DNA of 64,000 bases from Jiangella alkaliphila (lineage in GTDB: Bacteria > Actinomycetota > Actinomycetes > Jiangellales > Jiangellaceae), in contig NZ_LT629791.1 in NCBI RefSeq assembly GCF_900105925.1, positions 868,001-932,000 of the forward strand. Reading direction: 5' to 3'. Below, piece after piece: positions 1 through 64,000 of the stretch. Both the position numbers and the translations under genes were made by a program. Under the pieces are notes generated by a model. The model was not told the DNA's origin, did not search any database, and saw only the letters and a program-made list of their open reading frames with translations. Each line of letters begins with the position of its first letter. Positions within the stretch are counted from its first letter, which is position 1.

Positions 1-1169
1 CGTCGGATCGGGTCGGTGACGTGCTGATATCGAGCCGCCATCGCTGTCGACGACCATCCCATGATGGACATGACCGTCCGCTCAGGCACGCCGAGGATCA
101 GCAACACGGTCGACGCCGTATGCCGGGCATCGTGCAGCCGACCGTCACGGACGCCGGCAGACTTCAAGAGCCGCTTCCACTCGTGGTAGTCCGTCCCCGG
201 TGCCAGCGCTGTCCCGTTTAGCTTCGCGAACACCCAGCCCTCGTCCTTCCAGCCGTCACCGGCGGCGGCCCGCTCGGCGTCCTGCTCCTTCCGGTGCGTT
301 TCGAGCAGCGCCACGAGCTGGGTCGGTAGTCCGACGACGCGGCGGCCGGCACGGGACTTCGTGTCCTTCGTGTCGGCGTTCACCTGGATCCGCTGCGGGC
401 AGTCGCCGGCCTTCTGCCGCCCGCAGGTTCCGTCGCAGCCGTGAGCGAACTTCGGCCGCAGCCGACTACGGCGGACACGTAGCGTTCCGGTCTTCAGGTC
501 GAGGTGCGACCACTTCAACCCCAGCGCCTCACCCTGACGCAGGCCAAGAGCCAGCGCGATCGCCCATCGAGCGCTGTTCCGGCGCTCACCGGCCACCTTC
601 AGCAGACGCTTCACCTCGTCGACGTCGTACGGCTCGACCTCGATCTCCTCGACGTTCGGAGCCTTCGCCTGCGTGGCTGGATTCGACGTCAGGTACTTGC
701 GTCGCACGGCCTCGTTCAGCGCGGCCCGGATCGTGCGGTGCACGTGGTGAGCCGTTCCCGCACTACGACCCTTCTCCTTCTGCATCACCGCGTACAGCTT
801 CTCCAGGTGCTCGGGCGCCAGACGTTCGAGGCGATGCTTCCCAACGCCAGGCACCAGGTGAACCTTGATGTCCCGGCGATACCCGTCGTGCGTGTACTCA
901 CTGATTGCCGGCGGGACGGCGATGTTCTCGATCCAGTGTGTAAGCCAGGTCTCGACGGTCCATCGATGGCCGGCCTTGCGCATGGCTCCGGCGTCGCGGT
1001 CCCGTTCGAGCTTGCGGACCTTGGCGATGACCTCGGCTTCGGTCTTGCCTCGCACGTGCCGGCGGTCCGGGGAGCCGTCGTCCTTGATGCCGACGGTGAC
1101 GCGGCCGTGCCAGTCGCCGTCCTTGCCAAGGTAGATGCTCGATGCGCCGTTGGGTCTGCGGGTGGCCAT
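1..1169 (-). CDS. int: Tyrosine site-specific integrase, C-terminal end beyond the window
   Basis: Catalyses integration of the AICE into its tRNA site and, with Xis, its excision. About 389 residues are visible. The N-terminal part resembles an AP2-like arm-binding domain (motif GDWHGRVTVG) followed by a SAM-like core-binding domain. The catalytic domain shows the first Arg in LGLRQGEALGLKW, the HxxR box in LHDARHTAST, and the later GW...ARYQH region that precedes the nucleophile Tyr. The fragment stops at window base 1, just after that region. The ATG overlaps the xis stop by one base (TGATG), so the two are translationally coupled. A zinc-ribbon-like Cys cluster (CDGTCGRQKAGDC) is inserted in the catalytic domain, as in other actinobacterial integrases. 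Confidence 0.92.
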   Translation of the reverse strand, partial: MATRRPNGASSIYLGKDGDWHGRVTVGIKDDGSPDRRHVRGKTEAEVIAKVRKLERDRDAGAMRKAGHRWTVETWLTHWIENIAVPPAISEYTHDGYRRDIKVHLVPGVGKHRLERLAPEHLEKLYAVMQKEKGRSAGTAHHVHRTIRAALNEAVRRKYLTSNPATQAKAPNVEEIEVEPYDVDEVKRLLKVAGERRNSARWAIALALGLRQGEALGLKWSHLDLKTGTLRVRRSRLRPKFAHGCDGTCGRQKAGDCPQRIQVNADTKDTKSRAGRRVVGLPTQLVALLETHRKEQDAERAAAGDGWKDEGWVFAKLNGTALAPGTDYHEWKRLLKSAGVRDGRLHDARHTASTVLLILGVPERTVMSIMGWSSTAMAARYQHVTDPIR

Positions 1170-1399
1170 CACGCCACCTGTCCCGTGGCTTGGGCCTGGC
1201 GCAGCTGGTCGGCGACGTATTCGCGCAGGCACTCCACCGGCACGCGGCGAAGGTAGCCGATCTTGATGGACCGAATCTGTCCACCCATGACCAGTGCGTA
1301 CATCGTGGTCCGACCGATGCGCAGGTACCGAGCGGCTTCCTCGATGGTCAGGACGTCACCAGCCGATTGGAGTTCGATCAGCGTCTCGTCGTCGTTCAT
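1169..1399 (-). CDS. xis: Excisionase, helix-turn-helix
   Basis: A 76-residue basic DNA-binding protein of the excisionase/MerR-like winged-helix type. The core motif LTIEEAARYLRIGRTTMY at residues 17-34 is the recognition helix region, followed by a wing and RRVPVECLREYV. It directs the integrase toward excision by bending attachment-site DNA. It sits directly between the replication gene and int, the conserved order of pSAM2-like elements, and its stop overlaps the int start. The start follows GGAACAGCCCGC, only a weak ribosome site, which fits coupling to the upstream genes. Family assignment is firm; the role follows from family and position. Confidence 0.88.
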   Translation of the reverse strand: MNDDETLIELQSAGDVLTIEEAARYLRIGRTTMYALVMGGQIRSIKIGYLRRVPVECLREYVADQLRQAQATGQVA

Positions 1400-1418
1400 G
1401 CGGGCTGTTCCTTCCATG

Positions 1419-2975
1419 TCACGCCGCCGGGGCAGCGGCAGGTCTTGCAGTTGCCGAAAGACCGAGCGCGATTGGGCCGGCGCGGGTCTTGGCGTCCTCG
1501 TACTGGGCTCGCCAGCGATGTTTCTGGGCGATGGCGTGCGCGATGAGCCGGGCATAGGTCGGTGCGTCGAGGTCGCCCGGCTTGGTCGTCGTCCAGACGA
1601 AGCGGGGCAGTCCGTCGGGCCCCGCGGCAGTTGCCGAAAGCTCGTCGTGGTCGTCCATCTCGACACCGGCTTCGGCCAGGACCGCACGAACGACGGCGGC
1701 ACGGTCGGCCCGGTGCTCGTCGAGGGTCTTCCCGGTCCACCGTCGGCTGACGAGGACGCGGCGGCCGCCGAGCCCGAGGTGGTCCCGGTCGTGCGCCTTC
1801 GAGGAGCAGCGACCGGGTTCCAGGCCTGCGCGAGGGTCCTTGGGTTGGATGCCGTAGCGGAGCCAGTTCGCGCACGTCGGCGAGCACGGCAGCCACCGGA
1901 CCTCTTCGGCGATCCGGTCGATGTGTGCACGCCTCGCCGCCGACGCGGGTGCCTCGCCATCGCCGTCGCCGTCGTCGTGGAGCGAGTCGGTGATCGACTT
2001 GGTCAGGTACTTCGTCAGATAGCCGATGACCCGATCCGCGAGCGGTGTCCCGGCGATGACACCTTGGATGTCGACCTGGGAACCAGCGCGGATCACGTGC
2101 GCCGGCCGGGCGTCCGGATCGTCGTCGATGCCGTCCAAGGCCTCATCCCAGAACGGCAGCACGGCACCGGTCACGGGGTCGGCGTAGGCCTCAGTGAGTT
2201 CGTCCCACACCGGCAGCGTCTCCGGGTCGGTATAGGCGGGCTCGTCGAGCTGCGGCCACCACACCTGGTGATACGTCGCCGCCACCACCTGACGGAGCAG
2301 CTTGCGCGGAACCGCTCCCCGGATCGCGGCGTGCAGGTGCGGTGCGAGGCGTCGTTGGGGTTCGACGGTGGCGAAGTACTGCACCGAGTAGCCGGTGGCA
2401 CGTCGGAGGTTCTGCCAGAACCGGTCCACCAGCTTCGGGAAGTGCATCGCATCCAGCGCCGCCCGCCGGTAGTCATACGAGCGCGGGTCGACCGGGACAC
2501 CCTCGCTGGTGACGCGTCCGTAGGACGGCAGAGTGAGGGTGACGAACATCGACGGCCGGTACGTCTTCCCGTCCCGCGCGGTGAACACTCGGCCGGTAGT
2601 GCGGTCCGACACCGAGAGCCGCGGAAGGTCCGGGGCATCCTGCCGCCGCCGTGTCGACCGGACTCGACGACCTGTCTCGTCGGCGTCCTCGTCGGCCTGG
2701 TCGTCGCCGTCGTCTCCTGCGACGTCGGGATCGGGTTCGGGCTTGGGTGGGTCCTCGGCGAGGTGCCAGCCCTCGCGGCACTGCTGAACCCGCAGCCGGC
2801 GCGCCGCATCAGCGCAGGACGGGCAGACCTTCGCGCGCGTGGCGCCGCAGGGCAGGACGACGGTCCGGACCGTGCCGGTGAGGGTGTCGGTGACGCGTTG
2901 CAGGATCGGCCGCACGCACACCCGTTCGGTGGCAGCGAGCTCACGCATCGTCGCGTCGCCTGGCAGGGCCGTCAT
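1419..2975 (-). CDS. repSA: RepSA-type rolling-circle replication initiator
   Basis: 518-residue replication initiator of the AICE. A Cys motif (CPSCADAARRLRVQQC, about residues 51-66) and an acidic linker precede the HUH endonuclease domain. Motif 1 is FVTLTL (144-149), the metal-binding HUH-type motif is PHLHAAIRG (212-220), and the catalytic Tyr region is GYLTKYLTKS (318-327), so Tyr319 or Tyr323 should nick the origin. A second Cys/His group lies near LPCSPTCANW. RepSA nicks the double-strand origin so that the excised circle replicates before transfer. The ATG overlaps the tra stop (ATGA). No origin is recognisable by eye inside or beside the gene, although origins of this family usually lie in or near it. 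Confidence 0.88.
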   Translation of the reverse strand: MTALPGDATMRELAATERVCVRPILQRVTDTLTGTVRTVVLPCGATRAKVCPSCADAARRLRVQQCREGWHLAEDPPKPEPDPDVAGDDGDDQADEDADETGRRVRSTRRRQDAPDLPRLSVSDRTTGRVFTARDGKTYRPSMFVTLTLPSYGRVTSEGVPVDPRSYDYRRAALDAMHFPKLVDRFWQNLRRATGYSVQYFATVEPQRRLAPHLHAAIRGAVPRKLLRQVVAATYHQVWWPQLDEPAYTDPETLPVWDELTEAYADPVTGAVLPFWDEALDGIDDDPDARPAHVIRAGSQVDIQGVIAGTPLADRVIGYLTKYLTKSITDSLHDDGDGDGEAPASAARRAHIDRIAEEVRWLPCSPTCANWLRYGIQPKDPRAGLEPGRCSSKAHDRDHLGLGGRRVLVSRRWTGKTLDEHRADRAAVVRAVLAEAGVEMDDHDELSATAAGPDGLPRFVWTTTKPGDLDAPTYARLIAHAIAQKHRWRAQYEDAKTRAGPIALGLSATARPAAAPAA

Positions 2976-4399
2976 GCCGTGGCCTCCTGCTCACTCGCCG
3001 ACTCATCCGCCGTTGCGTCCTCGGCAGGCACGGGGCCGGTGAGGTCGGCCAGGTCGCGGCGCAGCTCGGCGGTGCGGGTGGCGATCTGTTCGGCGGTGTG
3101 CTCGTCGACGTAGGGGAAGCGGACTCGTTCGAGCTGCCCGCCAGCGTCGGCGACCACGGCGACGCCGGGCATCGAGACCGGGATGTCGACCGGGGTCACC
3201 GCGGAGCCGCGGACGACGGGTCCGAGGATCGCTTCGGCGGCGTCGTCGGACAGCACCCGCCACGCGGTCCGCACGGACGCGTTGTCGCGGATCGCCGTGG
3301 GGATGGCATCGCTGGTCGGCTTCTGCGTCAGCAGGCGGGTGATGACTCCGGCAGAGCGGCCCTTCTTCACCAGCGCCGACAACCGGGCCGTGATCGTGGC
3401 CGCGACCGCCTTGGTGTCCTTGTCCATGCCCTTCTGGTCGGTGAACGTCTGCACCTCGTCGACGACTAGGAACACGGCCGGGTGGGCCGGGTCCAGCGGG
3501 AGATCCCAGAAGTTCGCCCGGCCGCGCTGGGTCTTCTGCGTCTTCAACCGCGCCCGCATCAGCCGGTGCACGGACTCGACCAGCTCGAGCACGACGTCCA
3601 GGTCTTCGTCCTCGTTCGTGTAGGCGGCGGCCCTGGGAGCGATCCAGGACCAGTCCTCGCCGCCCTTGCCGTCGATGACGACGTACTGCACGGCCGGGTT
3701 CTGGATCAGCCCGCACGCCAGGCTCGTTTCGCCGGCGGTCTTCCCCGAGCCGGGGACGCCACCGCCGACCTCGGCGGCGATGTTCGCGTAGTCACGGGTC
3801 CGCCATGACCCGTCCTCACCGACCGCGAACCGCACCGCCCGTAGATCAGTCACGGCCTCGACGTCGTGCAGCTCGACCGCATCGGCGAGCACGTCGCGTT
3901 CGACCAGGGTCAGTTCGACCAGGCCGGGGCCGGCCGAGGTCACCCGCACCGCTGGAGCACCGAGCGCGTGGGCGAGTTCGGCGGCCTGGCGTTCGAAGTC
4001 GCCTGGTTCCTGACCGGTGAGCAGCCGCACGTGCAGGACGTCACCGACCGGGCTATCGGTCACCCGCACGAGCCGCGGTGTCGTGAACTCGCCGGGGCGG
4101 CCCGGGATCGGGCGGTGCAGGCCGCAGGACTGCATGACCTCGGCCCAGCGCAGCCCGTAGGTCGTGCGGAGACGGTGCCGGGCGACCAGCCAGCCGACGA
4201 ACCGCCAGTACGACCACGGGTGTACCCACCGCCACAGCAGCGCGAGCAGCGGCGGACCGACCACCAGGAGCACGAGGCCGGCCCAGCCGTACGCGGCGAT
4301 CGCGAACACCGCCACCGCGGAGACGGCCAGGGCGCGTTTGAACCGCCAGGCCAGCTGGAGCAGCCACACGCCGGTCACGGCTTTCAGGAGCCAGGTCAT
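2972..4399 (-). CDS. traSA: FtsK/SpoIIIE-type DNA transfer protein (Tra)
   Basis: Membrane-anchored hexameric DNA pump that moves the double-stranded element between mycelial cells. 475 residues from the ATG chosen because it overlaps the upstream stop (ATGA); a longer reading frame upstream has no support. Residues about 20-57 form two membrane segments. The P-loop is GGGVPGSGKT (212-221), with the Walker B strand AVFLVVDEVQ further on. The basic tail is short and the C-terminus is Glu/Ala-rich. The gene is fourth from the 3' end of the telescoped operon. It resembles TraSA of pSAM2; the symbol is given by analogy. Confidence 0.87.
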   Translation of the reverse strand: MTWLLKAVTGVWLLQLAWRFKRALAVSAVAVFAIAAYGWAGLVLLVVGPPLLALLWRWVHPWSYWRFVGWLVARHRLRTTYGLRWAEVMQSCGLHRPIPGRPGEFTTPRLVRVTDSPVGDVLHVRLLTGQEPGDFERQAAELAHALGAPAVRVTSAGPGLVELTLVERDVLADAVELHDVEAVTDLRAVRFAVGEDGSWRTRDYANIAAEVGGGVPGSGKTAGETSLACGLIQNPAVQYVVIDGKGGEDWSWIAPRAAAYTNEDEDLDVVLELVESVHRLMRARLKTQKTQRGRANFWDLPLDPAHPAVFLVVDEVQTFTDQKGMDKDTKAVAATITARLSALVKKGRSAGVITRLLTQKPTSDAIPTAIRDNASVRTAWRVLSDDAAEAILGPVVRGSAVTPVDIPVSMPGVAVVADAGGQLERVRFPYVDEHTAEQIATRTAELRRDLADLTGPVPAEDATADESASEQEATA

Positions 4400-4623
4400 C
4401 GCGCCCACCAGTCCTGGGTCTGGCCGCCTCGACCACGCGTGGTCGGGTTGGTTCGTGGCATCGGGGTCACCTCGGGAGCAGATGTCGTGAGCGCCATGTG
4501 GCGGGCGTGCGCGGCGGCGTGGCAGCCGGGGCACAGCCGTTCACCGGTGGCGGGGTAGAACCAGGCCTCGGCCGCCGTGACGAGGCGTGGGCAGCGTGAG
4601 CAGTCCACGAGAGCCGTGATCAC
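4396..4623 (-). CDS. Small zinc-ribbon-like AICE protein
   Basis: 75-residue protein starting at GTG (GTGA overlap with the stop of the gene before it). It carries a probable four-ligand metal site: CSRCPRL near residue 8 and LCPGCHAAAHARH about 24 residues later. The remainder is low-complexity and polar. Overlap at both ends (GTGA upstream, ATGA into tra) shows it is translated as part of the transfer operon. Tiny Cys-rich proteins are usual between spd genes and tra in these elements, but no function is known. Too short to assign to a family by eye. Confidence 0.72.
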   Translation of the reverse strand: MITALVDCSRCPRLVTAAEAWFYPATGERLCPGCHAAAHARHMALTTSAPEVTPMPRTNPTTRGRGGQTQDWWAR

Positions 4624-4808
4624 GGTGTGGCCTTGGTTCGCCAACGCGGAGCTGTGCGCGTGGGCCGGCGGGTGGCCTTCTTGCAGCCGTCGCACGGCGT
4701 CTCGGGCTGGTGAGCGCGGGTTCGTCCGCAGACCGGGCAGGGAAAGGAGTACGCCGCCGCAGTGACGTCGAACGGGAGCACGCCGAACAGAACCGCGTCG
4801 CCGTTCAT
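4620..4808 (-). CDS. Small Cys-rich AICE protein
   Basis: 62-residue protein with a zinc-knuckle-like pattern CPVCGRTRAHQPETPCDGCK in its centre and a basic C-terminus (RRPTRTAPRWRTK). The ATG overlaps the stop of the preceding membrane-protein gene (ATGA) and its own stop overlaps the GTG of the next gene, so it belongs to a translationally coupled chain. A longer minus-strand frame covering both small genes exists, but the overlap geometry and the paired Cys motifs favour two separate proteins. Function unknown; a nucleic-acid-binding accessory role in transfer is a guess from charge and position. Confidence 0.7.
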   Translation of the reverse strand: MNGDAVLFGVLPFDVTAAAYSFPCPVCGRTRAHQPETPCDGCKKATRRPTRTAPRWRTKATP

Positions 4809-4969
4809 GTCCGGTCACCACACCGGTCGACGGCGGGCGTCTCGGGCTCGAACGTGCGGTCCATCTCGGCGTCGACGGAGGCGACCACCCACGGGGCGAC
4901 GATCAGCAGCAGGACCGCGACGAGCGCGTAGACGGCGAGCGGGAGCTTCCACGAGGTAGGTTGGGACAC
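4805..4969 (-). CDS. Short single-span membrane protein (spread-gene position)
   Basis: 54 residues from a GTG that follows GGAGGGG by six bases; an in-frame ATG at 4984 would add five residues but lacks a site. One membrane helix is clear (LAVYALVAVLLLIVAPWVV, about residues 11-29), followed by an acidic tail containing the single Cys. The stop overlaps the next ATG. In AICEs, short membrane proteins upstream of tra are often spread (spd) functions that help movement along hyphae. That role is inferred from position and topology only. Confidence 0.65.
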   Translation of the reverse strand: MSQPTSWKLPLAVYALVAVLLLIVAPWVVASVDAEMDRTFEPETPAVDRCGDRT

Positions 4970-5003
4970 ACCAATCCCCTCCATTCGGGGGTGTTGATTG
5001 GGG

Positions 5004-5049
5004 CCACCGGGGACGGGCGGTTTCCTAGGCCTTGACCCGTCCCCGGTGG
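5004..5049 (-). terminator. Large inverted repeat, likely terminator or mRNA hairpin
   Basis: A perfect 14-bp stem, CCACCGGGGACGGG at 5004-5017 and its complement at 5036-5049, encloses an 18-base loop. It lies just after the stop of the 5054-5584 gene and just before the start of the short membrane-protein gene. It could end or attenuate transcription between the regulatory and transfer parts of the operon. No U-tract follows, as is common in actinobacteria. Confidence 0.6.
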
Positions 5050-5053
5050 GGAC

Positions 5054-5584
5054 TCATCGCGAGACGGCAGCAACCTCGCCGTTGATCGCGTCGCTCACTG
5101 CGGCGAGCTGGATCACCAGCGCGTCGTCACTAGCGACCGGGTAGACCCACGCGGGTAGCTGGGCGTGCACGATCGCCAGCCAGTCCGCCAGGACCGCGGC
5201 GCCGCGCTGGTCGAACGACACGTCCATCGGGGACCAGGCCACCCGGCCACCGAGCGTGGCGACCAGGCGAACGAGGTTCTTCTCCCCGCTGGACATGACG
5301 CCGAACGCGTGCGCGATCGGGGTCGACTGCGGGCCGGCGTCCTGCCACCGGTAGAACGCCACCTCATCCGATGGCGCCGGGTGACGGCGCTCGTACTCCA
5401 CCCACGCCACTCCGTCAGCGTCGCTCTCGTTGACCGCCCGGGTGACGACGTCGAGCCAGTCCTCACGCAGGATGAGCGGGCCGGTGATCCGCTCGACCAG
5501 TTGCCGCACCCACGGATGCCGGCCCGCGAGCCAGTCCGCCGCTCGCCACAGGTCCGAGGGCGCCTTCGCTGTCATGTCGGCCAT
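5054..5584 (-). CDS. AICE protein of unknown function
   Basis: 176-residue soluble protein, unrecognised. It is Trp-rich (DLWRAADWLAGRHPWV near the N-terminus, DWLAIVHAQLPAWVYPV near the C-terminus) and has no membrane segment or catalytic motif visible. It lies three bases after the pra-like gene on the same strand and before the hairpin at 5004-5049, so it is co-transcribed with pra. An internal ATG nine bases in (MTAKAP) is an equally good start. AICEs commonly carry a conserved gene of this size here; its job is not known to me. Confidence 0.72.
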   Translation of the reverse strand: MADMTAKAPSDLWRAADWLAGRHPWVRQLVERITGPLILREDWLDVVTRAVNESDADGVAWVEYERRHPAPSDEVAFYRWQDAGPQSTPIAHAFGVMSSGEKNLVRLVATLGGRVAWSPMDVSFDQRGAAVLADWLAIVHAQLPAWVYPVASDDALVIQLAAVSDAINGEVAAVSR

Positions 5585-5587
5585 GGG

Positions 5588-6067
5588 TCAGCCGGCCTTC
5601 TTCTCGCTGGCCTTGGCCGCGTCCTGCGCCGTCCCGTCGGGTCGTCCGACCGGGCGAGTGGTGTCACCGGTGCCGGGGTGCTTGACGCCGCTGGCACGGT
5701 ACTCGTACCCGAGGAACTTGAACTCGCCCTGACCCATCACCTTCGGCGACGCCGTCAACCCGACCAGCTCCACCGGCCGCATCCCCGGCAACACCTCATC
5801 CGGCAGCGGCGCCGGCTGGACCTCGGCGGTGAAGATGACGTCGAACGACGCCCGCTTCGCCTTCTGCTCATCCGGATCGGTCACGGTACCGCGCCACTGC
5901 CGCTGCTTCGTGATCTCGTCGACCAGCTGCCGCGCCTCACGGCCGCGTGCCCGGTCCTCCTGAGACACGTACTCCAGATCCGGTTCGATCTCACCGATCA
6001 GCACCAGACCCCGCGGAAACGCCTCGACGAACTCCACCGGGAACCGGTGGCCTCGCTGTAGTGCCAT
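5588..6067 (-). CDS. pra: Pra-like activator of replication, integration and excision
   Basis: 159 residues from an ATG preceded by AAGGAG. The sequence follows the pattern I associate with Pra of pSAM2-type elements: an N-terminal FPRGLVLIGEIEPDLEY, a central D-PDEQKAKRASFDVIFTAEVQP, and PVELVGLTASP before the C-terminal GYEYRASGVK. In pSAM2, Pra activates int/xis/rep expression and is repressed by KorSA. The context agrees: it is the first gene of the minus-strand operon, directly downstream of a promoter covered by palindromes and opposite a GntR repressor. The C-terminus is polar and Lys/Ala-rich. Identification is from sequence memory and context, so moderate. Confidence 0.7.
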   Translation of the reverse strand: MALQRGHRFPVEFVEAFPRGLVLIGEIEPDLEYVSQEDRARGREARQLVDEITKQRQWRGTVTDPDEQKAKRASFDVIFTAEVQPAPLPDEVLPGMRPVELVGLTASPKVMGQGEFKFLGYEYRASGVKHPGTGDTTRPVGRPDGTAQDAAKASEKKAG

Positions 6068-6115
6068 GCCATGCTCCTTGCTCGCTTGCTGGGCGGACGG
6101 GACCACCCTTGACTA

Positions 6116-6214
6116 ATAGAGGTACCTCTATAGAACAGTTCGTTGCGACACATGTCAATAGAGCTGGCTCTATAGCCCGACTGTCGTGCAGACGATGAGT
6201 AGAGGTACCGTTAT
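6116..6214. promoter_or_regulatory. Operator cluster and pra promoter, likely bound by the GntR repressor
   Basis: Three related palindromes lie between the divergent pra-like and GntR genes. ATAGAGGTACCTCTAT (6116-6131) is perfect. ATAGAGCTGGCTCTAT (6158-6173) has one central mismatch. A half-conserved GTAGAGGTACCGTTAT lies at 6199-6214. On the minus strand a good promoter reads TTGACA (6158-6153), 18 bases, TCTATA (6134-6129). The first palindrome overlaps its -10 and the second abuts its -35. This fits a KorSA-type repressor shutting off the transfer operon, with the third site for autoregulation. Confidence 0.75.
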
Positions 6215-6234
6215 CCGCTCAGGAGGTGAACGCC

Positions 6235-7002
6235 ATGGCCACCGGCTACCGCGAGCTGGCCGATGTGCTCCGAGCCGCGATCTTGCGCGGGGACTACCCC
6301 GAGGGCTCCACGCTGCCCAAACAAGACGAGCTGGCGACCGAGCACGACGTGAACGTGAAGACGGTACGCAACGCCGTCTCGCTGCTGGCAGCGGAAGGGC
6401 TGGTGACTCCGGTCCGGCGACGCGGCACCGTCGTTCGCATCCGGCCGCCGATGCAGCGGCTCGGCGCTGCGCGGTACGCCAAGAGCAAGTGGAAGTTCGG
6501 TGACCTCGTCGCCTTCGCCGCCGACCGTGAGGCTTCCGGCCGGCCGTGGAAGTGGACCGACCAGACGCAGACCGTTCAGCAGGTGCCGGCCGACCAGGAG
6601 ATCGCGTCCGCCCTCTCGGTGCCGGTCGGTTCGACCGTCTACGAGCGCGCCCGGCTCGTGAAGGACGAGGGGACACCGACGCACACCCTCACCAGCTACT
6701 ACCGCCCCGAGGACGTCGAGGGAACGCCCATCGTCGACCCGACGCCTGGACCCGCTGGCCGGGGAGGCGGGTACGCAGTGCTCACAATGCAGGGCCTGGA
6801 GCCGCACGAGATCGCGGAGACCTTCTACGCACGCATGCCCACACCCGACGAGCGCGAGACGCTGGAGCTGCCGGCCGGCGAGCCAGTCATGATTCTTCAG
6901 CGAGTCACTACCACCGAGTCTGGCAAGGTGGTCGAGTTCGCCCGCGGCGTGCACTCAGCCTCGCGGTTCTCCTGGAGTTACAAGTTCAAGGTGCCCGACT
7001 AG
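6235..7002 (+). CDS. korSA: GntR/HutC-family repressor (KorSA-like)
   Basis: 255-residue transcriptional repressor. The N-terminal winged helix (residues about 1-70) contains the GntR signature LPKQDELATEHDVNVKTVRNAV, and the rest is a UTRA-like effector domain ending in ARGVHSASRFSWSY. ATG chosen because AGGAGG lies eight bases upstream; a GTG nine bases earlier sits inside that site. KorSA of pSAM2 represses pra and itself, keeping the element integrated. Here the gene is divergent from the pra-like gene with three palindromes between, exactly that arrangement. The ligand that relieves repression is unknown. Confidence 0.85.
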   Translation: MATGYRELADVLRAAILRGDYPEGSTLPKQDELATEHDVNVKTVRNAVSLLAAEGLVTPVRRRGTVVRIRPPMQRLGAARYAKSKWKFGDLVAFAADREASGRPWKWTDQTQTVQQVPADQEIASALSVPVGSTVYERARLVKDEGTPTHTLTSYYRPEDVEGTPIVDPTPGPAGRGGGYAVLTMQGLEPHEIAETFYARMPTPDERETLELPAGEPVMILQRVTTTESGKVVEFARGVHSASRFSWSYKFKVPD

Positions 7003-7019
7003 GTGAGCAGCTGACAGCC

Positions 7020-7685
7020 ATGAGCGCTGAACGACCGGGACTCCCCGACGACGTCATGGAGGACGCGCAGATCCTGTGGGACTACCACCAGCTCCACCAC
7101 GAGTTGCGCACCACCGACGTCGGCATCGGCCTCGGCAGCCATGACCTCGGCGTCGCCGACCACACCGCGGACCTCTACCACCGCGGCATGTTCCCGCTGA
7201 TCGTGTTCACCGGCGCCAACGCACCGACCACCGTCGATATCTTCCCGGACGGCGAAGCAGTCCACTATGCCCGGCGAGCCGTCGAACTCGGCGTGCCGGC
7301 AGACGCGATCCTGGTCGAGCCAAGCGCCACCAACACCGCCGAGAACATCACCTTCACCCGACAGCTGCTCACCGAGCACGGCATCAGACCACAGGCCGTC
7401 ACTCTCATCAGCCGGCCCTACCAACAGCGCCGCGCCTACGCCACCTGCCGCAAGCAGTGGCCCGAAGTCGACGTCAACTGCTCATCGAAGCCGCAGACCT
7501 TCCGCGACTACCTCGACACCATCGCCGACGACAGCCGCGTCATCGACATGCTCGTCGGCGACACCCAACGCATCACCCTCTATGCCGAGCGCGGCTACGC
7601 CCTTCCGCAGCCCATACCCGCATCGATCCAGCGCGCGTACGAGCACCTAATTCGCCTAGGATTCGACTCCCGCTTAGTGACCTAG
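7020..7685 (+). CDS. YdcF/DUF218-family protein
   Basis: 221-residue cytoplasmic protein of the YdcF/ElyC (DUF218) fold. Typical features are GIGLGSHDLGVADHTADLY near residue 40, the central strand PLIVFTGANAP, the ARRAVELGVP helix and the conserved Ser/Asn-Thr-Glu-Asn box PSATNTAENITF. No membrane segment is present, unlike ElyC. The family binds SAM or nucleotide-like ligands and its activity is unclear. It begins 18 bases after the GntR stop and is likely co-transcribed with it. In pSAM2 the corresponding slot holds the Nudix gene pif; this protein is unrelated in sequence. Confidence 0.8.
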   Translation: MSAERPGLPDDVMEDAQILWDYHQLHHELRTTDVGIGLGSHDLGVADHTADLYHRGMFPLIVFTGANAPTTVDIFPDGEAVHYARRAVELGVPADAILVEPSATNTAENITFTRQLLTEHGIRPQAVTLISRPYQQRRAYATCRKQWPEVDVNCSSKPQTFRDYLDTIADDSRVIDMLVGDTQRITLYAERGYALPQPIPASIQRAYEHLIRLGFDSRLVT

Positions 7686-7712
7686 TTACATGCGCCGCAG
7701 AGCTTATTCGGC

Positions 7713-9203
7713 CTACCAGTGATCAAGGTCAAACGGATCAGAGTCCGCATCTACAAATTCCATAAACCGCGTAACCAACCGGCGCCCCACAACGGCGGTC
7801 GCTTGCGTGAAGGCCAGGGCCGCGGCCTCAGCGCTAGCGAGCTCCCAGGGGTACGGCCCATCTTCAGCAATCGTCCCCGGGATCAACTCCCGGACCCGAA
7901 TCGCCTGCTCTCCACGACCATAGATCACAGGCAGTCTCACGAAAGAAACTCGATCGCCATCAACAATAAGATAGATTCCGAGATAGACATGCGAGTCTAG
8001 GTGTGATCCAGGCCCACTCCGCCAAGCTATCGCCACAAGAGCGGGCGAATTAGCCGCCAGACTGAACGGCTCAATCTTCCGATCTTGCAAGAAGTCGACG
8101 TCACCCGAGTCGATTAGTTGCGACATTGGGGACCCAGCGCTAGAAACGTCGATACCAAGCTCACCGCCACTTGCCTCGCTGAGGCGCATCAAATCGCCGT
8201 GCAGGAGCTCATCTAGACTGCGGTGCATCATGGTTCCGATATCATCGACGCGCGCCCGCAGTCTCCTCGTTCGATCCGCTTCGGCACGCCGAGCATCTGC
8301 GCTGCGGCGCTCAGCTAAGCGTGAGGCCACGGCCAAAGCTTCGGCAAGGTCCTGTCGATCCTGATGTGCTGGCAGGTCCGAGGCTCCAGAAAGTATTTCG
8401 GAAATAGTATCCAGCTCATGCAGAACGACGGCCCAATCGGCGAGCCGAGCGCGAGGATCGGTATCTAACAGCCGCGCGAATAGCTCGTTTAAGCCCACTA
8501 ACAGGGGCACTCCAGTCACGCTCTCGATCCGATATCGCCGATCAATCTGCGCCTCACGAGCCGGTGGATTCGTGGCCGCGAGAATCGCCCAGGCGAGCTT
8601 CGCCCATGCATAGAAGTCAGCAGGTCGCTGATCAATCCCATCAGCGATTCCCGATTCGTTCTCGGGTGCTATGTAAAGCCGTGAACCAATCGCCTCGGCG
8701 GTCGCTGTTAACCGAACGCTCTCCTCGATGCTCAGGCAAAGCCCAAAGTCCGCCAAGAGCGGCTTGCGACCGTCAAGTAGAATATTCGATGGCTTTACGT
8801 CACGATGCGCGTAGCCTCGCTCGTGCAAGGCACGAAGGGCCGCGGCCACATCGCGGACGAGGTCGATGCCATCTTTTACACCCAGCGCTTCGGCTTCCGG
8901 CCCGACGAATTTCTGCAACGAACCCTCCATGTACCACGGCATCACAAACCACGGCCGCTCGATCGCCAGGTCTTGATCGACTATGGGCGGCACAGGCAAG
9001 GCGTGATCCGCGAGCCTAGCCATCGTCTCGACTTCACGTCTGAAGCGCTCGCGCCGGGCGGGGTTCTTGAGGCGCTTCAGCGCGTAGCTACGTCCGGCAT
9101 CCCCACGCCTTGAGACCTCATAGACCCACGCCTGGCCAGACTCGTTCAGCGCACCTCCGGCGACTCTCGGCCAGTGCTTTGGCAGCCCCATGGATACCCC
9201 CAC
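7713..9203 (-). CDS. Ser/Thr protein kinase with a C-terminal unknown domain
   Basis: 496-residue protein. The kinase domain spans about residues 10-285: a degenerate glycine loop, the ATP Lys in YALKRL (Lys43), catalytic loop HRDVKPSN (133-140), DFG (152-154) and the APEN box in place of APE. All residues needed for phosphotransfer are present. A charged coiled region (RLAERRSADARRAEADRTRRLR) leads to a C-terminal domain of about 150 residues that I do not recognise. No transmembrane helix, so unlike PknB-type receptors. The GTG start follows GAGGA by seven bases and lies three bases after the stop of the Ntn hydrolase gene, so the two form one unit. An ATG at 9191 is possible. Confidence 0.85.
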   Translation of the reverse strand: MGVSMGLPKHWPRVAGGALNESGQAWVYEVSRRGDAGRSYALKRLKNPARRERFRREVETMARLADHALPVPPIVDQDLAIERPWFVMPWYMEGSLQKFVGPEAEALGVKDGIDLVRDVAAALRALHERGYAHRDVKPSNILLDGRKPLLADFGLCLSIEESVRLTATAEAIGSRLYIAPENESGIADGIDQRPADFYAWAKLAWAILAATNPPAREAQIDRRYRIESVTGVPLLVGLNELFARLLDTDPRARLADWAVVLHELDTISEILSGASDLPAHQDRQDLAEALAVASRLAERRSADARRAEADRTRRLRARVDDIGTMMHRSLDELLHGDLMRLSEASGGELGIDVSSAGSPMSQLIDSGDVDFLQDRKIEPFSLAANSPALVAIAWRSGPGSHLDSHVYLGIYLIVDGDRVSFVRLPVIYGRGEQAIRVRELIPGTIAEDGPYPWELASAEAAALAFTQATAVVGRRLVTRFMEFVDADSDPFDLDHW

Positions 9204-9206
9204 GTG

Positions 9207-10019
9207 TTAGTCCTCTAGTGCGGTCATCTCCCGCACCGAGTAGAATCCCTTCGCGGGATCGAATATAGGTAGGCTGTTCCTCTCTCCTTGCTGCAAGGGT
9301 CGGCCAGCGAAGTGCGGAGTTGATACGCCATTGCAACTCCACATCAACTGGAAAAGCTGTGTATTCAAGTGTTTATATACTTTCCCAATCTGAGGGACCC
9401 CGCCGATACCTGGATAGCGCTCATCCCCTGTGATCTCGCACAGGATCTCGAATGGCTCCATGTCGATATTATTGCCATCGCGATCACGCTCTCGAAGTAG
9501 CAGCCTTGTTCGCCTAATGGCGTCCACGACCGCTTGCTTATTGTCTCCGGAGAAGAAGAATTTCGATTCGTTGGCGCCCAGCAGTCGACGGAAGATGAAG
9601 CGTCGATTCCCCGCGTCGAACGCCAGCCTCCACGCCTTGAATTTATCGTCTTGCCAATCATAACCCCCGAGCAAGAAGTAGTTGTCAGGCTTATCTGGGT
9701 GGCGCTGACCCACTGGCAAGGAGTGGATGGCGTCATAGGTTTGTTGAAAAACACGCAACGTGTGACCCTTTAACTTGGAAAGCGGAAGGCGGCGACTGGA
9801 GCTAAACGGGTAGTTCTCAATAGCCCTCTGCATCTGCATCAAAAGTGGGTACGCCCATTGAGTGTCGCCGGCGAACGCTATCAATGCATCCGATCGGCCA
9901 AGTTGAAAGACCTTCTGTGCGTGATCCAACGCCTGACCACCACTCAATCGACTGTCGGAGGCAATCACCAGCTCGTAATGCGAGAGTACGCGTCGCAGAT
10001 AGACGGTTAGCAGTGTCAC
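9207..10019 (-). CDS. Proteasome/HslV-like Ntn hydrolase
   Basis: 270-residue protein whose N-terminal half reads like a proteasome beta or HslV subunit. A Thr follows the initiator directly (M-T-L-L-T), then the hairpin strand VIASDSRLSGG with the Asp of the catalytic triad, QKVFQLG with the Lys33 equivalent, IAFAGDTQWAYPLL like the HslV FAGGTADA segment, and a later GGYDWQDDKFKAWRLAF strand pair. Met removal would expose Thr2 without a propeptide. The hairpin before the Asp is about four residues longer than usual. The GTG start follows AGGAG by six bases. The C-terminal 100 residues are unrecognised. Next to a kinase, it suggests a phosphorylation-linked protease or amidase, which is inference. 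Confidence 0.68.
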   Translation of the reverse strand: MTLLTVYLRRVLSHYELVIASDSRLSGGQALDHAQKVFQLGRSDALIAFAGDTQWAYPLLMQMQRAIENYPFSSSRRLPLSKLKGHTLRVFQQTYDAIHSLPVGQRHPDKPDNYFLLGGYDWQDDKFKAWRLAFDAGNRRFIFRRLLGANESKFFFSGDNKQAVVDAIRRTRLLLRERDRDGNNIDMEPFEILCEITGDERYPGIGGVPQIGKVYKHLNTQLFQLMWSCNGVSTPHFAGRPLQQGERNSLPIFDPAKGFYSVREMTALED

Positions 10020-10327
10020 AGATGGCTCCTAGAGTTCTGCACCCCTCAGACCGCGTAATCTAGCGCAAATACACCGCCAACGGCTCATCTAGGAATGAAC
10101 GGTCCCGCGGATGCTTCAGGTCCACGTCGGTGCGCGCGTCCGCCCGCGATCGTCCAGCCCTGCTGAGGCGCTGCCGGCGTCACCCACCAACGGTCCGCCG
10201 CAAGCATTGGTCCCCGGTCCGTGGCATCGCATTCATCGCCCGATACCAGAGTCACTGACGCCATTGCCATGCCTTGCCACGACGTCCGCGCCGTGCATTG
10301 CCGGACTGAGCTATTGAGGATCAAGCC

Positions 10328-10453
10328 GCGCGCTGCGCGCGCCGTGCCCGCCCGGCCTCCGGGCCGGGCGTGCGGCCTGGCGGCCGTTCCGGGCCCTGTC
10401 AGCCGGCGGGCACGTTTCACGTCCGGCATCAGCTCGCCGAGCTGCTTCGGCAG
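10328..10453. other. Hairpin-rich non-coding segment in AICE cargo
   Basis: Within the gene-free stretch 10020-10626 this part holds several perfect hairpins. GCGCGC-TGC-GCGCGC lies at 10328-10342; a 9-bp stem with loop TCCG at 10349-10370; CAGCTC-GCC-GAGCTG at 10430-10444; and CTGC-TTCG-GCAG at 10442-10453. A longer-range alternative pairs CGTGCCCGCC (10343-10352) with its complement at 10405-10414. Reading frames through it are arginine/alanine-rich and look like shadows. Bases 10020-10327 show nothing I recognise except the Ntn gene's ribosome site. Confidence 0.5.
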
Positions 10454-10468
10454 CCCACGGTTGGGGGA

Positions 10469-10601
10469 CGTCGTCCTCATAGCGGCCATTCTCTGGCCTC
10501 CGCTCCACGCCTCAAGGGCGCCTTCGGCGTCACTACGTGATCGCTACGCGACCCTTGACCCACTCCGCTTCAGCCAACGACCGGCTGCTATGAGGACGAC
10601 G
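10469..10601. ncRNA. Putative structured element: outer stem enclosing a contiguous cloverleaf
   Basis: A perfect 15-bp inverted repeat (CGTCGTCCTCATAGC at 10469-10483, complement at 10587-10601) closes the element. Inside, GGCCA-TTCTC-TGGCC forms a hairpin at 10484-10498. At 10512-10558 a 7-bp stem (TCAAGGG/CCCTTGA) encloses three 4-bp hairpins with loops TTC, TAC and TAC at 10519-10529, 10530-10540 and 10541-10551. There is no unpaired base between any of these four stems. It could be an RNA, a cruciform recognised as DNA, or the remnant of a small mobile repeat. The structure is read directly; the class is unknown, so the ncRNA label is provisional. Confidence 0.45.
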
Positions 10602-10626
10602 CCTCAGGCTGAGGGCCTTCAGACAC

Positions 10627-11070
10627 TCATACCCCCACGAGAGCCGAGCCTGTCACCAACCTTGCCGTCACCGCGTGCCATTGAGGCTTTCGCTCGCTAC
10701 GTACTAGTGCTTCTGTCCGAAGTGACCCGTGAGCCTGATCACGTGGTAGTTGAACCTCCACTGGGTCTTCTATCACACCAGAATGCGTGGTCCGGGCCAA
10801 TGCTGCCGTGAACTGTGCCAGAAAATGAGTCTCCCGGTCGTACAGATCGTCCAGGGCAAGTCCGTGTCGTAGAGCGAGGAACCATAACGAGACGGAGCAG
10901 CCGTCGCCGTCTCGATAACGGAATACCCCTGGGGCGAGCCCGGGCTCCTTTGTGGCGGTATCTGGCGCGATCAGATTTGAGTCAGTGCGGGAAACACGAT
11001 GATATATAAGCTCATCATCTGCAATACTCGGGTGATCCCAGACCCAACCGACTTCATCAGGCTCGTTCAT
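10627..11070 (-). CDS. Third gene of a TIGR04255-linked cassette, unknown function
   Basis: 147-residue soluble protein without a recognised catalytic motif. It starts with an acidic, Trp-containing segment (MNEPDEVGWVWDHPSI), then LIYHRVSRTDSN, GVFRYRDGDGCSVSLWF, a helical ALRHGLALDDLYDRETHFLAQFTAALAR, and ends with IEDPVEVQLPRDQAHGSL. That order (start region, SV-strand, helix, DP...AH) resembles small proteins often found near TIGR04255-type genes, as far as I recall. It overlaps the 3' end of the middle gene by 14 bases, so the three genes form one operon. Codon use is less GC-rich than in the AICE core. Confidence 0.65.
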   Translation of the reverse strand: MNEPDEVGWVWDHPSIADDELIYHRVSRTDSNLIAPDTATKEPGLAPGVFRYRDGDGCSVSLWFLALRHGLALDDLYDRETHFLAQFTAALARTTHSGVIEDPVEVQLPRDQAHGSLRTEALVRSERKPQWHAVTARLVTGSALVGV

Positions 11071-11647
11071 GGAACAAATCTCGCCAGCCGGGATTCATTC
11101 GCTCAGTATCTTTATACACCTGCCCTAGCGCAATTTTCAGCTCGCGCCGTGGGAGCGAGGCGAAGCTACCCTCACATGTAACCTCGCCGTCGCTCTGGGC
11201 GATACGAACGTAGATGTTCCCGAACGATGGGACGGCGATATAAACAGTTCGGCCATTCGCCCGCCAGAAGAGGACCACATCACCATCGTCGACGCTCATA
11301 TATGGGTAGATACTAAGAGGCGGCAAGACCAAGCGCGCGACGGCAATGGCTCGATGGGTCGCCCGATCCGCCTCGTGATCCTCGCGAGCGAGTGCTCGGG
11401 AGACAAGCCGCATATACCTAAGCGTCTGTTCGATATTGGATGTGTCATCCTTAAAGGGTTCGTCCCACGTGCTAGGCAGCTCTTGCACCTTCTCGTTGGT
11501 CGCCGGCCGAGCGTGCCCGTGTACATATGAGTTTCGGAACCGATTTAGCAACTGATCCCGGTCGGGAGGCGCTTCTGTTGGCTGAACCTTGCTTGAAGGA
11601 AGCCACTCTTGCTGATTCTCGCATAACTCGTCGTACGCAACACTCAT
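11057..11647 (-). CDS. Middle gene of a TIGR04255-linked cassette, unknown function
   Basis: 196-residue soluble protein, unrecognised. The N-terminal 70 residues are polar and probably flexible (SSKVQPTEAPPDRDQLL). The C-terminal half has a beta-rich pattern, DGDVVLFWRANGRTVYIAVPSF then NIYVRIAQSDGEVTCEGSF, that looks like a compact domain. No catalytic motif, membrane segment or signal peptide is visible. Its start overlaps the stop of the TIGR04255-type gene by four bases (ATGA) and its end overlaps the next gene, so all three products are probably made together and may form a complex. Confidence 0.65.
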   Translation of the reverse strand: MSVAYDELCENQQEWLPSSKVQPTEAPPDRDQLLNRFRNSYVHGHARPATNEKVQELPSTWDEPFKDDTSNIEQTLRYMRLVSRALAREDHEADRATHRAIAVARLVLPPLSIYPYMSVDDGDVVLFWRANGRTVYIAVPSFGNIYVRIAQSDGEVTCEGSFASLPRRELKIALGQVYKDTERMNPGWRDLFHERA

Positions 11648-12474
11648 GCCCGCCGCCCCCAGACCTCGTGCATCTTATCCGAACTCGATTTCAGGAACTC
11701 TTCAATGATGTAACCGTGTGCGCGCGCCAGTAGCTGCTCAACGGTCACCTCATTGTCGTCACCCCTAAAGCTTCTTGCGATCACCGTAAGCTCAGTACCC
11801 CCCTCGGCAAGCGGATCAAGTTCGAGCGCCACGTCATCCGACATCGGCACACGATCCACCTCAATGTCCCGACGGTATCGAATTCCGATGTAGACCGGGT
11901 CCGCCAGGGCGGGACTAACGGCCTCATCAATCTGCCACCCTGAAACCAATCCAGTCAGATAGTCCGCCGACGCGATCTGTGGAATCTCGTTGCGATAGTT
12001 GAGCTGCACATGCATTACACGAATCTCATTCCCCGATTCGCTTAGCACAGCGCCTAGCTCTTGATACCGCTTAAGAAGTTCCTCTCGCAAGGCTGGAAAG
12101 CCCGGGTAGGCCGTGCCTTCATTGCCGGATTCGAAACGCCATAGAACCTCAAGGCGGTCCGCCTGAAAGCTGACCATTCGACCAGATCGCTCATTAGAAT
12201 ACATAAGATATGGAGCGGGCCAGAAAGGACTGTCTTCGTCGTGCTCCGCGTTATAAATGCGTGGTTCAGGTGGAAATTCAAGAACGATTGGATAGTCACC
12301 TAAAAGGTTCTGGCCAAACTTCAAGAAGAGAGTGGATGACACTCTCGAAGAAGTAGTAAATCCGACGGTAATGGTCACGTCTCGAATTGGCGGGTCCGAG
12401 AACTCGACAGACTCGCCCGACTCGGTGCCCCCCGACACGTCATGCGTCGCCATAACCGGAGCGTACCCAACCAT
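11644..12474 (-). CDS. TIGR04255-family protein
   Basis: 276-residue protein that fits the sporadic TIGR04255 family, as far as I can judge from pattern: an N-terminal FSDPPIRDVTITVGF strand, a central VSFQADRLEVLWRF strand pair, and a C-terminal helix LLARAHGYIIEEFLKSSSDKMHEVWGRR, the usual ending of the family. The role of the family is unknown; its members are patchily distributed and often sit on mobile DNA. The gene begins a three-gene overlapping operon. ATG at 12474 is used; an ATG 21 bases later (MATHDV) is also possible. Lower GC than the AICE core suggests separate acquisition. Confidence 0.62.
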   Translation of the reverse strand: MVGYAPVMATHDVSGGTESGESVEFSDPPIRDVTITVGFTTSSRVSSTLFLKFGQNLLGDYPIVLEFPPEPRIYNAEHDEDSPFWPAPYLMYSNERSGRMVSFQADRLEVLWRFESGNEGTAYPGFPALREELLKRYQELGAVLSESGNEIRVMHVQLNYRNEIPQIASADYLTGLVSGWQIDEAVSPALADPVYIGIRYRRDIEVDRVPMSDDVALELDPLAEGGTELTVIARSFRGDDNEVTVEQLLARAHGYIIEEFLKSSSDKMHEVWGRRA

Positions 12475-12728
12475 GACGAGGTTGGCTACGACCTAACTGA
12501 TCTTCGAACCACATCAGAGATCGTGCCCACCGGCCAGGATGACGCACGGCCTAACACAGAAGACGGTGCCATCACCGGCGCACGCCGCGCGTGTTCGCCA
12601 CGCTCTTGACATGCACTGACACGGCCACGTGCGGAAGTGGTCCTGCTCCCGGGTTCCCACGATGCCGCCTGTGGCCAGTGCAGGGGCCTTGGACCCGCCA
12701 CCACGACAGCCGCCCATGTGTCAGCTGA
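12475..12728. other. Gene-free stretch upstream of the TIGR04255 cassette
   Basis: About 250 bases separate the start of the three-gene cassette from the end of the antitoxin gene. I see no credible gene, strong hairpin or tRNA here. The short minus-strand frames through it have arginine/threonine-rich shadow composition. It presumably holds the promoter of the minus-strand cassette near 12480-12540, but no clear -10/-35 pair is recognisable. Confidence 0.4.
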
Positions 12729-13070
12729 TTACCTGACGGTGATGCTGTGGCCGGGGAAGTCCGCGACGATGCGGATGCGACCGCCGAGGGCAGCGACGTA
12801 GCGACTGATGGTGTCGACCTCGGTGCGGGTGAGGTCGCCCCGCTCGATCTCGCTAACGCGCTTCTGGCTGACGCCCATGTCGCGGGCGACCTCGGTCTGG
12901 GTGCGGTGCTGCTCGCGCCGGATCTCGGCCAGGCGGTACGCGGCTTCCTCCGCCTCCAGCTCGGCACGTGCCTGAGCCACCGCGGCCTCGTCAACGTTCA
13001 GCTTCGCGCGGGTCTCGGCCCACGTCGGCCAGCGCGCAGTGCTGGTCGTGGTCTCGATCTCCTGAGTCAT
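12729..13070 (-). CDS. higA: XRE-family antitoxin (HigA-like)
   Basis: 113-residue protein. A Glu/Ala-rich coiled region (about residues 15-60) is followed by an HTH_3 domain: HRTQTEVARDMGVSQKRVSEIERGDL, with the recognition helix in SQKRVSEIE, and a C-terminal strand GGRIRIVADFPG. This layout is typical of antitoxins paired with HigB/RelE toxins encoded just upstream. It starts eight bases after the toxin stop on the same strand, the inverted toxin-first order of hig loci. It should neutralise the toxin and repress the operon. ATG at 13070 chosen over the longer frame because the preceding residues overlap the toxin gene. Confidence 0.82.
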   Translation of the reverse strand: MTQEIETTTSTARWPTWAETRAKLNVDEAAVAQARAELEAEEAAYRLAEIRREQHRTQTEVARDMGVSQKRVSEIERGDLTRTEVDTISRYVAALGGRIRIVADFPGHSITVR

Positions 13071-13078
13071 CTCGCCGC

Positions 13079-13429
13079 CTACGCCTTTCCCTCGTCGAGC
13101 ATGGTCAGCCACTCGTCGTATCGATCGTCCGCGAGCGGGACGGACGCCTTGTACCAGCGCTCCCAATCGCCTCGCTTGTCGCCGGCCACCAGGAGGATCG
13201 CGGCGCGCCGTGGATCGAACACGAACAAGATCCGTACCGTGCGCGCACGCAGCTCCTTCATGTTGTGGTGCCGGCTGCCTTTGATGCTGTCCACCGTCGG
13301 TCGCCCCAGTGCAGGCCCGTCCTCGGTCAATCGATCAATGGCTGCGGTGACGGTCACCGCGGTCGTTCCAGACAGGCCCTCCAACCACTTGGCGACCTCC
13401 GGGTGTTCGTGAATCACCCAGGCACCCAT
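13079..13429 (-). CDS. higB: HigB/RelE-superfamily toxin
   Basis: 116-residue basic protein of the phage-derived Gp49-like/HigB type. It begins WVIHEHPEVAKWLEGL, continues with GRPTVDSIKGSRHHNMKELR, then VRILFVFDPRRAAILLVAGDK and ends WYKASVPLADDRYDEWL. The central RILFVFDP and ILLVAGDK strands are the usual RelE-fold core. Such toxins cleave mRNA on the ribosome. With the adjacent antitoxin it probably stabilises the AICE. The start follows GTGAGG on the minus strand. Confidence 0.82.
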   Translation of the reverse strand: MGAWVIHEHPEVAKWLEGLSGTTAVTVTAAIDRLTEDGPALGRPTVDSIKGSRHHNMKELRARTVRILFVFDPRRAAILLVAGDKRGDWERWYKASVPLADDRYDEWLTMLDEGKA

Positions 13430-13514
13430 TCAATATACCTCACAACTTCTAGTAGGTAGGCGGTATCGCGTCGCGCCCGGCCATCGCCGGGCGACCCATC
13501 CGATGGACCCGGTT

Positions 13515-13577
13515 ACGGCGGCCGGCTCGTCACTCGTCCCGGCATCAAGGAAGCCGAAACAACGAGCCGGCCGCCGT
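13515..13577. repeat. 16-bp perfect inverted repeat
   Basis: ACGGCGGCCGGCTCGT at 13515-13530 is exactly complementary to 13562-13577, with a 31-base spacer. It lies between the stop of the minus-strand 101-residue gene (13608) and the toxin gene's start (13429). A bidirectional or minus-strand terminator insulating the toxin-antitoxin pair is the simplest reading. A smaller hairpin, GCCCGGC-CATC-GCCGGGC, lies nearby at about 13477-13494. Confidence 0.55.
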
Positions 13578-13607
13578 CACGGAGCCGCTAGCGATCAGTC
13601 ACGCCGG

Positions 13608-13913
13608 TCACGGACTCGTCCCGCCCAGCTCGGTCGCCCGTTCGGCTGCATCGGTCAGCGCGGCCGCGATCTCGGGCACGGACGCGGCGGCGAACAGGTA
13701 GCCGGCGGTCGACGCCCAGGGGGTGGTGACCGTTAGCTCAACACCGACCGAGGCCCGCGGCTGGACGCGTTGGGCGATGTTGATGCCGACCAGGCCAGCA
13801 CCACGCTCCCCGCCTTTCACCGACGCCACGTACCGGCGATGGACGGCGTGCGTGCCGGTCTCGTCGCACCACCGCACCGGACACTCGACATTGCGCCCCG
13901 CAGTCGCGCTCAC
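13608..13913 (-). CDS. Small protein with a CxxxxC motif, unknown
   Basis: 101 residues from a GTG overlapping the upstream stop (GTGA). The N-terminus has VECPVRWCDETGTHAVH, a possible metal site, followed by beta-strand-like INIAQRVQPRASVGVELTV and an alanine-rich helical C-terminus (AAASVPEIAAALTDAAERATEL). Related small proteins of actinobacterial plasmids and phages carry the C-P-x-x-W-C opening, as far as I recall, but no function is known. A longer frame upstream overlaps the 183-residue gene and is rejected. Probably expressed with that gene. Confidence 0.68.
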   Translation of the reverse strand: MSATAGRNVECPVRWCDETGTHAVHRRYVASVKGGERGAGLVGINIAQRVQPRASVGVELTVTTPWASTAGYLFAAASVPEIAAALTDAAERATELGGTSP

Positions 13914-14461
13914 GACCGGCGCTCCAGCTCGGCCGTGAAGAGCTGCCTGACGTCTTCCAGCGACGAGCGCAGCTCGGCCAGATGGTCGGCCAACTCCGGG
14001 ATGCCGGACAGCCTCTCCGCGTTCTGCTCGACCAGGTCGACGGAGCGTTCCAGCGTCTCCATGTGGACCTCGACAGCGAGCGCCCGGCCCGCACCAGGCG
14101 ACAGCTTCCCGCGGTAGCCGATCACGAACCCGCCCCACCGGCGATACAGCCGATCCAGGCGTTCGATGATCTGCTCGTCGGTCATACCCGGCAGGTACGC
14201 CCGAGCATCGGACAGGATCTTCGGGGTCCAGCCGGCCCGCTGAGCGATGGCGCCGATGCGGTGCATCTCGTCGGCCAGCTGGTACGCCTCGATCGCCGTG
14301 ATGGCGAACTGTGCGCGCTGCTTGGTGTCCTCCAGCTCGATCTTGATGTCGATCGTCGGGCCTTCCTCGTCGTGGTAGACGACGATCTCCCCGACCTCGT
14401 GATGCACGAATGGTGCGCGGGTGATGATCTCCCGCTGCTTCGGCTTCGGTACGGTGACCAT
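13910..14461 (-). CDS. AICE-end protein of unknown function
   Basis: 183-residue soluble protein, largely helical and charged. It has an N-terminal beta segment EVGEIVVYHDEEGPTIDIKI, a helical middle with MTDEQIIERLDRLYRRWGGF, and a C-terminal coil-like segment (LERSVDLVEQNAERLSGI, ELADHLAELRSSLEDV). The codon bias is that of the AICE core, not of the cargo. It is the first gene of a two-gene minus-strand unit at the right end of the element, with the attachment site 240 bases upstream. No family recognised. Confidence 0.7.
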   Translation of the reverse strand: MVTVPKPKQREIITRAPFVHHEVGEIVVYHDEEGPTIDIKIELEDTKQRAQFAITAIEAYQLADEMHRIGAIAQRAGWTPKILSDARAYLPGMTDEQIIERLDRLYRRWGGFVIGYRGKLSPGAGRALAVEVHMETLERSVDLVEQNAERLSGIPELADHLAELRSSLEDVRQLFTAELERRS

Positions 14462-14497
14462 GGGTCTCTCCCTGGTGACTTCAGGTTGGGATCAAGT

Positions 14498-14528
14498 CCC
14501 CGGACCGGTGTTGACGCACCGGCCGGGG
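14498..14528. repeat. Bulged inverted repeat near the right end of the AICE
   Basis: CCCCGGACCGGTG pairs with CACCGGCCGGGG across the loop TTGACG, giving a 12-bp stem with one bulged A. It lies just upstream of the 183-residue gene's start on the minus strand, where it could act as an operator, attenuator or terminator. No further function is visible between it and the attachment site. Confidence 0.4.
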
Positions 14529-14699
14529 GCGACTAACTGATGAGGCAGATCCCGCCACCAGGCGGACCACGAGCCCGCCGCTCTGGTCTCAGTTGTGGTC
14601 TCATTCGGGTATGTTCAGGCCCGTCCATAGCACAAGAAGGTGCTACCCATCGTCTGCAGGTCGGACGGTTCTGGATACAGACAAATGCCTGGTCACGGG

Positions 14700-14756
14700 C
14701 TTGGAAAGCGTGTTGGGAGCAATCCCTCAGGGGTTCGAATCCCCTATCCTCCGCCA
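14700..14756 (+). other. Attachment site: 3' fragment of tRNA-Ser(GGA)
   Basis: The sequence matches the 3' half of a serine tRNA: anticodon loop CTTGGAA with anticodon GGA, the 3' anticodon strand AGCGT, a long variable arm (GTTGGGAGCAATCCC), T-arm AGGGGTTCGAATCCCCT, acceptor strand ATCCTCC, discriminator G and encoded CCA. The 5' side does not fit: the bases before the anticodon loop cannot pair fully, and no GGAGGAT acceptor strand lies within 100 bases upstream. This is the direct-repeat copy left at one end when an AICE inserts into a tRNA gene. Confidence 0.8.
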
Positions 14757-14762
14757 TGTGAT

Positions 14763-14808
14763 GAGTCGGGACATCGTTCAGGTCTGAGTCGCGACATCGT
14801 TCAGGTCG
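14763..14808. repeat. Two tandem 23-bp repeats beside the attachment site
   Basis: The core GACATCGTTCAGGTC occurs at 14770-14784 and 14793-14807 within a 23-base unit whose copies differ at about two positions. It begins seven bases outside the tRNA fragment. Repeats of this look occur at ends of IS481-like elements in actinobacteria, so it may be a transposon remnant. Regulatory binding sites are the alternative. Confidence 0.5.
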
Positions 14809-14996
14809 GGACGGGAGTTCGGCCAGCGGCCGGGCTCCCGTTGTTCGTTCTCCAGTAACAGTGCTAGATGGCCGAGGCTGCGCATATTGGCGCGGCCCGC
14901 GTCCAGACACGCCTGCCACCACTGGGTCGGGTCGTCGCTCCAGACCACCACCGCGCCGCTACCTTTCCGGCGGGCCGGGTTGATCACGGCGGCCAC
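14778..14996 (-). CDS. Possible small or remnant gene
   Basis: A 72-residue frame from GTG with strongly GC-biased third positions and plausible protein composition (VVWSDDPTQWWQACLDAGRA, then LGHLALLLENEQREPGRW). It starts 12 bases after the stop of the HNH gene and ends inside the tandem repeats, so its last residues come from repeat DNA. It may be a gene tail truncated when the AICE or another element inserted. No family recognised and no clear ribosome site. Confidence 0.3.
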   Translation of the reverse strand: MAAVINPARRKGSGAVVVWSDDPTQWWQACLDAGRANMRSLGHLALLLENEQREPGRWPNSRPDLNDVATQT

Positions 14997-15007
14997 CGCT
15001 GACAAGT

Positions 15008-16462
15008 TCAGAAGGGCGGCGTCTCAGCACATGCGGCCGCGGCCGTTTGAAGTGCTGGGGCCCACGGAGTGAGGACGGGTCCGATGACCTCGGGCTCGAC
15101 CGGGTAGTGGTGGCCGGCCGGGGTGGTCCACCAGGTGGTGCCGGCCGGGTCGGTGACGATCTGGTAGCCGTGCCAGGTCTTGGCGCGGTGGTGGCCGTCG
15201 TGCAGGGCCCAGGTGTTGTCGGGGCCGGTGGTGCCGCCCGCCGCGTAGGGGAGCTGGTGGTCGATCTCGGCCTCGGTGGCCGGTCGGTGGCACGTGACGA
15301 AGCGGCAGGTCCGGTCGCGGGCGACCACGTGGGCGGCGAGGTCGGCCGGTGGGCTGTAGGTGCTGCGCCCGTACTCGAGCAGGCGGCCTTCGACCGGGTC
15401 GGTGAGCAGCCGGCGCAGGGTGGCGTCGGCGGTGATGCGGCGCACGGCGGCGGCGGTGATCGGGCCGTATCCGTCGAGTTCGCCGGGTGCGTCGCCGGCG
15501 CCGGTGATGGTGTGGATGGGGACGGTGACGTGCACGGTGGCGGGTCTGCCGCGACGGCGGCCGAGAACGGCCGGCCCGGCAGGCTCGTCCGGGCCGGCGG
15601 TGTCGGCTGGCCCTGGTGTGTCGGGTGGTGTCGGCTGGCTCTGGTGTGTCGGGTTGCAGCAGCCGAGGTGGCCGGATTCCAGCGCGGTCCAGGCCAGCCC
15701 GGTGAGCAGGTCGAAGCGCAACTGGTCCAGCGTGCGGTCGTCGCCGCTGGTGCGGGCGTGCCGGGCGGCGGCGTCGGTGGCGACCCACAGTGCGGTGACG
15801 TCCTCGGCCGGCCCGCACAGGGTGAGGGTGGCCATGCCATCCTCACCACCGGCGCACGCGGGCTCGGGACGGCCGACGTGTCGGTGCTCGGCCGACAACC
15901 GGCGGCGGTCCTCCGCCGCGGCGGGGTCGGCGGCGATCACCTCGCGGCGCAGCCGCTGGTCGAGCACCCACCGGGTGCGCGTTTCGGCGTCGGGCAGCAC
16001 GACCGCCTCGACCCGGCGGCGCAGGATCGGGTCGGGGAGGCAGCGGGTGCGCTCGGCGATCAGCCGCGCCTTGTCCGCGTCGACGCGTCCCGCCTCGAGC
16101 GCGGCGAACGTGTCGGGGAGGTCCTCGGCCAGCTCAACGGCCAGCGCGACCCGCCCGGTCGCGCGGCCGGGCGTCCAGCGCAGCGCCAGGGAGATCTCAT
16201 CGCCGGCCGCCTGGACCGCTCGGTGCGTGTGCCCGGCGCCCAGTTCGTCCGGGGCATCGCAGCGCTGGTACTGCGGCTGAGCGGCCAGCTCGGCGAACAC
16301 CCGCAACAGCGCCGCCTCCTCGTGGGCGAGCTGACGCTGCCGCGCCTGCGCCACCACGACCAGCTCATGCGCCGACAACGCTGCGAGATCCACACCCGCC
16401 AGCGCCACCGACAACTCAGGCCCAGGCGGCAACGCGGCCACACGGTCGATCGGATCGGACAC
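15008..16462 (-). CDS. DUF222/HNH endonuclease-domain protein (13E12 family)
   Basis: 484-residue protein of the actinobacterial 13E12 repeat family. The DUF222 region spans about residues 30-280 (AQARQRQLAHEEAALLRVFAEL, then RVDADKARLIAERT). A Pro/Thr-rich linker with near-repeats (TPPDTPGPADTAGPDEPAGP) leads to the HNH nuclease: CRFVTCHRPATEAEIDHQLPYAAGGTT...NTWALHDGHHRAKTW, with the His-Asn-His order intact. These proteins are multicopy in actinobacteria, and a DNA-damage or mobile-element link is suspected but unproven. It lies just outside the AICE right end. Confidence 0.88.
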   Translation of the reverse strand: MSDPIDRVAALPPGPELSVALAGVDLAALSAHELVVVAQARQRQLAHEEAALLRVFAELAAQPQYQRCDAPDELGAGHTHRAVQAAGDEISLALRWTPGRATGRVALAVELAEDLPDTFAALEAGRVDADKARLIAERTRCLPDPILRRRVEAVVLPDAETRTRWVLDQRLRREVIAADPAAAEDRRRLSAEHRHVGRPEPACAGGEDGMATLTLCGPAEDVTALWVATDAAARHARTSGDDRTLDQLRFDLLTGLAWTALESGHLGCCNPTHQSQPTPPDTPGPADTAGPDEPAGPAVLGRRRGRPATVHVTVPIHTITGAGDAPGELDGYGPITAAAVRRITADATLRRLLTDPVEGRLLEYGRSTYSPPADLAAHVVARDRTCRFVTCHRPATEAEIDHQLPYAAGGTTGPDNTWALHDGHHRAKTWHGYQIVTDPAGTTWWTTPAGHHYPVEPEVIGPVLTPWAPALQTAAAACAETPPF

Positions 16463-16738
16463 CGCACATCACCTTCTCGTCCACGATGCGGCGCTCCCGC
16501 GTGAAGAGCGCATGCCACCCCGTTGACCCGCGTCGGGCTGGGGTGGACGACCGCAAGCACATGGAACGGCTGCGACCGTGGACGAGGTGAGAACACCTGG
16601 CGTGATGTCCTGCTTCGATGCCCGGGAACCCCTTGCCGCCGCTCCCGGTGACGGCATGTTGCTGAGAACAAGTGTATCGAACGCGCGCACTAATCACAAC
16701 CGCTGACCTGCTCAGGCCGGAAGGTCCCGGGCCGGGTC

Positions 16739-16768
16739 GGGGGCGCTGCGGTCGACCACAGCGCCCCT
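16739..16768 (-). terminator. Hairpin terminator after the GDPD gene
   Basis: GGGGCGCTG (16740-16748) pairs with CAGCGCCCC (16759-16767) around a loop that can pair further. It lies 20 bases past the minus-strand stop of the phosphodiesterase gene. The rest of 16463-16738, upstream of the HNH gene, shows no gene; it should contain that gene's promoter. Confidence 0.65.
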
Positions 16769-16786
16769 GACCTCAAGCGGGCCGGA

Positions 16787-17644
16787 TCAGCCGCGGCGAA
16801 GGATGTCGCGCAGCACCTGCGGATAGTTGGTGATGACGCCGTCGACCTGCCAGTTGATGGCCCGGCGCATGTCTTGACCGGCGTTGACGGTCCAGACGTG
16901 GATCTCCATGCCCTGAGCGTGGACCTGCTCGACCGTGGTCTGGTCGATCACGCCGAGGGCGGGATTGACCTGCTGTGCCCACGTCGCGGCGGCCGCGATG
17001 TCGAGCTCGGTCGGCTTGGTGCCGTAGAGCAGGCCGACGGGCACGTCGGCCGCCAGCTCTTTGTACGTACGCAACCACACGTGGTTGAAGGACTGGACGA
17101 CGACGCGGTCGGCACGCAGGGCACGGTTGAACGCCGGCAGCGAACGCAGTTCCTCGTCGAGATCGGCCTCGATGCCCGGATAGAGCTCCGGAGACTTCGG
17201 CTCCAGCAGCATGCCGGCCCGGCTTCCGACGGCGTTGACCCACTCGGCGAGCGTGGGCACCCGTTCGCCGGCGAACTCCGGGGCGAACCACGAACCCGCG
17301 TCGAGCTGCTTGATCTCCGCGAGAGTGAAGTCCCGGACGTTCCAGGGTGCGCGGTCCGGGAAGACCTCCTCGACGTCGGTGGTCCGGGCCAGGGTCAGGT
17401 CATGCATGATCACCAACACGCCGTCGCGCGTGCGCTGGATGTCGTTCTCGACGACATCCGACTTCTGGGCGATCGACAGCCGGACGGCCGCCAGGGTGTT
17501 CTCCGGCGCGACACCCGATGAGCCACGGTGCGCGATCACGTCGACACCCGGATCGGCCGTGCCGGCGGTGGCGGGCACGGTCGCGGCCAGGAGCGGTGCT
17601 GTCGCCACGAGGACAACACCGAGCGCGCGCAAGATGCGAGACAT
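16787..17644 (-). CDS. Secreted glycerophosphodiester phosphodiesterase
   Basis: Hydrolyses glycerophosphodiesters to glycerol-3-phosphate and an alcohol. 285 residues with a Sec signal peptide (ALGVVLVATAPLLAATVPATA, cleavage near ATAGTA). The TIM-barrel GDPD signature is complete: VIAHRGSSGVAPENT with the catalytic His and the Glu, VENDIQRTRDGVLVIMHD with the second His and metal ligands, LLEPKSP, VQSFNH, and the C-terminal VWTVNAGQDMRRAINWQVDGVITNYP. The usual Glu-x-Asp motif reads E-N-D here. Probably scavenges phosphate or turns over teichoic acid outside the cell. Single transcription unit with a terminator. Confidence 0.9.
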   Translation of the reverse strand: MSRILRALGVVLVATAPLLAATVPATAGTADPGVDVIAHRGSSGVAPENTLAAVRLSIAQKSDVVENDIQRTRDGVLVIMHDLTLARTTDVEEVFPDRAPWNVRDFTLAEIKQLDAGSWFAPEFAGERVPTLAEWVNAVGSRAGMLLEPKSPELYPGIEADLDEELRSLPAFNRALRADRVVVQSFNHVWLRTYKELAADVPVGLLYGTKPTELDIAAAATWAQQVNPALGVIDQTTVEQVHAQGMEIHVWTVNAGQDMRRAINWQVDGVITNYPQVLRDILRRG

Positions 17645-17738
17645 GGAGGTCTCCTTCCGATGGGGGTGGATTCCGGACGGAACGCCCGGAATCTCGCTCG
17701 ACCTTTACGCATCGACCGGAACGTCCGGTGACGGTTGG

Positions 17739-18545
17739 TCAAAGCTGCTGTGACGCTCCGGCGGCTCCGGTGAGGAACTCGCGAACCACCGCCGCGGTCT
17801 CGGCGGCGGAGATGGTGTGATCCGCGCCGCCGTCGACGGTGACGTAGCGGGCGTTGGGGAGCAGGGACGGGAGCGCCTCGGCCGTCCGCCGCAGGACGGG
17901 CCAGGTGTCGGCGCCGGCCAGGACCAGCACGGGCAGCTCCACGGCCCGCATCTCCGGCGTCGGGCGGTCGTATGGGCGGCCCGTCACCGTCGCGTCGTAG
18001 ACGACGGTGTGGGCGATGGCCTCGAGCGCGGGGAAGAACGGCGCCTGCCTGATCCCGGCGACCATCTCGGGCGGCAGGCCGATCCCCTCCAGCTGGAAGG
18101 TCGTCACGGCGTCCGCGCGGCGCCCGGCGGTGACCAGGGCGGCGAGCCGCGACGGCAGGTCGGCGGGGCGCCGGTCGGCGTCGTCCAGGGCGAAGGGAAC
18201 CTCGTACATGACCAGCGACGTCACCGGCAGACCCCACGAGGCGGCCACCAGGCCCAGGTTCGCACCGGACGAGAAGCCGAACACGGCCGCCGAGCCGCCG
18301 ACGGCCGACAGGACGGCGGCGAGGTCCTCGATCTCGCGATCGACGGCATAGGGCAGGGTGTCGCCGCTGTCGCCGCGGCCGCGCCGGTCGTAGCAGACGA
18401 CGGTGTGCGACGACGCCAGCGCGGCGGCCACCGGGGCCAGCGTGTGCCGGTCGTTGAAGGCGCCGGACACGAAGACGATCGGCGAGCCGGAGCCGTCCTG
18501 GTCGTAGGCGATCGTGGTGCCGTCGGCGGAGGTGGTGGTGAACAT
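17739..18545 (-). CDS. Alpha/beta hydrolase
   Basis: 268-residue alpha/beta-hydrolase-fold protein without a signal peptide. The oxyanion region is IVFVSGAFNDRH, the next strand is VVCYDRRGRGDSGDT, the nucleophile elbow is GFSSGAN (Ser), and the late catalytic residues are in LPVLVLAGADTWPV (Asp) and DGGADHTI (His). The substrate cannot be deduced. It is divergent from the YCII/sigma pair with about 70 bases between starts. ATG at 18545 chosen for the conserved MFTTTSADGTTIAY opening and the ribosome site AAGGAGC. Such hydrolases are frequent next to ECF-type sigma genes, so co-regulation is possible. Confidence 0.85.
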   Translation of the reverse strand: MFTTTSADGTTIAYDQDGSGSPIVFVSGAFNDRHTLAPVAAALASSHTVVCYDRRGRGDSGDTLPYAVDREIEDLAAVLSAVGGSAAVFGFSSGANLGLVAASWGLPVTSLVMYEVPFALDDADRRPADLPSRLAALVTAGRRADAVTTFQLEGIGLPPEMVAGIRQAPFFPALEAIAHTVVYDATVTGRPYDRPTPEMRAVELPVLVLAGADTWPVLRRTAEALPSLLPNARYVTVDGGADHTISAAETAAVVREFLTGAAGASQQL

Positions 18546-18614
18546 GGGTGCTCCTTGAAAGTCGGTATCGACGGGTCGACCCCACGACGAACGGGATGGC
18601 GCACGATGGACACC

Positions 18615-18959
18615 ATGAGCCAGCCGATTCGGTACCTTCTGCTGATCAGCGCCGACGAGGACCGTGAGAAAGAGATTGTCGACGACGACGGGCTGCGCAG
18701 GTTCCACGAGTGGATGGCCGACCTCGAGCGACGCGGGGTGCTGCGGGCGCACGAGGGCCTGCACCCGAGCCGGACGGCGACGACAGTACGGGTGCGCGAC
18801 GGCGACGTGCTGCGGACCGACGGTCCGTTCATGGAGACGAAGGACCAGGTCGGCGGCTTCGCACTGATCGAGTGCGCCGGCCTGGACGAAGCGGTCGAGA
18901 TCGCCGCGGGCCACCCCGCCGCCCGATTCGGGCAGGTCGAGATCCGCCCGGTCCGATGA
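18615..18959 (+). CDS. YCII/DGPF-domain protein
   Basis: 114-residue YCII-fold protein with the DGPF signature (RTDGPFMETKDQVGGFALIEC) and the usual opening RYLLLISADED. These proteins are partners of ECF42-type sigma factors in actinobacteria and may sense a metabolite or influence sigma activity. The stop overlaps the sigma ATG by four bases, so the pair is co-translated. ATG at 18615 is used; an ATG nine bases earlier is in frame. It should act in the cytoplasm. Confidence 0.88.
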   Translation: MSQPIRYLLLISADEDREKEIVDDDGLRRFHEWMADLERRGVLRAHEGLHPSRTATTVRVRDGDVLRTDGPFMETKDQVGGFALIECAGLDEAVEIAAGHPAARFGQVEIRPVR

Positions 18960-20257
18960 ACGAGGCGGACGTCGGCGCCGCCGTCGCCGAGGCGTTCCGG
19001 GACGAGTGGGGCCGCATCGTCGCGACGCTGATCGCCCGGACCGGCGACTGGGATCTGGCCGAGGAGGCCACGGCCGACGCGTTCGCCGCCGCCCTGGAGA
19101 CCTGGCCGCGCGACGGCGTCCCGGACCGCCCCGGCGCCTGGCTGACCACGACGGCGCGGCACCGCGCGCTGGATCGCCTGCGCCGGGCGAAGGCCGGCAA
19201 CGCGAAGCTGCGGCTGGTCGCCGCGACGGCGGATGAGCCGTCCGGAGCGAGCGACCAGGGCGGCGAGCCCGACGACGACCGGTTGCGCCTCCTCTACACG
19301 TGCTGCCATCCGGCGCTGGCGTTCGAGGCACAGGTCGCGCTCGCGCTGCGCACGCTGACCGGCCTGACGACGACGGAGATCGCCCGGGCGTTCCTGGTGC
19401 CCGAGGCGACGATGGCCAAGCGACTGGTCCGAGCGAAGGGCAAGATCCGCGCCGCCGGCATCCCGTACCGCGTGCCGCCACCGGACCGGCTGCCCGAGCG
19501 CACGAACGCGGTCCTCGGGGTCGTCTACCTGCTGTTCAACGAGGGCTACGGTGCCACCAGCGGTGACGGCCTGATGCGGCCGGAGCTCACCCGCGAGGCG
19601 CTCCGGCTGGCCACGCTGATCACGGAACTGCTGCCGGAACAGCCCGAGCCGCTCGGCCTGCTCGCGCTGCTCCGACTGCACGACGCGCGCGCCGCGACCC
19701 GCACGGGCGACGGCGGTGAGCTGGTCCCGCTGGAGGAACAGGACCGCCGCCGCTGGGACCGCGCGGCCGTTACCGGCGCCGTCGAGTTGCTGCGGCGGGC
19801 GCTGACGCACGAGCGGCCCGGCCCGTACCAACTGCAGGCGATGATCGCGGCCTGCCACGCGGTCGCCGTCCAACCGGAGGACACCGACTGGCCGCGCATC
19901 GTCCGGCTCTACGACCAGCTGCTCGAGCACCAGCCGACGCCGGTGGTGCGGCTGAACCGGGCGGTCGCGGTCGCGATGGCGGACGGTCCGGCCGCGGGTC
20001 TCGCGCAGGTCGACGCCGTCGCGGCCGAGCTCGACGGCTACCCGCTGCTGTCCGCCACCCGCGCCGACCTGCTCCGCCGCGCCGGCGACAGCGCCGCGGC
20101 CGCGGCTCAATACCGCGCGGCACTCGCGGGAGCCGGCAACGACGGCGAGCGCCGCTACCTCGCCCGGCGGCTGGCCGAGCTGGACCGGACGGCGGCGCCC
20201 CCGCCGCACGGCGGCAACGGAGATCATCAGCCACGCTCGGCACCTGGAACGGCATAA
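18956..20257 (+). CDS. ECF42-type RNA polymerase sigma factor with C-terminal TPR-like extension
   Basis: 433-residue extracytoplasmic-function sigma factor. Region 2 is WDLAEEATADAFAAALETWPRDG, with RPGAWLTTTARHRALDRLRR; region 4 contains LTTTEIARAFLVPEATMAKRLVRAKGKI. The long C-terminal half (VVYLLFNEGYGAT onward) is the helical, TPR-like extension that marks this group (DUF6596), ending in YRAALAGAGNDGERRYLARRLAEL. ECF42 factors lack a classical anti-sigma and are encoded with YCII proteins, as here. The regulon cannot be predicted; autoregulation of the pair is likely. Confidence 0.9.
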   Translation: MNEADVGAAVAEAFRDEWGRIVATLIARTGDWDLAEEATADAFAAALETWPRDGVPDRPGAWLTTTARHRALDRLRRAKAGNAKLRLVAATADEPSGASDQGGEPDDDRLRLLYTCCHPALAFEAQVALALRTLTGLTTTEIARAFLVPEATMAKRLVRAKGKIRAAGIPYRVPPPDRLPERTNAVLGVVYLLFNEGYGATSGDGLMRPELTREALRLATLITELLPEQPEPLGLLALLRLHDARAATRTGDGGELVPLEEQDRRRWDRAAVTGAVELLRRALTHERPGPYQLQAMIAACHAVAVQPEDTDWPRIVRLYDQLLEHQPTPVVRLNRAVAVAMADGPAAGLAQVDAVAAELDGYPLLSATRADLLRRAGDSAAAAAQYRAALAGAGNDGERRYLARRLAELDRTAAPPPHGGNGDHQPRSAPGTA

Positions 20258-20296
20258 TGCCTGGCGAAACGGCGCCCGCAGTTTAGACTGCGCTAG

Positions 20297-20602
20297 GTGA
20301 TTTTCAAGCGCGTCGGAGACGGCAAGCCCTACCCGGAGCACGATACGGGTCTGCGGGCGTGGGCCGAGCTCCCCCCGCGCCAGATCCGCCTGGACGAGCT
20401 GGTCACCACCAAGCGCACGTTGTACCTCGAGGCCCTGCTCGCCGACGACTCCACGTTCTACGGCGACCTCTTCGCCCACGTGGTCGAGTGGCGCGGCGAG
20501 CTGTACCTCGAGGACGGTCTGCACCGTGCGCTTCGCGCGGCGCTGCAGCAGCGGCCGGTGATCCACGCCCGCGTCCTCCTGCTCCCGAACACCGAGGCAT
20601 GA
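20297..20602 (+). CDS. Conserved actinobacterial protein, ParB-nuclease-like N-terminus
   Basis: 101 residues from GTG. The sequence RQIRLDELVTTKRTLYLEALL, DSTFYGDLFAHVVEW and LYLEDGLHRALRAALQQRPVIHARVL recalls a small, highly conserved actinobacterial family sometimes labelled VapB-like antitoxin. The EDGLHR segment looks like the ParB/Srx-type nucleotide-binding DGxHR motif. No toxin gene is adjacent; the neighbour is a LytR_C protein, a pairing that I recall as conserved. Function unknown. Confidence 0.75.
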   Translation: MIFKRVGDGKPYPEHDTGLRAWAELPPRQIRLDELVTTKRTLYLEALLADDSTFYGDLFAHVVEWRGELYLEDGLHRALRAALQQRPVIHARVLLLPNTEA

Positions 20603-20686
20603 CCTGCGGAAACGGGACATTCGCAGCTAGGCTGAACGCATCACACCCCCTGTCCACGCGGCCCCGCCGCCTACCCCGGAGCACGT

Positions 20687-21244
20687 ATGGCGTTCGAGGA
20701 TGAGCAGCTGACCGAGGAGGAGGCCGCCCGCAGGCATCACTGGCGGCGCATCCGCACCTCGGTGACACTGCTGGTCCTGATCGGCGTGGTCATCGGCGCC
20801 GCCTGGTACAGCTGGGCCAACGTCGTCGAGGACGACGAGTCGACCGCCGGGTCGACCGGCCAGCCGTGTGCACCGGGCCAGCCGACGGCGGCGCCCGCGC
20901 CGGCCGAGGTGCAGGTGAACGTGTACAACGCCACCGATCGCAGCGGGCTGGCCTCATCCGTTGCCCGGCTGGTCCGCGAGCGCGGCTTCGTCGTGGTCGA
21001 CGTCGACAACGACCCGCTGGAGCGCTCCGTCACCGGGACGGCCGAGGTGCGGTCGCGGACCGACGACCAGGCCGCCGCCGAGCTCGTCGCGACTCTCGTG
21101 CCAGGCGCGGTGTACGTGCCGGACGAGCGCACGGAGGCGACCATCGACCTCGTGCTCGGCGACGCGTTCGAGGCGCTGGCCGACCCGGCGGCGCCGCCCG
21201 CGGCCCCGGCGGCTGAGCTGCCGCCCTGCACGGCCGCGCCCTGA
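20687..21244 (+). CDS. LytR_C domain membrane protein
   Basis: 185-residue protein with a short cytoplasmic N-terminus, one membrane helix (VTLLVLIGVVIGAAWYSWA, about residues 25-43), a Pro/Ala linker and an extracytoplasmic LytR_C (LytR/CpsA/Psr C-terminal) domain, VQVNVYNATDRSGLASSVARLVRERGF to DLVLGDAFEAL. The domain often occurs at the end of phosphotransferases that attach teichoic acid or arabinogalactan; here it stands alone. It probably acts at the cell wall. Followed within 10 bases by an insertion sequence. Confidence 0.86.
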   Translation: MAFEDEQLTEEEAARRHHWRRIRTSVTLLVLIGVVIGAAWYSWANVVEDDESTAGSTGQPCAPGQPTAAPAPAEVQVNVYNATDRSGLASSVARLVRERGFVVVDVDNDPLERSVTGTAEVRSRTDDQAAAELVATLVPGAVYVPDERTEATIDLVLGDAFEALADPAAPPAAPAAELPPCTAAP

Positions 21245-21250
21245 CACCCC

Positions 21251-22262
21251 CTAGATGACCTATTCCAAGGGGTCAGTGGTCGTATGCGAGAAGGGATCGT
21301 TTGATCGGTTGGCCGGTGCGGTCGTTGTGCCAGATCGCCGCGGTCAGTGCCAGGACGCGTTGCGCGACGCGGACCCAGACCCCGGTCGGGGTGTGCCCGC
21401 CGTGTCGTTCCAGGTCCAGTTGGCCCTTGAACGTGTCGTTGATCGACTCGATGACCTGCCGCAACGGTTTGAAGAAGCGGACTCCGGCGCGTGGGCGTTC
21501 GCCCTTGCGGGCCGGGCGCAGCAGGTCCAGGCCGGCCTCGGCAAGCGCTGCTTCGAACTGGCGGCCGTAGTAGTTCTTGTCCGCGATCACGACCTGCCCG
21601 ACGCGGGCGGTGCTCAGGTCGGGATCGGCGCCGAGCATGCCCAGCAGGGTCTGGCGTTCGTCGGCCTTCGCGCCGGTCAGGGCGAACCCGACCGGCAGCC
21701 CGTGCAGCGTGCACAGCAGGTGCAGCCGCAGTCCCCAGAAGAACCTGGAATGGGAGGCGCAGTAGCCGTACTCTGCCCACCCGGCCAGGTCCGAACGCTG
21801 CACCGTCTCCTTCGACCGGCCGCATTCGACCGGGGTGGAATCGACCACCCAGACGTCATCGGTCCACAAGCTGGTGTCGCGGGCCAGCGCCCCGACCAGC
21901 CAGCCGATCGTGTCGGCCAGCCGCCGCAGCCGCTTGTTGTAGCCGGGCTGCTGCGGCAAACACGGGAACAAATGCCGCAGGTGAGCGCGCGCATGACGCA
22001 GCCAGCGCGCTTCGGAGGTGAAGCCCAGCAGCGCCTGCATCACCGCCAACGTGACCAGCTCAGCGTCGCTGATCTTCGGTTCGATCCCCACCCGCGGCCG
22101 CCACGGCAACCGGTGCGGAGATTCGATCAACAGGTCATCGACCGTCACGTACAGTGCAGTCGCGAGGGTGTCCAGGTCTGTCTTCACAAACCGATCTTGG
22201 ACACCCTCGCCCATGCCACTGCCTCACGACACGCACCCGACCCCTTGGAACAGGTCATCTAG
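21251..22262. mobile_element. IS982-type insertion sequence
   Basis: A 1.0-kb element with a single transposase gene on the minus strand. Terminal inverted repeats occupy 21251-21274 and 22239-22262, differing at one of 24 positions; the left one contains ATGACCTATTCCAAGGGGTC. Both repeats start with the palindrome CTAG, which may instead be a 4-bp target duplication, making the element 21255-22258. It sits between two convergent genes; the right CTAG supplies the stop codon of the antiporter gene. The reading frame is intact, so the copy may be active. Confidence 0.85.
21273..22214 (-). CDS. IS982-family transposase
   Basis: 313-residue DDE transposase. The N-terminal region has TDLDTLATALYVTVDD and PKISDAELVTLAVMQALLGF, then PGYNKRLRRLADTIGWLV. 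The catalytic core shows WVVDSTPVECGRS (first Asp), GQVVIADKNYYG (second Asp) and a Glu in RQVIESINDTFKGQLDLE. The C-terminus HNDRTGQPIKRSLLAYDH is the characteristic actinobacterial IS982 ending. The gene fills the element and its stop lies just inside the left repeat. No frameshift or internal stop is present. Confidence 0.9.
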   Translation of the reverse strand: MGEGVQDRFVKTDLDTLATALYVTVDDLLIESPHRLPWRPRVGIEPKISDAELVTLAVMQALLGFTSEARWLRHARAHLRHLFPCLPQQPGYNKRLRRLADTIGWLVGALARDTSLWTDDVWVVDSTPVECGRSKETVQRSDLAGWAEYGYCASHSRFFWGLRLHLLCTLHGLPVGFALTGAKADERQTLLGMLGADPDLSTARVGQVVIADKNYYGRQFEAALAEAGLDLLRPARKGERPRAGVRFFKPLRQVIESINDTFKGQLDLERHGGHTPTGVWVRVAQRVLALTAAIWHNDRTGQPIKRSLLAYDH

Positions 22263-23773
22263 TCGTCGTCCTCGGGTTCCGGGCGGCCACGCTCGCCGAA
22301 CCAGCCCGCGAGACGGCCACGGCGGCCGACGGCGCGCAGCCGGGCCTCGGTGGCGCGACGCAGCGCCCTCGGCGCGACGATGAGGATCTCGTCGCCCTGC
22401 AGCAGTTTGGTCCGCGGGCCGGGGACCATCGACGTGTCGCCGCGGACGATCAGCGCGATGCCGACCCCGGGCGGCACCCGCAGTTCGGCGACCTCGACGC
22501 CGTGCAGCTTCGAGCCGGCCGGCACACGGACGTGGATGAGGTCGGCGTCCAGCCGCTCCAGCGGCGCGGACTCGACGTCGGCGTCGCGGGTCGGGAAGGC
22601 CGGCACCATGCCGAGGCGCGCGGCCAGCCACGGCAGCGTCGGCGCCTGGAGCAGCGTGTACAGCACGCTGACGATGAAGACGACGGCGAACAGCCAGTCC
22701 GCCCGCTCGACGCCCTCGGCCAGCGGGATCGTCGCGAACACGACGGGCACCGCACCGCGCAGCCCCGCCCAGGAGATGAACACCTTCTCCCGGATCGACA
22801 TCATGAACGGCGCCGTCGCCGCCCACACCGAGATCGGCCGGGCGACGAACGTCAGCGCCGCCCCAGCGACGACAGCCGTGACGAACGCGCCCGGCATGTC
22901 CGACGGCGACGACAGCAGGCCGAGCATGACGAACAGGCCGATCTGCGCCAGCCACGCCAGCCCTTCGACGAACGACCGGGTCGCGGCGCGGTGCGGCAGG
23001 TGCGAGTTGCCCAGCACGAGCGCCGCGATGTACACCGCCGCGAACCCGCTCATGTGCGCGAACGCGCCGACGGCGTACGCCAGCACCGTCAGCGTCAGCA
23101 CGACCAGCGGGTACAGCCCGGACGCCGGCAGCGCCGTGCGCCGCAGGATCGCCGCACCCACCCGCCCCACCAGATAGCCCAGCACAGCGCCACCGACCAG
23201 CTCGTACACGACGGTCGCGCCGATCAGCAGGAAGCCGTCGTCGGCAGCGTGACCGCCACTGAGGATCGTCACCAGGACGATGGCCGGCGCGTCGTTGAGG
23301 CCGGACTCCGCCTCCAGCGCGCCGGACAGCCGTCGTTTCAGCGGCAGCCGCCGCAGCGTCGAGAACACCGCGGCCGCGTCGGTGGGCGCGAAGATCGCGC
23401 CCAGCAGGATCGCCGGCAGCCAGTCCAAGCCGAGCAGGTAGTGCCCGACAACCGCCACGACCGCCGTGCTCACGACCACGCCGACGGTCGCCAGCGACAT
23501 GCCGATGCCGAACACCGGCCTGACCTCGTCCCAGTGCGTCGTCAGGCCGCCCTCGGCCAGGATGATGACGAGCGCCGCGTAGGCGAACGACCGCGCGAGC
23601 TCGGGGTCGGAGAACTGGATGCCGAGACCCGACTCGCCGATCGCCACCCCGATCAGCAGGTACAGCACGAGGCTGGGCAGGCCGAGCTTCACGCTCACCC
23701 GGACCGCGATGACGGCGGCGATCAGCACCAGGGCGCCGGCCAGCAGGAACACGTTGAGCGAGTCGACGGTCAC
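22259..23773 (-). CDS. K+/H+ antiporter of the CPA1 family with TrkA_C domain
   Basis: 504-residue protein from a GTG that matches the conserved opening DSLNVFLLAGALVLIAAVIAV. Twelve or so membrane helices carry the Na+/H+-exchanger hallmarks: LLGAIFAPTDAAAVFSTL with the ion-binding Asp, and ALEAESGLNDAPAIVLV with the second Asp. The cytoplasmic C-terminus (LIHVRVPAGSKLHGVEVAELRVPPGVGIAL) is a TrkA_C (RCK_C) regulatory domain, as in CvrA/NhaP2 antiporters that export K+. The last residues are acidic (EDDD), and the TAG stop lies in the CTAG shared with the insertion sequence. A much longer upstream frame runs through the tRNA and is not coding. Confidence 0.88.
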   Translation of the reverse strand: MTVDSLNVFLLAGALVLIAAVIAVRVSVKLGLPSLVLYLLIGVAIGESGLGIQFSDPELARSFAYAALVIILAEGGLTTHWDEVRPVFGIGMSLATVGVVVSTAVVAVVGHYLLGLDWLPAILLGAIFAPTDAAAVFSTLRRLPLKRRLSGALEAESGLNDAPAIVLVTILSGGHAADDGFLLIGATVVYELVGGAVLGYLVGRVGAAILRRTALPASGLYPLVVLTLTVLAYAVGAFAHMSGFAAVYIAALVLGNSHLPHRAATRSFVEGLAWLAQIGLFVMLGLLSSPSDMPGAFVTAVVAGAALTFVARPISVWAATAPFMMSIREKVFISWAGLRGAVPVVFATIPLAEGVERADWLFAVVFIVSVLYTLLQAPTLPWLAARLGMVPAFPTRDADVESAPLERLDADLIHVRVPAGSKLHGVEVAELRVPPGVGIALIVRGDTSMVPGPRTKLLQGDEILIVAPRALRRATEARLRAVGRRGRLAGWFGERGRPEPEDDD

Positions 23774-23867
23774 GCCGCACCCCCGTCCCCTGTCGGCGAG
23801 CCGTGTCGCGTCAGGTCTAGAGCGTAGAGCGCGGTCGGCCTGGTCGCGCGACGAGCAGCCGGAGCGA

Positions 23868-23900
23868 CAGAGCCCGCCCCGGACTCCGGGGCGGGCTCTG
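23868..23900 (-). terminator. Strong hairpin after tRNA-Ser
   Basis: A perfect 15-bp stem (CAGAGCCCGCCCCGG and its complement) around the loop ACT lies six bases downstream of the tRNA 3' end on the minus strand. It should terminate the tRNA transcript and separate it from the antiporter gene. Confidence 0.8.
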
Positions 23901-23906
23901 ACACGC

Positions 23907-23996
23907 TGGCGGTAGCGGTGGGATTTGAACCCACGGTGGAGTTGCCCCCACACACGCTTTCGAGGCGTGCTCCTTAGGCCGCTCGGACACGCTACC
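23907..23996 (-). tRNA. tRNA-Ser (anticodon CGA)
   Basis: A complete class II tRNA can be folded on the minus strand: acceptor GGTAGCG with CGCTACC, discriminator G and encoded CCA; D-arm with GAGCGGCCTAAGG; anticodon stem CACGC/GCGTG with loop CTCGAAA, giving anticodon CGA; long variable arm (GTGGGGGCAACTCCAC); T-arm GTGGGTTCAAATCCCAC. It reads UCG codons. It is 90 nt including CCA. It is not the integration target of the AICE, which uses a GGA isoacceptor. Confidence 0.95.
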
Positions 23997-24053
23997 GCCG
24001 TTGAGGGTACCGGAGCCCCGGGTGCACTAGGAAATCCAGCGGCCGGGTTCGGG

Positions 24054-25514
24054 TCACGACCGGCCGCCGCCCCACGCGCCGAGCAGGTCGTCGGCACGCA
24101 GGACGAGGTCCATCCCGGCGTCGTCGGCCGCTCCGGCCGGGCACACGGCGAGGAGCGCGGCGTCGGCGGCGCCCGGGACGACCTGCTGGGCGCGGCGCAG
24201 GGCGGCGGCGTCATCGGCGCTCAACGGCGTGGTCGTGCACCACTTGACCGACCCGACCGCCCGGACCTGCCGGCCGTGCGCCGCGACGACGTCGACCTCC
24301 GTCGAGTTGTCCCGGTTCCACCAGCCGCCGACGGCGTCGACGTCGCTCAGCGGGCCGAGGTCGGGAGCCAGTCGCAGCACGGCCTCGCGGACGACCGGCT
24401 CGACCGCCTTGCCGCGCCACGCCTGCCAGCCGCGACCGAACGCGTCGACCGCGAGATCGCCGCGGCCACGAGCGATGTTCGCCAGTTGCGGTCCGACGAA
24501 CCGGAACCAGAAGCGCAGGTACGAGTCGGCCACCCGGTAGCGGCGCAGCCGGCTGTTCGGCGCCGCGCCGATCGGCAGGTCGGCCGCGACCACGCCGCCG
24601 ACGCCCGCCAGCACCTTCAGGCCCCTGGTGACCGCGGTCTGCACAGTCGTGGTGTCGCCGTCCATGGTGTGGGTGACCCGCGAGAACGAGACCGGGCCGA
24701 CCTCCGCGCTGCCGATGGCGGAGAGGATGCGGCGGGCCTGCGAGTCGGGCGGGAACTCGGCGTCGAGGGTCAGCTGCGCCATCACGGCGAGGTCGGACGT
24801 CTCGTCGCGCAACTGCTCGCGGACGAAGTCCTCCGCTGTGCCGGACGCGGCCAGGCGGCCGAGCAGCCGTGGAGAGCCGCCGGTGACGAGGTGTGCGTCG
24901 AACGCGGCGACGGCGGTGGAACCCGGGCCGAGCAGTTCGGCGCACTCGGACGGATCGAACGGCCGGACGACGACGATGCCGGCACGGCCGAACAGCGGAC
25001 GGTCGTGCTCGGTCAGCCGCTCCATCATGGCGACGTCGGACCCCACGACGACGAGCAGGACCGGCAGGTTCTCGAGCGTACGGTCCCAGGCGTTCTGCAG
25101 CGTGCCTTCCAGCGTCGGGTCGGCCTCGACGGCCCAGGGGAACTCGTCGACGACCACGACGGCCGGTGACCGCTCCAGCGAGAGCCGCAACCGGCCGAAG
25201 AACTCGTCCCACGATGCCGGCGGCGACGCGAACACCACGGACGCCTCCGGCAGCGGCGTGGTCGCCGCGAGCGCGTCGCGCGTCAGACCGGCGAGGTGCG
25301 CGTGCGCGGACGCGTTCTTGACCGCGGTCGTGTAGAGGTACGGCCGGTTCCGGGTCTCGACGAAGTGCGTCAGCAGCCGCGACTTGCCGACCTGCCGGCG
25401 ACCGCGAACGTCGAGCATGCGACCACGACCCGTCGCCGTCACCTGCGCCAGTTCGTGGTCCAGCCGCGCCAGCAGCGTGCGGCGGCCGTGAAACCGTCCG
25501 CCGTTAGCATTCAT
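24054..25514 (-). CDS. Archaeal-type AAA ATPase with DUF234 domain
   Basis: 486-residue cytoplasmic ATPase of the archaeal ATPase/DUF234 family. The P-loop is RGRRQVGKSRLL (residues about 37-48), Walker B is AVVVVDEFPWAV, and arginine-finger-like DRPLFGRAGIVVVRPF follows. The C-terminal DUF234 part contains YRVADSYLRFWFRFVGP and a restriction-endonuclease-like EVDVVAAHGRQVRAVGSVKW. A possible nuclease core is seen there (E-x-D followed by V-x-S-x-K). The role of this family is unknown; defence or DNA repair has been suggested. A palindrome lies directly upstream of the start. Confidence 0.85.
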   Translation of the reverse strand: MNANGGRFHGRRTLLARLDHELAQVTATGRGRMLDVRGRRQVGKSRLLTHFVETRNRPYLYTTAVKNASAHAHLAGLTRDALAATTPLPEASVVFASPPASWDEFFGRLRLSLERSPAVVVVDEFPWAVEADPTLEGTLQNAWDRTLENLPVLLVVVGSDVAMMERLTEHDRPLFGRAGIVVVRPFDPSECAELLGPGSTAVAAFDAHLVTGGSPRLLGRLAASGTAEDFVREQLRDETSDLAVMAQLTLDAEFPPDSQARRILSAIGSAEVGPVSFSRVTHTMDGDTTTVQTAVTRGLKVLAGVGGVVAADLPIGAAPNSRLRRYRVADSYLRFWFRFVGPQLANIARGRGDLAVDAFGRGWQAWRGKAVEPVVREAVLRLAPDLGPLSDVDAVGGWWNRDNSTEVDVVAAHGRQVRAVGSVKWCTTTPLSADDAAALRRAQQVVPGAADAALLAVCPAGAADDAGMDLVLRADDLLGAWGGGRS

Positions 25515-25523
25515 CTAGGTATG

Positions 25524-25537
25524 ATACATCGATGTAT
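25524..25537. promoter_or_regulatory. Perfect palindrome upstream of the DUF234 ATPase
   Basis: ATACATCGATGTAT is a perfect 14-bp palindrome, ten bases upstream of the ATPase ATG and ten bases past the tadA stop. Its AT-richness stands out in this DNA. It is probably an operator overlapping the ATPase promoter; the binding protein is unknown. Confidence 0.5.
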
Positions 25538-25547
25538 GTTGGTGACC

Positions 25548-26018
25548 CTACCGCTGGGCGGCGAAGAAGTCGCGGACAAGGGCGCCACACTCGTCGGCGA
25601 GCAGGCCCGAGAGCACCTCGGGCCGGTGGTTGAGCCGCCGGTCGCGGACGAGGTCCCAGTGCGAGCCGACGGCGCCGGCCTTGGGGTCGGCCGCGCCGTA
25701 CACGAGGCGCTCGACGCGGGCCAGGACCAGCGCGCCGGCGCACATCGAGCACGGCTCCATCGTGACGACCAGCGTGCAGCCCTCCAGGCGCCACGTGCCG
25801 AGCTCGGCGGCGGCCGCGCGCAACGCCAGCACCTCAGCATGCCCCGTCGGGTCGGCGTCGGCCTCGCGGCGGTTGTGGTCGCGGCCGAGCACGTCGCCGG
25901 CCGCGTCGAGGACGACGGCGCCGATCGGCACGTCGCCGGTCACCGGCGCCAGCCCGGCCTCGGCCAGCGCGAGGCGCATCGACGGCTCGTAGCGTCGGGC
26001 TGCGGGTCCCGCGGACAT
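25548..26018 (-). CDS. tadA: tRNA-specific adenosine deaminase
   Basis: Converts adenosine to inosine at the wobble position of tRNA-Arg(ACG). 156 residues with the complete zinc deaminase motif: TGHAEVLAL (His ligand and catalytic Glu) and MEPCSMCAGAL (two Cys ligands). The N-terminal PSMRLALAEAG helix and HNRREADADPTGHAE segment match TadA rather than cytidine deaminase. Usually it lies near the tRNA-deaminase-associated gene, which here is 1.4 kb away across a dehydrogenase-like gene. ATG at 26018. Confidence 0.92.
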   Translation of the reverse strand: MSAGPAARRYEPSMRLALAEAGLAPVTGDVPIGAVVLDAAGDVLGRDHNRREADADPTGHAEVLALRAAAAELGTWRLEGCTLVVTMEPCSMCAGALVLARVERLVYGAADPKAGAVGSHWDLVRDRRLNHRPEVLSGLLADECGALVRDFFAAQR

Positions 26019-26123
26019 GCCTCGACCCTACGGGTCCGGCGGATGAGACGTGCGCCACCACTCGGCGCCGGAGATTCTCAGCGTCGCCACAGCAACATCA
26101 CGAAATTCTTTGACGAGAACAGC

Positions 26124-26177
26124 ATGCCAATGCGAAACTTAGAAGAACGAGCGTTCGCTTTACGGGAGACTCCATGA
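26124..26177 (+). CDS. Possible leader peptide with two TTA codons
   Basis: A 17-codon frame starts at ATG 26124 (a second ATG lies at 26130) and ends in a TGA that overlaps the ATG of the dehydrogenase-like gene. It contains two TTA leucine codons, which are very rare in this window, in an AT-rich stretch. It could couple or limit translation of the downstream gene. The ribosome site is poor, and the AT-rich tract may simply be promoter DNA. Confidence 0.25.
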   Translation: MPMRNLEERAFALRETP

Positions 26178-27445
26178 CCCTCACCTCCCTTTCGATGATC
26201 GACCGCGGCCTGACCCCTGACATCGCCGTCGACGGTTCGGTGGACCGGGCGGCCGAGCTGCTCGAGCTGCGTCCGGGCGTGAACGAGCTGCTCAAGCTGC
26301 ACGACCGCGAACTCGGCGTCCAGCTGCCGCTGCGCCGCGACGACGGCAGCATCGCGGTCGTGCAGGGGTACCGCGTGCAGCACAACGGCGCCCGCGGGCC
26401 GTACCTCGGCGGGCTCCGCTTCCATCCGCGGGCCGACCTGCGCCAGACCAGGGCGCTCGCGTCGCTGACGACGTGGCGTTCGGCGCTGCACGGGCTGCCC
26501 TTCGGCGGCGCCCAGGGCAGCCTGCAGCTCGACCCGTCGGACTTCTCGACGACGGAGCTCGAGGCGCTCACCCGGCGCTACGCGCTCGCCGTCAGCCATG
26601 TCATGGGCCCGCGGCTCGACATCGCCGCGCCCGACCTCAACACCGACGCGCGGGTGATGGCGTGGTTCCTCGACGCCTACGCGAGCCGGCACGGGTACGC
26701 GCCGGGCGTGGTCGCGGGCAAGCCGCTCAGCCTCGGCGGCGTGCCCAGCGGCGAGGCGGGGGCCGGACGCGGGCTGGTGTACGTGCTCGAGGCGGCGGCC
26801 CGGCGCTGGGGAATCGACCTCGGCGGGCAGCGGGTCGCGATCCAGGGCTTCGGCCACGTCGGCTCGTGGGTGGCGCGCGAGCTGTACGTGCGCGGCGTGC
26901 GGGTGGTCGCGGTCGGCGACGCCGGCGGCGCGGTGCTGAACGAGCGCGGCCTCGACGTCCCCGAACTGCTGCGGGCGACCGCCGCCGGGTACTCCGTCGC
27001 CGACTCCGGGACACCGTCGCAGCGCATCGCGCCGGAGGAGCTGCTGACGCTCGAGACCGACGTGCTGATCCCGGCGGCGACGGGCGAGGTGCTGACGGCG
27101 TTCAACGTCGACGGCGTGCGCGCGAGCATCGTGGTCGAGGGCGCCGCGCACCCCGTCACACCTGAAGCCGACGCCGTTCTCGACGCGCGCGGCGTGCGGG
27201 TCATCCCCGACCTGCTGGCCGGCGGCGGGGCGGCCATCGCCGCGTTCGCGGAGTGGGCCCAGGGCGTCGCGGGGGTGCCGTGGGACGAGCAGCGCCTGGC
27301 GACGGAGCTGCGCGGCCGCATCGAGCGGACGTTCGCCGAGGTCGCGGAGTTCAGCGAGGAGCACGGCTGCAGCTACCGCCAGGCGGCCTACGCACTCGCC
27401 GTCGAGCGGGTCGCGGGGGCCATGGAGCTGCGCGGCGGGTTCTAA
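26174..27445 (+). CDS. Glutamate dehydrogenase homologue lacking the active-site lysines
   Basis: 423 residues with the complete two-domain Glu/Leu/Phe/Val dehydrogenase layout. The Rossmann part is clear: VAIQGFGHVGSWVARELYVRGVRVVAVGD. The catalytic domain is altered: GPYKGG is GPYLGG, MTWK is TTWR, and GGAKGG is GGAQGS, so the three conserved Lys of the glutamate site are Leu, Arg and Gln. The Asp in IAAPDLNTD remains. It therefore probably does not deaminate glutamate and may be a regulator or an enzyme with another substrate. The frame is intact and codon bias normal, so it is not a decaying gene. Start follows GGGAG by six bases. Confidence 0.85.
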   Translation: MTLTSLSMIDRGLTPDIAVDGSVDRAAELLELRPGVNELLKLHDRELGVQLPLRRDDGSIAVVQGYRVQHNGARGPYLGGLRFHPRADLRQTRALASLTTWRSALHGLPFGGAQGSLQLDPSDFSTTELEALTRRYALAVSHVMGPRLDIAAPDLNTDARVMAWFLDAYASRHGYAPGVVAGKPLSLGGVPSGEAGAGRGLVYVLEAAARRWGIDLGGQRVAIQGFGHVGSWVARELYVRGVRVVAVGDAGGAVLNERGLDVPELLRATAAGYSVADSGTPSQRIAPEELLTLETDVLIPAATGEVLTAFNVDGVRASIVVEGAAHPVTPEADAVLDARGVRVIPDLLAGGGAAIAAFAEWAQGVAGVPWDEQRLATELRGRIERTFAEVAEFSEEHGCSYRQAAYALAVERVAGAMELRGGF

Positions 27446-27451
27446 GGCGGG

Positions 27452-27928
27452 TCAGGGCAAGACGTCGTCGAGCTGCGGGCCGAAGCCGGCGCGCGCGGCG
27501 ATCTGCATGAGCATCTCGTCGGGGTAGCTGTCGAGGTCGTCGCAGATGGCGGCCAGGGCCATCGGATCGACCCCGAGATCGGCGAAGATCGTGAGGTCCC
27601 CGGCCGGCTGCACGGCGTCGTCATCGTCCGGCAAGGGCAGCCCGAGGCGTTCGACGACGTCGCGAGCCATCGGCCAGTCGGTGGCGGCCGTGACGTCGGA
27701 CAGCAGCAGCCGCAGGTCGCCGCCGATCAGCCGGACGGCGTAGAAGAAGTCCTCGTCGACGGAGACGAAGGCCAGCGACCCGCTCTCGCCCGGCCGCTGG
27801 CGCAGCAGGTCGACGAGCTTGCCGAGGTCGTGCCCTAACTCGCGTGGCGCGATCTCGAGCAGCCAGCGTCCGTCCTCGCGGTAGGCCACGACCACGAAGT
27901 CGACGACGCCCTCACCGTCGGACACCAC
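27452..27928 (-). CDS. tRNA adenosine deaminase-associated protein (TIGR03941)
   Basis: 158-residue soluble protein matching the actinobacterial TadA-associated family: VDFVVVAYREDGRWLLEIAP at the start, a middle SLAFVSVDEDFFYAVRLIGGDLRLLLSDVTAA, and a C-terminal Asp-rich GDLTIFADLGVDPMALAAICDD with LDSYPDEMLMQIAARAGFG. The molecular role is unknown. It is normally next to tadA on the same strand; here the dehydrogenase-like gene lies between on the opposite strand. It ends six bases from the convergent stop of that gene. Confidence 0.87.
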   Translation of the reverse strand: MVSDGEGVVDFVVVAYREDGRWLLEIAPRELGHDLGKLVDLLRQRPGESGSLAFVSVDEDFFYAVRLIGGDLRLLLSDVTAATDWPMARDVVERLGLPLPDDDDAVQPAGDLTIFADLGVDPMALAAICDDLDSYPDEMLMQIAARAGFGPQLDDVLP

Positions 27929-27953
27929 CGCACCTCTCGAGGACGGAGCGGCC

Positions 27954-28196
27954 CTACATGCTCTGCCGAAGCCGCCGGCTCAGGCCCACGGTGCGGCCGT
28001 GCCAGGGGGTGGAGCGAGCGAGCAACGCCCGGGCCTCGGCGAGTTCGCGGAGGAAGACTGCCCGCTGACGTAGGCGTGCGGCGTCGGCGACAAGCTCACC
28101 GCCGGGGGTGGGGGGATCGTCTGTACCCGAGCCGACAGGCTCGGCGATGGCGCCCTCGGGCATCTGGCCTCCGTTCTTCAGACGCAACCCCTGCAC
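27954..28196 (-). CDS. Small hypothetical protein
   Basis: 80-residue basic protein without recognised domains. The C-terminal part, AARLRQRAVFLRELAEARALLARS to LSRRLRQSM, is helical and charged and has consistent codon bias, so it may be real. An internal ATG (MPEGAI) 33 bases in is an alternative start. It precedes the TadA-associated gene on the same strand by 25 bases and could be co-transcribed. Confidence 0.45.
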   Translation of the reverse strand: MQGLRLKNGGQMPEGAIAEPVGSGTDDPPTPGGELVADAARLRQRAVFLRELAEARALLARSTPWHGRTVGLSRRLRQSM

Positions 28197-28267
28197 ACTC
28201 TCGGGGACGCTAGCACCAGCAGACCCAACTGGTCGAGAGCGTGACCGGATTCAGATAAGTTCCTCGC

Positions 28268-28909
28268 ATGCGTCTGCTGGCCGTCGACCACCCTCTCGTC
28301 GCGCACAAGCTCACCGTGCTGCGCAACGTCAAGACCGACTCGCCCACGTTCCGGCGGCTGGCCGACGAGTTGGTGACCCTGCTGGCCTACGAGGCCACCC
28401 GCGACGCCCGCGTGGCCGCCGTCGAGATCCAGACCCCGGTCGCGCCGACCACCGGCGTGAAGCTCAGCTCGCCGAAGCCGCTGATCGTCCCGATCCTGCG
28501 CGCCGGCCTCGGCATGCTCGACGGCATGGCCCGGCTGGTGCCGACGGCCGAGGTCGGCTTCCTCGGCATGATCCGCGACGAGGACACCCTCCAGGCGACC
28601 ACGTACGCCACCCGGCTGCCCGACGACCTCACCGGTCGGCAGTGCTACGTCCTCGACCCGATGCTGGCCACCGGCGGCACCCTGGCCGCGGCCATCCGGT
28701 TCCTGGTCGACCGCGGCGCCGACGACATCACCGCCGTCTGCCTGCTCGCCTCACCCGAGGGCGTCGAGTACCTCGAGCGCGAGACCAGCGAGCTGGGCGT
28801 GCCGGTCACCGTCGTCACGGCAGCCGTCGACGAGCGGCTGAACGAGAAGGGCTACATCGTGCCCGGCCTGGGCGACGCCGGCGACCGCCTCTACGGCGTG
28901 GTCGACTAG
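28268..28909 (+). CDS. upp: Uracil phosphoribosyltransferase
   Basis: Converts uracil and PRPP to UMP in pyrimidine salvage. 213 residues with the family landmarks: the [13 protein letters not shown] opening, [24 protein letters not shown], the PRPP-binding loop [13 protein letters not shown], and the C-terminal uracil site [23 protein letters not shown]. Cytoplasmic. It is monocistronic; its TAG stop and that of the convergent pntB gene share one CTAG. Confidence 0.96.
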
Positions 28910-30276
28910 AGCGACTTCAGCGCCGTCACGAGCGCCGTCAGTGACGCCTTCGCGTCGCCGAACAGCAGCGTCGTCTTCGGGTCGAAGAGCAGCTCGTTCT
29001 CGATGCCGGCGAACCCGGGCCGCATCGAACGCTTGAGGAAGACGATGGCACCGGCGTGGTCGGCGTCGAGGATCGGCATGCCGTAGATCGGCGACCCCGG
29101 CGACGTCCGCGCGGCCGGGTTGACGACGTCGTTGGCGCCGACGATCAGGGCGACGTCGGCCGTGCGCAGCTGGCCGTTGGCGGTGTCCATCTCCAGCAGC
29201 TGCTCGTACGGCACGTTCGCCTCGGCGAGCAGCACGTTCATGTGCCCGGGCATGCGACCGGCCACCGGGTGGATCGCGTAGCCGACCTCGACGCCGCGCT
29301 TCTCCAGCAGGTCGACCAGCTCGCGGATGGTGTGCTGCGCCTGCGCGACCGCCAGCCCGTACCCCGGCACGACGATGACCCGCCGCGCGTACGCGAGCAT
29401 GATCGCGACGTCGTCGGCGCCGGCCGAGCGGACCGGGCGGTCCGACACCGTGCCGCCGCCCGCGGTCGAGCCGCCCTTGAAGGCGCCGAACAGGATCGAC
29501 GACACCGAGCGGCCCATCGCCCGGGCCATCGCCCGGGTGAGGATCGTGCCGCTCGCGCCGACCAGCGTGCCGGCGACCAGCAGCAGCGCGTTCTCCAGCA
29601 CGTACCCGCCCGCGGCCACGGCCAGGCCGGTGAACGCGTTGAGCAGCGAGATGACGATCGGCACGTCGGCGCCGCCGACCGGGAGCACCAGCAGCACGCC
29701 GGCCAGCAGCCCGACCAGCGCCAGGACGATCGCCAGCGTCACGCTGCCGGTCGCGGCCATCCAGACGCCGAGGCCGAGCGACGCCACCAGCACGCCGCCG
29801 AACACGAACGGGCCGCCGGGGAAGGTGATCGGGCGGCCGGTCATCAGCTCCTGCAGCTTGAGGAACGTGATGACGGACCCGGAGAACGAGACGGCGCCGA
29901 TCAGGATCGTGAACGCCGACGCCAGGACGGCGCCGTCGGACAGCAGATCGGAGTGGCGCAGCTCCAGCAGCGCGACCAGCGAGGCAGCGCCGCCGCCGAC
30001 GCCGTTGAACAGCGCGACGAGCTGCGGCATCGCGGTCATCGCCACGCGCCGGGCGCCCCACGCGCCGCCGACCGCACCGACCGCGACGGCCAGCAGGATC
30101 CAGCCGAGGTTGTCGATGTCGTAGGCGATGAACGTGACGACGACGGCGAGCAGCGCGCCGAACGCGCCGACCAGGTTGCCGCGCCGGGCGTTCTTCGGCG
30201 ACGAGAGGCCCTTGAGGGCGAGGATGAAGCAGACGGCGGCGACGACGTAGCAGACCTGGGCCCAGACGGGGATCAC
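28906..30276 (-). CDS. pntB: NAD(P) transhydrogenase subunit beta
   Basis: 456-residue membrane subunit of the proton-translocating transhydrogenase, which makes NADPH from NADH using proton-motive force. About eight membrane helices fill residues 1-270, including conserved [22 protein letters not shown]. The C-terminal domain III binds NADP(H): [54 protein letters not shown] and [10 protein letters not shown]. It is last in the pntAa-pntAb-pntB operon and its ATG overlaps the pntAb stop. Confidence 0.96.
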
Positions 30277-30584
30277 GCGCCGCCCTCCTCGTCGGGAACC
30301 TGACGCGGTTTCCCGCCGAACATCTCCAGCATCCGGTCGGTGACGACGAACCCGCCGACCAGGTTCAGGGTCGCCAGCACGACGGCGATCAGCGCGACCA
30401 CCAGCACGCCGGCCTCGTCCGCCGTCCCGGCCACGATGACGGCGCCGACGAGGATGACGCCGTGGATCGCGTTGGCGCCGGACATCAGGGGCGTGTGCAG
30501 CGTGGACGAGACCTTCGACACGACCTCGAACCCCACGAACACCGCCAGCACGAACACCGTCAGCAGCGCGACGCCCTCGGTCAC
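30273..30584 (-). CDS. pntAb: NAD(P) transhydrogenase subunit alpha part 2
   Basis: 103-residue membrane protein with three helices: VALLTVFVLAVFVGFEVV, the GANAIHGVILVGAVIV segment and VVALIAVVLATLNLVGGFVV, ending in DRMLEMFGGKP. This is domain IIa of the transhydrogenase, encoded separately from the NAD-binding subunit as in other actinobacteria. GTG start overlaps the pntAa stop (GTGA) and its own stop overlaps pntB, so stoichiometry is held by translational coupling. Confidence 0.93.
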   Translation of the reverse strand: MTEGVALLTVFVLAVFVGFEVVSKVSSTLHTPLMSGANAIHGVILVGAVIVAGTADEAGVLVVALIAVVLATLNLVGGFVVTDRMLEMFGGKPRQVPDEEGGA

Positions 30585-31705
30585 TCGGCCTCCAGCAGCT
30601 CGCGGGTCGGGGTGTGCCGGACGACGCCGTCGTGGGTGACGGCGGCGCCGTCGACGATCTCGTCGGCGAAGTCTGGCGTGACCTTGCCGTCGGCCGTCAT
30701 CAGCAGGACGAGGTTCACGATGTTGGCGGCGAGCAGCCGGCTCGCGTGCACGGGCAGCTGGCTGGGCACGTTGAGCCCGCCCCACAGCAAGGCGCCGCCG
30801 ACGACGATCTCCGCGCCGGCGACGCTGCCCTCGACGTTGCCGCCGGACTCCGCCGCGAGGTCGACGACGACGCTGCCGGGCCGCATCGCCTCGACCGCGG
30901 GCCGCTCCACCAGCAGCGGCGCGGACCGGCCCGGCACGGCCGCCGTCGTGATCAGCACGTCGGACGCGGACACGTGCGGCGCCAGCAGGTCGCGCTGCAG
31001 CTGGGCGCGCTCCTCGGTCATCTCCCGGGCATAGCCGCCGGCGCCCTCGAGGCTCGGCAGGTCCAGCTCGACGAACTTCGCGCCGAGGCTGCGGACCTCG
31101 TCGGCCGACGCCGCGCGGACGTCGTAGGCCTGCACCCGGGCGCCGAGCCGGCGCGCCGTCGCGATGGCCTGTAGCCCGGCCACGCCGGCGCCGAGGACCA
31201 GCACCTCGGCCGGCGGGATCGTCCCGGCGGCGGTCATCGAGAGCGGGAAGAACCGGGGCAGCTTCTCCGCCGCGACCAGCACCGCGCGGTACCCGCCGAC
31301 CAGCGCCTGCGACGTGAGCGCGTCCATCGACTGCGCCCGCGAGATGCGCGGCACCAGCTCCAGCGAGAACGCCGTCACGCCGGCGTCGCGGGCGGCGCGG
31401 ACGACGTCCAGCTCCTGCGTCGCGGGCAGCAGCGAGACGGTGACGGCGCCGCCGCGCAGCGCCGCGAGCCGGTCCGGCGGCAGCGGCTGCACAGAGAGCA
31501 CGACGTCGGCGCCGGCGAGCACGTCGCCGCTTGCGATGGTCGCGCCGGCCGCCTCGTACGCCTCGTCGGGATGCAGCGCGCCCCGACCGGCCCCGGATTC
31601 GACGGCGACCTCGAGGCCGGCACTGGTCAGTCGGCCGACAAGGTCAGGGACAAGCGCCACCCGGCGTTCGTGGTCACGGGTCTCGGCAACGACGACGACC
31701 TTCAT
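30581..31705 (-). CDS. pntAa: NAD(P) transhydrogenase subunit alpha part 1
   Basis: 374-residue cytoplasmic NAD(H)-binding domain I, related to alanine dehydrogenase. Landmarks: the MKVVVVAETRDHERRVALVP opening, the RISRAQSMDALTSQALVGGYRAVL segment, the Rossmann motif VLVLGAGVAGLQAIATARRLGA with the acid replaced by Y-D in VQAYDVR, and TTAAVPGRSAPLLV. It delivers hydride from NADH to domain III. First gene of the pnt operon; no regulatory motif is obvious upstream. Confidence 0.95.
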   Translation of the reverse strand: MKVVVVAETRDHERRVALVPDLVGRLTSAGLEVAVESGAGRGALHPDEAYEAAGATIASGDVLAGADVVLSVQPLPPDRLAALRGGAVTVSLLPATQELDVVRAARDAGVTAFSLELVPRISRAQSMDALTSQALVGGYRAVLVAAEKLPRFFPLSMTAAGTIPPAEVLVLGAGVAGLQAIATARRLGARVQAYDVRAASADEVRSLGAKFVELDLPSLEGAGGYAREMTEERAQLQRDLLAPHVSASDVLITTAAVPGRSAPLLVERPAVEAMRPGSVVVDLAAESGGNVEGSVAGAEIVVGGALLWGGLNVPSQLPVHASRLLAANIVNLVLLMTADGKVTPDFADEIVDGAAVTHDGVVRHTPTRELLEAE

Positions 31706-31858
31706 CGCCCGCAGACGTTACCCGCCGACTACGGGTGATCGACAGGGGCTCGCCACGTGTTGGTCGGTCCCGTAGGGGAAGAGCCCTCCCGTGGATGGAG
31801 ACGAAACACGGTTCACCGGGGACAATGGAAGTGCAACATCCCCGAGAAAGGACACGCC

Positions 31859-32041
31859 ATGGGCAAGAACACCACCTGGATCGTCGGAGGAGCGGCCGCG
31901 GTGATCCTCGCGCTCTGGCTGCTGCCCTGGTGGCTCTTCCTGATCGTCGTGATCGGCGTCCCGGTCGCCGGTTACCTCATGCTCGACCCGTCCCAGCGGC
32001 GCAAGCTTCGCAACCGCCGCAACCGGCAGATCGGCCAGTAG
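31859..32041 (+). CDS. Small two-helix membrane protein
   Basis: 60-residue protein with two membrane segments (IVGGAAAVILALWLLPWWLFLIVVIGVPVAGYL, close together) and a strongly basic C-terminus (RRKLRNRRNRQ). ATG follows GAAAGGA. It could be an integral membrane or peptidoglycan-associated small protein. No relatives recognised and no operon partner; it lies between the pnt operon and the GH16 genes. Confidence 0.7.
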   Translation: MGKNTTWIVGGAAAVILALWLLPWWLFLIVVIGVPVAGYLMLDPSQRRKLRNRRNRQIGQ

Positions 32042-32120
32042 CTCAGCCGTAGATGGCTGATTCACATTGTAGACACCGGACCCGCATGGTCTTAGGCTCC
32101 TCGGTGACGAGGAGGTCGCC

Positions 32121-33311
32121 ATGCGGGTCCGTGCGTTCATCACTCTGGTTCTGGCCGGGTCGCTGCCGCCGATCATCGGAGGCCTGCCCGCGCTGGCCGA
32201 GGCCGAGGTCCTCGCGGCACCACCGGACTACGCACTGAGCTGGGCCGACGAGTTCAACACGACCTCCGTCGACACCACCCGCTGGAGCTTCCGCACGAAC
32301 ACGCCCTGGAACGCCTGGAGCACGCAGCGGCCCGAGAACGTCACCGTCGGCGGCGGCGCGATGACCGTGCATCTGTGTCCCGTCGGCCGGTCCGGCCCGG
32401 GCTGCACGCAGACCTTCGCCACGACGCTCTACACCGGCGGCGGGCTGATCAGCAAGGATCGGCCTCGCTACGGCTACTACGAGGTCCGGGCGCGCACCAA
32501 TGTGGGCAGCGGCTGGCACACCGCGTTCTGGTCGGCGCGACAGGGCGGCACCGGGCCGCGCACCGAGATCGACGGCTTCGAGATCGACTCGCACGTCCCG
32601 GACCAGATCCGCCACAACGTCATCGCCTGGGACCACGGCGGCACGCTCACCAGCAAGATCTATGGCGTCGGCTTCGACAGCTCGGCGGACTGGCACGTCT
32701 ACGGCTACGAGTGGACCGAGGACTCCCTCCGGTTCTACGTCGACGGCACGCTGAAATGGAGCACGCCGTACGCAGCGGGCACCTATGCGCACGACTTCCC
32801 CAACGTCTGGCTCACCGCGATCGCCATCGACCTCAACGACAGCCCCGGCGTCGACGACAGCGCGCTGCCCGGCCGCGTGCAGTTCGACTACGTCCGCTTC
32901 TACGAACGCGACGCCTACGGCGACAACAACACGCCCACCGGCGGGTACGCCGAGTCCGGCACCGGCTGGGCCGACTCGTCCCTGCCCGCGTTCGGGCGGT
33001 TGACCAACCGCTTCACCTGCGACCCGGGCACCTCTGCGCACTGGACGGTCCGGCCGCCCGCCACCGGCACGTACCGCGCCTACTTCTACCGGGTCGGCGG
33101 CACCGGCGGGCAGGCCGACGCCCCTGTGACCGTGGCCGACGGCGGCACCACGCTCGCGACCGCCCCGGTGAACTTCAGCACCACGGGGAACGCCTGGGTG
33201 CCCGTCGGCGGCACGTTGTCGCTGACCGAGGACCGCCCGTACACCGTCCGCGTCGCCCGGACCGGCGCCGGCTGCATCCGCGCCGACGCCGTCAAGTTCG
33301 TCCGCCAGTGA
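32121..33311 (+). CDS. Secreted GH16 glycosidase with golvesin-like C-terminal domain
   Basis: 396-residue exported enzyme. A signal peptide covers about residues 1-27. The GH16 jelly roll spans 35-270: SWADEFNTTSVDTTRW, GGLISKDRPRYGYYEVRAR and the catalytic EIDGFE motif with nucleophile and acid/base Glu, then YGYEWTEDSLRFYVDG and FDYVRFYE. The C-terminal 120 residues form a golvesin/Xly-type carbohydrate-binding domain (GGYAESGTGWADSS to CIRADAVKFVRQ). It should cleave beta-glucans, galactans or similar polymers; the exact substrate cannot be told. The next gene is a larger paralogue 32 bases on. Confidence 0.9.
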   Translation: MRVRAFITLVLAGSLPPIIGGLPALAEAEVLAAPPDYALSWADEFNTTSVDTTRWSFRTNTPWNAWSTQRPENVTVGGGAMTVHLCPVGRSGPGCTQTFATTLYTGGGLISKDRPRYGYYEVRARTNVGSGWHTAFWSARQGGTGPRTEIDGFEIDSHVPDQIRHNVIAWDHGGTLTSKIYGVGFDSSADWHVYGYEWTEDSLRFYVDGTLKWSTPYAAGTYAHDFPNVWLTAIAIDLNDSPGVDDSALPGRVQFDYVRFYERDAYGDNNTPTGGYAESGTGWADSSLPAFGRLTNRFTCDPGTSAHWTVRPPATGTYRAYFYRVGGTGGQADAPVTVADGGTTLATAPVNFSTTGNAWVPVGGTLSLTEDRPYTVRVARTGAGCIRADAVKFVRQ

Positions 33312-33343
33312 TCCCCGCCCCCGCTCGTCCAGGAGGTCATCAC

Positions 33344-35986
33344 GTGATCGTCCCCGCCCGGCGTACCCGCGTCCGGTCCACGCTCGCATTGACGGTCGTC
33401 GCCGGCCTGAGCGCGGCGACGCTGTCGGTCGCACCCGCGGTCGAGCCCGCCGCCGCCGAGCCCGTCGCGGAGCCGGCCGCCGCCGAGCCCGTGTCGCCGT
33501 TGCCCGGCTATGAGTTGGCCTGGGCCGACGAGTTCGACGGCACCGAGCCCGACGGCACCGGGCTGGCCACCGACGACTGGTACTACCGCGAGAGCGAGAA
33601 GGCGGTCTGCTCCAACTCGCCGGACAACGTGACGGTCGCGGACGGCCTGCTGCACATCGCGCTGAAGCGCGAGGACCGCAACGGCATGGAGTACACCTGC
33701 GGCGGCGTGATCAGCAAGGAGTGGTTCGGCTACGGCTACTACGAGACCCGCGCGCAGCTCTGGGGCGACCAGGGCTTCCACTCGGCGATGTGGACGACCG
33801 GACTGTCGGACGCCATGCCGGACACCCCGGAGTACAAGGGGCCGAACAACCGCATCAACGAGATCGACGGGTTCGAGATCGACTCGCACGCGCCGGACAA
33901 GGTCCAGCACCACTCGCACTGGTTCGTGCCCGCGCACATCGGCAACCAGGGCGGCGTCTACACCGGGCCGGACAGCTCCGACGGCTACCACACGTACGGC
34001 TTCGAGTGGCTGCCGAACGAGATCCGCTGGTACGTCGACGGCGTGCTCGCACGGGTGCAGCCGTACTCGGGCCCGCACGGGCTGCAGAGCATCTGGCTGA
34101 CGACGCTGGGCTACACCGCGCCGGTCGACGAGACGAACCTGCCGGGCGTTACCACCTGGGACTACTTCCGCTACTACGCGCCTGCCGACGACGGGAACGG
34201 CACCACGCCGGGCAGCGTCGTCGTCGACAACGGCGAGGCCGGCTACGCGGAGTCGGGCGGCTGGGAGAACACCGGCGAGGCGTTCGGGTTCCAGGACCGC
34301 GAGACCCGCCGCTCGACCGGCGCGGACTCGACGGCCACCTGGACGCCGGCGCTCGACGACGCCGGCGAGTACGAGGTGTACGTCTGGAACCCCAGCTTCC
34401 TCGCCACCGGGCACACGGCCGCGCGGTACACCGTCATGCATGCGGGCGGCAGCACCGACGTCGTCGTCGACCAGAAGACCGCCGGCCAGCGCTGGGTGAG
34501 CCTCGGCTCGTACGACCTGACGCCGGGCGCGGGCCACGGCGTGCGGCTGGCCGGCGACCCGTCCGGTGCGGGCACGCTGCGCGCCGACGCCGCCAGGTTC
34601 ACCCCGGCGATCGTGGTGGACGACGCCGGCTCCGGCTACTCCGAGGCGGGGACGTGGGCCGGGTCGTCGGCGGTGACCGGCTGGGGCGGCAGCGGCACCC
34701 GCTACGCCAGCGGGTCGAGCTCGACCGCGCGCTGGACCCCCGACCTGCCCTCGGGCGGCGCGTACGACGTCTACGCGTGGACCCCCGCCGACGCGCTGAA
34801 CACCGACGGCGCCCGGTTCACCGTCGCGCACGCCGGCGGCAGCACGGTCGTGCCGTCGGACGGCGTCGAGGACCGGTGGACGCACCTGGGCCGGTACTCC
34901 TTCGAGGCCGGCGCCGGCTACGTCGAGCTGGGCAAGGACTTCGGCGTCACCGGCTTCATGCGCGCCGACGCGGTGAAGTTCGTCCCAGCGCCGACGGGGC
35001 CCGACGCGGCGCCGCCGCAGGCACCGACCGGGGTTCACGGGACCGTCGACGCGACCCCGGCCACGGGCGACGCCGTGCTCACCTGGCAGTGGCGCCCGTC
35101 CGGCCAGACGGACGTCGCCGGCTACCACGTCTACCTCGACGGGCAGCGCGTGAGCTGGCAGCCGGTGGTGCGTCCGTCGTTCCGCATGCGGGAGATGCGG
35201 GCCGGCCAGCGCCACCAGATCACGGTGACCGCCGTCGACAGCGCCGGGCGCGAGTCGGCGCCGTCCCGCCCGGCACCGGTCCGCGTCCCGGTCGACACCC
35301 AGGCGCCCGCCGCGCCCACCGGGCTGACCGGTGAGGCGGCGAACGGACGCGCCATCCTGTACTGGTCGCAGAACACCGAGGTCGACCTGCTCGGCTACAA
35401 CGTCTACGCCGACGGCGCGCTGGTGAACCCGAAGGGACCGGTCGGGCACATCGCCGACCCGGGCTTCACCCGGCTGGGCTTCCCGGTCGAGGAGCTGGCC
35501 AACGGCGAGGCGGTGCGGCTGGAGATCCGCGCGGTCGACCTGTCCGGCCACGAGTCGCCGCCGGCCGCCGTCTCCGTCACCCCGCTCCCGATGAGCCTCG
35601 TCGGCGTCACCGACCCTCAGTACAGCGAGCAGGGGACGTGGACCGGATCGAGCGTGCCGGGCTGGCTGCGCTCCAGCACCCGGACCAGCAACGTCACGAC
35701 GGCGACGGCCACCTGGCGGCCGGACCTGCCCGCGGCCGGCGGCTACGACGTCTACGCCTGGGTGCCCAACCACGCCAACAGCACGACGGCCGCCCGGTAC
35801 ACCGTCACCCACGCCGGCGGTCAGGACACCGTCGACGTCGACCAGACCACCGGCGGCAACCAGTGGATCCTGCTCGGCCGGTACGACTTCGCCGCCGGGA
35901 CGGACGGCGACGTCACCGTCTCCAATGCCGCCGGCGGCGGCATGTACCTGCGCACCAGCGCCGTGAAGTTCGTCCCGGCCGGCTGA
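33344..35986 (+). CDS. Large secreted GH16 enzyme with three golvesin-like and two FN3-like domains
   Basis: 880 residues from a GTG eight bases after AGGAGG. A signal peptide is followed by an EPAAAEPVAEPAAAEP linker. The GH16 domain (about 55-290) has WADEFDGTEPDGTGL, the catalytic EIDGFE and YGFEWLPNEIRWYVDG. Then come two golvesin-like domains (VDNGEAGYAESGGWEN; VDDAGSGYSEAGTWAG), two FN3-like domains (from about 555 and 650) and a third golvesin-like domain (TDPQYSEQGTWTGSS to YLRTSAVKFVPAG). The many binding modules suggest action on an insoluble polymer. It is probably co-transcribed with the smaller GH16 gene. Confidence 0.9.
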   Translation: MIVPARRTRVRSTLALTVVAGLSAATLSVAPAVEPAAAEPVAEPAAAEPVSPLPGYELAWADEFDGTEPDGTGLATDDWYYRESEKAVCSNSPDNVTVADGLLHIALKREDRNGMEYTCGGVISKEWFGYGYYETRAQLWGDQGFHSAMWTTGLSDAMPDTPEYKGPNNRINEIDGFEIDSHAPDKVQHHSHWFVPAHIGNQGGVYTGPDSSDGYHTYGFEWLPNEIRWYVDGVLARVQPYSGPHGLQSIWLTTLGYTAPVDETNLPGVTTWDYFRYYAPADDGNGTTPGSVVVDNGEAGYAESGGWENTGEAFGFQDRETRRSTGADSTATWTPALDDAGEYEVYVWNPSFLATGHTAARYTVMHAGGSTDVVVDQKTAGQRWVSLGSYDLTPGAGHGVRLAGDPSGAGTLRADAARFTPAIVVDDAGSGYSEAGTWAGSSAVTGWGGSGTRYASGSSSTARWTPDLPSGGAYDVYAWTPADALNTDGARFTVAHAGGSTVVPSDGVEDRWTHLGRYSFEAGAGYVELGKDFGVTGFMRADAVKFVPAPTGPDAAPPQAPTGVHGTVDATPATGDAVLTWQWRPSGQTDVAGYHVYLDGQRVSWQPVVRPSFRMREMRAGQRHQITVTAVDSAGRESAPSRPAPVRVPVDTQAPAAPTGLTGEAANGRAILYWSQNTEVDLLGYNVYADGALVNPKGPVGHIADPGFTRLGFPVEELANGEAVRLEIRAVDLSGHESPPAAVSVTPLPMSLVGVTDPQYSEQGTWTGSSVPGWLRSSTRTSNVTTATATWRPDLPAAGGYDVYAWVPNHANSTTAARYTVTHAGGQDTVDVDQTTGGNQWILLGRYDFAAGTDGDVTVSNAAGGGMYLRTSAVKFVPAG

Positions 35987-35990
35987 CGGG

Positions 35991-38900
35991 TCAGGCCCGG
36001 CGCAGCCGCAACGTCACGATCTGGAACGGCCGCAGTCGAAGCGTCACGCCGTCACCGCCGGTGACCAGCGCTGACGCTTCGACCGGCCGCTCCAGCAGGT
36101 CGGTCTCCTCGACGCCGGCCACCGGGAACGACGGGGTCAGCGTCGCCGAGGTCCGGCCGCCGCGTGCCTCGTAGAGCCGGACGACGACGTCGCCGGAGCG
36201 GTCGTCGGCCAGCTTGACCGCCGACACGACGACCGAACCGCCGGACACCCGGACCAGCGGCTCGACCTCGTGCCCGGCGCCCTCGACGAGGCGCGGCGGC
36301 AGGTTCAGCGCGTAGCCCTCGCGCACCGCGTCGTCGATCGACGCGCCGGGCACCAGCGAGTACCGCAGCGTGTGCACGCCCTGGTCGGTCTCGGGGTCGG
36401 GGTAGCGCGGCGCGCGCAGCAGCGACAGCCGCACGGTCGTCGTCGTGCCGCCGCCCGGCGCGCCGCCACGGCGCACGTCGTGGCCGTAGGTCGAGTCGTT
36501 GACCAGCGCGACGCCGTAGCCGGGCTCCTCGAGGTGCACGAACCGGTGCGCGCACACCTCGAACCTGGCCGCGTCCCACGACGTGTTCTCGTGCGTCGGG
36601 CGGTAGTGGTGCCCGAACTGCGTCTCGTACGCCGCCCGCTGCGTCTGCAGGTCGAGCGGGAAGGCCGCCTTCAGGAACTTCTCCCGCTCGTGCCAGTCGG
36701 CCTCGGTGGTGACGTCGACGCGCTTGGCGCCGGGTTCGAGGGCGATCTCCTGGACGACGTGCGAGTCGCCGAAGGTGCGCGCCACCCGGACGGTGGACGG
36801 CCCGGCGGCGCTCAGCTCGTCGACGTCCACGAGGTCGGTGACGGTGTTGCGGTAGAACTCGTCGACGTCCCAGGCGTCCCACTGGTTGGGGAGGTCCTGG
36901 TGCAGCTGCAGCAGGTTGGCGGGACCCGCGAGCACCTCGCGGCCGGCCTCGAGGTCGAGCACCGACGTCAGCAGCCCGCGGCCGTCGACGGTCACCCGCA
37001 GCAGGCCGTTGTCGAGCACGTAGCCGCCGTCGGCCGGGGTGACGGCGGTCGCCGGCGCGGACTCGGTCAGCGCCACAGGGGTCGCCGCGAAGGCGGGCAC
37101 GTCGCAGCGGCCGTGCGGCGCGGCGTTGAACGCGACACTGGTGCTGCCGGACCCGGCCAGCGCCTGCTGCGCGCGGCCGACGATCTCGGTCAGCTCGGCG
37201 GCGATGCGCGCGTACTGGTCGCGCGCCTCACGGTGCACCCAGGCGATCGACGAGCCGGGCAGGATGTCGTGGAACTGGTTGAGCAGGACCTGCTTCCAGA
37301 TGCGGTCCAGGTCGTCGTGCGGGTACTCGGCCAGGCCCGCCACGGCCGCCGTCGCCGACCACAGCTCGGCCTCGTGCAGCAGGTGCTCGCTGCGCCGGTT
37401 GCCCTGCTTGGTCTTGGCCTGCGACGTGTACGTGGCGCGGTGGATCTCGAGGTACAGCTCGCCGGACCACACCGGCGCATCGGGGTACTCGGCCTCGGCG
37501 GCGGCGAAGAAGTCGGCCGGCTTCTCGATGGTGACCCGCGGCGAGCCCTCCAGGTCGGCCGTCCGGCGCGCCTGGGCGATCATCTCGCGGGTGGGCCCGC
37601 CGCCGCCGTCGCCCCAGCCGAACGGGACCAGCGAGCGGTTGGCGTCGCCCTTGTCGCGGAAGTTGCGGACGGCGTGCGCCAGCTCGCCGCCGGACAGGTC
37701 GGAGTTGTAGGTGTCGACCGGCGGGAAGTGGGTGAAGACGCGGGTGCCGTCGAGCCCCTCCCACCAGAACGTGTGGTGCGGAAAGACGTTCTGCTTGTTC
37801 CACGAGATCTTCTGGGTGAGGAACCAGCGCGACCCCGACAGCGCGACCAGCTGCGGCAACGCGGGCGAGTAGCCGAACGAGTCGGGCAGCCAGACCTCCT
37901 GCGTGTCGACGCCGAACGTCTCGAGGAAGTACCGCTTGCCGTGCACCAGCTGCCGGGCCATCGCCTCCGAGCCGGGCAGGTTGGTGTCGGACTCGACCCA
38001 CATGCCGCCGACGGGCACGAACCGGCCGCCCTTGACCTGCGCCGCGACCCGCTCGAAGACCTGCGGGCGGTGCTCCTCGATCCACGCGTACTGCTGCGCC
38101 GACGACATCGCGTAGACGAGGTCGGGGTACTCATCGAGCAGGCTGACCACGTTCGACGTCGTGCGCGCGACCTTGCGGACGGTCTCGCGGACCGGCCACA
38201 GCCACGCGGAGTCGATGTGGGCGTGCCCGACGGCGGAGAGGTGGTGCGCGCTGGCGTTCGCCGGCCTGGTGAGGACGTCGGTGAGGTGCGCCCGGGCGGC
38301 CGCGGCCGTGCCGGCGACGTCCTGCAGGTCCAACGCGTCGAGGGACCGCTCGACGGCGCGCAGCAGCTGCCACCGTCGCGGCTCGCCCTCGGGCAGCTGC
38401 GGCATCAGGCCGCCGATCGCCTGCAGGTCCTGCCAGAGCTCCCACACGTCCCGCTCGAAGACGGCGACGTCGGCCCGGTTGACGCGGTACAGCGGCTCGC
38501 TGCCGGCGGTCGACTTCTCCCCGAGCGGCGTGGCGGCGAACATCGCGTCGCCGCCGGGGAGCAGCTGCGGGTTGCCGGCCGCCTCGACGTAGAGGTCGAT
38601 GCGCTCGCCGCCGATGGCCGGGTCGGCGACCGGCAGCCACGCGTTGCGCGGGTGCAGCCCCTTCACGACCGACCCGTCCGGCCGGTACGCCAACCCCTCG
38701 GCCTGGAAGCCCGGCGAGTGGTCGGCCCAGCCGAGGTCGAGCACCAGCTCGACCCGGCGGCCGGCCGCCTCGGCCGGCACCTCGCCGGTCACGTGGAACC
38801 ACGACGTCCCCCACGGCGGCCCCCAGCGCTCGCCCACCTCGGCCGGGACGTACCGGCCGTCGGCGACCGCCTCGCCGCCGGGCAGCGCGGCCTGCGGCGG

Positions 38901-39038
38901 CACCGGCTCACCCTGGCCGCCGTCGACGTGCCAGACCGTCAGGGATAAGGGCGCGACCGTGCGGTGGACGGCCGGCGCGAGGCGCTGGGTCAGGATTCGC
39001 TTCAGACGGTTCTCGACCAGGGCGCGGTTGTCGTGCAT
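35991..39038 (-). CDS. GH38 alpha-mannosidase
   Basis: 1015 residues from an ATG; GGAGG lies 12 bases upstream, and a longer frame starts at 39113. The N-terminal cap precedes the GH38 catalytic domain: AVGHAHIDSAWLWPVRET binds zinc through H-x-D, and LPDSFGYSPALPQL contains the nucleophile Asp. The middle domain (QNVFPHHTFWWEGLDGTRVFTHFPP; LLNQFHDILPGSS) and the beta-rich C-terminal domains are complete. No signal peptide, so it is cytoplasmic and probably degrades imported mannose oligosaccharides. Convergent with the GH16 genes, four bases apart. Confidence 0.92.
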   Translation of the reverse strand: MHDNRALVENRLKRILTQRLAPAVHRTVAPLSLTVWHVDGGQGEPVPPQAALPGGEAVADGRYVPAEVGERWGPPWGTSWFHVTGEVPAEAAGRRVELVLDLGWADHSPGFQAEGLAYRPDGSVVKGLHPRNAWLPVADPAIGGERIDLYVEAAGNPQLLPGGDAMFAATPLGEKSTAGSEPLYRVNRADVAVFERDVWELWQDLQAIGGLMPQLPEGEPRRWQLLRAVERSLDALDLQDVAGTAAAARAHLTDVLTRPANASAHHLSAVGHAHIDSAWLWPVRETVRKVARTTSNVVSLLDEYPDLVYAMSSAQQYAWIEEHRPQVFERVAAQVKGGRFVPVGGMWVESDTNLPGSEAMARQLVHGKRYFLETFGVDTQEVWLPDSFGYSPALPQLVALSGSRWFLTQKISWNKQNVFPHHTFWWEGLDGTRVFTHFPPVDTYNSDLSGGELAHAVRNFRDKGDANRSLVPFGWGDGGGGPTREMIAQARRTADLEGSPRVTIEKPADFFAAAEAEYPDAPVWSGELYLEIHRATYTSQAKTKQGNRRSEHLLHEAELWSATAAVAGLAEYPHDDLDRIWKQVLLNQFHDILPGSSIAWVHREARDQYARIAAELTEIVGRAQQALAGSGSTSVAFNAAPHGRCDVPAFAATPVALTESAPATAVTPADGGYVLDNGLLRVTVDGRGLLTSVLDLEAGREVLAGPANLLQLHQDLPNQWDAWDVDEFYRNTVTDLVDVDELSAAGPSTVRVARTFGDSHVVQEIALEPGAKRVDVTTEADWHEREKFLKAAFPLDLQTQRAAYETQFGHHYRPTHENTSWDAARFEVCAHRFVHLEEPGYGVALVNDSTYGHDVRRGGAPGGGTTTTVRLSLLRAPRYPDPETDQGVHTLRYSLVPGASIDDAVREGYALNLPPRLVEGAGHEVEPLVRVSGGSVVVSAVKLADDRSGDVVVRLYEARGGRTSATLTPSFPVAGVEETDLLERPVEASALVTGGDGVTLRLRPFQIVTLRLRRA

Positions 39039-39271
39039 GCGGGATTCCAGCCTCCGTCGGACGGACTGCGATGCGAGCCGGGCATCAACGGTACGACGTT
39101 GTGGGAACGACACCAGAGGGGGCCGCGCGGTATACCCGGATTGCGTAATGAAGATCTCAGCGTCGTCTCATGATCAGGCCCCATCGGCGTCGCTACGGTC
39201 GCAGGCGACGTGCCCGGACGGCCCGGGGGCGAGGGTGGGACCGCGGCGTCGCGGTAGGGGCGGAGGACGTC

Positions 39272-40876
39272 ATGGGGGCGGGACGATGGGCACGGCCGAT
39301 CGGCGCGCTGTGCATCGGGATCGGGGCGGTCGGGGTGGTCGCGCCGCTGGCACTGGCCGATCCCGACGACTTCAGCATGACGTCGACGACCATGGGCTTC
39401 GGCTCGGTGTTCGTCGACGAGACCGGGACCGAGGTCCTGACCATCCGGAACATCGCCGACCAGGCGCTGGCGCCCGTGGTGACCGGCGGGCTGGTGCCCG
39501 CGGGCGAGCCGTTCGAGTCGACGACGACGTGTGACGGGTCGGAGCTGGAGCCGGACGAGACCTGCGAGTTCCGGTACACGTACACGCCCGCCACCGTCGG
39601 CGCCGACACGATCGACGTGCCGCTCACGCTGGAGGGCGTGTCGTACACGGTGTCGCTGACCGGTGCCGGCGCGGCCCCGATCGAGGTGTCGTCGGCGGCG
39701 CTCGCGTTCGGCGCGGTGGTCGTGGACGAGACGGCGGAACTGGACGTCACCGTCACCAACCGCTCGAACATCACCCGGACGCCGTCCGTGAGCGCGCCCG
39801 CCGTCGAGTCGGACGCGTTCGCGGCGACGTCGACCTGCGGCGGCCCGCTCGCGGCCGGTGCGTCGTGCGCGGTGACGTACGCGTTCACGCCGGTCGCGGC
39901 GGGCGCGGCGTCGGCGGGCGACGTGCTCGTGGTCGACGGCGTCAACCACATCGTGTCGCTGTCCGGGACCGGAGTGGTCGCGACGACGCCGACGGCGGTC
40001 GTGGCGAACGACGGGCCGGTGGCGGAGGGCTCGGTGGCGACGGTGTCGTTTTCCGGCCAGGCCGACCCCGGCGGCGCCCTCGTCGAACCGTTCACCTATA
40101 GCTACGACTGGGACGGCGACGGCGTGTTCGACGTGGTCGGCAGCGCGTCGGCGGCTCCGGTCCCGGCGACGTTCACGGCGGACGGGCCGTCGGTGGTCGG
40201 CGTGACGGCGCGGATCACCAACGCGATCGGCCGGTTCACCGAGTACGAGACCGACGTGGTCGTGCAGAACGTGGCCCCGGAGCTGACTGTGTCGGGGCCG
40301 GACGCCGTGGCGGTGGGTGGGTCGGGCGGGCTCTCGGTCGCCGTCGTGGACCCGGGCGCCTCGGTGGAGTCGTACACGTACGTCGTCGACTGGGAGGGCG
40401 ACGGTGTGGACGACCAGACCGTGGTGGGTGGGGCGCAGCGGTCGATCGTGCAAACCTTCTCGGACGCGGGGACGTTCGACGTCGGGGTACGGGTGTCCGA
40501 CGGCGACGGCGGCAACGATTCGGCGACGCATCGGGTGACGGTCAGCGGTTCGGGGACGCCGTCACCCACGCCGACCGGATCGCCGACGCCGTCGGAGTCG
40601 CCTTCCGAGTCGCCCACGGAGTCGCCTTCGGAGACGCCGTCGCCGTCCGGGACGGGGACGCCGTCGGAGTCGCCCTCGCCGTCGGAGGCGCCGTCTCCGT
40701 CGGAGTCGCCCTCGCCGACCTGGTCCGCGAGCCCGGATCCGTCGCCGTCCACCGATCCGGAACTGCCCGACACGGGCACCGGATCCGGCGTCGCGGCCAT
40801 GCTGGCGGGCGCGCTGCTGATCGGCGTCGGCGCACTGCTGCTCCTCGCGACGCACCGGCCGCGCCGGACGGCCTGA
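39272..40876 (+). CDS. LPDTG-anchored surface protein with ASH/choice-of-anchor and PKD-like domains
   Basis: 534 residues. ATG chosen because GGAGG lies five bases upstream. A signal peptide ending LALADP is followed by two repeats of about 100 residues with the choice-of-anchor-D/ASH pattern (MGFGSVFVDETGTEVLTIRN; LAFGAVVVDETAELDVTVTN), each with a Cys pair. Then come two PKD-like domains (YSYDWDGDGVFDVVG; YVVDWEGDGVDDQTV), a Pro/Ser/Glu repeat linker of about 60 residues, and a sortase signal LPDTGTGSG with a hydrophobic helix and RRTA tail. It is covalently attached to peptidoglycan; adhesion or wall organisation is likely. Confidence 0.85.
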   Translation: MGAGRWARPIGALCIGIGAVGVVAPLALADPDDFSMTSTTMGFGSVFVDETGTEVLTIRNIADQALAPVVTGGLVPAGEPFESTTTCDGSELEPDETCEFRYTYTPATVGADTIDVPLTLEGVSYTVSLTGAGAAPIEVSSAALAFGAVVVDETAELDVTVTNRSNITRTPSVSAPAVESDAFAATSTCGGPLAAGASCAVTYAFTPVAAGAASAGDVLVVDGVNHIVSLSGTGVVATTPTAVVANDGPVAEGSVATVSFSGQADPGGALVEPFTYSYDWDGDGVFDVVGSASAAPVPATFTADGPSVVGVTARITNAIGRFTEYETDVVVQNVAPELTVSGPDAVAVGGSGGLSVAVVDPGASVESYTYVVDWEGDGVDDQTVVGGAQRSIVQTFSDAGTFDVGVRVSDGDGGNDSATHRVTVSGSGTPSPTPTGSPTPSESPSESPTESPSETPSPSGTGTPSESPSPSEAPSPSESPSPTWSASPDPSPSTDPELPDTGTGSGVAAMLAGALLIGVGALLLLATHRPRRTA

Positions 40877-40877
40877 C

Positions 40878-41987
40878 TCAGCCGGTGCAGCGGACGGCGT
40901 CGATCGTGCCGGTCAGCTCCGACGTCGTGAGATAGCCGCAGTCGTCGACGAGGTAGGCGACGGTCTCGGCCTGCAGGACACTGCCGGCCGGGACCCGCCG
41001 CCGCGGCCAGTCCGGGAACGTCGCGATGTCGGCGCCTGGCTCCGCCGCGCGGTACTCCAGCACCTCGTCGTACGTCCGCAGCAGCACGCGGCCGGCGGCG
41101 AGGTCGGCGGAGGCGTCGGTGACGACGTTGCCGACCAGCCCCGCGAGGAAGCCGTCCTCCGGCTCCGGCAGCTCGATCTCGCCCAGCAGCGCGAACTCGC
41201 CGCCGTCGGCCGGGCCGCGGTACAGCCGGGTGCTGCCGGTCTCGCCGGTGTCCTCGTCGAACGGCGCCTTGCTGACGACCAGCAGGCGGCCGTCCGGGTC
41301 GACGAGGAGTGTCTCGGCGTCGGTCGGCCCGGCCTCGTAGTCGAACTCCAGCGCGTCGGCGTCGACGTCGAGGCTGGCCGGCGGGTCGTCGAGGTCCGGC
41401 TCCGGCGCCCGGTAGACGGTCACGTGGTCGCGGCCGACGTGGTCGCCGATGTCGCCTACGTACAGGCACGACGTCTCCGGGTCGTCGCCGCACGGGCCGA
41501 CGGCCAGCGCCTCGGCGTTCTCGGTGTCCATGCCGGCCAGCTCGAGCCGGGCGACCGGGGTGCCGTCCTCCTGGACCACCGCCACCTCTGCCGTGCCGGG
41601 CTCGTCGCTGACGACGTAGTAGAGGCCCGGTGTCCGGACGCTCGCCGCCATGCCGCTCACCTCGGCGACGGTGTCGTCCGTGAGGGTCCCGACGGTGTCC
41701 GGCTCGCCGTAGCACGGGCTGTCGCAGTCGGGCGACGGGTCCGGCGACTGGTCAGTGGCCGGCTCACTCGGCGGTTCCGGCGAACGGTCCGCCCGGCTGT
41801 CTTCGGGAGTAGCCCCGGCGGAGGATGAGCCGGTATCCGTCGAATCAGAGGTCGATCCCGAGCAGGCCGTGAGCTGCAAGGCCGCCGCAACCGTCACGAC
41901 AAGCACACGACTCCCCGTTCCCCCACGTGTCACGCGACCGGGCAAGATTTTTCCTCGTTCCCTTCGCGTTCGACCGGGGCCGGACAT
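40878..41987 (-). CDS. Putative lipoprotein with beta-propeller-like domain
   Basis: 369-residue exported protein. A basic start and hydrophobic stretch (VLVVTVAAALQ) end in the lipobox LTAC, so it is probably lipid-anchored. A long Ser/Asp/Pro linker follows (SDSTDTGSSSAG, then EPPSEPATDQSPDPSPD). The rest has repeated strands typical of a propeller (GLYYVVSDEPGTAEVAVV; SCLYVGDIGDHVGRDHVTVYRAP; TRLYRGPADGGEFALLGEIEL). No catalytic motif recognised. Convergent with the LPDTG protein, one base between stops. The linker suggests the domain is held away from the membrane. Confidence 0.78.
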   Translation of the reverse strand: MSGPGRTRRERGKILPGRVTRGGTGSRVLVVTVAAALQLTACSGSTSDSTDTGSSSAGATPEDSRADRSPEPPSEPATDQSPDPSPDCDSPCYGEPDTVGTLTDDTVAEVSGMAASVRTPGLYYVVSDEPGTAEVAVVQEDGTPVARLELAGMDTENAEALAVGPCGDDPETSCLYVGDIGDHVGRDHVTVYRAPEPDLDDPPASLDVDADALEFDYEAGPTDAETLLVDPDGRLLVVSKAPFDEDTGETGSTRLYRGPADGGEFALLGEIELPEPEDGFLAGLVGNVVTDASADLAAGRVLLRTYDEVLEYRAAEPGADIATFPDWPRRRVPAGSVLQAETVAYLVDDCGYLTTSELTGTIDAVRCTG

Positions 41988-42001
41988 AGCCTCGTAAGCA
42001 A

Positions 42002-42039
42002 GAGCGGCACCATTCTCGCCCCCCGGGGTGGTGCCGCTC
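42002..42039 (-). terminator. Terminator hairpin after the TetR gene
   Basis: GAGCGGCACCA (42002-42012) pairs perfectly with TGGTGCCGCTC (42029-42039). It lies about 30 bases beyond the minus-strand stop of the TetR gene and just upstream of the lipoprotein start, so it separates the two units. Confidence 0.75.
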
Positions 42040-42067
42040 GGTCGTGTCCGGCGCGTGTCGCAGGGGG

Positions 42068-42655
42068 TCAGGCCGAGGCGACGTCCGCCACGTGCTCGCT
42101 CAGCCCCAGCACGTCGCGCACCACCTGCAGCAGTTGCGGTCGCAGCTCCGCGTTCGAGACGTCGGGCAGCGCCAGGATCGCCACCACCACGCCCAGCGCG
42201 GCCGATGTCCGCACTCGCTGCTCGACCGACAGATCGCCGTTGGCCAGCAGCCCCGCCAGCCGTGCGTCGTTGGCGCGCATGCGGCCGAGCAGGGTCGAGT
42301 TCGACACGCCGGCGATGTCGTTCATCGCGTAGGTCGCGACCCGGCGATGGGCCAGCAGCAGGTCGATGTAGCGCTCGACGAGCGTCAGCCGCCAGCCCGG
42401 CTGGTCGATCGCCGACGTGTCCGATTCCGCGTCGGCGATGATCCAGTCCTCCCCGTCGACCATCGGCCGCAACAGGTCGTCGAGAATCTCCACCTTCGTC
42501 CGGTAGTGGTAGTAGACCGCCGCCTTGGTGATGCCGAGTGCGTCGGCTATCTCACGTAGCGTCGAGCGCTCGTAGCCCTGCCGGGAGAACAGGTCGAGCG
42601 CGACCTCGCGGATGTTTCCGGCCGTGTCCATGCCGGGGCGCCCCTCGTCTGTCAT
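42068..42655 (-). CDS. TetR-family repressor
   Basis: 195 residues. The N-terminal HTH is typical: ALDLFSRQGYERSTLREIADALGITKAAVYYHYRTKVEIL. The C-terminal ligand domain is helical (LVERYIDLLLAHRRVATYAMNDIAGV). Two near-identical 18-bp palindromes lie between it and the divergent PAP2 gene, so it probably represses both itself and that gene until a ligand binds. ATG at 42655 is used; an internal ATG (MDTAGN) eight codons later is possible. The longer frame upstream runs through the operators and is rejected. Confidence 0.88.
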   Translation of the reverse strand: MTDEGRPGMDTAGNIREVALDLFSRQGYERSTLREIADALGITKAAVYYHYRTKVEILDDLLRPMVDGEDWIIADAESDTSAIDQPGWRLTLVERYIDLLLAHRRVATYAMNDIAGVSNSTLLGRMRANDARLAGLLANGDLSVEQRVRTSAALGVVVAILALPDVSNAELRPQLLQVVRDVLGLSEHVADVASA

Positions 42656-42710
42656 CTCCGTCGCCGCCTCGCTGATCGGGAAGTGAGCGCGGCCACACAA
42701 TACGTTAACT

Positions 42711-42771
42711 ACTTGCCGGCCGACAAGTGCGGTCGTAGCGTGAGACACACAGCACTTGTCGGCCGACAAGT
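42711..42771. promoter_or_regulatory. Paired TetR operators
   Basis: ACTTGTCGGCCGACAAGT at 42754-42771 is a perfect 18-bp palindrome. ACTTGCCGGCCGACAAGT at 42711-42728 is the same site with one change. They are 43 bases apart centre to centre, about four helical turns, between the divergent TetR and PAP2 genes. Cooperative binding by the adjacent TetR regulator is the natural reading. Confidence 0.85.
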
Positions 42772-42830
42772 AGAGGCAGAACTTCAAGGGGGCGCTGGCG
42801 CTCCTGGCACGTCGCCAGCATGGAGGACCG

Positions 42831-43700
42831 ATGGCCTCGGACACCCTGTCGCGGCGACCGCCCACGCTGCGCCGCGTACATACCAACTCACGACTCGCCA
42901 CGGCCGCGAAGGAGATCGGCTTCCTTCTCTCGGCCGCGCTGCTCTACACGCTGGTCCGCGGCCTCACCAGCGACCGCGTCGATGCCGCGTTCCGCAACGC
43001 CGAAGACGTCATCTCGTTCGAGAAGACGCTCGGAATACACGTCGAGACCGAGCTGCAGAGCCTCATCCTCGACCACGAATGGGCGATCGACGCCGCCAAC
43101 GGCTTCTACATCTACGGCTATTGGCCGGTGTTCGTGCTCACTCTGGTCTGGCTGATCGCCCGCCGGCCGGTGGCGTACCCGTTCTATCGCAACGCGCTGC
43201 TCGCGTCGGGCGCGTTCAGCCTGGTGATCTTCGCGTTCTACCCGCTCGCGCCGCCGCGGTTCCTGCCCTGGCACGGCTTCGTCGACACCGTCTCGGTCGC
43301 GGTGCCGACCTACCGCGACATGAGCTCGTCCAGGCTCGTCAACGAGTACGCCGCCATGCCGAGCCTGCACTTCGGCTGGATCCTGCTGCTCGGCATCGCC
43401 TGGGTCGCGCTGTCGCGGGTGCTGGTGCTGCGCATCATCGGCGCGACGATGCCGCTGCTGATGTTCGCCGCCATCGTCCTCACCGGCAACCACTACATCG
43501 TCGACGCCATCGTCGGCGGCGCCGTGGTCGTGGCAGGGCTCGGGGTCGCCGTGCTGATCGAGCGGCTCAAACGCCAGCGCGCGGTCCGCGCTGCCATCCA
43601 GGACGCCCACTACTCCGCCGGCGGTGACGGTGGTCCCGACGGCGACGGCGGCTCGCCGATCCCGGCGCAACGCCTTCCGAACCTCTCCCGGGTTCGCTGA
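42831..43700 (+). CDS. PAP2-superfamily membrane phosphatase/phosphotransferase
   Basis: 289-residue integral membrane protein, about six helices. The PAP2 signature is of the AUR1/inositolphosphotransferase kind: PLAPPRFLPWHGF, then the histidine motifs AAMPSLHFGWILLLGI and TGNHYIVDAIVGG. The N-terminal NGFYIYGYWPVFVLTLVWLI helix is conserved. It could dephosphorylate lipid phosphates or transfer a phosphoinositol-type head group. The last 35 residues are Gly/Asp-rich and outside the fold. Regulated by the divergent TetR protein. The start follows GGAGG. Confidence 0.86.
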   Translation: MASDTLSRRPPTLRRVHTNSRLATAAKEIGFLLSAALLYTLVRGLTSDRVDAAFRNAEDVISFEKTLGIHVETELQSLILDHEWAIDAANGFYIYGYWPVFVLTLVWLIARRPVAYPFYRNALLASGAFSLVIFAFYPLAPPRFLPWHGFVDTVSVAVPTYRDMSSSRLVNEYAAMPSLHFGWILLLGIAWVALSRVLVLRIIGATMPLLMFAAIVLTGNHYIVDAIVGGAVVVAGLGVAVLIERLKRQRAVRAAIQDAHYSAGGDGGPDGDGGSPIPAQRLPNLSRVR

Positions 43701-43769
43701 ACGCAGCGACGGCGACGGGGGCACCGTTGACCCCGTCGCCGCCGGCGTACCGGATGGGCGGCTCGCCCG

Positions 43770-45260
43770 TCAGGGCACGGCCGGCTCCAGGACGTCGTCC
43801 TCGACGGGCTCCGGCTCGGCGCCGCCGGCGTCGCGGCGCCGGCGCACGCCCAGCAGCATGACGACCAGGCCGCCGATCGCGACACCCGTCACCAGCATCA
43901 GGCCGGGCCGGAACTGCTCGAACGTCGCCGCCCCCATGCCGTCGCCCGTGTGCGAGCCGGCCGTCACGAGCGCCGTCGTCACCGCGAGCACCACGGCGCC
44001 GCCGATCTGCCCGGACGTCTGGACCAGGCCGGCCGCCAGCCCCTGCTCGGAGTCGTCCACGCCGGCCGTGGCCTGCGACATGATCGACGAGAACGCCAGC
44101 ATGAACCCGAGCCCGATCAGCACCACGCTGGGCAGGATGTCGGTCGCGTAGTTCGGCGTGCTGTCCCCGCCGAAGGCGAGGAACCACACGTAGGCCACGC
44201 TCAGCGACACCATCGCGGCGACGATCGGCCGCTGCGTGCCGTACCGGTCGATCGTCCGGCTCATGTACGGCGAGCCGAACGCCACGATCAGGCCGGCCGG
44301 CAGCAGGGCGAGCGCCATCCGCAGCGGCGACCAGCCCAGTGCGGCCTGGAAGTAGATCGTCAGCATGAACTGGAAGCTCAGGTACGACCCGAACAGCGCG
44401 ATCATCGCGATGTTGGCCCGGACGATCGTGGCGATGCGCAGGATGCCGAACCGCACCAGCGGGTGCGCGATGCGCTGCTCGACCAGGACGAACGCCGCCA
44501 GGAGCGCGATCGCCAGCACGAACAGCACGATGGTGACAGGGTCGGCCCAGCCGCGTTCCGGCGCCGAGACGACGGAGTAGACGGCGAGCAGCATGCCGGC
44601 CGTGAGCGTCGCTGCTCCGACCAGGTCGTGACCGCCGGCGTCGGCGGGACGGTCGCGCGGGATCAGCGCGATGCCGGCGATCAGCGCGAGGATCGCGAGC
44701 GGCACCGGCATGAGGAACGTCCACCGCCAGCCGGCGCTGGTCAGCAGGCCGCCGAGGATGAGCCCGGACGAGTATCCGCTGGCGCCGAAGACGGCGAAGA
44801 TCGACAGCGCCTTGTTGCGCGCGTGGCCTTCCCGGAACGTCGTGGTCAGGATGGACAGCGCGGTGGGCGCGGTGAAGGCGGCAGCGACTCCCTTGACGAA
44901 CCGCGTGATGATCAGCAGCGTGCCGTCGTCGACGAGACCGCCGACGAGTGACGCGACGGCGAAGACGGCGAGGGCGATGAGGAACACCCGGCGGCGGCCG
45001 AGCAGGTCGGCCGTGCGGCCACCCAGGAGCAGCAGCGCTCCGTAGCCGAGCACGTAACCGTTGACGATCCATTGCAGCGACGTGGTCGACAGGCCCAGTT
45101 CGGTGCCGATCGACGGGAGCGCCACGCCGACCATCGACACGTCGAGACCGTCGAGGAACATCACCAGGCACAGCACCGCCAGGACGCCCCAGAGGCGCGG
45201 CGTCCAGCGCTGGTCATCGTGTGAAGCAGAGGTGGAGGGTGGTACGGCGGTTGCAGTCAC
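43770..45260 (-). CDS. MFS exporter of the DHA2 family (14 helices)
   Basis: 496-residue drug:H+ antiporter of the EmrB/QacA type. Motifs include FLDGLDVSMVGVALPSIGTELGLS in helix 1 (motif D1), LLLGGRTADLLGRRRVFLI (motif A), and FGASGYSSGLILGGLLTSAGWRWTFLM (motif C region). About 14 helices fill the protein, and the acidic C-terminus (EPEPVEDDVLEPAVP) is cytoplasmic. It probably exports a toxic or self-made compound. Divergent from a MarR regulator with a palindrome between, so likely induced by its own substrates. Confidence 0.9.
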   Translation of the reverse strand: MTATAVPPSTSASHDDQRWTPRLWGVLAVLCLVMFLDGLDVSMVGVALPSIGTELGLSTTSLQWIVNGYVLGYGALLLLGGRTADLLGRRRVFLIALAVFAVASLVGGLVDDGTLLIITRFVKGVAAAFTAPTALSILTTTFREGHARNKALSIFAVFGASGYSSGLILGGLLTSAGWRWTFLMPVPLAILALIAGIALIPRDRPADAGGHDLVGAATLTAGMLLAVYSVVSAPERGWADPVTIVLFVLAIALLAAFVLVEQRIAHPLVRFGILRIATIVRANIAMIALFGSYLSFQFMLTIYFQAALGWSPLRMALALLPAGLIVAFGSPYMSRTIDRYGTQRPIVAAMVSLSVAYVWFLAFGGDSTPNYATDILPSVVLIGLGFMLAFSSIMSQATAGVDDSEQGLAAGLVQTSGQIGGAVVLAVTTALVTAGSHTGDGMGAATFEQFRPGLMLVTGVAIGGLVVMLLGVRRRRDAGGAEPEPVEDDVLEPAVP

Positions 45261-45287
45261 GGGCGAGACGTTACATGCACGCGCATC

Positions 45288-45303
45288 AAATGCACAAGCA
45301 TTT
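45288..45303. promoter_or_regulatory. Probable MarR operator
   Basis: AAATGC-ACAA-GCATTT is a perfect 6-bp inverted repeat in the AT-rich gap between the exporter and MarR starts. Related half-sites flank it (GCATCAAATGC at about 45283-45293 and TTGCATCAATG downstream). Several overlapping ATGC/GCAT boxes suggest more than one dimer binds. Confidence 0.65.
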
Positions 45304-45346
45304 AATGTCCTTGCATCAATGTTGCCCCGGTGTTAAAGTGCGCTCC

Positions 45347-45724
45347 ATGAGCGGGACCGAGGAGCGTGAACTCGTCACGAAGTGGCGCGACCTCATGACC
45401 TGCTACAACAAGGTCACCTGCGACCTCGATCGCGAGCTGCAGGACCAGCATGGTCTGGGCCTCAGCGAGTTCGAGGCGCTCGACCGGCTCATCGAATCCG
45501 GCCAGGACAAGCTGCGCATGCACGAGCTCGCCGAGGGCATGTACCTCAGCCAGAGCGCGTTCTCACGCGCCGTCGCCCGGCTCGAGCGGGCCGGCCTGGT
45601 GGGCCGATCCCTGTGTATGGACGACCGCCGCGCCATGTTCGTGACGGCGACCGAGAAGGGCCGCGCCCGGCACGCCGAGGCCCGTGACAGCCACCGCAAG
45701 GTGCTGGCCCACCACCTCGACTGA
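45347..45724 (+). CDS. MarR-family regulator
   Basis: 125-residue winged-helix regulator. HTH region: LRMHELAEGMYLSQSAFSRAVARLERAGLVGR, followed by the wing with CMDDRRAMFVTATEKGRA. It probably represses the divergent DHA2 exporter and itself, released by a phenolic or drug ligand. The ATG is chosen because the longer frame upstream runs through the operator region. The C-terminal dimer helix (RDSHRKVLAHHLD) is shorter than in most MarR proteins. Confidence 0.85.
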   Translation: MSGTEERELVTKWRDLMTCYNKVTCDLDRELQDQHGLGLSEFEALDRLIESGQDKLRMHELAEGMYLSQSAFSRAVARLERAGLVGRSLCMDDRRAMFVTATEKGRARHAEARDSHRKVLAHHLD

Positions 45725-45730
45725 GCCGGC

Positions 45731-46624
45731 TCAGCCGGTCACCAGGCACAGCGTCGCGTCCGCCACGCCGACCCGCAGCTGCTGACCCCAGCTGAGCACC
45801 AGCCGGTCCGCCTCGAGCCCGTCGCCGAACACCACCAGCCCGTCGGTCTCGGCCGCCAGCTCCAGCCCGTCGCCCGCGGCCAGCAGCCCGTCGACGCAGC
45901 TCGTCCCGGTCGACGGCGACGGCCAGGCCTCGCGGACGAACCACGCGAGGGTCCGGTCGGCCGGCGACGGGAGCCGCGGCGGCGCCGCCCGGCCGCGCAC
46001 GAGCGAGGCGCACCACCCCGTCGCGCCGGTGCCGGTCCCGACGATGACCCCTGACGACGACTGCCGCTCGGGCTCGCGGCCGGGCGCCGTCAATGTGTAC
46101 CGCGCCGACTGGTGAGTGGAGTGACCGGCGAAGATCTCGTTCACCGCGAGCAGCGTCTGGCCGTCGTCGAGCTTCGCCGCCACCATGGTGCGCCGCTCGA
46201 CGCCGGCCCGCTCCGCGACGACGTCCGCCAGCAGCCGCGCCACCCGGTCAGGCGGGTGCCGGACGAGCACGCCCGGGTTGCGCTCCGGGTCCGGGTTCAC
46301 GCCGACGACCGGCTGGCCGGCCAGGTACTTCGCGACGTTGGCGACCAGCCCGTCCTGCCCGACGACCACCACGACGTCGCCGTCCTCGAACCGGAACCGG
46401 TCCAGGTCGGCCCGCTCCACCGTCCCGCGCCGCCAGTCGCCGGGCACGGACACCGCGACCTGCTGCCGGGCCGCCGCGTCGGCGTCGTGCGGGCGCTGGA
46501 CGGCGGCGAGGTCGCGGCCGCGGCCACGCAGGAAGAACTCGGCCTGACCTCGGGTGCCGTGCCGGTCGACCAGCTCCTCCAGCTCGGTGCGACGGTGCAC
46601 GACCACCACGCGCGGCGCCAGCAT
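45731..46624 (-). CDS. NAD-kinase-like protein
   Basis: 297-residue protein of the NAD/diacylglycerol kinase fold. Recognisable elements: VVVVGQDGLVANVAKYL where NAD kinases have GGDGT, QPVVGVNPDPERNPGVL, the LLAVNEIFAGH segment (NE box) and the C-terminal SSSGVIVGTGTGATGW loop that binds NAD. The changed GGDG motif leaves catalytic activity in doubt. It overlaps the SPFH gene by one base (TGATG), so the two are coupled and may form a membrane-associated complex. NrtR-like control from the divergent gene links it to NAD metabolism. Confidence 0.78.
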   Translation of the reverse strand: MLAPRVVVVHRRTELEELVDRHGTRGQAEFFLRGRGRDLAAVQRPHDADAAARQQVAVSVPGDWRRGTVERADLDRFRFEDGDVVVVVGQDGLVANVAKYLAGQPVVGVNPDPERNPGVLVRHPPDRVARLLADVVAERAGVERRTMVAAKLDDGQTLLAVNEIFAGHSTHQSARYTLTAPGREPERQSSSGVIVGTGTGATGWCASLVRGRAAPPRLPSPADRTLAWFVREAWPSPSTGTSCVDGLLAAGDGLELAAETDGLVVFGDGLEADRLVLSWGQQLRVGVADATLCLVTG

Positions 46625-47628
46625 CAGCGCGCCGCGCCGTCGGTGAGCCGGGCCAGCACTGACGTGACCAGGTCCGGCGTCACGTTGACCATGCCGACGT
46701 CGGGCAGCCCGCCGGCCAGCTCCCGCAGCGCCAGCGCCAGCAGGGTGCGGTGGTCCAGCTCGGACAGGACGTTCATCCGGGCCGCCTCCGCGTCCGCCTC
46801 GGCCGTGCCCGTCTGCCTGACGCGGTCGGCTTCGGCGCCGGCGGCCAGCCCGACGCGGTCCGCCTCGGCCTCGGCGGCGATGCGCGCGGCCGCCGCCTCC
46901 TCCGTCGCCCGGCGACGCTCGTTGGCGCCGTGCTGCGCGACCAGCCGCTCCTCGCGCGCGGCCAGCTCGATCTTGGACTGCAGCTCGTTCTCACTGATCG
47001 CCCGTTCCCGCTCGACGGCGTGCGCGCGGCGCTCGTAGGTGGCGCGGTCGGCCTCCTCCTGGATCAGCTCGCGGGCCGGCGTCTGGAGCGCGCGCTCGAT
47101 GTCCGGATCGGGCCGGACCGCGACGACGCGCACGTCCAGCACGACGATGCCTGTGTCGCGCAGCCGGGCGTCGTCGACGAGGCCGGTCCACAGCCGCTCG
47201 CGGATCGCCGTGACGCCCGCGCCGAGCGCGTCGGCCATCGGGATCGTCACGAGCAGGCCGGCGGCGTGCTGCTGCGCGGTCTCCGTCAGCAGGTGCGCGA
47301 CCTGGTCCAGCGGCGCGGACCGCCAGCGCCCGGTCGCCGTGTCGATGGCGAAGTCGATGCGGCCGGCGACCTGCTCGGGGTCGGCGAACCGGTAGGTCAC
47401 CGTCGACTGGACGGCGATCTTCTGGAAGTCGCCGGTGCGCGCGTGGAACAGCAGCGGCAGCTCGCGATCGTCGACGGGAACCTCGCTGAGCGCGGCGGTC
47501 AGCGGCCGGAACCAGAACGAGCAGCTGGTGCCGCTGTGCACGACGCGGTCGCCGCGCTGGTGGACGACGTGCTCGGTCGGGGTCGACCGGACGTGCCGGA
47601 CGAGGCCGAACTTGCGGATCTCTGCCAT
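46624..47628 (-). CDS. SPFH-domain (prohibitin/slipin-like) protein
   Basis: 334-residue protein. The SPFH domain spans about residues 20-190 (PVDDRELPLLFHARTGDFQKI, VQSTVTYRFADPEQVAGRIDF). A long coiled coil follows (RAHAVERERAISENELQSKI, EERLVAQHGANERRR, AARIAAEAEADRV). There is no clear transmembrane helix; membrane contact may be through the hydrophobic N-terminus. Such proteins assemble into ring or microdomain scaffolds. It is the first gene of the two-gene unit opposite the NrtR-like gene; the operator lies directly upstream. Confidence 0.82.
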   Translation of the reverse strand: MAEIRKFGLVRHVRSTPTEHVVHQRGDRVVHSGTSCSFWFRPLTAALSEVPVDDRELPLLFHARTGDFQKIAVQSTVTYRFADPEQVAGRIDFAIDTATGRWRSAPLDQVAHLLTETAQQHAAGLLVTIPMADALGAGVTAIRERLWTGLVDDARLRDTGIVVLDVRVVAVRPDPDIERALQTPARELIQEEADRATYERRAHAVERERAISENELQSKIELAAREERLVAQHGANERRRATEEAAAARIAAEAEADRVGLAAGAEADRVRQTGTAEADAEAARMNVLSELDHRTLLALALRELAGGLPDVGMVNVTPDLVTSVLARLTDGAAR

Positions 47629-47642
47629 CTCGGGCCCTCTCT

Positions 47643-47698
47643 CTTATCGTCTCTTCGACGATAAGACTGTTCAGGTGTAATCGTCAACCTGACGAGAT
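47643..47698. promoter_or_regulatory. Probable NrtR operators
   Basis: CTTATCGTC-TCTTC-GACGATAAG at 47643-47665 is a perfect 9-bp inverted repeat. A second, weaker repeat ATCGTCA-ACC-TGACGAG lies at 47680-47696. Both share the TCGTC half-site. They fill the gap between the divergent SPFH and Nudix-regulator starts, so the regulator probably controls both directions. Confidence 0.8.
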
Positions 47699-47710
47699 AG
47701 GCTCGCGGGC

Positions 47711-48403
47711 ATGGTCGGTTCCGACTACCCGCCGTTCGCGGTCACCGTCGACCTCGTGATCCTCACCGTGCGGTCAGGACGGTTCGCCGCCCTGGTCGTC
47801 GAACGGGGCGAAGATCCCTTCCGCGGCCGGCTCGCCCTGCCCGGCGGCTTCGTCCGCCCCGACGAGGATCTCCCGGACGCCGCGCTACGCGAGCTGCGCG
47901 AGGAGACCGGGCTGGCGCCGTCGCTCGGTCACCTCGAGCAGCTGGCCAGCTACGGCGCCCCCCGTCGCGACCCGCGCCAACGCGTCGTCTCCGTCGCGTA
48001 CCTCGGGCTGGTGCCGGACCTGCCCGAACCGGTCGCCGGCACCGACGCCGCGGCCAGCCGGTTCGTCCCGGTCGCCGAGCTCCTACGCGACGCCGGGTCG
48101 CTCGCCTTCGACCACGGCCGCATTCTGTCCGACGGCGTGGAGCGGGCCCGGGCCAAGCTCGAGTACACCTCGCTGGCCACCGCGTTCTGCCCCGCCGAGT
48201 TCACCGTCGGCGAGCTGCGCGCCGTCTACGAGGCCGTCTGGGGGGTCGAGCTGGATCCGCGCAACTTCCACCGCAAGGTCACCGGCACGCCCGGCTTCCT
48301 CGAACCCACCAACGCCACCACCACCCGCGGCGGTGGCCGGCCGGCCCAGCTCTACCGCCGCGGCCCCACGACGGCGCTCATGCCGCCAATTCTGCGCACC
48401 TGA
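47711..48403 (+). CDS. NrtR-like Nudix-family transcriptional regulator
   Basis: 230-residue protein. The N-terminal Nudix domain has the box GGFVRPDEDLPDAALRELREETGL with the catalytic-type Glu residues kept (REEx(n)). The C-terminal winged helix (EFTVGELRAVYEAVWGVELDPRNFHRKVTGTPGFLEPTNATTTRGGGRPAQLYRR, in part) is the hallmark of NrtR, which binds ADP-ribose or related NAD products. It should repress the divergent SPFH/NAD-kinase-like pair. A sirtuin that makes O-acetyl-ADP-ribose lies next door, consistent with NAD-linked regulation. Confidence 0.88.
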   Translation: MVGSDYPPFAVTVDLVILTVRSGRFAALVVERGEDPFRGRLALPGGFVRPDEDLPDAALRELREETGLAPSLGHLEQLASYGAPRRDPRQRVVSVAYLGLVPDLPEPVAGTDAAASRFVPVAELLRDAGSLAFDHGRILSDGVERARAKLEYTSLATAFCPAEFTVGELRAVYEAVWGVELDPRNFHRKVTGTPGFLEPTNATTTRGGGRPAQLYRRGPTTALMPPILRT

Positions 48404-48449
48404 CGCCTGCCCAGGTGACCCGATCGGGTCGTCGACATAGGCTCGAAGC

Positions 48450-49313
48450 GTGCTCGACCGTATCGACCTCGGCCACCCGGCCTGGCCGTCCGTCGGCGAG
48501 GCGACCGCGGTGCTGTCCGGGCGGCCGGTCGCCGTGCTGACCGGGGCCGGCATCTCGACCGACTCCGGCATCCCCGACTACCGCGGCCCCGACTCCCCGC
48601 CGCGCACACCCATGACCTACCAGCAGTTCGTCGGCGACCCCGATCGCCGCCGCCACTACTGGGCCCGCAACCACGTCGGCTGGCGCCACGTCCACCGCAC
48701 CCGGCCCAACCCCGGCCACCTCGCCGTCAGCCGCCTGGAGGCCGCCGGCGCCGCGGTCGGCGTCATCACCCAGAACGTCGACACCCTGCACAACGCCGCC
48801 GGCAGCCGAAACGTCATCGACCTGCACGGACGCTACGACCGCGTCCTCTGCCTGGACTGCCGCCGCGTCGTCCCTCGCGACCACGTCGCCGCCCGGTTGA
48901 AGGCCCTGAACCCCGGCTTCGCCGACGAGGTCGCCGACGCCGAGATCGCTCCCGACGCCGACGCCGTCATCGAAGCGACCGCTCACTTCCGCGTCGCCGA
49001 CTGCGAGGCGTGCGGCGGCATGCTCAAGCCCGACATCGTCTACTTCGGCGAGAACGTGCCCAAGCCCCGGGTCGAGGCCGCGTACGCGCTGGTCGACTCG
49101 GCGGCCGCGCTGCTGGTCGCGGGGTCGTCGCTCACCGTCATGTCCGGACTGCGGTTCGTCCGGCACGCGGCGAAGACCGGGCGGCCCGTGATCATCGTCA
49201 ACCGCGGCACCACCCGCGGCGACGACCTCGCCACCGTCAAGGTCGACGCCGGCTGCTCGCCCGTGCTGACGGTCCTGGCCTCCGTCCTGACGGGTTCCGC
49301 CGTCAGTCCGTGA
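48450..49313 (+). CDS. Sir2-family NAD-dependent protein deacylase
   Basis: 287 residues from GTG. Sirtuin motifs: [49 protein letters not shown] with the first Cys pair and [21 protein letters not shown] with the second, and [16 protein letters not shown]. It removes acyl groups from lysines using NAD+ and releases nicotinamide and O-acyl-ADP-ribose. A 30-residue acidic insertion sits between the zinc Cys pairs. The gene starts 47 bases after the NrtR-like gene on the same strand, so they may be co-transcribed. It overlaps the convergent YbaK-type gene by 11 bases. Confidence 0.92.
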
Positions 49314-49761
49314 CGTCCGCGACCGTGGCGTCCAGCGTCTTCACCAGGTCGTCGCCGTCGACGGTGGCCGACACCCCGAACGCGCCGGCGCCGATCGACA
49401 CCGTCCGCCCGCGGACCCGCTCGTCCGCGATGACCGGCCACGCGCGCGTCGACCCGAACGGCGTGATCGTCCCGCGCTCGTACCCCGTCACGTCGCGCGC
49501 CGTCCCGGCGTCGGGCATCGACAGCCGGTTGACGCCGAGTAGCGTGCGCAGCTTCGGCCAGGCGATCGTGCGGTCGCCGGGCACCAGCACGAACACGTAG
49601 TCGTCGTCGGCCCGCCGCACCACGATCGTTTTGATGACGGCGGCCGGCTCGACCCCGCGCGCCGTGGCGGCCTCCTCCAGGCTGTTCACCGGCGGATGAC
49701 GGACGATGCGATGGGTCAGCCCCGACTCGCGAAGGGCCTCGACGCCGCGTTCTTCGGTCAT
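49303..49761 (-). CDS. YbaK/EbsC-type aminoacyl-tRNA deacylase
   Basis: 152-residue protein of the YbaK/ProX fold. Signature features are the N-terminal HRIVRHPPVNSLEEAATARGVEP, the conserved Lys in AAVIKTIVVRR, VFVLVPGDRTIAWPKLR and the C-terminal GYERGTITPFG region ahead of VIADERV. These enzymes hydrolyse misacylated tRNAs such as Cys-tRNA-Pro. Single gene; the start codon faces the BTAD regulator's stop about 20 bases away. Confidence 0.87.
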   Translation of the reverse strand: MTEERGVEALRESGLTHRIVRHPPVNSLEEAATARGVEPAAVIKTIVVRRADDDYVFVLVPGDRTIAWPKLRTLLGVNRLSMPDAGTARDVTGYERGTITPFGSTRAWPVIADERVRGRTVSIGAGAFGVSATVDGDDLVKTLDATVADVTD

Positions 49762-49783
49762 GTCCAGAAGCGTATGCCGGTGC

Positions 49784-52735
49784 TCACCTCCCTGCCGGTG
49801 ACCGGGGTCGGCCCGGCGGATCGCCGGCCCCCGCGGCGGGTTCCGGTAGCGACCACAACTGCTCGATCAGTTTCTCCGTCTCGGCCTCGAGCCCGCCGCC
49901 GAGCTCGGCGGCGATTGCCCTGAGCTTCCCGATGCTGTTCAGCAGCCGGCCACGATCGGCGAGCGCCGCCTCGGCCTTGAGCCGGTCGCGCCACAGCAGC
50001 TCGACACCGGGTTCGACGGACAGGCCGAGCAGCGACGTGCGCAGCGCCTCCCACGGGTCGCCGTCGACGAGCGCCCGCAGCGCCAGCTCATGGCACCCGT
50101 CGACGATGGTCGCGATCATCTCTTGTGCGAGGTGATCCGCCCAGTCGTACCGGCGCCGGCCGCGTCCCGAGAACGGCCGTCCGCGCACCAGCTCGAGCGC
50201 GGCACGCAGGTCGGCGGTGCTGGCCCGCGCCGGACCGTCCGGTAGCAGGTCACACCAGTCGTCCCAGTCGCTGCGGACGCCGGGGTACAGCGTGTAACCG
50301 CTGTCGGTGCGCGGCAGCAACGACGATCCCGCCGCGTCGGTGCCGAGCCAGCGACGCAGCTTCGAGATCGCCGTCCCCCGCGTCGTCTTCGTCACCGCCG
50401 AGCCTGGCCAGATCGCCTCGTCGATCGCGTTCGAGTCGCACCCCGGATTCACCGCGATGAACATCGCCAGCTCCGTCAGCTGGCCGAGCTTGGTCTGCTC
50501 ACCCAGCTCGGCCGCGTGCTGCACCTCGACGGCGCCCAGCATCAGCAGGCGCGGCAGCACCCGCCGGCCGGACGCGACACCACGCGCCGACCGGCGACCC
50601 ACGGTCCCGTTGACCACCGAACTGCCATCAGTCAGTTGACGCCTCGTCGGATCACCTACCGCCGAGCCACGCCGCCTCGAACCGCCGTTCGCCGAACCAC
50701 GGTCGTCCACCCGGCCGCGCGCCGGCGCATCGCGCCCGCGACCGTTCGCCGCCAGATCGGCACCCACATCACCGCTCCTAGCCAGAGCGCCGTCCGGCTG
50801 CCGATCGCGCGTAGGGCCGTCACCCACCGAGCCGCCGGCCCGGCGTCCCTCATGACCAGCCGGCCCATCGGCGGCCTCCACGTCAGCGTCCTCGGAGCCG
50901 GCGGCGAGGCGCAGCAACCGGACGAATCTGCCGCGCGTCTGCTCGTCCAGGAGCTGCGGCCGGATCGGCACGCCCAGCGGATCGAGCACCGCCACCGGCC
51001 GCGACGGCGGTCCGTCCAGCCGCAACACCCACGTCCCGCCGCCGGAGTGCGGCACGCGACCACGCAGCCGGTGACCGCGCGAGGGCGACCCGCTCGGCTC
51101 GCCGCTGCCGACCACCGCCGCGACCGCCACTCGCGGCGCCGTGACGATCAATGCCTCCAGCCGGTTCCACTGTGCGGCCGGCAGCGGCTCCGCGATCACC
51201 ACGATCTCCGGTGTCCACGCCGCGTCGGCGACCTGCGTGACGCGCGCGGCGCCGAGGCCGCTGACCCCGGCCGTGGCCAGCAGCAACCGGTCGTCGGCGA
51301 CCCGCACCGTGAGCTCGTCCAGCAGCTGCTCCACCTCGGTCACGTGCCGGACCCGGCCGGTGTCGATCAGGTCGAGGTCGGCCAGCGCCGCCGCCCCGAC
51401 GAGCGTGACCCGCAGGTCGTCGGCCCACGCGCTGGTAGCCAGCTCCACCGCGACCGCTGTCAGCGCCGACCGCACCAGCTCCGGCCGGCCGTCGACCACC
51501 AGCGTCCCGACCTGCTCGAGATCGAGCAGCACCAGCGCCTCGTCGTGATCGTGCCCAAGGGTGACGAGGCTCGGGTACGGCGCCGGCACATCCGCGACGG
51601 TCTCGACCGCCTCGTCGAGCGGCACCGTCCACACGCCGCCGTGCGCGGTCCCGGCGAACGGCGGCGGCAGTTCGGCCGGCGCGGCGAGATACAACTCCAA
51701 GGTCCGCTTGGTCAGCCGGACGGCACGCAACGGCGGCAGCCCGCGCTCGGCTCGCGCCAACCGGGCGGCCAGCCCGCGCAGCACACGATCGACCACCTCG
51801 ACGGCGACGGGGTCGGCGGCCTGGCGCAGCTCGGTCTCGGCGTGCTGATCACCCTCGCTGCCCGCGTCGAGCCGTTCGCCCGGACGTCGACGACGCTGCA
51901 CCCGGGCGCGCCGCGTCGCCAGCAGGCCGACGAGCGCAGCCGCGAGCACGGCCCCGACCCCACCCGCCGTCCGCACCAGCTCACCGTCGTCCGCGCCCGA
52001 CTCTGAGTCGTCGTCGGCCACGCGATCCGTGTCGTCACCGGCGCCGTCGACCTCGGCGAACATCGGCCGGCCGGTGTCGGGCAGGTCGCGCACCCGTTCC
52101 CCGGCGGCCGGGAGCGTGAGCGTCCAGCCAGGAACGATGACGTCCGGATCGGTGAGGCGCCGGCCGCCGGGCTGCACCGTCGCCGACGACGCCGCGACGA
52201 TCTCCGGATAACGGCGCGGATCGTCGAGCCGGGCCCCGGCGATGTCCCACAACGTGTCGCCGTCGACGACGACATGGGTGCCGGCCCGCTGGTGTGCGTC
52301 GAGGAGATCGGTGGTGACGGGCGGCGCCGGCTCCCAGGGTCCTGGCGACGCGGAGTCGGCCGACGCGACGTGCCCGCCCGCGCCGACCGCCGCCGCCGCC
52401 GCGACCAGCCCGGCGACCAGACGCTGCTGCGCTCCGAGACCGGGCAGTCGGCGCGCCGGGCGACCACGCAGCACCGCGGGCACCTCGACGAGCAGGCTCA
52501 GGATGAACGTGCCCCAGCCGAGCCAGCCGGCGACGATGAGCACCGCCAGGAACAACGAGCCGTCGTCCGGGCTGACGGCGGCGGCGCGGACGTCGGCGAA
52601 CGAGGGCCACTCGCCGGGCAGCGGCGAGCCACCGGCGGCCCACAGGACCACCGGTACACCCAGCATCAGGGCCGCCAGGCCGAGCAGTGCCGCCAGGCCA
52701 CGCGTCACGGCACGCGGTGTCGACGATGCGATCAC
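49784..52735 (-). CDS. Large BTAD/LysM-domain regulator of the Tad cluster
   Basis: 983 residues from a GTG eight bases after GGAGG. The N-terminus has two or three membrane helices (GLAALLGLAALMLGVPVVLW; LFLAVLIVAGWLGWGTFIL). A LysM-like domain follows (VVVDGDTLWDIAGARLDD to GWTLTLP), then another helix and a long poorly recognised middle part. The C-terminal 230 residues are a winged-helix plus BTAD unit (LGQLTELAMFIAVNPG, KTTRGTAISKLRRWLG, the BTAD helices after DWDDWCDL). Such membrane-bound regulators are typical companions of actinobacterial Tad loci. Divergent from the small regulator at 52989. Confidence 0.82.
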   Translation of the reverse strand: MIASSTPRAVTRGLAALLGLAALMLGVPVVLWAAGGSPLPGEWPSFADVRAAAVSPDDGSLFLAVLIVAGWLGWGTFILSLLVEVPAVLRGRPARRLPGLGAQQRLVAGLVAAAAAVGAGGHVASADSASPGPWEPAPPVTTDLLDAHQRAGTHVVVDGDTLWDIAGARLDDPRRYPEIVAASSATVQPGGRRLTDPDVIVPGWTLTLPAAGERVRDLPDTGRPMFAEVDGAGDDTDRVADDDSESGADDGELVRTAGGVGAVLAAALVGLLATRRARVQRRRRPGERLDAGSEGDQHAETELRQAADPVAVEVVDRVLRGLAARLARAERGLPPLRAVRLTKRTLELYLAAPAELPPPFAGTAHGGVWTVPLDEAVETVADVPAPYPSLVTLGHDHDEALVLLDLEQVGTLVVDGRPELVRSALTAVAVELATSAWADDLRVTLVGAAALADLDLIDTGRVRHVTEVEQLLDELTVRVADDRLLLATAGVSGLGAARVTQVADAAWTPEIVVIAEPLPAAQWNRLEALIVTAPRVAVAAVVGSGEPSGSPSRGHRLRGRVPHSGGGTWVLRLDGPPSRPVAVLDPLGVPIRPQLLDEQTRGRFVRLLRLAAGSEDADVEAADGPAGHEGRRAGGSVGDGPTRDRQPDGALARSGDVGADLAANGRGRDAPARGRVDDRGSANGGSRRRGSAVGDPTRRQLTDGSSVVNGTVGRRSARGVASGRRVLPRLLMLGAVEVQHAAELGEQTKLGQLTELAMFIAVNPGCDSNAIDEAIWPGSAVTKTTRGTAISKLRRWLGTDAAGSSLLPRTDSGYTLYPGVRSDWDDWCDLLPDGPARASTADLRAALELVRGRPFSGRGRRRYDWADHLAQEMIATIVDGCHELALRALVDGDPWEALRTSLLGLSVEPGVELLWRDRLKAEAALADRGRLLNSIGKLRAIAAELGGGLEAETEKLIEQLWSLPEPAAGAGDPPGRPRSPAGR

Positions 52736-52906
52736 GTGCAACTCCCTCCAGCACACCCGTCTGCTGACTATGGGTGCGCTCGGGCCGGCGAATGTGACAG
52801 CCGGGGACGGACAAAGCCTTCCAGGATGCACCAGATGTCACGGTCCTGCACGCGGAATCGATCAGCCGCCGGAAAACGGGCAACCGCTCGAGGCGGGTCA
52901 GCGACC

Positions 52907-52930
52907 GTTAGGGCTAACTTCCGGGCTAAC
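52907..52930. repeat. Palindrome and direct repeat in the Tad-cluster divergent promoter region
   Basis: GTTAGGGCTAAC (52907-52918) is a perfect inverted repeat. Its GGGCTAAC half is repeated at 52923-52930. The gap 52736-52988 separates the divergent BTAD regulator and the small regulator gene, so this may be a control site for one or both. Nothing else in the gap stands out. Confidence 0.45.
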
Positions 52931-52988
52931 CGGTCGGGCTGGACTGCTGCGGGTCAACACCCCTCTGATCCGCACTGGGAGCCCACTG

Positions 52989-53774
52989 GTGAACACGCTC
53001 GCCATCCCCGCCCGCCCGGCCGTCCTCGTCACCGATCAACTCAATGCCGAATGGCGCCGGCTCGGTGCTCGGCCCATCCCGAAGCGCTGGCCGCTACCAG
53101 ACCTCGCCGGCTGCACGGTGCTGGCCGACGCCGCCGACACCATCGGGCGGACGCGCCGACATCAGCCGGCCGTCGCCGACGGGCTGCTGATCGGCCTGCT
53201 CGACCAACGCACCGAGCGCGACGACCATCTCGCCGGTCGCCTCGTCCTGCAGGTCATGCTCGGCCGGGCGGTCAACCTCGCCCGCCGCACGCACCGGTTC
53301 GGCGCCATCGGCGTCCGGGGCGATCTCCCCCAGCTCACGGCGGCCGCCGTCGCCGCGCTGTGGCACGCCATCGCCACCTACCCGGTGGACAGGCGACGGC
53401 AGAAGGTGGCGGTGAACCTCTGCATGGACGCACTTCGCCACTTCAACCTCGCGCTCGACGACGACCCACCCGACCTCGTGGACGCCACCGTCCTCGACAC
53501 CGCCGAGCCGTTGTTCCATCACGCTCCGGCCCCGGTCGTCGAGGTCTTCGCGACGCTGACCTGGGGCATCAGCAAGGAGATCATCACCGCTGACGACGCC
53601 GAGCTCCTGGTCCGCGTCTACTGCCCGCTGCCCGGGCAGCACGGCGGCGCCCACCTCGTCGCGCGCGAGCTCGGCCTTCCGCCGGCGACCGTCCGCCAGC
53701 GCTGCAGCCGGGCCATCCAGCGGCTGTCCCTCGCCGTCCAGGCACGTGGACCGGCGCTGACCACGGCAGCCTGA
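52989..53774 (+). CDS. Putative sigma-like or HTH regulator ahead of the Tad operon
   Basis: 261 residues from a GTG preceded by GGGAG. The N-terminal 200 residues are helical and unrecognised (LAGRLVLQVMLGRAVNLARR; QKVAVNLCMDALRHFNLAL). The C-terminal HGGAHLVARELGLPPATVRQRCSRAIQRLSLA is a clear sigma-region-4-like or LuxR-like helix-turn-helix. It lacks a visible sigma region 2, so it is more likely a transcription factor than a full sigma factor. It lies 130 bases before the first tad gene on the same strand and probably controls it. Confidence 0.6.
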   Translation: MNTLAIPARPAVLVTDQLNAEWRRLGARPIPKRWPLPDLAGCTVLADAADTIGRTRRHQPAVADGLLIGLLDQRTERDDHLAGRLVLQVMLGRAVNLARRTHRFGAIGVRGDLPQLTAAAVAALWHAIATYPVDRRRQKVAVNLCMDALRHFNLALDDDPPDLVDATVLDTAEPLFHHAPAPVVEVFATLTWGISKEIITADDAELLVRVYCPLPGQHGGAHLVARELGLPPATVRQRCSRAIQRLSLAVQARGPALTTAA

Positions 53775-53905
53775 CCACCGGACACCGCACTCGAGCGAGA
53801 AAGGCGATCCAGGTTGACAACTCCCATCCGCTCACTGACTCTGGTCGGCTCGCCAGGTAGTCGATCAACGAGCGAGCGACCGCGACGATCCCTCCGGGGG
53901 ACACC

Positions 53906-54613
53906 ATGGCGCAGACCGTTGGGCTAGAGACCACCGACGACTCGTTCGACCAGCCGCTCGACCCGGCGTTCAGCACGCCCGGCGCACCAGTGCGGCGGTA
54001 CCGGCGACGGCCCGCGCTCATCGGGCTGGGCGTCGGGTTGCTGGCCACGTGCGGCACCGGCGCGGCCTACCTGGCGCAGTCGTCGGGCGACACCGTTCCC
54101 GTCCTGGCGGTCACCGACACCGTCCACCGGGGCGAGGTGCTCGACGCCGCCCGGCTGACGACCGCGCGAGCGGCCCCCGATCCTGCGCTGCGGCCGGTCG
54201 CCGCCGGCGAGCTGTCCGCCGTCGTCGGGCAGCGCGCCGCGACCGACCTGCCCGCCGGCACGCTGCTCACCGAGGCCGCCCTCACGACGGCCGACGTGCC
54301 GGCCGCCGGCCAGAGCGTCGTCGGAGTCGCGGTCACCGAGGCTCAGCTGCCGCAGGCCGAGCTCGTCCCCGGCGACCACGTGCGCGTCTTCGGCACCCCG
54401 AGCCTCGGCGACGCTCCGTCGTCCGACCCGCCCCGCTCGGTCGCCGCGACGGTGGTCAGCGTCTCCGGCGTGCTCGACTCCGGCCACGTGGTGGTCGACG
54501 TCGTGGTGGCCGACGACGTCGCCGGCACGCTGGTCGCGAAGGTCGCCACCGGGCGGGTCGCCATCGTGCTCGACTCGTCCGAGGCCGCGGCGCAGGGTGG
54601 TGACGACCGATGA
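53906..54613 (+). CDS. SAF-domain pilus assembly protein (CpaB/RcpC-like)
   Basis: 235 residues. A basic segment and one membrane helix (PALIGLGVGLLATCGTGAAYLAQ) precede an extracytoplasmic SAF domain: VLAVTDTVHRGEVLDAARLTTARAAPDP, DLPAGTLLTEAAL, VGVAVTEAQLPQAELVPGDHVRVF. CpaB proteins assist secretin or wall passage of the pilus; actinobacteria use it without an outer membrane. First gene of the tad operon; its stop overlaps the next ATG. A possible -35 TTGACA lies at 53814-53819 with no clear partner. Confidence 0.8.
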   Translation: MAQTVGLETTDDSFDQPLDPAFSTPGAPVRRYRRRPALIGLGVGLLATCGTGAAYLAQSSGDTVPVLAVTDTVHRGEVLDAARLTTARAAPDPALRPVAAGELSAVVGQRAATDLPAGTLLTEAALTTADVPAAGQSVVGVAVTEAQLPQAELVPGDHVRVFGTPSLGDAPSSDPPRSVAATVVSVSGVLDSGHVVVDVVVADDVAGTLVAKVATGRVAIVLDSSEAAAQGGDDR

Positions 54614-55437
54614 CGGTGCTCGCGTTCACCTCGGTCCGAGGCGCGCCCGGCGTCACCACGACCGCACTGGTCGCCGCCCTGACCTGGCCCCGTCCGGTCC
54701 TGCTGATCGAGGCCGACGTCGCCGGGAGCAGCAGCATCAAGGCCGGCCACCTGCGCGGCGAGGTCGACCACGAGCTCGGCCTCATCAACCTCGCCCTCGC
54801 CCATCGCAACGGCGCGCTGAGCCTCGGCACGCTGCGCAGGCAGACCATCGCGCTGACGGACGACGGCGCGCGGCTGGCCCTCCCCGGGCTGGCCACGAAG
54901 GCGCAGGCGGCCAGCCTCACCGACGACTTCTGGGCGACGCTCGCATCGCTGCTGCGCAACGTCACCCTGCACGGCGTCGACGTCCTCGTCGACGGCGGAC
55001 GGCTCGGCATGCGACACGGGCCCGACGCCCTCTTGCGGGCGGCCGACCTACTCGCCGTGGTCTGTCGAACCGCCCTCGACGACCTCGTCGCCGTCAGGTC
55101 GAACGTCGACCAGCTCCCCGACGGCGCGGGCGACGGCACCGTTCTCGACCGGCGCGGCCTGGTGCTCGTCGGCGAGGGACGTCCACACCGGGCGGGCGAA
55201 GCGGCCGAGGCCACGACGCTGCCGGTGTGGGCCACTGTCGACTGGGATCCCGTCGCCGCGGAACGCATCAACGGCCGCGAGCGCCTGCGCAGCAGCCTGT
55301 CGCAGCTGACGTCGTCACGGCTGATCCGCTCCGGCCGCGGCGCGGTGACGGAACTGCTCGCCGCCGACGACCGTCGACGCCAGGTCGTCGACCTGCCGCT
55401 CGAGACCACGGTGCTCAGTGGCAAGGGGGTCCGATGA
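54610..55437 (+). CDS. TadZ/CpaE-like ParA-type ATPase
   Basis: 275-residue soluble MinD/ParA relative. It opens MTVLAFTSVRGAPGVTTTAL, a deviant Walker A (GAPGVTTT) lacking the usual Lys of GKT, and continues PVLLIEADVAGSSSIKAGHL. The DVLVDGGRLGMRH strand occupies the Walker B place. TadZ proteins localise the pilus machinery at a cell pole or site. The missing Lys suggests weak or no ATP hydrolysis, which is seen in other TadZ proteins. Overlaps its neighbours on both sides (ATGA). Confidence 0.8.
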   Translation: MTVLAFTSVRGAPGVTTTALVAALTWPRPVLLIEADVAGSSSIKAGHLRGEVDHELGLINLALAHRNGALSLGTLRRQTIALTDDGARLALPGLATKAQAASLTDDFWATLASLLRNVTLHGVDVLVDGGRLGMRHGPDALLRAADLLAVVCRTALDDLVAVRSNVDQLPDGAGDGTVLDRRGLVLVGEGRPHRAGEAAEATTLPVWATVDWDPVAAERINGRERLRSSLSQLTSSRLIRSGRGAVTELLAADDRRRQVVDLPLETTVLSGKGVR

Positions 55438-56891
55438 ACGAGCCGCGGATCACCGGACTGCCCATCTTCTCGCCGCCACCCGCCCTTGCCGCCGACGCCG
55501 CCGGCACGCCACGGCGCAGCGTCCGCGAGGCGCTCGCCGCGCTGCCGCTGGCCACGCCACCCCGCGAACCGGGCATCGACTGGGCGTTGGTGCGCGCGTT
55601 CCGCCAGCAGGCGGCCGCCCGGCTGTCCGACCAGGTCGACGAGACCGCGGCCGAGGCCGATCGCCGCGCCGCCGGCCGCGAGATCATCGCCCAGCTCCTC
55701 GACGAGCACGTACGCCAGGCGGTCACGTCTGGCGGCGTACCGGTCGGCGTCGATCAGCAGGCCGCGCTCGCCCGGGCCGTCTTCGACGCGCTGTTCGGCC
55801 TCGGCCGGCTGCAGCCGCTCATCGACGACCCCGCGGTCGAGAACATCGAGGTCTACGGCGCCGAGCCGGTGGTCGTCATCGACGGCGACGGACGCATCAC
55901 CCGGCGGCCACCGGTCGTCGAGTCCGAGGACGAGCTGGTCGACATGCTCACGTTCCTCGCCTCGCGCGGCGGCAGCAGCGAGCGCACGTTCTCCACCGCC
56001 AGCCCGAGCCTGCATCTGCACCTGCACGGCGGACACCGGCTGGCCGCCTCCGGCTGGACGACGCATCAGCCGGTCGTGGTCATCCGGCGACACCGGCTGG
56101 TCGACATCGACCTCGACGATCTGGTCGAACGCGGCACGCTGACGACCCAGGCGGCGGCCTTCCTGCGCACGGCGGTCCGGTCGCGCCGCAGCATCGTCGT
56201 GTCGGGGTCGATGGGCGCCGGCAAGACCACGCTCACGCGGGCGCTGGCCAACGAGATCGACCCGGAGGAGAAGCTCGGCACCATCGAGACCGAGTACGAG
56301 CTGCACCTGCACCACCTGCGTGAACGGCACCGGCGCATCGTCGCCTGGGAGGCCCGCCCGGGCAGCGGCGAACGCGGCCCCGACGGGCGCGCGGTCGGTG
56401 AGATCACGCTCGACGAGCTCGTCTACGACGCGCTCCGCATGAACCTCGACCGCCTCATCGTCGGCGAGGTGCGCGGCCGCGAGGTGCTGCCGATGTTCAA
56501 GGCGATGCAGGCCGGCGCCGGGTCGCTGTCGACCATCCACGCCCACTCCGCCCGCGCATCGATCGAACGCCTGGTCACCTGCGCCATGGAGGCCGGCGAC
56601 CGCGTCTCCGCGGAGTTCGCCTACCGCCAGATCGCCCAGCACGTCGACCTCGTGGTCCACGTCGAATGCCGCACCACGCAGGCAGAGGCCGCCCGGCGCC
56701 GCCGGCTGGTCACCGAGATCATCGCGCTCGAGCCGGGCGAGCGCGGACAGCCGGCCATCACCGACGTGTTCCGCCTCGGCCCCGACGGGCGGCTGCGGCC
56801 CGACTCCACGCCGTCCTGGCTGACCGGCGCAGGCCGGCCCGCCGGAGTGGCGCGACCCGCCGACGCCGATCGACTCGGAGGGCCGTCATGA
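55434..56891 (+). CDS. tadA: TadA/CpaF secretion ATPase
   Basis: 485-residue type II/IV secretion ATPase that powers pilus assembly. N-terminal part: GLGRLQPLIDDPAVENIEVYG and the SERTFSTASPSLHLHLHGGHRLAA region. Walker A is VVSGSMGAGKTTLTRAL, the Asp box follows in LGTIETEYELHLH, Walker B-like RLIVGEVRGREVLPMFKAMQAG, and the His box LSTIHAHSARASIERL. All catalytic elements are present. Cytoplasmic, forming a hexamer under TadB/TadC. The name tadA is shared with the tRNA deaminase at 25548 but the gene is unrelated. Confidence 0.92.
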   Translation: MNEPRITGLPIFSPPPALAADAAGTPRRSVREALAALPLATPPREPGIDWALVRAFRQQAAARLSDQVDETAAEADRRAAGREIIAQLLDEHVRQAVTSGGVPVGVDQQAALARAVFDALFGLGRLQPLIDDPAVENIEVYGAEPVVVIDGDGRITRRPPVVESEDELVDMLTFLASRGGSSERTFSTASPSLHLHLHGGHRLAASGWTTHQPVVVIRRHRLVDIDLDDLVERGTLTTQAAAFLRTAVRSRRSIVVSGSMGAGKTTLTRALANEIDPEEKLGTIETEYELHLHHLRERHRRIVAWEARPGSGERGPDGRAVGEITLDELVYDALRMNLDRLIVGEVRGREVLPMFKAMQAGAGSLSTIHAHSARASIERLVTCAMEAGDRVSAEFAYRQIAQHVDLVVHVECRTTQAEAARRRRLVTEIIALEPGERGQPAITDVFRLGPDGRLRPDSTPSWLTGAGRPAGVARPADADRLGGPS

Positions 56892-57757
56892 GGCCGTTCG
56901 TCGCCGCCGTCACCGCGGTCGCCGGAATAGGTGGCCTGGCCGCCGCCGGCTTCGGACTGGTCCGGACGCCGGACGATTCCGCAGCGCCGCGAGGGGCCAC
57001 CCTCGCCCGCCGGCTGCGGCAGCTTCGCGGCGCCACGCCGGCCGCCCGCCGATCCCGTCGCCGCCTCGCCGCGGCCGGTGCCTTCGGGCTCCTGGTCTGG
57101 CTGGTCACCGGCTGGCTGCTCGCCGTTCTGCTCATCCCGGCGGCCGTCTGGGGGCTGCCCGTGCTGCTGCAGACGTCGTCGGCGAAGGCAGACATCGCCC
57201 GGCTGGAGGCGATGAGCGACTGGGCGCAGAACCTCGCCACCGTGCTGGGCGTCGGCGTCGGCATCGAGCAGGCCGTCGCCGGGAGCCTGCTCACCGCGCC
57301 GGAGAAGATCCGGCCAGAGATCGCCCGCCTGGCCGCCCGGCTCCAAGCACGCTGGGACACCGAGGCGGCGCTGCGCGCGTTCGCCGACGACCTCGACGAC
57401 GCGACGGGCGACCTGCTCGCCGCGGCGCTGATCCTCGGCGCCCGCCGCCGCGGCGACCAGCTCAGCAGTGTGCTCGACGGTCTGGCGACGGCCGTCCGCG
57501 ACGACGTCCGGGTCCGGCGCACCGTCGACGCCGAACAGGCGCGCGGCCGCACGACGGCGCGGCTGGTCACCGCCATCAGCGCCGGCGGGCTCGGCCTCAT
57601 GCTGCTGACGCCGTACGCCGATCCGTATCGCGCCGGATCCGGTCAACTGCTGCTCATCGGCCTGCTGACCGGCTACATCGGCTGCCTGGTGTGGATGCGC
57701 CGCATCACCGCCACGCCGCGGCAGCCGCGGATCCTCGTCGCCGACGGTGTGCCATGA
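56888..57757 (+). CDS. tadB: TadB-like pilus inner-membrane protein
   Basis: 289-residue type II secretion F-domain protein. Two N-terminal helices (AVTAVAGIGGLAAAGFGLV; GAFGLLVWLVTGWLLAVLLIPAAVWGLPVLL) and a C-terminal pair (LVTAISAGGLGLMLL; LLLIGLLTGYIGCLVWM) flank the cytoplasmic F domain with WAQNLATVLGVGVGIEQAVAGS and LGARRRGDQLSSVLDGLA. With TadC it forms the membrane platform for the ATPase. The ATG overlaps the upstream stop and its stop overlaps tadC. Confidence 0.87.
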   Translation: MRPFVAAVTAVAGIGGLAAAGFGLVRTPDDSAAPRGATLARRLRQLRGATPAARRSRRRLAAAGAFGLLVWLVTGWLLAVLLIPAAVWGLPVLLQTSSAKADIARLEAMSDWAQNLATVLGVGVGIEQAVAGSLLTAPEKIRPEIARLAARLQARWDTEAALRAFADDLDDATGDLLAAALILGARRRGDQLSSVLDGLATAVRDDVRVRRTVDAEQARGRTTARLVTAISAGGLGLMLLTPYADPYRAGSGQLLLIGLLTGYIGCLVWMRRITATPRQPRILVADGVP

Positions 57758-58680
57758 CGACGACGCAGCTCGCGGTGCTGCTGGGGCTGGGCGTGGGCGT
57801 CGGGCTCCTGGTGATCTGGCGCGAACTCGTCGGACGCGTGGGCCGGCTGCCGCATCCGGTGTACGCGGCGCAACGGCTCACCGGGACGGCCGATCCGGGC
57901 GCCGAGCTCGCCGACCTCGCCGCCGACGTCAACGACGTCACGGGCGCCGGCGGGTTCGCGGGACGCCTGGGGCGGGCGGTCCTGCGGCGCGGCGGCGGGT
58001 GGTCGCTGCTGCACGTGCCGTACCGCGACCTGGCCCTGCTGCGCCGCAGCGTGGCGTGGTTCCTCGGTGAGCGGGCGATCTGCGCGGCCGTCGGACTGGT
58101 GCTGCCGACGGCGGCGTCCGTGGCGCTCGCGATCGCCGGCGTACGGCTGCCGTTCGTCGTGCCCGCGGTGAGCGGGCTGGTCACTGCGGTGCTGCTGTCG
58201 TACGTGCCGCTCTACACGGTCGCCGACCTCGCCCGGGCCAAACGCGCGGAGTTCCGCCGGGCCATGGCCACCTACGTCGACCTCGTCGCGCTCGAACGAG
58301 CGGCCGGCTCCGGGGCCACGCAGTCACTGGAGTCGGCGGCTCGCATCGGCCGGTCGTGGGCGTTCCAGCGAGTGCGCGACGAGTTGGCGCACGCCCGCTG
58401 GGCGGGCGTCCCCGCTTGGGAGGCGCTGCGCACGGTGGGCCGCGACCTCCGGCTGCCCGAACTCACCGACACAGGTGATGTCATGCGCATGTCCGCGCGC
58501 GAGGGCGCCACCGTCTACGACGTCCTCCGCACCCGGGCGTCGGCGATGCGCAGTGAGCTGCTGACCAGCGATCAAGCGCGGGCCGGGTCGCGCACCGAGC
58601 GGGCGACGGCGCCGCTCGCGGCCACGGCGGTCGTGTTCATGCTGCTCCTCGCCGCTCCGGTCGCGATGCGGATCGGGTGA
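57754..58680 (+). CDS. tadC: TadC-like pilus inner-membrane protein
   Basis: 308-residue F-domain protein, partner of TadB. Helices: LAVLLGLGVGVGLLVIW, AICAAVGLVLPTAASVALAIAG, VVPAVSGLVTAVLLSYVPLY and ATAVVFMLLLAAPVAM at the end. The F domain has MATYVDLVALERAAGSGATQSLESAAR and the later WEALRTVGRDLRLPELTDTGDVMRMSAREGATV, in part. Cytoplasmic loops contact the ATPase. Fourth overlapping gene of the operon. Confidence 0.87.
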   Translation: MTTTQLAVLLGLGVGVGLLVIWRELVGRVGRLPHPVYAAQRLTGTADPGAELADLAADVNDVTGAGGFAGRLGRAVLRRGGGWSLLHVPYRDLALLRRSVAWFLGERAICAAVGLVLPTAASVALAIAGVRLPFVVPAVSGLVTAVLLSYVPLYTVADLARAKRAEFRRAMATYVDLVALERAAGSGATQSLESAARIGRSWAFQRVRDELAHARWAGVPAWEALRTVGRDLRLPELTDTGDVMRMSAREGATVYDVLRTRASAMRSELLTSDQARAGSRTERATAPLAATAVVFMLLLAAPVAMRIG

Positions 58681-59063
58681 CCGGCATGACCCGACGACGC
58701 TGCGAACGCGGCTCCGCGACCCTCGAAACGGTCGTCCTCTGGCCGGCGGTGTTCCTGCTGATCTTCGGCATCGTGCATGCCGGCCTCTGGTTCCACGCCC
58801 GCAACGTCGCCCTGTCCGCCGCACGCGAGGGCACCCGAGCGGCCAGCATGGACGACGGCAGCGGCGGCGCGGCGCGCGCGGCCGAGTTCCTGACGGCGAC
58901 GACCGACGGCACCGTCATGCGAGTCGGCGACATCCACGAGACCACCGACGCCGGCACCGTCACCGTGACGGTCACCGGCTCCTCGACCACGCTCATCCCC
59001 GGCTGGCGCGTCGACGTCAGCCAGTCGGCCACCGCACCGATCCGTCGCTGGACCGCCCCATGA
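58677..59063 (+). CDS. TadE-like pseudopilin
   Basis: 128 residues from a GTG overlapping the tadC stop (GTGA); an ATG nine bases later is an alternative start. The pattern is that of a TadE protein: a short basic start, RGSATLETVVLWPAVFLLIFGIVHAGLWFHARNVALSAAREGTRAASM, i.e. a pseudopilin helix with the conserved Glu after the cleavage site, and a small C-terminal beta domain (TVTVTVTGSSTTLIP). It is probably a minor pilin processed by a prepilin peptidase encoded elsewhere. Confidence 0.82.
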   Translation: MTGMTRRRCERGSATLETVVLWPAVFLLIFGIVHAGLWFHARNVALSAAREGTRAASMDDGSGGAARAAEFLTATTDGTVMRVGDIHETTDAGTVTVTVTGSSTTLIPGWRVDVSQSATAPIRRWTAP

Positions 59064-59476
59064 GCCGCCGGGCGGACCGTGGCTCGGCCACGCTCGAGCT
59101 CGCCGTCCTGGCGCCTGGTCTGCTGCTCCTGGTCGCGCTGATCGCGCTGGCCGGCCGGTACGCCATCGCCGACGGAGCGGTCGACCAGGCCGCCGCCGAG
59201 GCGGCACGGGCCGCCTCGCTGCAGCGAACCCCGTCGGCCGGTCGCGAGGCCGCTGCCGAGGTGGCCCGTGCGGCGCTGACCGATCAGGGCCTGTCGTGTC
59301 TGCGTACCGAGATCGACGTGGACGTCTCCGGCCTGCGGGCGCCGCCCGGCCAGCGTGGCCGCGTCACCGTCACCGTCCGTTGCCCGCTGCGGGTCGCGGA
59401 TCTGCCCCTGCACGTCCCCGCCATCACGCTGACGGCAACCGCCGTCAGCCCGGTCGACACCTACCGGGAGAGGTGA
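59060..59476 (+). CDS. TadE/TadF-like pseudopilin
   Basis: 138 residues. It starts MSRRADRGSATLELAVLAPGLLLLVALIALAGRYAIADGAVDQAAAEAARAASL (described in part), again a short basic N-terminus, Gly-Ser, a conserved Glu in the helix, and Ala-rich repeat after it. The C-terminal beta part has two Cys (SCLRTEIDV; VTVRCPLRV) that may form a disulfide outside the membrane. Minor pilin candidate. Its ATG overlaps the upstream stop. Confidence 0.8.
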   Translation: MSRRADRGSATLELAVLAPGLLLLVALIALAGRYAIADGAVDQAAAEAARAASLQRTPSAGREAAAEVARAALTDQGLSCLRTEIDVDVSGLRAPPGQRGRVTVTVRCPLRVADLPLHVPAITLTATAVSPVDTYRER

Positions 59477-59480
59477 GCCG

Positions 59481-59915
59481 ATGCATCGGCTGAGAGACCA
59501 GACCGGCGGTTTCACGCTGATCTTCGCCATCGTGGCCATCGCGTTGCTGGCGATGGCGGGCCTCGTCTACGACGGACGGCGGCAGCTGACCGCGCAGCAG
59601 CGGGCCGACGCCGTCGCCGCCGAAGCCGCCCGAGCCGCCGGCCAGGAGATCGACGGGTCGACGTTGATCGGCTCGCCGGGCCTCGACCGCGCGCGAGCGG
59701 TCGCCGCGGCGCGCGAACACCTCGCCGCCGCGGGCATCAGGGGCACCGTCACCGTCGACGGCAACACGATCGTGGTGCGGGCCGACGCGACCGAACCGGC
59801 GGCGATCCTGCCGCTCGTGGGCATCACAACCCTGGAGGCGACCGGCGAGGCCAGCGTCGAGATCGTCACGGGACTGACCGGTCAGCCGAGATCCTCGCCG
59901 CCGGACTCGTCGTAG
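59481..59915 (+). CDS. Tad-like pilus protein (TadG N-terminal type)
   Basis: 144 residues. The N-terminal DQTGGFTLIFAIVAIALLAMAGLVYDGRRQLTAQQRADAVAAEAARAAGQ (in part) is the Tad-like Flp pilus assembly helix with the Y/V-D-G-G-R-like exit motif; the rest is a small soluble domain (VTVDGNTIVVRADATEP). It lacks the von Willebrand domain of full TadG. It ends the operon and its 3' end overlaps the convergent YjbR gene by 34 bases. Confidence 0.75.
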   Translation: MHRLRDQTGGFTLIFAIVAIALLAMAGLVYDGRRQLTAQQRADAVAAEAARAAGQEIDGSTLIGSPGLDRARAVAAAREHLAAAGIRGTVTVDGNTIVVRADATEPAAILPLVGITTLEATGEASVEIVTGLTGQPRSSPPDSS

Positions 59916-60241
59916 GCGGCCGCGACCTTCTTCGGCACACACATGCGCCAGGCGTCGGTCAGCAGTTCGCGCATCTCGTCATCGTCGATGGCGGCCAACC
60001 GCACCCGCACCCACTGATAGCGCTCGTCCGATGGCAACGGAGGGAGGAACTTCGACGGGTCAGACGCGACCAGGGCGTCTCGCTCGTCCTTCGGATAGCC
60101 GAAGCCCATGATGGTCTCGTCGGGCGAGACCGCCGCGTAGACGATGCTCTTGATGCGGAACTTCACGCTGTCGCGGACGAGCCCTTCGGTGGTCCGGGGC
60201 AGCGACAGCGCGTGCCGCCGCACGTCGTCGATCGTCACCAT
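59882..60241 (-). CDS. MmcQ/YjbR-family protein
   Basis: 119-residue protein of the YjbR/CyaY-like DNA-binding fold. Typical order: VRRHALSLPRTTEGLV, a middle VKFRIKSIVYAAVSPDETIM, LPPLPSDERYQWVRVRLAAID and the final ELLTDAWRMCVPKKVAAAYDES. The family is widespread with unknown role. ATG at 60241. Its tail is antisense to the end of the Tad-like gene, with about 100 bases to the divergent TetR gene's start. Confidence 0.82.
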   Translation of the reverse strand: MVTIDDVRRHALSLPRTTEGLVRDSVKFRIKSIVYAAVSPDETIMGFGYPKDERDALVASDPSKFLPPLPSDERYQWVRVRLAAIDDDEMRELLTDAWRMCVPKKVAAAYDESGGEDLG

Positions 60242-60341
60242 GAGACGGATTGTGCCGCGTGGGTCCGACAGCGTCGACGACGCCGGCTCCTCGGTGGCTA
60301 TGGTTCGTCACCCACAGTTAGAGACTGTTACTCCGGTGAGG

Positions 60342-61079
60342 ATGCCTATCTGGAGCGAGGAGGAGCCCGTGGTCGAGGCCGCCGAGCGCCGGAAGCGGTA
60401 CCGCGAACAGGTCCGCGACGAGATCAAGCAGGTCGCGCTCGGGCAGCTCGCCCGCGACGGCGCCGCGGCGTTGACGCTGACCGGGGTCGCCAAGGAGATC
60501 GGCGTCTCCGGCCCGGCGCTCTACAAGTACTTCGCCGGTCGCGACGATCTGCTGACCGAACTGATCGTCGACAGTTACGCCGCGCTGGCGGAGGCCCTCC
60601 GCGCCGCCGCGTCGGCGTCGGCCGGAGCGCCCGCACGGCAGCGACTGCACTCCGTCGCGCACGCCTACCGCGACTGGGCGGTCGCACAACCGCACCGCTA
60701 CCTACTGCTGGCCGGCACGCCGGTGCCGCAGCGCGACGCTCCGGCCGGGACCGCCGACACGGCACGGGCCGTGCTCACGCCGTTGCTGGAGATCCTGGCC
60801 ACCGGTGGTTCATGGCCCCGAGCGGAGGCGCTGCGCGCCGAGGTGGCGGAGTGGATCGCTCAGCTGCCGGCGGTGGCCGACTGGGTCCGCGACGCGCTCG
60901 GCCCCGCCGCGACGACGCCGCCGGACGTCGCGCTCGCCGGCGTGGTGACGGCGTGGGCGCGGCTGCACGGCGTCGTCGGCATCGAGGCCGTCGGGCTGTT
61001 CAACGGCATGGGTCTGCGGCCGGCCACCGTCCTCGCGCTGGAGATGGACGCCCTCGCCGACGCCGTTGGCCTGGACTGA
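60342..61079 (+). CDS. TetR-family regulator with WHG-type C-terminal domain
   Basis: 245 residues from ATG; a GTG at 60369, five bases after GAGGAGG, is an equally good start. HTH region: QVALGQLARDGAAALTLTGVAKEIGVSGPALYKYFAGRDDLLTELI (in part). The C-terminal domain has AYRDWAVAQPHRYLLLAGTPVP and WARLHGVVGIEAVGLF, as in the TetR_C_13/WHG group. Ligand and targets are unknown. A small inverted repeat ACAGT-TAGAG-ACTGT at 60314-60328 lies just upstream and may be its own operator. Confidence 0.85.
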   Translation: MPIWSEEEPVVEAAERRKRYREQVRDEIKQVALGQLARDGAAALTLTGVAKEIGVSGPALYKYFAGRDDLLTELIVDSYAALAEALRAAASASAGAPARQRLHSVAHAYRDWAVAQPHRYLLLAGTPVPQRDAPAGTADTARAVLTPLLEILATGGSWPRAEALRAEVAEWIAQLPAVADWVRDALGPAATTPPDVALAGVVTAWARLHGVVGIEAVGLFNGMGLRPATVLALEMDALADAVGLD

Positions 61080-61187
61080 CGCGACGCTCGCCGAATCGAT
61101 CGGAGAAATTTCGCCGGCACTGTCACATTCGCCGTCGCGAAAGCACCCATAGAAGGTGAGGCGCGTCGACGAAGGGAGTGCACGGAC

Positions 61188-62135
61188 ATGGCCGGGACCG
61201 ACACTCCTGACGTCGGCGCGTCTCGCCCCAGTGCGCCGGTGCGGCCGCCGCGGAGGGTCTTGCCGCCCGACCCGGCGACCGCACCGGACGACGGCGGCCG
61301 GACCGGGCTGGGCCAGTCTCGCCATCCGGCCGAGCGGCACCGACGGCTCGAGCGGATGCTCTGGCTGCTGGTGGCGGCGGTCGCCGTGGCGGGTCTGGCG
61401 GTCATCGGAGCGATCCTCACCTCCGGCCCCTCGACCGAGACGATCCTGCCGTCCGACGCCCCCGCCGCCGACGTGCCGCTGGCCCAGCCGACCGGCCCGA
61501 TCGCCCCCGCGTCTCCCGGCAGCGACGGCAGACCCGACGAAGGCCACGAGGCGCGAGACGGTCCGCTCGACGACGGGCCAGGCGCTTCGGACGACGTGCC
61601 CGGCGGCGCCCGGGACGATGTGGCCGACGACGGATCCGATGCCCATGGCGATGTTCCGACCGACGCCGCCGGAGTCGGCATGGCCGACGGGCACGGCAGG
61701 ATCGGCGGCTCGCTGAGGGACGACGCCGCGGCCCACGCAACCAGCGGTCCCGGGGCCACTGACGGCGCCATTGGCGGCGCCGGCGACAGCACGCCACCGT
61801 CATCGACGGACGGTGGCGTGCCGGCGGGTTGGTCCGAGGTGGCGCGTGGCTTCGGCCTCGCGTTCACCCGCACCAGCGTCGGCCGCGACGCATGGTTCGC
61901 GACGATGTCGTCGTGGCTCACGCCGCAGCAGGCCGCCGAGTATCGCGAGGTGCCGATCGAGTCGATCCCCACGGGCGAGCTCCTGGAGGTCGATGTGGCC
62001 GATCCGGGGTCGGCGGCGCACACCCACGGCACGCTGACCTACGACACCGGCATGGTGCTGGAGGTCGGCCTATGCCATAACGCCACCGCCGGTGGCTGGC
62101 TCGTCGCCCGAGTCGAACTCGCGGACGCCGCCTGA
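61188..62135 (+). CDS. Membrane-anchored protein with long disordered linker
   Basis: 315 residues. A Pro-rich cytoplasmic start, one helix (MLWLLVAAVAVAGLAVIGAIL, about residues 57-77), then about 140 residues rich in Gly, Asp, Ala and Pro, and a C-terminal domain of about 100 residues: WSEVARGFGLAFTRTSVGRDAWFATMSSWLTPQQAAEYREVP (in part), followed by beta strands. The C-terminal layout resembles the NTF2-like extracytoplasmic domains of actinobacterial Tad or conjugation-linked proteins. Function not assigned. Start follows GAAGGGAG. Confidence 0.7.
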   Translation: MAGTDTPDVGASRPSAPVRPPRRVLPPDPATAPDDGGRTGLGQSRHPAERHRRLERMLWLLVAAVAVAGLAVIGAILTSGPSTETILPSDAPAADVPLAQPTGPIAPASPGSDGRPDEGHEARDGPLDDGPGASDDVPGGARDDVADDGSDAHGDVPTDAAGVGMADGHGRIGGSLRDDAAAHATSGPGATDGAIGGAGDSTPPSSTDGGVPAGWSEVARGFGLAFTRTSVGRDAWFATMSSWLTPQQAAEYREVPIESIPTGELLEVDVADPGSAAHTHGTLTYDTGMVLEVGLCHNATAGGWLVARVELADAA

Positions 62136-62150
62136 CGGGGTGATGCCGGC

Positions 62151-63524
62151 TCAGGGCCTGCGGGCATGGCGGACGGCGCGGCGTTCGGTGGTCAGGACGG
62201 CGCGGTCGGCGGCGGTGCGACCGGCTCCCCAGCCCGCCGCGTTGCCGGCGGAGAACGAGCGACGGGCGGTGGTGGCGAAGAGTGAGTCGAACAGGGTGTC
62301 GACGGCGACCACGCGGTCGGCGAAGACGGGGACGAGGTCGGTGCCAGCGGCCGAGGCCGTCTGGGCTGCGGCGTCGCGGAGCCGTTCGCCGATGCGCGTG
62401 GCGTACGACAGCAGGAACGAGTGCCGGAACGACCGGGTGCGAGACGTGCCGAGGCGGTTGTACTGGGAGCCCGACGCCAGCATCGCCCGGGCGGCCTGGA
62501 CCAGCAGCGACGTCGACAGCACCTCGACGACGTCGAGGTCGAGGTCGGTGCCGAGGACGGTGACGAAGCCGAGTTTCTCGCTGGAGACCGTGCGGCAGTG
62601 GTTGGCCGAGCCGACCTCCGCGACCAGCAGGGTCTTCGGCCCGAGATACGGGGCATCGAGCCAGATCCGGCGGGCCGCCGCTACGGCAACCGGGCGGTCG
62701 GGCAGGACGGCGTCGGCGAGGGCTTGCTCGATCGAGTAGCGGCTCATCAGCTCCTGCGCCTTCGCCGACAACGCCTCGGCCTCCTCCGGATAGGGAGTCG
62801 ACTCGGCCTTGGCCAGCAGCGCACGCACCCGGCCGAGCACCTTCTCAGGCGACGGGCGCGGACGGCCGGACCCACCACCGCCGGCCGATTCTCGCCCGTC
62901 CCCGGCCGCCGATCCGGCGGCGGCCGAACCGCGGGCGTCGTCGCCGGCGGAGGCTCGGCTGCCGCGGGCCGAACCCGCGGCGTCAGGATGGAGGGCAGCA
63001 GTCGCTTGTCCGGGCGGCGGGAGGATCAGCTGCAGCGCCGGCAGCCGAAGCGCCAGCCCGACCAGCTCGAGCGCCGCCTCGAGGAGCGCCGCCCGCTCGA
63101 CACCGTGTTGCCGCGCCCACTGGGACGGGTACGGGCCCGCAGGGTCCCACCAGCGCTCCGCGCCGACCTCATCCAACTGCGCCAGCCAGCGCGGATGCGT
63201 CGTCGCCGCAGGGTATTGCGCGGCGGCGTCGGCCATGGCGTCGAGGACAAGGAGGACCGCGCTGGCAGAGGCCTGCCGCCGGGTGACTTCGTGGAGGTCG
63301 ACGGGGAGCCAGCCGGCGGTCCAGAGGCGGTCGACCTGGGCACGGAGGAGCTGGACGACCGCAGCGTCGACCAGGCGGCCCGGCGCGGCAGCCGACACGG
63401 CGCGTGCGGCCGCAGCCACGGCGCCAGGCCCGCGGCGCACGCCGTCGGCGGCCACCGAGAGCAGCCATTCGGCCACGCCCTCAGCGGTCACCGGGCGCCG
63501 CCGGTCGTCGTCGTGCGGGTACAC
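62151..63524 (-). CDS. DUF2786-domain protein
   Basis: 457 residues from GTG. The N-terminal 160 residues are helical and unrecognised (AEWLLSVAADGVRRGPGAVAAAARAV). A Gly/Ser/Ala-rich linker with ARGSRASAGDDARGSAAAGS leads to the DUF2786 segment: EKVLGRVRALLAKAESTPYPEEAEALSAKAQELMSRYSIEQAL (in part), found in many phage and actinobacterial proteins. The C-terminal part has AEVGSANHCRTVSSEKLGFVTVLGTDLDLDVVEVL, and a tail rich in Arg. Function unknown; a SprT-like or nucleic-acid link is only suspected. A gene-free stretch of 200 bases upstream shows nothing clear. Confidence 0.8.
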   Translation of the reverse strand: MYPHDDDRRRPVTAEGVAEWLLSVAADGVRRGPGAVAAAARAVSAAAPGRLVDAAVVQLLRAQVDRLWTAGWLPVDLHEVTRRQASASAVLLVLDAMADAAAQYPAATTHPRWLAQLDEVGAERWWDPAGPYPSQWARQHGVERAALLEAALELVGLALRLPALQLILPPPGQATAALHPDAAGSARGSRASAGDDARGSAAAGSAAGDGRESAGGGGSGRPRPSPEKVLGRVRALLAKAESTPYPEEAEALSAKAQELMSRYSIEQALADAVLPDRPVAVAAARRIWLDAPYLGPKTLLVAEVGSANHCRTVSSEKLGFVTVLGTDLDLDVVEVLSTSLLVQAARAMLASGSQYNRLGTSRTRSFRHSFLLSYATRIGERLRDAAAQTASAAGTDLVPVFADRVVAVDTLFDSLFATTARRSFSAGNAAGWGAGRTAADRAVLTTERRAVRHARRP

Positions 63525-63730
63525 GGACCACCTCTCGTCAATCCAAAAAGATCACCCGAACCGAGCAATCTCGCCCATCATCGCCGCTCGGTCCGACACA
63601 GTTGTTCTGCAAGCCCGGCCGCAGCCGTGGGGTGCCCAAGAGATGGACGACGCTACCGAGGGGGTCTCGTGGTGTCATACCTTGCGTCAGGTCGCCTTGC
63701 TCACCGACGACCGAACGGGAGATGCGTGCG

Positions 63731-64000
63731 ATGACCATTGGCCGAGTCCCGGTGCGCGACGGCGAGCTGTTCTTCGACGAGCGGGGCGCCGGGCATCCGC
63801 TGGTGTTGCTGCACAGCGGATCCCTCGACCACCGGATGTGGGACGAGCAGGTCGGGCCGTTCGTCCGCGCCGGCTACCGGGTCATCCGCTACGACGCCCG
63901 CGGGCACGGCCGGTCGTCGACGCCGAAGGCGGACTTCGCGGCGTACGAGGACCTGCGCGAGCTGCTCGCCGGGCTGGACGTGAACCGGGCGTCACTGGTC
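63731..64000 (+). CDS. Alpha/beta hydrolase, cut by the window end
   Basis: 90 residues of an alpha/beta hydrolase are visible before the window ends. The start VPVRDGELFFDERGAGHPLVLLHSGSLDHRMWDEQV and VIRYDARGHGRSSTPKADFAAYEDL (both described in part) are typical of the peroxidase/lactonase-like branch: the LLHSGSLDHRMW oxyanion region and the YDARGHGRS turn. The nucleophile elbow lies beyond the edge. ATG at 63731 within GATGCGTGCGATGAC; ribosome site weak. Confidence 0.82.
   Translation, partial: MTIGRVPVRDGELFFDERGAGHPLVLLHSGSLDHRMWDEQVGPFVRAGYRVIRYDARGHGRSSTPKADFAAYEDLRELLAGLDVNRASLV

Follow-up and report, generated by a model that had tools for sequence, protein, structure and literature searches.

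In the analysed window, a stretch of 64,000 nucleotides from the 7.7-Mb chromosome of a Jiangella species, we found a predicted proteasome-like N-terminal-threonine (Ntn) hydrolase that belongs to an uncharacterised, horizontally moving family and that appears to have moved, together with a Ser/Thr protein kinase, as one cassette between Jiangella elements. The explanation we favour, tentatively and with less than even confidence, is that this protein, as a self-sufficient threonine enzyme, hydrolyses or ligates specific proteins, is moved as immune cargo and stands here under or beside a kinase. Methionine aminopeptidase would remove the first Met, and the Thr would then be the N-terminal nucleophile, with neither a propeptide nor a dedicated AAA+ partner. 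The enzyme would cut or ligate one or a few specific proteins exposed by infection or other stress. Usually it would be a self-sufficient single gene, which the Jiangella element may have coupled to the Ser/Thr kinase; the latter would mark the substrate or the hydrolase and gate its action, and the pair would form part of an anti-invader cargo cassette of an AICE. The features of this element are as follows (window coordinates, except for the integrase).

1419-2975, minus strand: RepSA replication initiator (PF20199, E 1.4e-94)
2972-4534, minus strand: TraB/FtsK-like DNA translocase, motifs recognised by eye
6546-7685, plus strand: ORF whose residues 203-308 match DUF218; the left edge of slot A lies at the 3' end of this ORF
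7601-10298: cargo slot A, an apparently recombining cassette with the hydrolase and kinase genes and no other recognised gene
7713-9203, minus strand: Ser/Thr protein kinase, 496 amino acids, GTG start, kinase domain at about residues 20-255
9207-10019, minus strand: predicted proteasome-like Ntn hydrolase, 270 amino acids, GTG start, with Thr2, Asp22, Lys36 and Gly51
10299-10612: AICE spacer separating the two cargo slots, conserved in part among other Jiangella elements
10613-12735: cargo slot B, with ORFs 11057-11647 and 11644-12474 (both minus strand), the latter a TIGR04255 protein
14699-14757, plus strand: att repeat, an exact 58-bp copy of the tRNA-Ser(GGA) 3' end
L056:7923-9233, minus strand: candidate tyrosine integrase, 436 amino acids, recognised by eye only

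The candidate integrase, RepSA, the TraB-like translocase and the 58-bp repeat delimit a predicted AICE of about 15 kb. The sequence-only reading had taken the gene pair for AICE cargo, and this is borne out by the RepSA-type initiator and by integration at a tRNA gene with a direct repeat, the tRNA-Ser(GGA) gene lying just left of the window (G000 867759-867846). The translocase was assigned by motif, its match to NCBIfam TraB (E 4e-4, 19 bits) being far under the cut-off of 800. RepSA, the TraB-like protein, the tRNA att site and variable cargo are shared with pSAM2-family AICEs; variable cargo, including R-M systems, was described for AICEs in a Streptomyces study (PMC9513070), in the accessible text of which neither “kinase” nor “defense” occurs. 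GC content is 0.56-0.64 across 7-13 kb as against 0.65-0.76 in the remaining 1-kb bins. In J. alba, a related element starts beside tRNA-Ser(GCT) (L038 near 8621-8843) and has no 58-bp tRNA-Ser(GGA) repeat, thus sister elements may use different tRNA-Ser genes.

Alignment with the J. alba element revealed that slot A (7601-10298) is 97.9% identical (57 differences in 2698), whereas the backbone (1001-7600) is 86.0% identical (921 differences in 6567), a difference with a Fisher p of 6e-82 if sites are taken as independent. To the right, 10299-10612 is 86.4% identical and most of 10613-12735 is unrelated. Homology to the window ends at 7601 in G003, at 7591 in G008 and at 6068 in G010, three genomes with sibling elements, and parts of 10299-10612 reappear in all three. 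The jump in identity and the breaks in homology thus mark 7601-10298 as a cargo slot and suggest that the pair was recently exchanged between elements of two Jiangella species. Only three bases (9204-9206) separate the stop codon of the hydrolase gene from the GTG of the kinase gene, as had been read from the sequence before, and both genes are open in both species. For the hydrolase, dN is 0.003 and dS 0.056, consistent with purifying selection between the two species; for the kinase (dN 0.015, dS 0.050) the constraint looks looser. A search of 7400-13000 against Rfam gave no match at E ≤ 0.1. The spacer region (about 330 bp, window 10280-10616), which divides the two cargo slots, has inverted repeats recognised by eye and recurs, whole or partial and with some 72-89% identity, across many genomes of the Jiangella family; it may aid cargo exchange by homologous recombination.

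The ORF of the hydrolase, with AGGAG upstream seen by eye, opens GTG-ACA and thereby encodes Thr as residue 2, followed by Asp22 within SDSRL, Lys36 within QKVF and then FAGDT, so that each of the marks listed in the sequence-only reading (Thr right after the start codon, Asp in a DSR strand, Lys in KVF, FAGDT) is present in the translation. A MAFFT alignment was made of 121 sequences, the window protein and 120 relatives listed of 180. Thr2 directly follows the start in all 111 rows that reach this position (gap in 10 rows), which leaves no propeptide; Asp22 is found in 118 of the 121 rows (Thr, Ile and a gap in the other three) and Lys36 in every one. In a second alignment, of a divergent clade (121 rows, one query and 120 listed of 736 relatives), each of the three residues occupies 119 of 119 non-gap rows. 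Since they are conserved across the 121-row alignment, Thr2, Asp22 and Lys36 are not a matter of chance, and the earlier assignment, for which a lack of their conservation would have been fatal, stands. The predicted structure has a proteasome beta-like fold, and equivalents of Thr1, Asp17 and Lys33 are conserved together with an oxyanion Gly, as in proteasome-like Ntn hydrolases; catalysis by the exposed Thr is predicted accordingly. Profile matches are weak: PF00227 scores 18.6 bits against the window protein, under its curated cut-off of 22.4, and matches 10 of 68 members of the hydrolase alignment A1 at E ≤ 0.1. PHROGs gave no match to the window protein and a weak one to an HslV family in 4 of the 68 family members.

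The protein differs from the described members of this fold. Identity to 20S proteasome beta subunits (archaeal, actinobacterial PrcB) is 9-16% among the matches listed, and in contrast to these the window protein has 270 amino acids, no propeptide and no alpha subunit recognised beside its gene; elsewhere in the host genome, at 4581543-4582912, a canonical PF00227 pair is encoded. Of the weak sequence matches, the best is to HslV (E 0.0025 for the A1 profile against 4hnz), which shares the FAG-T motif, but the window protein reaches 12.7 bits where the NCBIfam equivalog cut-off is 137, and no HslU-type AAA+ gene was found among the 20 ORFs scanned with Pfam in window 200-22214. With Anbu, BPH, connectase and the 22 new proteasome-like families of bacteria and archaea described by Fuchs, Alva and Lupas (2021; PMC8665760), it has in common the proteasome-like fold and the Thr1/Asp17/Lys33 equivalents, and, as described in the main text of that paper, the homologues are likewise without propeptide, sparse and partly phage-borne. 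The long insertions reported there after H1/H2 (PHI, PMI-3, PMI-4) and between H3/H4 (PMI-2 to PMI-6) are absent from our model, in which the corresponding loops have 16 and 10 residues. According to the same main text, few functional clues were available and no genomic context pointing to function was found. The word kinase is absent from it, in agreement with the earlier statement that no such hydrolase was known to be encoded with a kinase.

The window kinase matches Pfam Pkinase with E 4e-20. Its gene has GAGGA upstream of the start (by eye), and the protein carries HRDVKPSN, DFG, an APE-type motif and YALKRLK, which we take to be the kinase motifs of those names; the description “active-looking” in the sequence-only reading thus holds for the motifs. 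The domain (about residues 20-255) appears intact and PknB-like. The J. alba kinase is 97% identical. For residues 255-496 we found no relative outside the J. alba cluster among 7997 scored candidates, namely those sharing most words in a search that detects only relatives with shared 5-residue words, and an AF2 model built from two sequences had a pLDDT of 37.4, too low for interpretation. PADLOC models for PD-T4-6 match the kinase domain (best E 4.7e-29, covering query 19-225), a likeness to single-gene Ser/Thr kinase defences, and several other PADLOC kinase models match the same domain only. Because these matches rest mainly on the kinase domain, they do not classify the protein, which differs from PD-T4-6 in its C-terminal part, outside the best match, and in the attached hydrolase.

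Relatives of the hydrolase were taken from 17 genome contigs, 8 viral contigs, 8 plasmid-collection records and further genomes. The family is sparse: it occurs in 2 of 148 near relatives, 2 of 396 genomes of the phylum, 4 of 393 of the class (two of them Jiangella, one a further clear case and one a fragment of doubtful status), 7 of 397 of a flavobacterial family (three of these being a distant sister family) and 2 of 390 of an alphaproteobacterial order, all counts including the centre genome. Among 22 genomes of the order, our own included, the hydrolase was found in two (E ≤ 0.001) and the kinase in the same two (E ≤ 1e-30). Outside Jiangella, the closest relatives (P0004-P0017) are 57-65% identical; one comes from Oerskovia turbata and most of the others are metagenomic. 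A survey of loci other than those of P0004-P0017, with the window kinase as phmmer query (E ≤ 10) and a scan for motifs, detected a kinase-like ORF in none of the 33 relative loci first read, a set in which L023 duplicates L012 and the copies in L032 and L060 are broken, while the J. alba control matched. None was found either in 9 further loci (L085-L091, L064, L040), of which L090 duplicates L005 and L087, L088, L089 and L091 represent a more distant sister family. Flanks are short in L002, L003, L008, L017 and L022, where a kinase further off is possible. As no kinase was seen at the loci of relatives that were read, a conserved two-gene system is unsupported and was rejected; in the readable loci homologues are rarely adjacent to a kinase, an outcome that the sequence-only reading had named as refuting it, and the pairing is known from two Jiangella genomes only.

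These data bear on whether the two proteins work together at all. It is nearly as likely as our favoured explanation that the kinase is an unrelated passenger, the two genes being independent cargo with a common operon and transfer, no joint function, and a hydrolase that acts alone. The loci without a kinase and the confinement of relatives of the kinase C-terminus, among the 7997 scored candidates, to the J. alba cluster speak for this alternative, as does the lack of a codirectional ORF within 30 bp in 28 of 33 deduplicated loci (L023, L032 and L060 taken out; L064, L085 and L086 put in). The 3-bp spacing nevertheless suits translational coupling, both genes are open with dN below dS in both species, and the cassette limits take in both genes and little else.

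Of the five loci with a codirectional ORF within 30 bp, two are Type I R-M operons and two are prophage tail modules, the latter recognised with Pfam and PHROGs; in the fifth, the ORF is a HEPN-like gene. Neighbour ORFs (80 amino acids or more) were picked by script, which may miss or invent genes in GC-rich DNA, and those scanned (14 of 218, plus 7 from later loci) were taken by choice, without a random-gene control. The relative in L013 lies 3 bp after a HEPN_RiboL-PSP-like gene that scores under the Pfam cut-off, and the one in L015 follows an Abi_C gene at 150 bp; some scanned neighbours (DUF4238, DUF1612, phage tail) are not defence-like. On contig L025 (6486-14013), which comes from the viral collection, hsdM is followed by a 142-aa gene, hsdS, hydrolase and hsdR, the hydrolase gene starting 3 bp after hsdS and overlapping hsdR by 4 bp; in L086 (2437-9952; genome G1044 of the flavobacterial family) the order is hsdM, hsdS, a 107-aa gene, hydrolase and hsdR. 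The two HsdR are 73% and the two HsdM 72% identical, and we therefore consider these operons copies of one type rather than two separate gains. With identities of 40% for the hydrolases and 32% for HsdS, the arrangement has persisted while HsdR and HsdM changed more slowly than the hydrolase. With the L025-type protein as query, 736 relatives were obtained at E ≤ 1e-3, none of the 120 listed having a Pfam domain, and among 198 genomes of the class this type was found in the centre genome G1044 itself only. In the open-licence literature searched, we found no report of this hydrolase with Type I R-M, and a paper on EVE/DCD proteins in R-M contexts (PMC7641849) contains neither “proteasome” nor “Ntn” in its main text.

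A broader reading is possible, although doubtful: the family would be an immune protease or ligase that serves as a module in anti-invader operons of unrelated kinds (a Ser/Thr kinase here; elsewhere Type I R-M, ahead of hsdR, and HEPN-type and Abi_C-type genes), and by cutting a specific protein it would control these operons or carry out their action. If so, regulated proteasome-type proteolysis would be a general add-on of bacterial immunity. One proteasome-like family now has neighbourhoods that can be tested, the kinase in a recombining AICE cassette and the Type I restriction operons, and if the hydrolase proved necessary for restriction or for the effect of the kinase, such enzymes would gain a role, and proteasome-type proteolysis a place in bacterial immunity.

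Prophage copies of the gene raise another alternative, which we regard as unlikely, that phages and elements carry the protein for proteolysis outside defence, either in clearance or in virion maturation. In an alphaproteobacterial prophage (L012, 9275-15309), the relative is followed closely by genes for a tail terminator, minor tail and tape measure, and L022 and L028 are tail modules with the same gene sizes and order; moreover, the fold has matches among viral protein models, 14 of them at E ≤ 0.001, and proteasome-like phage proteins are described in the main text of PMC8665760. Eight IMG/VR contigs match the hydrolase family, single-protein queries having given none and one, and none of 50,697 phage records matched the hydrolase or the L025-type protein. 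The copies in Type I R-M operons are hard to account for by such an enzyme, no virion gene was recognised among the scanned ORFs of the AICE, and the host has its own PF00227 pair.

The cargo of sibling elements was assessed with PADLOC on six chosen proteins, two each from G008, G003 and G010, which are part of the cargo ORFs. Matches were an MmeI-like Type IIG enzyme in slot A of G008 (1121 bits), a PifA-like KAP NTPase in slot B of G003 (E 1e-56) and an ApeA/PDC-S58 HEPN protein in slot B of G010; the other three proteins, including one slot A protein each of G003 and G010, had no match. The Pfam assignments are concordant, with a PP2C-like phosphatase in slot A of G010 as a further one. 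By analogy, the defence genes in sibling cargo make a defence role for the slot A contents plausible at most. In J. alba, slot B holds an XRE/ImmA-IrrE-like gene (by eye). In the window, slot B contains an overlapping pair (11057-12474): the TIGR04255 protein, which scores 30.9 bits where the cut-off is 30, and a protein of 196 amino acids.

Some of this context points to defence; the anti-phage or addiction role suggested in the sequence-only reading remains an inference. Of the two, addiction is quite improbable. In this scenario a toxic kinase would be removed or inactivated by the hydrolase, or the reverse, and the AICE thereby stabilised; kinase toxins such as HipA exist, and the two genes share a mobile element with a HigB-like Gp49 gene (window 13079-13429, PF05973 E 1.6e-18), located in a stretch common to sibling elements. 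The usual antitoxins, however, are smaller than a 270-aa hydrolase, and outside Jiangella no kinase accompanies the hydrolase in the loci that were read.

The explanation of a self-sufficient hydrolase or ligase moved as immune cargo draws on the predicted fold, the conserved active site without propeptide, purifying selection on the hydrolase and transfer of the cassette, in addition to the Type IIG, KAP/PifA-like and ApeA-HEPN genes of sibling cargo and the relatives in Type I R-M operons or near Abi_C and HEPN-like genes. It has to be set against a kinase pairing seen in two Jiangella genomes, the 28 of 33 loci without a close codirectional ORF, a PADLOC match for slot A in one of three siblings (G008), the close relationship of the two R-M operons and the relatives in tail modules. 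Furthermore, the hydrolase matches no PADLOC model at E ≤ 1, and the hydrolase is more tightly constrained than the kinase.

Several relatives have other surroundings. A SIR2-like gene (L064:5730-6890, genome G678) lies about 1.7 kb ahead of one. Proteins of the sister family (L087, L088, L089, L091) start with MTLIISW, MTLLSSW or MTTIAAQ and have SDSR or PDSR and a Lys; their neighbours include a metallophosphoesterase-STAND gene (L088) and a gene in L089 that was taken by eye for AbiJ-like, an identity rejected as Pfam assigns a PLD-like domain. In two Klebsiella plasmids (L031:1963-6834 and L060), the relative is located downstream of two GTPase genes, one annotated as dynamin-like, and in one of the plasmids an IS5-like transposase lies in between and the hydrolase relative is split. 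Finally, a relative with 34% identity is present in 126 of 5426 E. coli genomes, always on the chromosome and with 99% identity or more to the query copy; four of the E. coli copies (L034-L037) occupy one site beside a tyrosine recombinase, and the annotated CDS is shorter than the match.
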